Assembly: GCA_903932805.1 (NCBI GenBank)
Contig: CAIZHO010000131.1
Coordinates: 1-16,235 of the forward strand
Direction: 5' to 3'
Length of the DNA stretch: 16,235 nucleotides
Source: an uncultured Roseiflexaceae bacterium
GTDB taxonomy: Bacteria > Chloroflexota > Chloroflexia > Chloroflexales > Roseiflexaceae
Shown here one piece after another: positions 1 to 16,235 of this stretch. Position 1 is the first letter of the stretch. Each line of letters starts with the position of its first letter. A program made the translations under genes and the position numbers. A model generated the notes under the pieces. The model searched no databases. It had not been told where the DNA came from and saw only the letters and a program-made list of their open reading frames with translations.

Positions 1-106
1 ATGCGGATAGATGTAATGAATCAACACATACCCGAATGCAAAAAACCACGATAGATAGCGATTGTAGACAATCAACTTTTTCAAAGCCACGACACATCCC
101 CTCTCA

Positions 107-124
107 GGGCATCATGCGATGCCC
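107..124. repeat. Perfect short hairpin after the importer operon
   Basis: GGGCATC (107-113), a 4-base loop and GATGCCC (118-124) form a perfect 7-bp inverted repeat, 25 bases beyond the stop of the last minus-strand gene. The 11-mer CATCATGCGAT occurs twice here (110-120 and 124-134). No T tract follows the hairpin on the minus strand, so it is at best a weak terminator or a transcript-end stabilising structure. A second small inverted repeat, GATTGT-AG-ACAATC, lies at 60-73. I see no gene in 1-149. Confidence 0.4.
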
Positions 125-149
125 ATCATGCGATTACACGGTCTGCATG

Positions 150-515
150 TTAGATGAAAGAGGGGAATGCTTTGGGCGGCGGGCTGGCGGGCGGTGCGAT
201 TGCTGATTGCACATGGAGATTGGACAGCCCCACCCGTGCGCCCCGTTGCAACCCCAGCCAGCCGCTGAGCGCTGTGCTCAGCACGAGCAGTGCCAACGCG
301 TGCAAGGTTTCGTGGCTGATACGCGGGGTATGACCATCTGCCGGTGTGTTCTGGAGCATCGTGCAGACATAGTGTGCCGTGCCTGGCTGGGCCATCGGCT
401 GGCAATCAGCAATACACCACAATGGGATACCAATGGCTGTCCAACACCACACGACGAAGAGAGTGCGGAACAACCAGCGGCTGGTCTGTTGGTATTGCTG
501 ACGCATCAGCCCCAT
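150..515 (-). CDS. Small hypothetical membrane protein at the end of the importer operon
   Basis: I do not recognise this 121-residue protein. It starts 3 bases after the stop of the oppF-like gene, which suggests translational coupling. A second ATG lies three codons further in (506), with GGGG just upstream, and could be the true start. The protein has two hydrophobic stretches: residues about 14-36 (WLFRTLFVVWCWTAIGIPLW and after), and about 70-88 (LHALALLVLSTALSGWLGLQ). Between them is a Cys/His-containing polar loop (C34, C38, C51, H65, H68). The C-terminus is Pro/Ala-rich. The hydrophobic pattern looks like a real small membrane protein, whereas the other reading frames here give only Arg/Pro-rich shadow products. 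It may belong to the loose class of small Cys/His membrane proteins in Chloroflexota, but I cannot name a family. Confidence 0.55.
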   Translation of the reverse strand: MGLMRQQYQQTSRWLFRTLFVVWCWTAIGIPLWCIADCQPMAQPGTAHYVCTMLQNTPADGHTPRISHETLHALALLVLSTALSGWLGLQRGARVGLSNLHVQSAIAPPASPPPKAFPSFI

Positions 516-518
516 CGG

Positions 519-1493
519 CTACACCTTGTCCCAGAAGTGGCAGGCGGCCCAACGGCCGGGGGCTTTCTCTTCGAGGGCTGGTTCGTGGGTTTTGCAGATA
601 TCTGATGCCATCCAACAACGCGGGTGGAACCGGCAGCCGCTGGGTGGGTTCGACGGGCTGGGCACATCACCCTCGAGCACGATGCGATCACGTTGTGCGG
701 TCGGGCGCGGTACAGGTACCGCGGCCTTGAGGGCTTTGGTGTAGGGGTGGAACGGTCGTGCAAAGACATCGGCACGGGGTGCGAGTTCGACCATTTTGCC
801 CAAATACATAATCCCAATGCGGGTCGAGACATACTCGACCACCGCCAGATTGTGTGCCACAAACAGGTACGTCAAACCCAGGTCACGCTGCAATTGGATG
901 AGCAGATTGAGCACTTGTGCCTGGATGCTGACATCGAGCGCCGATACCGGCTCGTCGAGGACCAACAGCTCGGGCTCCATGATGAGGGCCCGGGCGATGC
1001 CGATGCGTTGGCGTTGCCCGCCCGAAAACTCATGGGGGAAGCGTTCGAGCAGTGACGGCGACAACCCGACCTTCTCCATGATGGCCTGTAGTTTGACCTG
1101 TTGTTCGTCGCGGCTGCCCACCCCATGGATGACCAACCCCTCCGCGATGCTCTCGGCCACGGTTCGACGGGGATCCAGCGACGCATACGGGTCTTGGAAG
1201 ATGATTTGCATCTTGCGTCGGAACGCTTTTTGTTGGGCGCGGTTGGCCGACAACACCGGCGCTCCGTCGAACAACACCTCGCCGGACGTGGCGGGGATGA
1301 GGCGCAACAACGTGCGACTGACCGTTGTCTTGCCGCACCCGGATTCGCCCACCAAGCCCAGGGTCTCGCCCTTGTTGATGGTGAACGATACGTCGTCGAC
1401 GGCGCGGACCTGCCCCGTCACACGGCGCAATACACCGGTCCGAATGGGGAAGTATTTGACGAGGTTCTTGACCTCGAGCAGTGGTGTGCTCAT
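519..1493 (-). CDS. oppF: Oligopeptide/dipeptide ABC transporter ATP-binding protein, OppF-type
   Basis: This is a 324-residue cytoplasmic ATPase that powers the peptide-type importer encoded by the genes upstream of it. It has Walker A GESGCGKT (49-56), Q-loop Q100, the signature FSGGQRQR (156-163), Walker B LLVLDEP (176-182) followed by the D-loop SALD, and H-loop H214. The C-terminal extension GCRFHPRC...C...C has Cys 287, 293, 300 and 318. This is the four-Cys arrangement of the Opp/Dpp ATPase C-terminal domain, reported to hold an iron-sulfur cluster in some members. The ATG at 1493 was chosen because it overlaps the oppD stop (ATGA) and begins with the family-typical LLEVKNLVKYF; an upstream in-frame extension to 1598 lies inside oppD and looks non-native. 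Opp, Dpp and App specificity cannot be separated from the ATPase alone. Confidence 0.95.
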   Translation of the reverse strand: MSTPLLEVKNLVKYFPIRTGVLRRVTGQVRAVDDVSFTINKGETLGLVGESGCGKTTVSRTLLRLIPATSGEVLFDGAPVLSANRAQQKAFRRKMQIIFQDPYASLDPRRTVAESIAEGLVIHGVGSRDEQQVKLQAIMEKVGLSPSLLERFPHEFSGGQRQRIGIARALIMEPELLVLDEPVSALDVSIQAQVLNLLIQLQRDLGLTYLFVAHNLAVVEYVSTRIGIMYLGKMVELAPRADVFARPFHPYTKALKAAVPVPRPTAQRDRIVLEGDVPSPSNPPSGCRFHPRCWMASDICKTHEPALEEKAPGRWAACHFWDKV

Positions 1494-2476
1494 CGTGCAG
1501 GTGCTCCCTCTGTGGCATACAACCAACACCGAACCTGCCGGCCCTGGTGCTGCACGAGCGGTGGTGCTTTGTCGCAGGCGGCGTGGCGTTTGGCGCACCG
1601 GTCCGCAAAGCGGCAGCCGAGCGGTGGGTCAATCATCATCGGCACCGTCCCTTCAATCGACTGCAGGGTGCGGTTGCTGGCATCGCCCAAAACGGGCATC
1701 GAGTTGAGCAGTGCGAGCGAGTAGGGGTGCAGCGGTTCATCGAAGAGTTCGTGCACGGTGGCGTTTTCGACGATTTGACCGGCGTACATCACGATGACGC
1801 GGTCGGCCATTTCGGCGATGACCCCCAAATCGTGGGTAATCAACATAATCGAGGTGTTGACGGTTTTGCGCAACTCACGCATCAGCTCGAGGATCTGGGC
1901 TTGAATGGTCACGTCCAGTGCCGTGGTCGGCTCGTCGGCGATCAGCAGTTCGGGGTTGCAGGCGAGCGCCATGGCAATCATGATGCGTTGTGCTTGCCCG
2001 CCGGATATCTCGTGCGGGTACGAGTTCATCCGTTGTTCGGCGTCGGGCAGGCGGACCAACTTGAGTAATTCGACGGTACGCACTTTGGCCTGCTCGAGGG
2101 TCATGTTCTGGTGGATCTGGAGCGCCTCGGTAATCTGACTGCCGACGGTATAGACCGGGTTGAGGCACGAGGTCGGCTGTTGGAAGATCATCGAGATGCG
2201 GTTACCGCGGTAGGTACGCATCTGCTCCTCGGACAACGACAGCATGTCGGTGCCCGCAAAGGTAATGCTCCCCTCGACGATTTCGCCCGGGTCGCCAATC
2301 AGCCGCATAATCGACAACGACGTCACGCTTTTGCCACTGCCTGACTCACCCACGATACCCAACGTGGTGCCTGTGGGCACGTCGAAGCTGATATCGTCGA
2401 CGGCTTGGACCACACCGCCTGGGGTAAAGAAATACGTCTTGAGATTTTTGACCGACAAGAGTGGTTGACTGGTCAT
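1490..2476 (-). CDS. oppD: Oligopeptide/dipeptide ABC transporter ATP-binding protein, OppD-type
   Basis: This is a 328-residue ATPase, the partner of the OppF-type subunit; family knowledge says the two form the heterodimeric motor beneath the two permeases. Visible motifs are Walker A GESGSGKS (43-50), Q-loop Q99, the signature ISGGQAQR (157-164), Walker B ELLIADEP (176-183), the D-loop TALD and H-loop H215. The C-terminal oligo_HPY-type extension has Cys 288, 294, 301 and 317, the same four-Cys spacing pattern as the neighbour. Its ATG overlaps the oppC stop (ATGA), with GGAG 9 bases upstream. Its stop overlaps the oppF start in the same way, so the two ATPases are translationally coupled. 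No key residue is missing. Confidence 0.95.
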   Translation of the reverse strand: MTSQPLLSVKNLKTYFFTPGGVVQAVDDISFDVPTGTTLGIVGESGSGKSVTSLSIMRLIGDPGEIVEGSITFAGTDMLSLSEEQMRTYRGNRISMIFQQPTSCLNPVYTVGSQITEALQIHQNMTLEQAKVRTVELLKLVRLPDAEQRMNSYPHEISGGQAQRIMIAMALACNPELLIADEPTTALDVTIQAQILELMRELRKTVNTSIMLITHDLGVIAEMADRVIVMYAGQIVENATVHELFDEPLHPYSLALLNSMPVLGDASNRTLQSIEGTVPMMIDPPLGCRFADRCAKRHAACDKAPPLVQHQGRQVRCWLYATEGAPAR

Positions 2477-3498
2477 GATGCAGCACTCCGATCACGTATC
2501 GCTTTGAGCAGTGCGTCGCGCTTGGCACGGGTGACCTCGGTCTGTACCCGCGGGTCGAGGGCATCGCGGAGGCCGTCACCGATGTAGTTGATGGCCAGCG
2601 AGCAGACCAAAATCGGCAGCGTGGGCACCAGCGGCATCCACGGGTAGTTGAACATGTAGCTGTTGGCGAACGAGAGCATATTGCCCCAGCTCGGCGTGGG
2701 GTCTTGGATCCCGAAGCCGAGGAAGCTGAGCGCTGATTCGGCCACCAGCGCCCCACTCAACCCCAACGTGTAGGCCACGATGATAGGCGGCATGGCGTTG
2801 GGCAAGACGTGGGTGATGATGTTGTGCAGGTGCGATGCGCCCAAGGCGCGTGACGATTCGACGTACAACTGCTCGCGGATCGACAGCACCATGCCACGCA
2901 CAAACCGGGCCACCCCGGTCCATCCCAGCGCGATGAAGATGACCATAATCATCACGACTTGCTTGCCTTCGCGCTCGTTTACGGCCATGATGACGCCGAT
3001 GGTTTGCGAAAGCAACGCGGGGATGGGGATGTCGTCGCTGTTTTGGATGGCAATCGAGCCCGCAATCAGCAACAACGTAAATGTCGGGAAGGTCGAGATG
3101 AATTCGATCATGCGTGAGGTGATCGTATCGACGATGCCACCGAAGTAGCCGGCAGTCAGCCCGACGACGATGCCGATCAGCGTCGATACCGTGGTCACGG
3201 TTATCGCGGTCGTCAACGAGACACGGGCAGCATAAATCAGTCGGGTAAAGAAGTCACGACCCAAGTGATCGGTACCAAAGACGTGATACGAGCCATCGGG
3301 AGCAGTACTGAACGGGGTCGTGTAGGCGTTGTCGAGCGAAATAGCATCGCGTTTGTACGGCGCAATGACGCTGGCAAACATCGACAGGACATAAATCGTG
3401 GTAATCAGATACAGACACCACATCGCGACGCGATGCGTCTTGAAGCGGCGAAAGATGAGTGCCCACTGGCCGGCGGGGCGGTGATTCGGTGTCGTCAT
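2473..3498 (-). CDS. oppC: Oligopeptide/dipeptide ABC transporter permease, OppC-type
   Basis: This 341-residue inner-membrane subunit forms the translocation pore with the OppB-type permease. A cytoplasmic N-terminus (1-25) leads into the first membrane segment (about 26-46). The OppC-typical extracellular stretch with FGTDHLGRDFFTRLIYAARVSL (about 74-95) follows, then the BPD_transp_1 core. The EAA loop that contacts the ATPases reads ESSRALGASHLHNIITHVLP (214-233). The end GLRDALDPR (309-317) is typical of the family. Between membrane segments, residues about 151-182 are longer and more polar (NSDDIPIP, NEREGKQ) than I expect for this family. The gene lies 12 bases after oppB with a weak GAAAAG ribosome site and ends in an ATGA overlap with oppD. 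Confidence 0.95.
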   Translation of the reverse strand: MTTPNHRPAGQWALIFRRFKTHRVAMWCLYLITTIYVLSMFASVIAPYKRDAISLDNAYTTPFSTAPDGSYHVFGTDHLGRDFFTRLIYAARVSLTTAITVTTVSTLIGIVVGLTAGYFGGIVDTITSRMIEFISTFPTFTLLLIAGSIAIQNSDDIPIPALLSQTIGVIMAVNEREGKQVVMIMVIFIALGWTGVARFVRGMVLSIREQLYVESSRALGASHLHNIITHVLPNAMPPIIVAYTLGLSGALVAESALSFLGFGIQDPTPSWGNMLSFANSYMFNYPWMPLVPTLPILVCSLAINYIGDGLRDALDPRVQTEVTRAKRDALLKAIRDRSAAS

Positions 3499-3510
3499 GG
3501 TGCGTCTTTT

Positions 3511-4710
3511 CTACGAAAGCCGAATGCGTGGATCGAGGATGCTGTACAAAATATCGGTGATGAGATACCCCAACAGCAATAAGAAAATGCTGACCATCGT
3601 CAACCCCATCGTCACGCTATAGTCGTTGCGCTCGATCGAATCGACCAGCAAGCGGCCAAGCCCCGGCCAATTGAAGATTGCCTCGGTGATGGCGGCGCCG
3701 CCGAATAGCTCGGCCATGACCCCCGCCAACAGAGTGATGAACGGCAAAATCGCATTGCGCAAGGCATGTTTGAGCACCACGGTGCGCTCACGTAGCCCCT
3801 TGGCGCGGGCGGTGCGCACATAATCTTGACGTAGGACCTCGAGCATGCCCGAACGGATGAAGCGGCTGTAGCCGGCGATGTTGACAAACACCAACACGCC
3901 CAACGGCATGATGAAGTGCAACACGCGGTCGAGTGTCGACGAGGCAATCACCTCACCGATATATGGGATAACGTAGTCTTTGTTGCTGACCGCGTTGCCA
4001 GGGGGCAAATAGATAAACCCAGCTTCTTTGGCGCCTACGGCAAAAACCAAAATACAAATGATTCCAATGACAAAGGTCGGCAGCGACGAACCAACAAACG
4101 ACACGGTGGTCATCGCATAATCGAAGCGCGAATACTGGCGTACGGCCGAGTAGATGCCGAGCGGGACGCCAATTGCAATCGAAATCAATATAGAAGCGCC
4201 CATCAACTGCAATGTATAGGGCAGTCGACTCGCGATAAGGGTCGAAATTGGGCGGTCACGCAACATGACCTGTGAGAGTCCAAAGTCACCAAAAAGAATA
4301 CCGCGGGAGGTACGCCGGTCGACCAGATCTGCAAAGGTAATCGGGACTTCACAGCCTTCTTCGATGATTTCGGTGCGGCCATCAGGATAGCGCAAACGGA
4401 CCATGCCTGGGGTTTTGCAGCCAGCGGCTACATCGGCCAGAAATGTCTGGCCAGCAATGGTGACGGGACCAGCGGGGAACCCAACGAGCCACCGGGTAAA
4501 TCGATAGGGGATGTACAAATCGAGTTCGAAGCGTTGTTTGATGCGGGCGATGTCGTCCGCAGACATTTTGTTGCGGCCGCTTTGCTGCGTCTGCCGCAAG
4601 CCCGTCATCGGGCCACCAGGGGCAAAGTACAACAGCACATACGACACAACTGCCGATGCAATCAATACGAGGAACATTTGAATCAGACGACGGATGAGGA
4701 ATGTCGCCAT
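3511..4710 (-). CDS. oppB: Oligopeptide/dipeptide ABC transporter permease, OppB-type, with an extracellular insertion
   Basis: This 399-residue membrane subunit pairs with the OppC-type permease. The first membrane helix begins at once (MATFLIRRLIQMFLVLIASA). The permease core follows from about residue 155, with EAA loop DYVRTARAKGLRERTVVLKH (296-315) and the family-typical end LDPRIRLS. Between helix 1 and the core, residues about 79-139 form an insertion not expected in a standard OppB. It has a Gly/Val-rich, strand-like character, two Cys (98, 120) and a TEIIEEGCEV stretch, and is predicted to face outward. The start at 4710 was chosen for the typical N-terminus and an AGGGAG site. The in-frame extension to 4833 runs back across the hairpin that follows the binding-protein gene. 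The ribosome site lies in a small palindrome (GGAGCCGCTCC, 4711-4721), which could dampen initiation. Confidence 0.93.
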   Translation of the reverse strand: MATFLIRRLIQMFLVLIASAVVSYVLLYFAPGGPMTGLRQTQQSGRNKMSADDIARIKQRFELDLYIPYRFTRWLVGFPAGPVTIAGQTFLADVAAGCKTPGMVRLRYPDGRTEIIEEGCEVPITFADLVDRRTSRGILFGDFGLSQVMLRDRPISTLIASRLPYTLQLMGASILISIAIGVPLGIYSAVRQYSRFDYAMTTVSFVGSSLPTFVIGIICILVFAVGAKEAGFIYLPPGNAVSNKDYVIPYIGEVIASSTLDRVLHFIMPLGVLVFVNIAGYSRFIRSGMLEVLRQDYVRTARAKGLRERTVVLKHALRNAILPFITLLAGVMAELFGGAAITEAIFNWPGLGRLLVDSIERNDYSVTMGLTMVSIFLLLLGYLITDILYSILDPRIRLS

Positions 4711-4810
4711 GGAGCGGCTCCCTACTTCTACAACAATGTGAATGACATGGAGCGCGTGTACCACCATAAAACGTGCACGAGCACTGAGGCATGTGTCTGG
4801 TTTATGATAT

Positions 4811-4841
4811 ACCCCCCGACACGACGTGCGCATCGGGGGGT
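4811..4841 (-). terminator. Hairpin between binding-protein and permease genes (attenuator-like)
   Basis: A 9-bp perfect stem, ACCCCCCGA (4811-4819) with TCGGGGGGT (4833-4841), encloses a 13-base loop and sits 16 bases after the stop of the binding-protein gene. On the minus strand it is followed by TATATCATAAA, which is AT-rich but lacks a proper T run. It therefore looks like a leaky terminator or a 3'-end stabiliser rather than a full stop. Such an element between a binding-protein gene and its permeases would keep the binding protein in excess over the membrane parts. Confidence 0.65.
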
Positions 4842-4857
4842 GTGCGGACGGGGGTTC

Positions 4858-6792
4858 TTACTTGACGAACATGTTCATGTCGACGTGTTCCCATGTTGGG
4901 GAAGCAATCGTGACGACCTGAACCTTGCCCTTGGCTGCGGCATCGACGACCGATTGGACTTCGGCGCCTGCACCCAGGGTCTCGCTGCCGAGAACGTCGA
5001 TATCGCCGGTCAGCAATTGAGCGACAGCCTGGTTGGTGTCTTCAAAGAACTGAATGGTGATGGTCTTGATCTTGGCTGGCGTTCCGCCGTAGTTCTCGTT
5101 GGCTTCGAAGACCATTTTCTGGCCCTTTTCCCACGCAACGATCTTGTATGGTCCGGTGCTCCATGGCATTTCGGCCACTTCTGGCAACGTTGGCCAGTCC
5201 TTGGCAGGGACGTCGGCGAGGGTCTTGCCCTTGTAGGCGCCTTCGCTCTCGATGGGCTGCTTGGACGGTGCTGGGCCGAACCCACCGGTGTAGAACGTTG
5301 GCCACTGCACGCCTGGCAAGAAGGCCAGGGTCTGCTTGGTGTCGCTCTCTTGGGTGAAGGTCATGACCGAGTCACAGAAGGTGAACGTGGTTGCGCCGGA
5401 CTCTTTGTCACAGCTGGTCTTCTGGCCGAGTTCGAAGTCGGCCTTGGTGACCGGTGAACCGTCTTGCCACTTCATGCCGGGCTTGTATTCGAAGGTGACG
5501 GTGAGCTGCTTCATGGTCAATGGTGCAGCGCCGTCCCAGACGACGGTCTCGCCTGCGGCGTTGGTGACTTCGACGTCCTTGGCCAGTGCAACCGGCTCGC
5601 CGCTGGTGCTCCAGACCATGTCGCCGGCCTTGACTTCGACGTCAGCGTTGGTGGCACCGTCGCCCAGTGATGGCAACTTAGTGAACCCGACTGGCTGATA
5701 GTCATAGTCCAGGGAGGTGACGGACAATTGGCTGATCAACTGCGCAGCGGTGTATGCCACTGAGGCACTTTCGACCAGGGTGTACAACGATGCTGGCTCT
5801 TGGGTGAAGCCGAGGACGAGAGCGTCCTTGCCTGGGAGTTCCCATTCGCCTGCGTTGTGGGTGTAGTACTCGGTTGGGTTTGGCTTGAAGTTCTTCAAGT
5901 TGACGTTGGCAGCAGCTGCCTCGGCGCGGTTGAACAACGGCAAGCTGACCATGTCCTTGGTGAACTCTTGCTGGACGATGGCGTACTGCTTGATGCGCTC
6001 GGCGCGGTCCAGCGTGTTGTTGGCGGCGATGATTGCCTTGGAGGCAGCCTCGTTACACCAACCCATGCCGTTCTGGCCTTCCCAGTTGTTGCTTGGCAAC
6101 GGGATCTGGTTACAAGCGTAGAGCGAGATGCCGCCCGGATCGGCTTGGCCAACCCATGCGAATGCACCCAACTCGTAGTCGCGGCGGGACAAGCCCGTCG
6201 TGTCGCCGAACCACCAGGAGCCTGGTGCGTGCGTGCGGGCAATCGTGATGCCACAGTTGTCGGCCAACTGCTGCTCGAGCACGGTGGCCCAGGTCTGGCG
6301 GAAGCCAGCGTTGGTGGTCGTGAAGCGCAAGAACAGTGGTGCGCCCGTCTCGACGTTGGCACCCTCTTCGTAGCCGGCTTCCTTCAACAGCGCCTTGCCC
6401 TTTTCGGGGTCAAAGGGGTAGGTGGTGATGCCTTCGGTGGTGGCTGCCCAGTGTGACTTGGGCAAGAAGGTGTCCATCAACAGCCCTTGCTGCTGTTCTT
6501 CGGTCAAGAACGGATAGACCGACTTGATCAATTCTGGACGGTTGGTGCAGTAGGCAATCGCCTGACGGATACGTACGTCGCCCAACAGCGGGTGTGGGGT
6601 CGTGAACGATGTGTCGGTGACGACTGGCTCGGCTGGTTCTACGGTGGCGACCGGCACTGCGGTCTCCTTCACCACGACGGTTTCCTTGATGACTTGCACT
6701 TCTGGGGCTTGGCCACAGGCGGCAATCATCGGGATGACCAGTGCCGTGATGAACAGCAATCCTGCGCGACGCAGCAATTGTTGCTTCAACAT
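4858..6792 (-). CDS. Peptide-type ABC transporter substrate-binding lipoprotein (SBP family 5), apparently circularly permuted
   Basis: This is a 644-residue extracytoplasmic lipoprotein that delivers substrate to the downstream permeases. The signal peptide (1-25) ends in lipobox IAAC with the lipid-bearing C26. A Val/Lys/Glu/Thr linker (27-66) of the kind seen on Chloroflexota lipoproteins follows. Residues 67-322 match the normal second half of family 5 proteins: DVRIRQAIAY (72-81), FDPEKGKALLKEAGY (127-141), then a final region with FTKDMVSLPLFNR (277-289). Residues 323-644 match the normal first half: DALVLGFTQEPASLY (323-337), LTVTFEYKPGMKWQDGSPV (430-448), STGPYKIVAWEKGQ (545-558), QAVAQLLTGDIDVLGS (588-603), ending at HVDMNMFVK. 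The order of halves is thus swapped within one intact frame. The ATG at 6792 has an ideal AAAAGGAG site 6 bases upstream. The substrate is unknown; peptides are likely from the transporter type. Confidence 0.93.
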   Translation of the reverse strand: MLKQQLLRRAGLLFITALVIPMIAACGQAPEVQVIKETVVVKETAVPVATVEPAEPVVTDTSFTTPHPLLGDVRIRQAIAYCTNRPELIKSVYPFLTEEQQQGLLMDTFLPKSHWAATTEGITTYPFDPEKGKALLKEAGYEEGANVETGAPLFLRFTTTNAGFRQTWATVLEQQLADNCGITIARTHAPGSWWFGDTTGLSRRDYELGAFAWVGQADPGGISLYACNQIPLPSNNWEGQNGMGWCNEAASKAIIAANNTLDRAERIKQYAIVQQEFTKDMVSLPLFNRAEAAAANVNLKNFKPNPTEYYTHNAGEWELPGKDALVLGFTQEPASLYTLVESASVAYTAAQLISQLSVTSLDYDYQPVGFTKLPSLGDGATNADVEVKAGDMVWSTSGEPVALAKDVEVTNAAGETVVWDGAAPLTMKQLTVTFEYKPGMKWQDGSPVTKADFELGQKTSCDKESGATTFTFCDSVMTFTQESDTKQTLAFLPGVQWPTFYTGGFGPAPSKQPIESEGAYKGKTLADVPAKDWPTLPEVAEMPWSTGPYKIVAWEKGQKMVFEANENYGGTPAKIKTITIQFFEDTNQAVAQLLTGDIDVLGSETLGAGAEVQSVVDAAAKGKVQVVTIASPTWEHVDMNMFVK

Positions 6793-6903
6793 GCGGTTCT
6801 CCTTTTTGCTACTCTCTCATTACGTCCACGCCGCTTGTGCAGAAATCCACGCAACGGGTACGTCGCGTGTCTACCACAACAAGTTTGAGTATTCGTAAGG
6901 TGC

Positions 6904-6932
6904 ATCGTATATGATAATCAGATGAAAGTCAA
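6904..6932 (-). promoter_or_regulatory. Predicted sigma70-type promoter of the importer operon
   Basis: Read on the minus strand there is TTGACT (6932-6927), a 17-base spacer and TACGAT (6909-6904), pointing at the binding-protein gene. The leader would be about 100 bases. The -35 matches the consensus at 5 of 6 positions and the -10 at 4 of 6. Spacing is ideal, but no experimental support is available. Confidence 0.5.
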
Positions 6933-7002
6933 CGTATACGACACTGCAACGCCCAAAAATCATGAAACTGGGCCAAACACGATATGTGTTGGTCACGGTG
7001 CT

Positions 7003-7026
7003 CCCGTAGTCGCTGCGGGCTCTTTT
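7003..7026 (+). terminator. Possible intrinsic terminator in the intergenic region
   Basis: CCCGTAG (7003-7009), loop TCG and CTGCGGG (7013-7019) form a 7-bp stem with one G-T wobble, followed by CTCTTTT. It is oriented for plus-strand transcription, yet no plus-strand gene lies before it. It could end a short RNA or simply be part of a repeat cluster. Confidence 0.35.
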
Positions 7027-7046
7027 GGCGAGTGTGCAACGATGTT

Positions 7047-7071
7047 CCGCATCCGTATGCGGTCGATCGAC
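7047..7071. repeat. Two adjoining palindromes upstream of the reductase promoter
   Basis: CCGCAT-CCGT-ATGCGG (7047-7062) is a perfect 6-bp inverted repeat with a 4-base centre. It shares its last base with a perfect 10-bp palindrome, GTCGATCGAC (7062-7071). The pair ends 37 bases before the -35 of the reductase promoter, a typical place for an operator or activator site. I do not recognise the binding protein. Confidence 0.4.
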
Positions 7072-7108
7072 AATCCCCCCAATTACCCTCCAAATCATGC
7101 CAAAGTGC

Positions 7109-7137
7109 TTGACACTCAAAACACACCGTGATACTAT
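7109..7137 (+). promoter_or_regulatory. Strong predicted sigma70-type promoter of the ribonucleotide reductase gene
   Basis: TTGACA (7109-7114) is a perfect -35. A 17-base spacer leads to TACTAT (7132-7137), which matches the -10 consensus at 5 of 6 positions. Transcription would start near 7144, giving a leader of about 190 bases. The two NrdR-type boxes directly follow the -10, so this promoter is placed for repression. Confidence 0.75.
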
Positions 7138-7141
7138 TCAA

Positions 7142-7157
7142 ACACGATATTTAGTGA
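7142..7157 (+). promoter_or_regulatory. NrdR box 1 (predicted)
   Basis: ACACGATATTTAGTGA fits the known NrdR box pattern acaCwAtATaTwGtgt at 13 of 16 positions, including the conserved C4, the ATAT core and G13. It covers the expected transcription start of the reductase gene. NrdR is the Zn-finger/ATP-cone repressor that controls ribonucleotide reductase genes in many bacteria; its gene is not in this window. Confidence 0.65.
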
Positions 7158-7174
7158 CCCCCCCACCGTCCACA

Positions 7175-7190
7175 CCACTATATGTTGTGT
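7175..7190 (+). promoter_or_regulatory. NrdR box 2 (predicted)
   Basis: CCACTATATGTTGTGT fits the NrdR box pattern at 14 of 16 positions. It begins 33 bases after box 1, close to the roughly three helical turns normally seen between paired NrdR boxes, so the two would lie on the same DNA face. The pairing makes chance occurrence unlikely. Confidence 0.7.
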
Positions 7191-7333
7191 CTGGTTGGCT
7201 GAATTCAGAAGCATTTGGCTTTCTGATGACGTCGCAAAAGTATCCGATGGTATGTAGTACAGGCGTGAAAACGGCTGCGCTGACTGCCTTCGTTTTTTCT
7301 CGTTTTCGCTGCTGACAGGGTAAGGGGTTCGAC

Positions 7334-9619
7334 ATGACACTGGAAGAAAAAATGGAGCAACCAGCATCGACGTCCAACAGCGACGATGCAGTACAAGCCC
7401 CGACCACCATTCTCAAGCGTGATGGGCGCCGGATGGAGTTTGACGCAGACCGGATCGAAAAGGCCATCACCCGGTGCTTCCAGAGTTTTGGTCGTGAGCC
7501 GAGCACGGCGGTCACCGAGCTGACGCGCCGCGTGGTCAACATTGTGGCCGCAAAGGCGTCCCGCGGAGTGCCCAGCGTCGAAGAAGTGCAAGACATCGTC
7601 GAGATGGTGTTGCAGGCCGCCGGCGAGTTCGAAGCCGCCAAGCGCTACATTTTGTACCGTGCCGATCGTGCCAAAGAGCGCGAACGCCGCCCGGTCCCTG
7701 ATGATGTACGCACTGCATTTGCCGCATCAGACGTCTACTTCCCAACCCCGTTGCAGAAGTTCCAGTTCTTCGACAAGTACTCGCGCTTCAACTACGATTT
7801 GGCCCGCCGCGAGACCTGGATCGAGACGGTCGACCGTTCTGTCGACTACCTGCACGAGCTTGCCGGTGACCGCTTGCCCAGCGAGACGTATCAGCGCATC
7901 CGCAAGGCCATCCTCGAGATGCGTGCCATGCCGTCGATGCGGTTGTTGGCCATGGCCGGCCCCGCTGCGCGGCGCAACAACATCGCTATCTACAACTGTT
8001 CGTACCAGCCGGTCGAGAGCATCGACTCGTTTGTCGAAGCGTTGATCATCTCGATGGCAGGGTGTGGCGTGGGCTTCTCGGTCGAGAGCAAATACGTCGA
8101 AAACTTCCCCCGCATCAAACGCCAGACGGGTCATGCCCCGATGCACTTCACCGTCGAAGACTCGGCCGAGGGCTGGGCTGACGCGTTGCGCTTCGGTATG
8201 CAGACCTGGTTCGATGGCGGCGATGTGCGCTTCGACCTGTCGGGTCTGCGTGCTGCTGGCGTCGCCCTCAAGGTCAAGGGTGGTCGTGCGTCTGGCCCCG
8301 AGCCGTTGCGCGTGACCCTCGACTTCATGCGTCGCCGCATTCTGTCCCGCCAGGGCTCGTTCTTGCGGCCCATCGACGCCCACGACATGATGTGTGTGGT
8401 CGGCAATGCGGCAGTGTCGGGCGGTGTCCGCCGTACGGCCATGATTTCGCTGTTCGATCCCGATGATGCCGAGATGCTCTCGTCCAAGAGCGGTGACTTC
8501 GAGCGCGACAACAGCCACCGCTGGAACGCCAACAACTCGGCCGTGTGGCCGGTCGGTGGCCTCACCCAGCAGGCCTTCATCCATCAATTCATGGAAATGG
8601 TCGACTCCGGTCGTGGCGAGCCTGGCATCTTCAACCGCGAAGGCGCCAACACGATGAAGCCTGCCCGTCGCAAAGAGGCCGAATTCGGTACCAACCCCTG
8701 TGGCGAAATCAACTTGCGCCCGTGGCAGTTCTGTAATTTGACCGCCGCCGTGGCACGTGCCGACGACACCTTCGATACCCTGCGCGAGAAAGTCGAAGTT
8801 GCCACCATTATCGGTAGCATTCAGTCGATGGCTACCAACTTCCCCGGTTTGCGTCCACAATGGCGCGCCAACTGCGAAGAAGAGCGCCTCCTTGGTGTCG
8901 ACATCACGGGCCAGATGGACAGCGCTGCCGCCCAGGATCCGCAGTTCAAACGCCAGCTGCGCGAGATTTCGATCGAAGTCAATCGCGCAACCGCCGCCCA
9001 ATTGGGCATCAACCAGTCCGCTTCGATCACTTGTGTCAAGCCGAGCGGCAATTCGTCGCAACTCTTGAACTGCGCCAGCGGTCTGCACCCACGCTGGGCC
9101 CCGTACTACATCCGCAACGTGCGTGTGTCGATCCACTCACCCATCTACAAGGTCCTCCGTGATGCCGGCGTCCCCATGGACCCCGAAAACGGCCAGACCG
9201 TCGATAACGCCACCACCTGGGTCGTCCACTTCCCCATGAAGGCCCCAGACGGCGCCACCACCCGGGCCGATGTCAGCGCGCTTCAGCAGTGTGAGTTCTG
9301 GCTCCAGAACAAACTCTTCTGGACCGAACACAACCCGTCCGTCACCATCACCTACAAGCCCGATGAGGTCTTGGAACTGATGAAGTGGGTCTGGGAGCAT
9401 CGCGAACAGGTCGGCGGCATGTCGTTCTTGCCCAGCTTTGATGCTAACTACGCCCAGATGCCATACGTCGAAATCGAACAGGAAGAATACGAGCGCCTGG
9501 CTGCCGAATTCCCCGAAATCGACTTCTCGAAGGTCTGGCGCTACGAAGAGAACGACCTCACCAACGCCGCCCAAGAGCTCGCCTGCGTCGGTGGCTCGTG
9601 CGAAGTCTCACTCACCTAA
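7334..9619 (+). CDS. nrdJ: Adenosylcobalamin-dependent (class II) ribonucleotide reductase
   Basis: This 761-residue cytoplasmic enzyme reduces ribonucleotides to deoxyribonucleotides using vitamin B12 coenzyme, without oxygen or a second radical subunit. An N-terminal ATP-cone spans about 25-115 (ILKRDGRRMEFDADRIEKAI, then EAAKRYILYRADR). The catalytic barrel has the redox Cys C222 in NCSY, the thiyl-radical loop NPCGEI with C456 and E458, the partner C467 in FCNLT, and a C-terminal shuttle pair C751/C756 (CVGGSC). The layout resembles the monomeric triphosphate reductase type (Lactobacillus RTPR-like), so NTPs are the likely substrates; the diphosphate-type NrdJ is the alternative. ATG 7334 follows AAGGGG with 7 bases spacing; Met 7 is another possible start. 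It is monocistronic, with its own promoter, NrdR boxes and terminator. Confidence 0.95.
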   Translation: MTLEEKMEQPASTSNSDDAVQAPTTILKRDGRRMEFDADRIEKAITRCFQSFGREPSTAVTELTRRVVNIVAAKASRGVPSVEEVQDIVEMVLQAAGEFEAAKRYILYRADRAKERERRPVPDDVRTAFAASDVYFPTPLQKFQFFDKYSRFNYDLARRETWIETVDRSVDYLHELAGDRLPSETYQRIRKAILEMRAMPSMRLLAMAGPAARRNNIAIYNCSYQPVESIDSFVEALIISMAGCGVGFSVESKYVENFPRIKRQTGHAPMHFTVEDSAEGWADALRFGMQTWFDGGDVRFDLSGLRAAGVALKVKGGRASGPEPLRVTLDFMRRRILSRQGSFLRPIDAHDMMCVVGNAAVSGGVRRTAMISLFDPDDAEMLSSKSGDFERDNSHRWNANNSAVWPVGGLTQQAFIHQFMEMVDSGRGEPGIFNREGANTMKPARRKEAEFGTNPCGEINLRPWQFCNLTAAVARADDTFDTLREKVEVATIIGSIQSMATNFPGLRPQWRANCEEERLLGVDITGQMDSAAAQDPQFKRQLREISIEVNRATAAQLGINQSASITCVKPSGNSSQLLNCASGLHPRWAPYYIRNVRVSIHSPIYKVLRDAGVPMDPENGQTVDNATTWVVHFPMKAPDGATTRADVSALQQCEFWLQNKLFWTEHNPSVTITYKPDEVLELMKWVWEHREQVGGMSFLPSFDANYAQMPYVEIEQEEYERLAAEFPEIDFSKVWRYEENDLTNAAQELACVGGSCEVSLT

Positions 9620-9638
9620 TTACCTCCGTCCCCAAACG

Positions 9639-9669
9639 ACCCGGTACGCATACGCGTGCCGGGTTTTTT
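9639..9669 (+). terminator. Intrinsic terminator of nrdJ
   Basis: CCCGGTACGC (9640-9649), loop ATAC and GCGTGCCGGG (9654-9663) make a 10-bp stem with one wobble pair, followed by six T. It begins 20 bases after the stop codon. This is a classical strong terminator. Confidence 0.92.
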
Positions 9670-9710
9670 CATGTGTCTAAAGCGAAAAATCACAGAGTAG
9701 ATAAGAACGC

Positions 9711-9731
9711 TGTGCAGCACAACATGCATGT
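9711..9731. repeat. Adjacent palindromes upstream of the oxidoreductase gene
   Basis: TGTGC-A-GCACA (9711-9721) is directly followed by the perfect palindrome ACATGCATGT (9722-9731). GCATGTG appears at 9726-9732 and again at 9741-9747. The sites lie in the 235-base gap before the oxidoreductase gene, where I see no convincing promoter, so they could be an operator. The evidence is weak. Confidence 0.3.
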
Positions 9732-9904
9732 GCAGCCGCGGCATGTGTTTCGCGATGCTAACGTACATACAGGTGACAGAATCATACGTTGTTGGTTCCA
9801 AATGCTGCCTACTCGAAACCCAGCGGCATTTTCGTTACCTTGTGCACTTTGCGCCGGCGGTACATTCGTGGCAAGATGACGGTGCACAAGAAAGGAGCAA
9901 GTCC

Positions 9905-10882
9905 ATGAGTGTCAAGTTTGGTGTGTTTGTTCCACAGGGCTGGCGGCTGGATCTGGTCGAAATCGACAATCCGCTGGCACAGTACGAAGCGATGACTGCG
10001 GTTGCTCGGCGCGCCGAGGCTGCGGCCTTCGATTCGATTTGGGTCTATGACCACTTCCACACCGTCCCCACCCCCGAGATTGAAACGACCTTCGAATGTT
10101 GGTCCATCACCGCTGGTCTCGCGCGCGATACCAAGACCATCAAAATCGGACAGATGGTCACCTGCAACGGTTACCGCAACCCCGCATTGCTGGCCAAAAT
10201 CGCATCGACGATCGATGTGATGAGTGCTGGCCGATTATTGTGTGGTTTGGGGGCCGGCTGGTACGAGCACGAGTGGCTGGCGTACGGCTACGGCTTCCCC
10301 GAGATTCCCGAGCGTATGCGGGCCTTCCGCGAAGCGGTCGAGATCATCGTCAAAATGTGGACCGAAGAAAAGCCCACCTACACAGGCAAGCATTACACCA
10401 TCAACGGTCCCATCAACGAGCCCAAGGGCATACAGACCCCACACATCCCACTCTGGTTGGGCGGCGGTGGCGAAAAGGTGACCCTGAAGCTGGTAGCCAA
10501 ATATGCGCAGGCATGCAACGTCGGTGGCGGCAATCCCGAGACGGTTGCCCAGAAGCTCGCTATCCTCAAAGAGCACTGTGACACCCTTGGTCGCGACTAC
10601 AACGCCATCACCAAGAGCACCAACATCAACGTCTTTATGCTCGAGAAGGGTGAAGACGCCGAAAAGGCTACCCTCAAGGTGCGCACCGCCTATAACGGTA
10701 CGGTCACGTCACTCGAGGACTACAAAAAGAATGCCGTCGTCGGTACTGCTGATGTGGTCGAAGCCAAGATTGAGACATTGGTTGCAGCAGGTGCCGATTA
10801 CATCATCGGCTACTTGCCACGGGTTGCCTACGAGCAGGATCGGGTCGATCAGTTCGCCGCTGTCGTCAAGAAGTATTCCTAA
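9905..10882 (+). CDS. LLM-class (luciferase-like) F420-dependent oxidoreductase
   Basis: This 325-residue cytoplasmic enzyme belongs to the bacterial luciferase-like superfamily. Members use the deazaflavin F420 or FMN for hydride transfer; the physiological substrate here is unknown. Visible markers are the opening KFGVFVPQGW (4-13), SIWVYDHFHTVP (44-55), IKIGQMVTCNGYRNPALLAKI (79-99), the family motif SAGRLLCGLGAGWYEHEW (107-124) and IPLWLGGGGEKVTLKLVAKY (181-200). It resembles the Rv1855c-like group of probable F420-dependent oxidoreductases, from memory of family motifs. The ATG at 9905 is preceded by AAAGGAG with 7 bases spacing; a longer in-frame extension to 9728 lacks conserved character. 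It is flanked by terminators on both sides, so it is transcribed alone. If F420 is the cofactor, the organism should have cofG/H, fbiC-type genes elsewhere. Confidence 0.92.
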   Translation: MSVKFGVFVPQGWRLDLVEIDNPLAQYEAMTAVARRAEAAAFDSIWVYDHFHTVPTPEIETTFECWSITAGLARDTKTIKIGQMVTCNGYRNPALLAKIASTIDVMSAGRLLCGLGAGWYEHEWLAYGYGFPEIPERMRAFREAVEIIVKMWTEEKPTYTGKHYTINGPINEPKGIQTPHIPLWLGGGGEKVTLKLVAKYAQACNVGGGNPETVAQKLAILKEHCDTLGRDYNAITKSTNINVFMLEKGEDAEKATLKVRTAYNGTVTSLEDYKKNAVVGTADVVEAKIETLVAAGADYIIGYLPRVAYEQDRVDQFAAVVKKYS

Positions 10883-10897
10883 CTCCTGATATGGTCC

Positions 10898-10930
10898 CCC
10901 GCAGTGTTCTGACGAACACTGCGGGTTTTT
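10898..10930 (+). terminator. Intrinsic terminator of the oxidoreductase gene
   Basis: CCCGCAGTGTTC (10898-10909), loop TGAC and GAACACTGCGGG (10914-10925) form a perfect 12-bp stem followed by five T. It starts 15 bases after the stop codon and faces the rpoC terminator. Confidence 0.95.
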
Positions 10931-10945
10931 CGTGCACACACGCAC

Positions 10946-10977
10946 AAAAAACCACCCCATCGTGTGATGGGGTGGTT
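10946..10977 (-). terminator. Intrinsic terminator of the rpoBC operon
   Basis: CCACCCCATC (10952-10961), loop GTGT and GATGGGGTGG (10966-10975) form a perfect 10-bp stem. Read on the minus strand it is followed by TTTTTT (10951-10946). It lies 16 bases after the rpoC stop. With the plus-strand terminator next to it, it separates two converging genes. Confidence 0.93.
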
Positions 10978-10993
10978 GGACCAAGGAAGAGAA

Positions 10994-13900
10994 CTATTCT
11001 GGCGTATCGGTCTTCTTCTTGGCAGGAGCGCGTTTGGGTTTGGTGGGAGCATCAGGAGCACTGTCCTCGGCCTCATCGGCTTCGGCTGAGGCCTTCTTGG
11101 TGGTCTTTTTGGCAGCCGGTACGTCCTCGGTTGGTGCTTCGGCGGTGACCGGTGCATCAGCGACCGGGGCTTCGAATTCGACGTCAGCGCTGGGCTGCGT
11201 GATTTCGGGGAGCGTGGTGAAGTCGAGATCCGGCGCATTCATGTCTTTGCGCAGCTGTTCGAGGAGTGCCATCGCGGCAGCATCTTCGGGGCTGAGTGAC
11301 GGTGTGCGCGTGACCCGTGGCTTGGCTTCCACAGCGACGGCGACTGCCGGTTGCTCTGGTTGTTCTGCTTCGGAGTCGCGATAGTACTCTTCTTCTTCGG
11401 CATCCAGACGTGCGTTCTCGATTTCGATCGCGCGCAGGCGCTCGGTCTCGCGGTCCGCAGCAGCTGCCACGAGGCGACGTGCTTCGGCGCCGGTGCCAGC
11501 AGGGATGAGCTTGCCGATGACGACGTTTTCTTTGAGGCCACGAAGGTAGTCGATTTTGCCGGTGATGGCAGCTTCGGTGAGCACGCGGGTGGTCTCTTGG
11601 AACGATGCAGCGGACAAGAAGCTGTCGGTGGTCAGCGATGCCTTGGTGATACCGAGTAGCAGCGACGAAGCGACTGCGGGCATACCACCCTGGGCCCAGA
11701 CATCGGCGTTGACGCGGGTAAACTCGGCCTGATCGACGGTTTCGCCGGGCAGGTAGTGGGTATCGCCGGTCTCGTCGATGCGCACACGGCGAAGCATCTG
11801 GCGAATGATGACTTCGAGGTGCTTGTCGTTGATATCCACGCCTTGTGAGCGGTATACCTTTTGGGCTTCCTTCACGAGGTAGGATTGGAGTGCGTCGCGC
11901 CCTTGGATCTGGAGCAATTCCTGTGGATGGGCAGCGCCTTCGGTCAAGAGCTGACCGGTGTAGACGCGGGTCCCGTCGTTGAGGCCTTTGCGCAGACGTG
12001 CGGTGGTGGCGACGATGGTGTCGACTTCCTCGTGGTAGCTGTCTACTACGGTGATGACGCTCCCCGATACCATGACCACGCCGTCTTGACGGGCGCGGAT
12101 GGTCTGACCACCCAGGTCAGTACGGTTGCTCCGGGCGATGACCTGGTTCTTGGTCACGCGCTCGCCGTTTTCGACCACTGCGACGTAGTGCTTGGGCATA
12201 ATCTGCTCGTCATAGACGCTGCCGTCGTCGACGATATGCAGGGTATGGCGGCCCTCTTCTTTGTGTTCGGTGAGCAAACCATCTTGTTCGGCGAGGACGG
12301 CGCGGGTTTTGGCCTGCACACGGGCCTCGAAGATTTCGATGATACGGGGCAACCCTTGGGTGATGTCGTCGGCCGATGCCACACCACCAGTGTGGAAGGT
12401 ACGCAAGGTCAGCTGGGTACCAGGCTCACCGATGGATTGGGCGGCGATAATACCGACCGCTTCACCGATTTCGACCAGCTTGCCGGTAGCCAAGTTACGG
12501 CCATAGCACTTACGGCAGATCCCGTATTCGGCTTGGCAGTAGAGTGGTGTACGCACGTTGACAAAAGCAATGTCGTTTTTGACGAACTCACGGGCCAGGT
12601 CTTCGTGGATTTCCTCGCCGGCGGGCACGAGGACCGAACCGTCTGTGCGCAAGATGTCTTCGGCAGCGATACGGCCGACGACACGGGCGGGCAGGACCTT
12701 CATGACTTCGGAGTCATCGGCGCTGTGGAGCAACAAGGATTCTTTGCTGCCACAATCCTCGATGGTGACGATGTTGTCTTGGGCGACGTCGATGAGACGA
12801 CGGGTCAGGTAGCCAGCGTCTGCCGTACGCAACGCGGTGTCGGCCAGACCTTTACGACCACCGTGGGTCGATACGAAGTATTCCAGCACGGTCAGACCTT
12901 CGCGGAAGTTCGACTTAATGGGCAATTCGATGATTTTGCCGGTTGGGTCGGCCATCAAGCCACGCATGCCGGCCATCTGGGTGAGCTGATTGATGTTACC
13001 GCGGGCCTTTGATGTGACCATCATCGACACCGGGTTGAAGCGTTTGGTCTCGGGATCGACCTTGACTTCGTTGAGTTCGCGTACCAGTTTGGTCATCTTC
13101 TTGCCGGCTTCGGTCCAAATGTCGATGACTTCTTTGTAGCGTTCTTCGTCAGTGGTCAAACCACGGCGATAGCGGCGATCTGCAGCAATACGCTCGTTCT
13201 CGGCCTTTTCGAGGGCTTCTGCTTTTTCTTTGGGGACGCCGATGTCTTCCACACCGACGGTCATACCGCCACGCATTGCGTAGTGGAAGCCCAGTGCCTT
13301 GATTTTGTCGGCCTGCTCGGCAGTCCGCTCCGAACCGTAGTAGCGATGCAGCTCTTCGGGTGAGAAGTAGCGCTCGGGGTACATGGCGCGGATGGTGTCG
13401 AGATCAGCTTCGGTCAAGTGATCGGGGTTGGTGTAGTACTTATAGCAGTCTGCAATGATATGCTTGAGGCCATCCTTGACGACTTCGTGGTTGCGGTACT
13501 GCAGAGGCGGCAACAGTTCGCGGTTGAAGATCAAGCGACCAACGGTCGTCTCGAGCAACATGCGCTTGGTGCCATCGCTGCTGTCAGGAAGCAGTCGGAC
13601 ATTAGCGGGCACCTTCGAACCATCGGATCGGATGGCTTTGATGTTGTCGCCCTGGAGCGTCACACCTTCCATGCGGACCCAAACCGGTGCCTGGATGTCG
13701 ACCACACCTTTGTCGAATGCCAACAAGGCTTCGTCGGCGCTCGTAAAGATTTTGCCGGCACCTTTGCCACCATCGTTGACAATCGTCAGATAGAAGCAGC
13801 CCAGCACGATGTCTTGTGACGGTGTGATAATCGGGTCGCCCGTTGCTGGTGAGAGAATGTTGTATTTCGACAACATGCGCAGGCGGGCTTCTTCTTGGGC

Positions 13901-15850
13901 CTTGCGTGACAACGGAACGTGCACAGCCATTTGGTCACCGTCGAAGTCGGCGTTGAATGCCGTACAGACGAGTGGGTGCAATTGGATTGCCGAACCTTCG
14001 ATGAGGTTGGCTTCGAATGCTTGGATCGACAGACGGTGCAATGACGGTGCACGATTCAAGAGCACCAAGTATTCCTTGATGACTTCTTCGAGCACGTCCC
14101 AGACCTCGGGCTTGACCCGTTCGACCAATTTCTTGGCGGCTTTGATATTGCTGACAATTCCGTTGGCGACCAAGCGCTGCATGACAAACGGCTTGAAGAG
14201 CTCGAGTGCCATCTTCTTGGGCAGACCACATTGGTGGAGCTTGAGGTTGGGACCAACCACGATGACCGAACGGCCCGAGTAGTCGACGCGCTTACCGAGC
14301 AAGTTCTGACGGAACCGACCCTGCTTGCCCTTGAGCATGTCGCTCAAAGACTTGAGGCGGTGCTTGCCCTTGCCGCTGACGGCACGACCACGGCGACCAT
14401 TGTCGATGAGCGCATCGACGGCCTCTTGGAGCATACGCTTTTCGTTGCGCACGATGATGTCTGGGGCGTTGAGCTCCATCAGGCGCTTGAGACGATTGTT
14501 GCGGTTAATGACGCGGCGGTAGAGGTCGTTGAGGTCCGACGTCGCGAAGCGACCGCCGTCGAGTTGGACCATCGGGCGCAGATCGGGTGGGATGACCGGC
14601 AAAATGGTCATAATCATCCACTCGGGTTTGTTGCCGCTCTTGCGGAAGGCTTCGACGACGCGCAAGCGCTTCGTCAACTTCTTGCGCTTGGGGCTGTTGT
14701 GTGTCGCGTTGATGTCGTTCTGGAGGACTTCGGCGAGTTCGTCGAGGTGCACCGTGCGCGAAATGAGGTCGCGAATAGCGCCTGCGCCCATCTCGGCCTT
14801 GAAGACACCGGGTGCGGTCTCTTTCAGGTCGCGATAGTCGGTCTCGCTGAGGATCCGCTTTGGCTTGATTGAATCAACCAAGTCGATTTTCTGCTTCATT
14901 TCTTTGAGCAGGCCATCGATGGCGCGGTCTTTTTGCTCGCCAATGCGGTTCTGCTGCTCACGGGCAACCTGCTCGCGCTGTTCGCGTGAGGCGTCGCGGA
15001 TGAGTTCGGCGTCGGCACGCAGCTTTTCGGCGTCGTCCATGCTCTTCTTGAGTGCCACGGTCTCGCGCTCGTACAGCTCATCGAGTTGGTCGAGGCTGTC
15101 TTCGGTGATTTTGCGGCCTTCTTCGATGAGGACTTGGCCGTGGAAGAGGACTTCTTCTTCGACCGTTTCGTCTTCGCGGTTGCTCAGTTCTTCCTTGAGG
15201 GTCTCGTATTCGAGCTTGAGGGCGCGGAACTGGGCATCGATGTCGGCTTGCTTGCGGGCTGGTTCAACAGCGGTCACCGGCGTTTCGGATTCGGGGTCGC
15301 GCTGTTGCAAATTGGACGACAACGCTGTGGCAATTTGGCCACGCTTGCTGTCGGCATCGACTTCGAGGGCTTTGATGCGGTCGTTGTAGCGGGCTTCGAT
15401 TTCGGCACGCATATCGCCGCGGGCTTCTTCGTCGATGTGGGTGACGATATAGGCTGCGAAGTAGAGCACGCGCTCGAGGTTGCGGGGTGTGATGTCCAGC
15501 AACAGGCTCAAGCGGCTCGGCGAGCCTTTGACGAACCAGATATGGCTGACCGGTGTGGCCAGCTGAATGTGTGCCATGCGTTCACGGCGGACCTTCGAAC
15601 GGGTGACTTCGACGCCACACTTATCGCAGACGACGCCCTTGAAGCGCACGCGCTTGTATTTGCCGCAATAACACTCCCAGTCACGGGTCGGGCCGAAGAT
15701 CTTTTCGCAGAACAGACCATCGCGCTCCGGTTTGAGGGTGCGGTAATTGATGGTCTCGGGCTTGGTGACCTCACCTTTTGACCATCCCTTGATCGCTTCC
15801 GGCGACGCCAGACTGATACGAATAGAGCTGAAATCGTTGATCTCGAGCAT
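10994..15850 (-). CDS. rpoC: DNA-directed RNA polymerase subunit beta'
   Basis: This is a complete 1618-residue beta' subunit, the catalytic clamp subunit of RNA polymerase, about 200 residues longer than the E. coli protein. The first Zn site is C60, C62, C75, C78. The catalytic Mg loop is NADFDGDQM with D635, D637, D639. The bridge helix region is [23 protein letters not shown] (997-1019). The second Zn site is C1033, C1105, C1112, C1115. The trigger loop is [18 protein letters not shown] (1141-1158), with no large insertion. Two extra parts stand out: a highly charged, coiled-coil-like insertion at about 141-325, and a low-complexity C-terminal tail at about 1463-1618 (acidic/Ala/Pro-rich, then Lys-rich, ending [14 protein letters not shown]). 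The start has AGGGAG 8 bases upstream and follows rpoB by 31 bases. Insertions at the first position are known to be lineage-specific in beta'. Confidence 0.98.
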
Positions 15851-15881
15851 ACTGTCTACTCCCTGAAGGGGTTACCCCCTC

Positions 15882-15884
<3 letters not shown>
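15851..15884 (-). promoter_or_regulatory. rpoB-rpoC junction with two ribosome-site candidates
   Basis: Read on the minus strand, AGGAGGGGG overlaps the rpoB stop codon, then GGGG-TAA-CCCC forms a small hairpin, then AGGGAG lies 8 bases before the rpoC ATG. The proximal AGGGAG is the likely working site. The distal one is more perfect but too far away and could be masked by the hairpin. Confidence 0.4.

Positions 15885-16235
<351 letters not shown>

Follow-up and report, generated by a model that had tools for sequence, protein, structure and literature searches.

Family 5 substrate-binding proteins form a large import family and serve as a model for flytrap binding and docking. Natural circular permutation of binding proteins is already known in other classes. 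MglB-2 (Tp0684) of Treponema pallidum, a glucose binder of type I (cluster B) assigned to a 'cluster Bc', is a natural circular permutation; its authors noted, in the accessible part of the report, that putative permease homologues are similarly distributed, and raised membrane tethering as a reason (PMC4990184). Similarly, glycine-betaine binding proteins (entries of the ProX and OpuAC type) are presented as a circular-permutation family in the accessible text of PMC2395249, and the string 'permut' was not found in the accessible text of the OpuAC paper PMC2861598. For the family 5 class, no report of a natural circular permutation was found in searches reaching the openly available literature, and the original prediction that such a permutation is undescribed thus stands for this family, as far as that literature goes, but not for binding proteins of other classes (PMC4990184, PMC2395249). 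On the permease side, helices of the periplasmic loop between TM1 and TM2 of E. coli DppB form a scoop motif that enters the binding-protein cleft, according to the accessible part of PMC12136057.

The window is the whole stretch of DNA analysed here, 16,235 nucleotides from an uncultured Roseiflexaceae bacterium. The binding protein that it encodes has the following features, with the basis of the assignment in brackets where one applies.

4858..6792, minus strand: circularly permuted family 5 substrate-binding lipoprotein, 644 aa, single open frame
6797..6803, minus strand: likely ribosome-binding site AGGAGAA, 5' of the ATG at 6792 (sequence reading)
6718..6792, minus strand: signal peptide, residues 1-25 (sequence; LAAC kept among relatives)
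6715..6717, minus strand: lipobox cysteine C26 (almost invariant in an alignment of 38 sequences including the query)
6604..6714, minus strand: spacer from lipid anchor to fold, residues 27-63 (mostly predicted disordered)
5842..6603, minus strand: old C-terminal half, residues 64-317 (profile about 353-602; structure matches)
5827..5841, minus strand: linker from old C-terminus to old N-terminus, residues 318-322, ELPGK (alignment to canonical relative)
4873..5826, minus strand: old N-terminal half, residues 323-640 (profile and structure matches)
4861..4872, minus strand: new C-terminal tail beyond the WEHVDMN hinge strand, residues 641-644

With a signal peptide and a lipobox cysteine (IAAC in this protein, MIAAC26), the product is predicted to be a bacterial lipoprotein, and pLDDT was below 50 over residues 21-60 of its predicted model. 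A mature length of about 580 residues had been proposed, which fits the folded part; the lipoprotein counted from C26 has 619 aa. All eight landmarks lie exactly where the original prediction placed them: DVRIRQAIAY (72-81), KGKALLKEAGY (131-141) and LPLFNR (284-289) in the old C-terminal half, LVLGFTQEPASLY (325-337), MKWQDGSPV (440-448), STGPYKI (545-551) and GDIDVL (596-601) in the old N-terminal half, and WEHVDMNMFVK (634-644) at the end of the protein.

The order of the halves was analysed with two public profiles and a circular-shift scan. SBP_bac_5 (PF00496) was the sole Pfam match up to an E value of 1 (4e-46), and the score of the native chain, 158.2 bits against a curated cut-off of 32.4, places the protein in this family. 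The native match fell into two stretches in reversed order, the best having residues 429-640 on profile positions 16-207 of 368. The chain rejoined as 325-640 followed by 66-321 gave a single stretch on positions 16-353 of 368 at 169.3 bits, a small gain because the whole-protein score already adds both native stretches. With NCBIfam Opp4A, the native chain likewise gave two stretches, the best with residues 70-317 on profile 314-554, and the rearranged chain gave one, on profile 91-554 of 556. For the circular-shift scan, residues 64-644 were shifted in 4-residue steps and scored with a profile made from 29 canonical relatives, permuted proteins being left out. The best single stretch started at residue 320 (280.6 bits, profile 63-602 of 604), and the native start at residue 64 gave 178 bits. 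The swapped order had been proposed on the expectation of a continuous full-length profile match for the rearranged chain only, and this was obtained in all three comparisons. Rearrangement produced a single stretch for 84 of 94 distinct permuted relatives (not for the other 10) and a score above the native best stretch for 87 (no improvement in 7). Reciprocally, matches of the rearranged query to canonical genes were unbroken (1-570 in G070), and those to permuted genes fell into two pieces.

Structures gave the same picture. In PDB 2d5w (T. thermophilus), chain residues 82-311 correspond to query 431-642 and chain residues 322-566 to query 70-305. Sequential structure aligners run on the predicted model (pTM 0.78, the one result that bears on whether the halves pack as in DppA; residues 196-216 and 236-241 poorly predicted) matched the halves separately to solved family 5 structures, the old C-terminal half by residues 60-306 to 4ofl 243-479 and the old N-terminal half to 1xoc 18-266 and 1dpp 1-263, and sequential structure search scored the model poorly (query TM at most about 0.30). 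The co-linear N to C topology of canonical SBP_bac_5 or cluster C proteins is not present. At the level of sequence, the protein is confirmed as a family 5 (cluster C) substrate-binding protein with its halves swapped. Compared with the canonical protein L004 of its own genome, and judged by the shift scan and the seam alignment, it has the marks of a natural permutation, a full-length homologue with swapped blocks and joined old termini; it is a family 5 protein by descent and lies outside the canonical order by topology. Fusion of two full proteins and truncation, both denied in the original prediction, are ruled out by the permuted chain, which covers profile 63-602 once, and neither a co-linear profile match nor two separate incomplete domains in the predicted structure, the outcomes named beforehand as refuting the swap, occurred.

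At the first seam, the canonical C-terminal end ...TWNIAEW (pattern ...NxxEW) is represented by ...THNAGEW, followed by ELPGK and then by DALVLGFTQEPASLY, the canonical mature start. At the second, the canonical ...WEHIDFNL...LQDIRVRRALAY is split between WEHVDMN at the C-terminus and PHPLLGDVRIRQAIAY behind the spacer; the chain is opened behind the WEHVDMN hinge strand, just after an inter-lobe strand as had been foreseen. The joining linker is short, as was also expected, although it does not extend over about 305-323: residues 305-317 align to the canonical C-terminal tail, which leaves just about 5 residues (about 318-322), too short for a leftover signal peptide. The gap between matched stretches had a median of 4 residues (range 0-121) in 94 distinct relatives.

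Relatives were collected as the query, the best 120 of 1264 matches and the best 120 of 1298 matches. The permuted order was found in 240 of these 241 proteins, the remaining one being a 515-aa fragment. Among 301 evenly drawn Chloroflexota genomes, 29 contained the permuted protein, and the identical 29 were returned by a single query at 1e-60 and by a 31-row profile at 1e-90. They comprise the window genome, 20 further genomes from the same order (f1, f2) and 8 from f13, f29 and f45; within the same sample, the protein was absent from all seven f3 genomes and from the single f4 genome of the window's order. When one genome per GTDB species was scanned, the permuted ORF was present in 80 of 80 loci (best 80 of 199), under names including Chloroflexaceae, Oscillochloris, Roseiflexus, Anaerolineales, Caldilineaceae, Thermoflexales and Bellilinea. 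By these names and general taxonomy we take the 80 loci to belong to Chloroflexota, except L107, a MAG titled Singulisphaera, whose protein is 82 percent identical to the window protein; permuted forms may occur outside Chloroflexota. The lineage-wide Chloroflexota subfamily suggested at the outset is thus found, with three families outside the window's order.

Some copies depart from the common form. The permuted gene lies in two broken frames in L033 (G238) and L035 (G262), with the break in L035 at the old-termini linker, either by sequencing error or by decay. L070 (G206, same order as the window; 4035-6500, minus strand) is a second permuted protein with about 155 extra C-terminal residues past WEHIDMN, a region in which no Pfam family was matched. 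L068 (G166; 4431-5675, minus strand) is a frame of 415 aa that comprises the old C-terminal half, the WEHIDFN strand and then a further C-terminal region that, by eye, looks like that of L070. It lacks the old N-terminal half, and the locus could be either a decayed copy or a new architecture.

For the trees, permuted rows were rearranged. FastTree (66 rows) placed the permuted proteins in one clade with support 100, IQ-TREE (48 rows) gave this clade 100/100 and recovered it in all 200 bootstrap trees, and each half taken separately again supported it at 100. The clade joins the canonical L194/L081 group in the N-half tree (support 97); in the C-half tree it forms, together with this group and that of L004, a fork without resolution. 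The trees contained no outgroup from other phyla and the root was not inferred; the canonical order is regarded as ancestral since it is present in solved proteins from other phyla. The topologies fit a single origin, and the most likely course is one event in a Chloroflexota ancestor, in which the gene was duplicated, fused and trimmed. A fused tandem intermediate was not seen in either set of best matches (120 of 1264 and 120 of 1298). In G034 and G110 (f3, without the permuted form), the gene at the same position ahead of dppBCDF encodes a canonical protein that shares about 35 percent identity with the permuted one in the C-half, and the simplest reading of the origin would be permutation in place.

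Two other accounts of the swapped order were weighed. A swapped-order fusion of half-genes taken from two canonical paralogues is very improbable and gains no support from the half-trees, even though the commonest best canonical BLAST partners differ (L091 and L066 for the N-half, L039 for the C-half) and similarity to L004, the nearest relative found among the four canonical family 5 genes of the same genome, is unequal (32 percent over the C-half, 21 percent over the N-half). Both halves are on long branches, so that best BLAST matches are weak evidence here, and each half forms one permuted clade, the N-half with L194/L081 and the C-half in a fork that includes the same group. An assembly error or a pseudogene might be suspected because the window genome is fragmented (635 contigs) and frames are broken in 2 of the 29 genomes with matches, but both are refuted by the relatives and keep a negligible probability: the order is common to proteins named Chloroflexus aurantiacus and to genes of one-contig genomes, and invariant residues are spread through both halves in alignments of relatives. 

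The binding-protein gene heads a dppBCDF operon, its partners lying downstream on the same strand.

3511..4710, minus strand: DppB permease, 399 aa from the conserved start ATG 4710; the frame is also open from ATG 4833
2473..3498, minus strand: DppC permease
1490..2476, minus strand: DppD ATPase with oligo_HPY C-terminal region
519..1598, minus strand: DppF ATPase with oligo_HPY C-terminal region
4811..4841, minus strand: RNA hairpin downstream of the binding-protein gene and ahead of dppB (-24.6 kcal/mol, z -3.13)

Its gene content, a binding protein, two permeases and two ATPases in one operon, indicates an importer of the DppABCDF type. The RNA hairpin, matched in energy by 1 of 200 shuffles, is of a kind that could keep the binding protein in excess over the permease. 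Three distinct permuted loci (L036, L140 and L142) have no dppB downstream, and these paralogues could feed a shared importer. In G080 and G005, a single dppBCDF set has a permuted binding protein on its upstream side and a canonical one on its downstream side (L067 5100-14314 and L072 5893-14412), so that an insert-bearing DppB may also serve a canonical protein. Elsewhere in the window are genes for a ribonucleotide reductase with ATP-cone (7334-9619, plus strand) and a luciferase-like monooxygenase (9728-10882, plus strand), and a long ORF at 10994-15850 on the minus strand that, from its translation, we take to be rpoC.

An insert in DppB, absent from the original prediction, was found in this analysis.

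4318..4479, minus strand: insert of DppB (residues 78-131), within the periplasmic loop from TM1 to TM2 and behind the scoop-equivalent segment
4336..4428, minus strand: predicted long beta-hairpin of the insert, strands 95-107 and 113-125 (AlphaFold2 model)
4417..4419, minus strand: invariant Cys98, hairpin strand 1
4351..4353, minus strand: invariant Cys120, hairpin strand 2

The loop is about 40-60 residues longer here than in canonical-linked DppBs, and at least two cysteines are kept in 82 of 82 inserts. Within the 301-genome sample, 29 of the 30 insert-bearing genomes have the permuted protein, and 271 of the 272 genomes that lack this protein gave no insert; the exception in both counts is G295, where the contig ends first. 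No match to the insert came from the remaining DppB paralogues of four genomes, which were called insert-free because the match begins at residue 135 or later and the frames are shorter (319-382 aa). No large insert of the binding protein that could pair with that of DppB was found in the alignment, where stretches specific to permuted rows measure 1-6 residues, and a hairpin near residues 378-436 of the permuted protein is also present in canonical L066.

Taken together, the protein is very probably the substrate-binding lipoprotein of a complete DppABCDF-type importer and a natural permutation of the cluster C fold. Once exported and lipidated at C26, it would be tethered to the cell membrane by the spacer (about 37 residues), which would meet the fold at the hinge, the point at which a canonical chain passes from lobe I to the second lobe. 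The chain would build the second lobe first and then return to lobe I by the canonical last crossover (the SLPLFNR strand); the 5-residue linker would sit where the old C- and N-termini lie, the old N-terminal half would come next, and the chain would finish on the WEHVDMN hinge strand. The lobes would then be covalently joined by one crossover and not two, with clam-shell (Venus flytrap) binding retained. Loading of the importer would proceed as by DppA, the protein docking on DppB/DppC with the DppB scoop in its cleft, and the hairpin behind the scoop most likely touches the re-routed protein and contributes to holding or orienting it.

The nutrient captured is probably peptides. In the alignment from the 2d5w search, the DppA aspartate that fixes the peptide N-terminus presumably corresponds to Q216, so that a dipeptide is a putative ligand only. 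A ligand reading from DppA residues was dropped, the alignment past Q216 being unsure. The same substitution, and the many ligands bound by family 5 proteins to judge from the names of solved relatives, favour a different ligand (e.g. opines, sugars or metal complexes) or a sensor role, in an importer Dpp-like in sequence only; we consider this unlikely, though it deserves some weight.

How far the DppB hairpin is functionally tied to the permutation is a separate matter. It comes close to an even chance that the permutation is real and the hairpin unrelated to it, both being markers of one inherited old operon, with a protein that works as a canonical one. Permuted proteins form a single clade tightly linked to dppB, and co-occurrence is expected from this without coupling; an association seen in one clade and one operon is in itself no demonstration of coupling. 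In G080 and G005 the operon also includes a canonical protein, and four f3/f4 DppBs that accompany canonical proteins have a smaller loop extension of their own (64 residues, against 46-52 in the other eight). Set against this are the position of the insert, in the loop whose scoop contacts the E. coli binding protein (PMC12136057, accessible part), its kept cysteines, the lack of a match in DppB paralogues and its distribution over the 272 genomes. Tentatively, and at somewhat less than an even chance, the permuted protein and a disulfide-stapled DppB beta-hairpin arm would constitute a co-adapted docking module, a distinct mechanical importer subtype in Chloroflexota, in which the hinge tether and one opened crossover altered both the opening of the protein and its holding at the membrane and the DppB arm co-evolved as a clamp.

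The permutant is fixed in one clade and, to judge by genome names, spread across Chloroflexia-type and Anaerolineae-type genomes. Since it occurs beside canonical paralogues in one genome, it offers a ready comparison of folding order, hinge mechanics and tether position. The permease-loop insert next to the scoop gives a defined hypothesis on co-adaptation of binding protein and permease, and the swapped protein with the extra DppB arm a natural test of importer docking and cargo release. In practice, permuted proteins carry the names of ordinary substrate-binding proteins in source annotations, and the predicted model ranks low in sequential structure search.

Like MglB-2, the window protein is taken as a permuted, bilobed and lipid-tethered binding protein of an ABC importer (PMC4990184, accessible part). 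MglB-2 gained a fourth inter-lobe crossover and its moved part is poorly conserved, according to the same text, whereas here one crossover would be opened and both halves have clear homology; a 'cluster Bc' assignment does not apply, as SBP_bac_5 belongs to another class, although the event is of the same kind. The glycine-betaine set also comprises circularly permuted relatives among periplasmic binding proteins, of a different class, found by structure comparison at less than 24 percent identity, and the accessible text of that report mentions no partner-permease feature (PMC2395249). The DppB loop is longer than the E. coli scoop loop described in the accessible part of PMC12136057, the extra part being a predicted hairpin with two invariant cysteines. 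With E. coli DppA (1dpp), B. subtilis AppA (1xoc) and T. thermophilus 2d5w, both halves are homologous and each matches in fold, and the window protein differs from them in its swapped halves, its new termini at the hinge and its old termini joined by about 5 residues.
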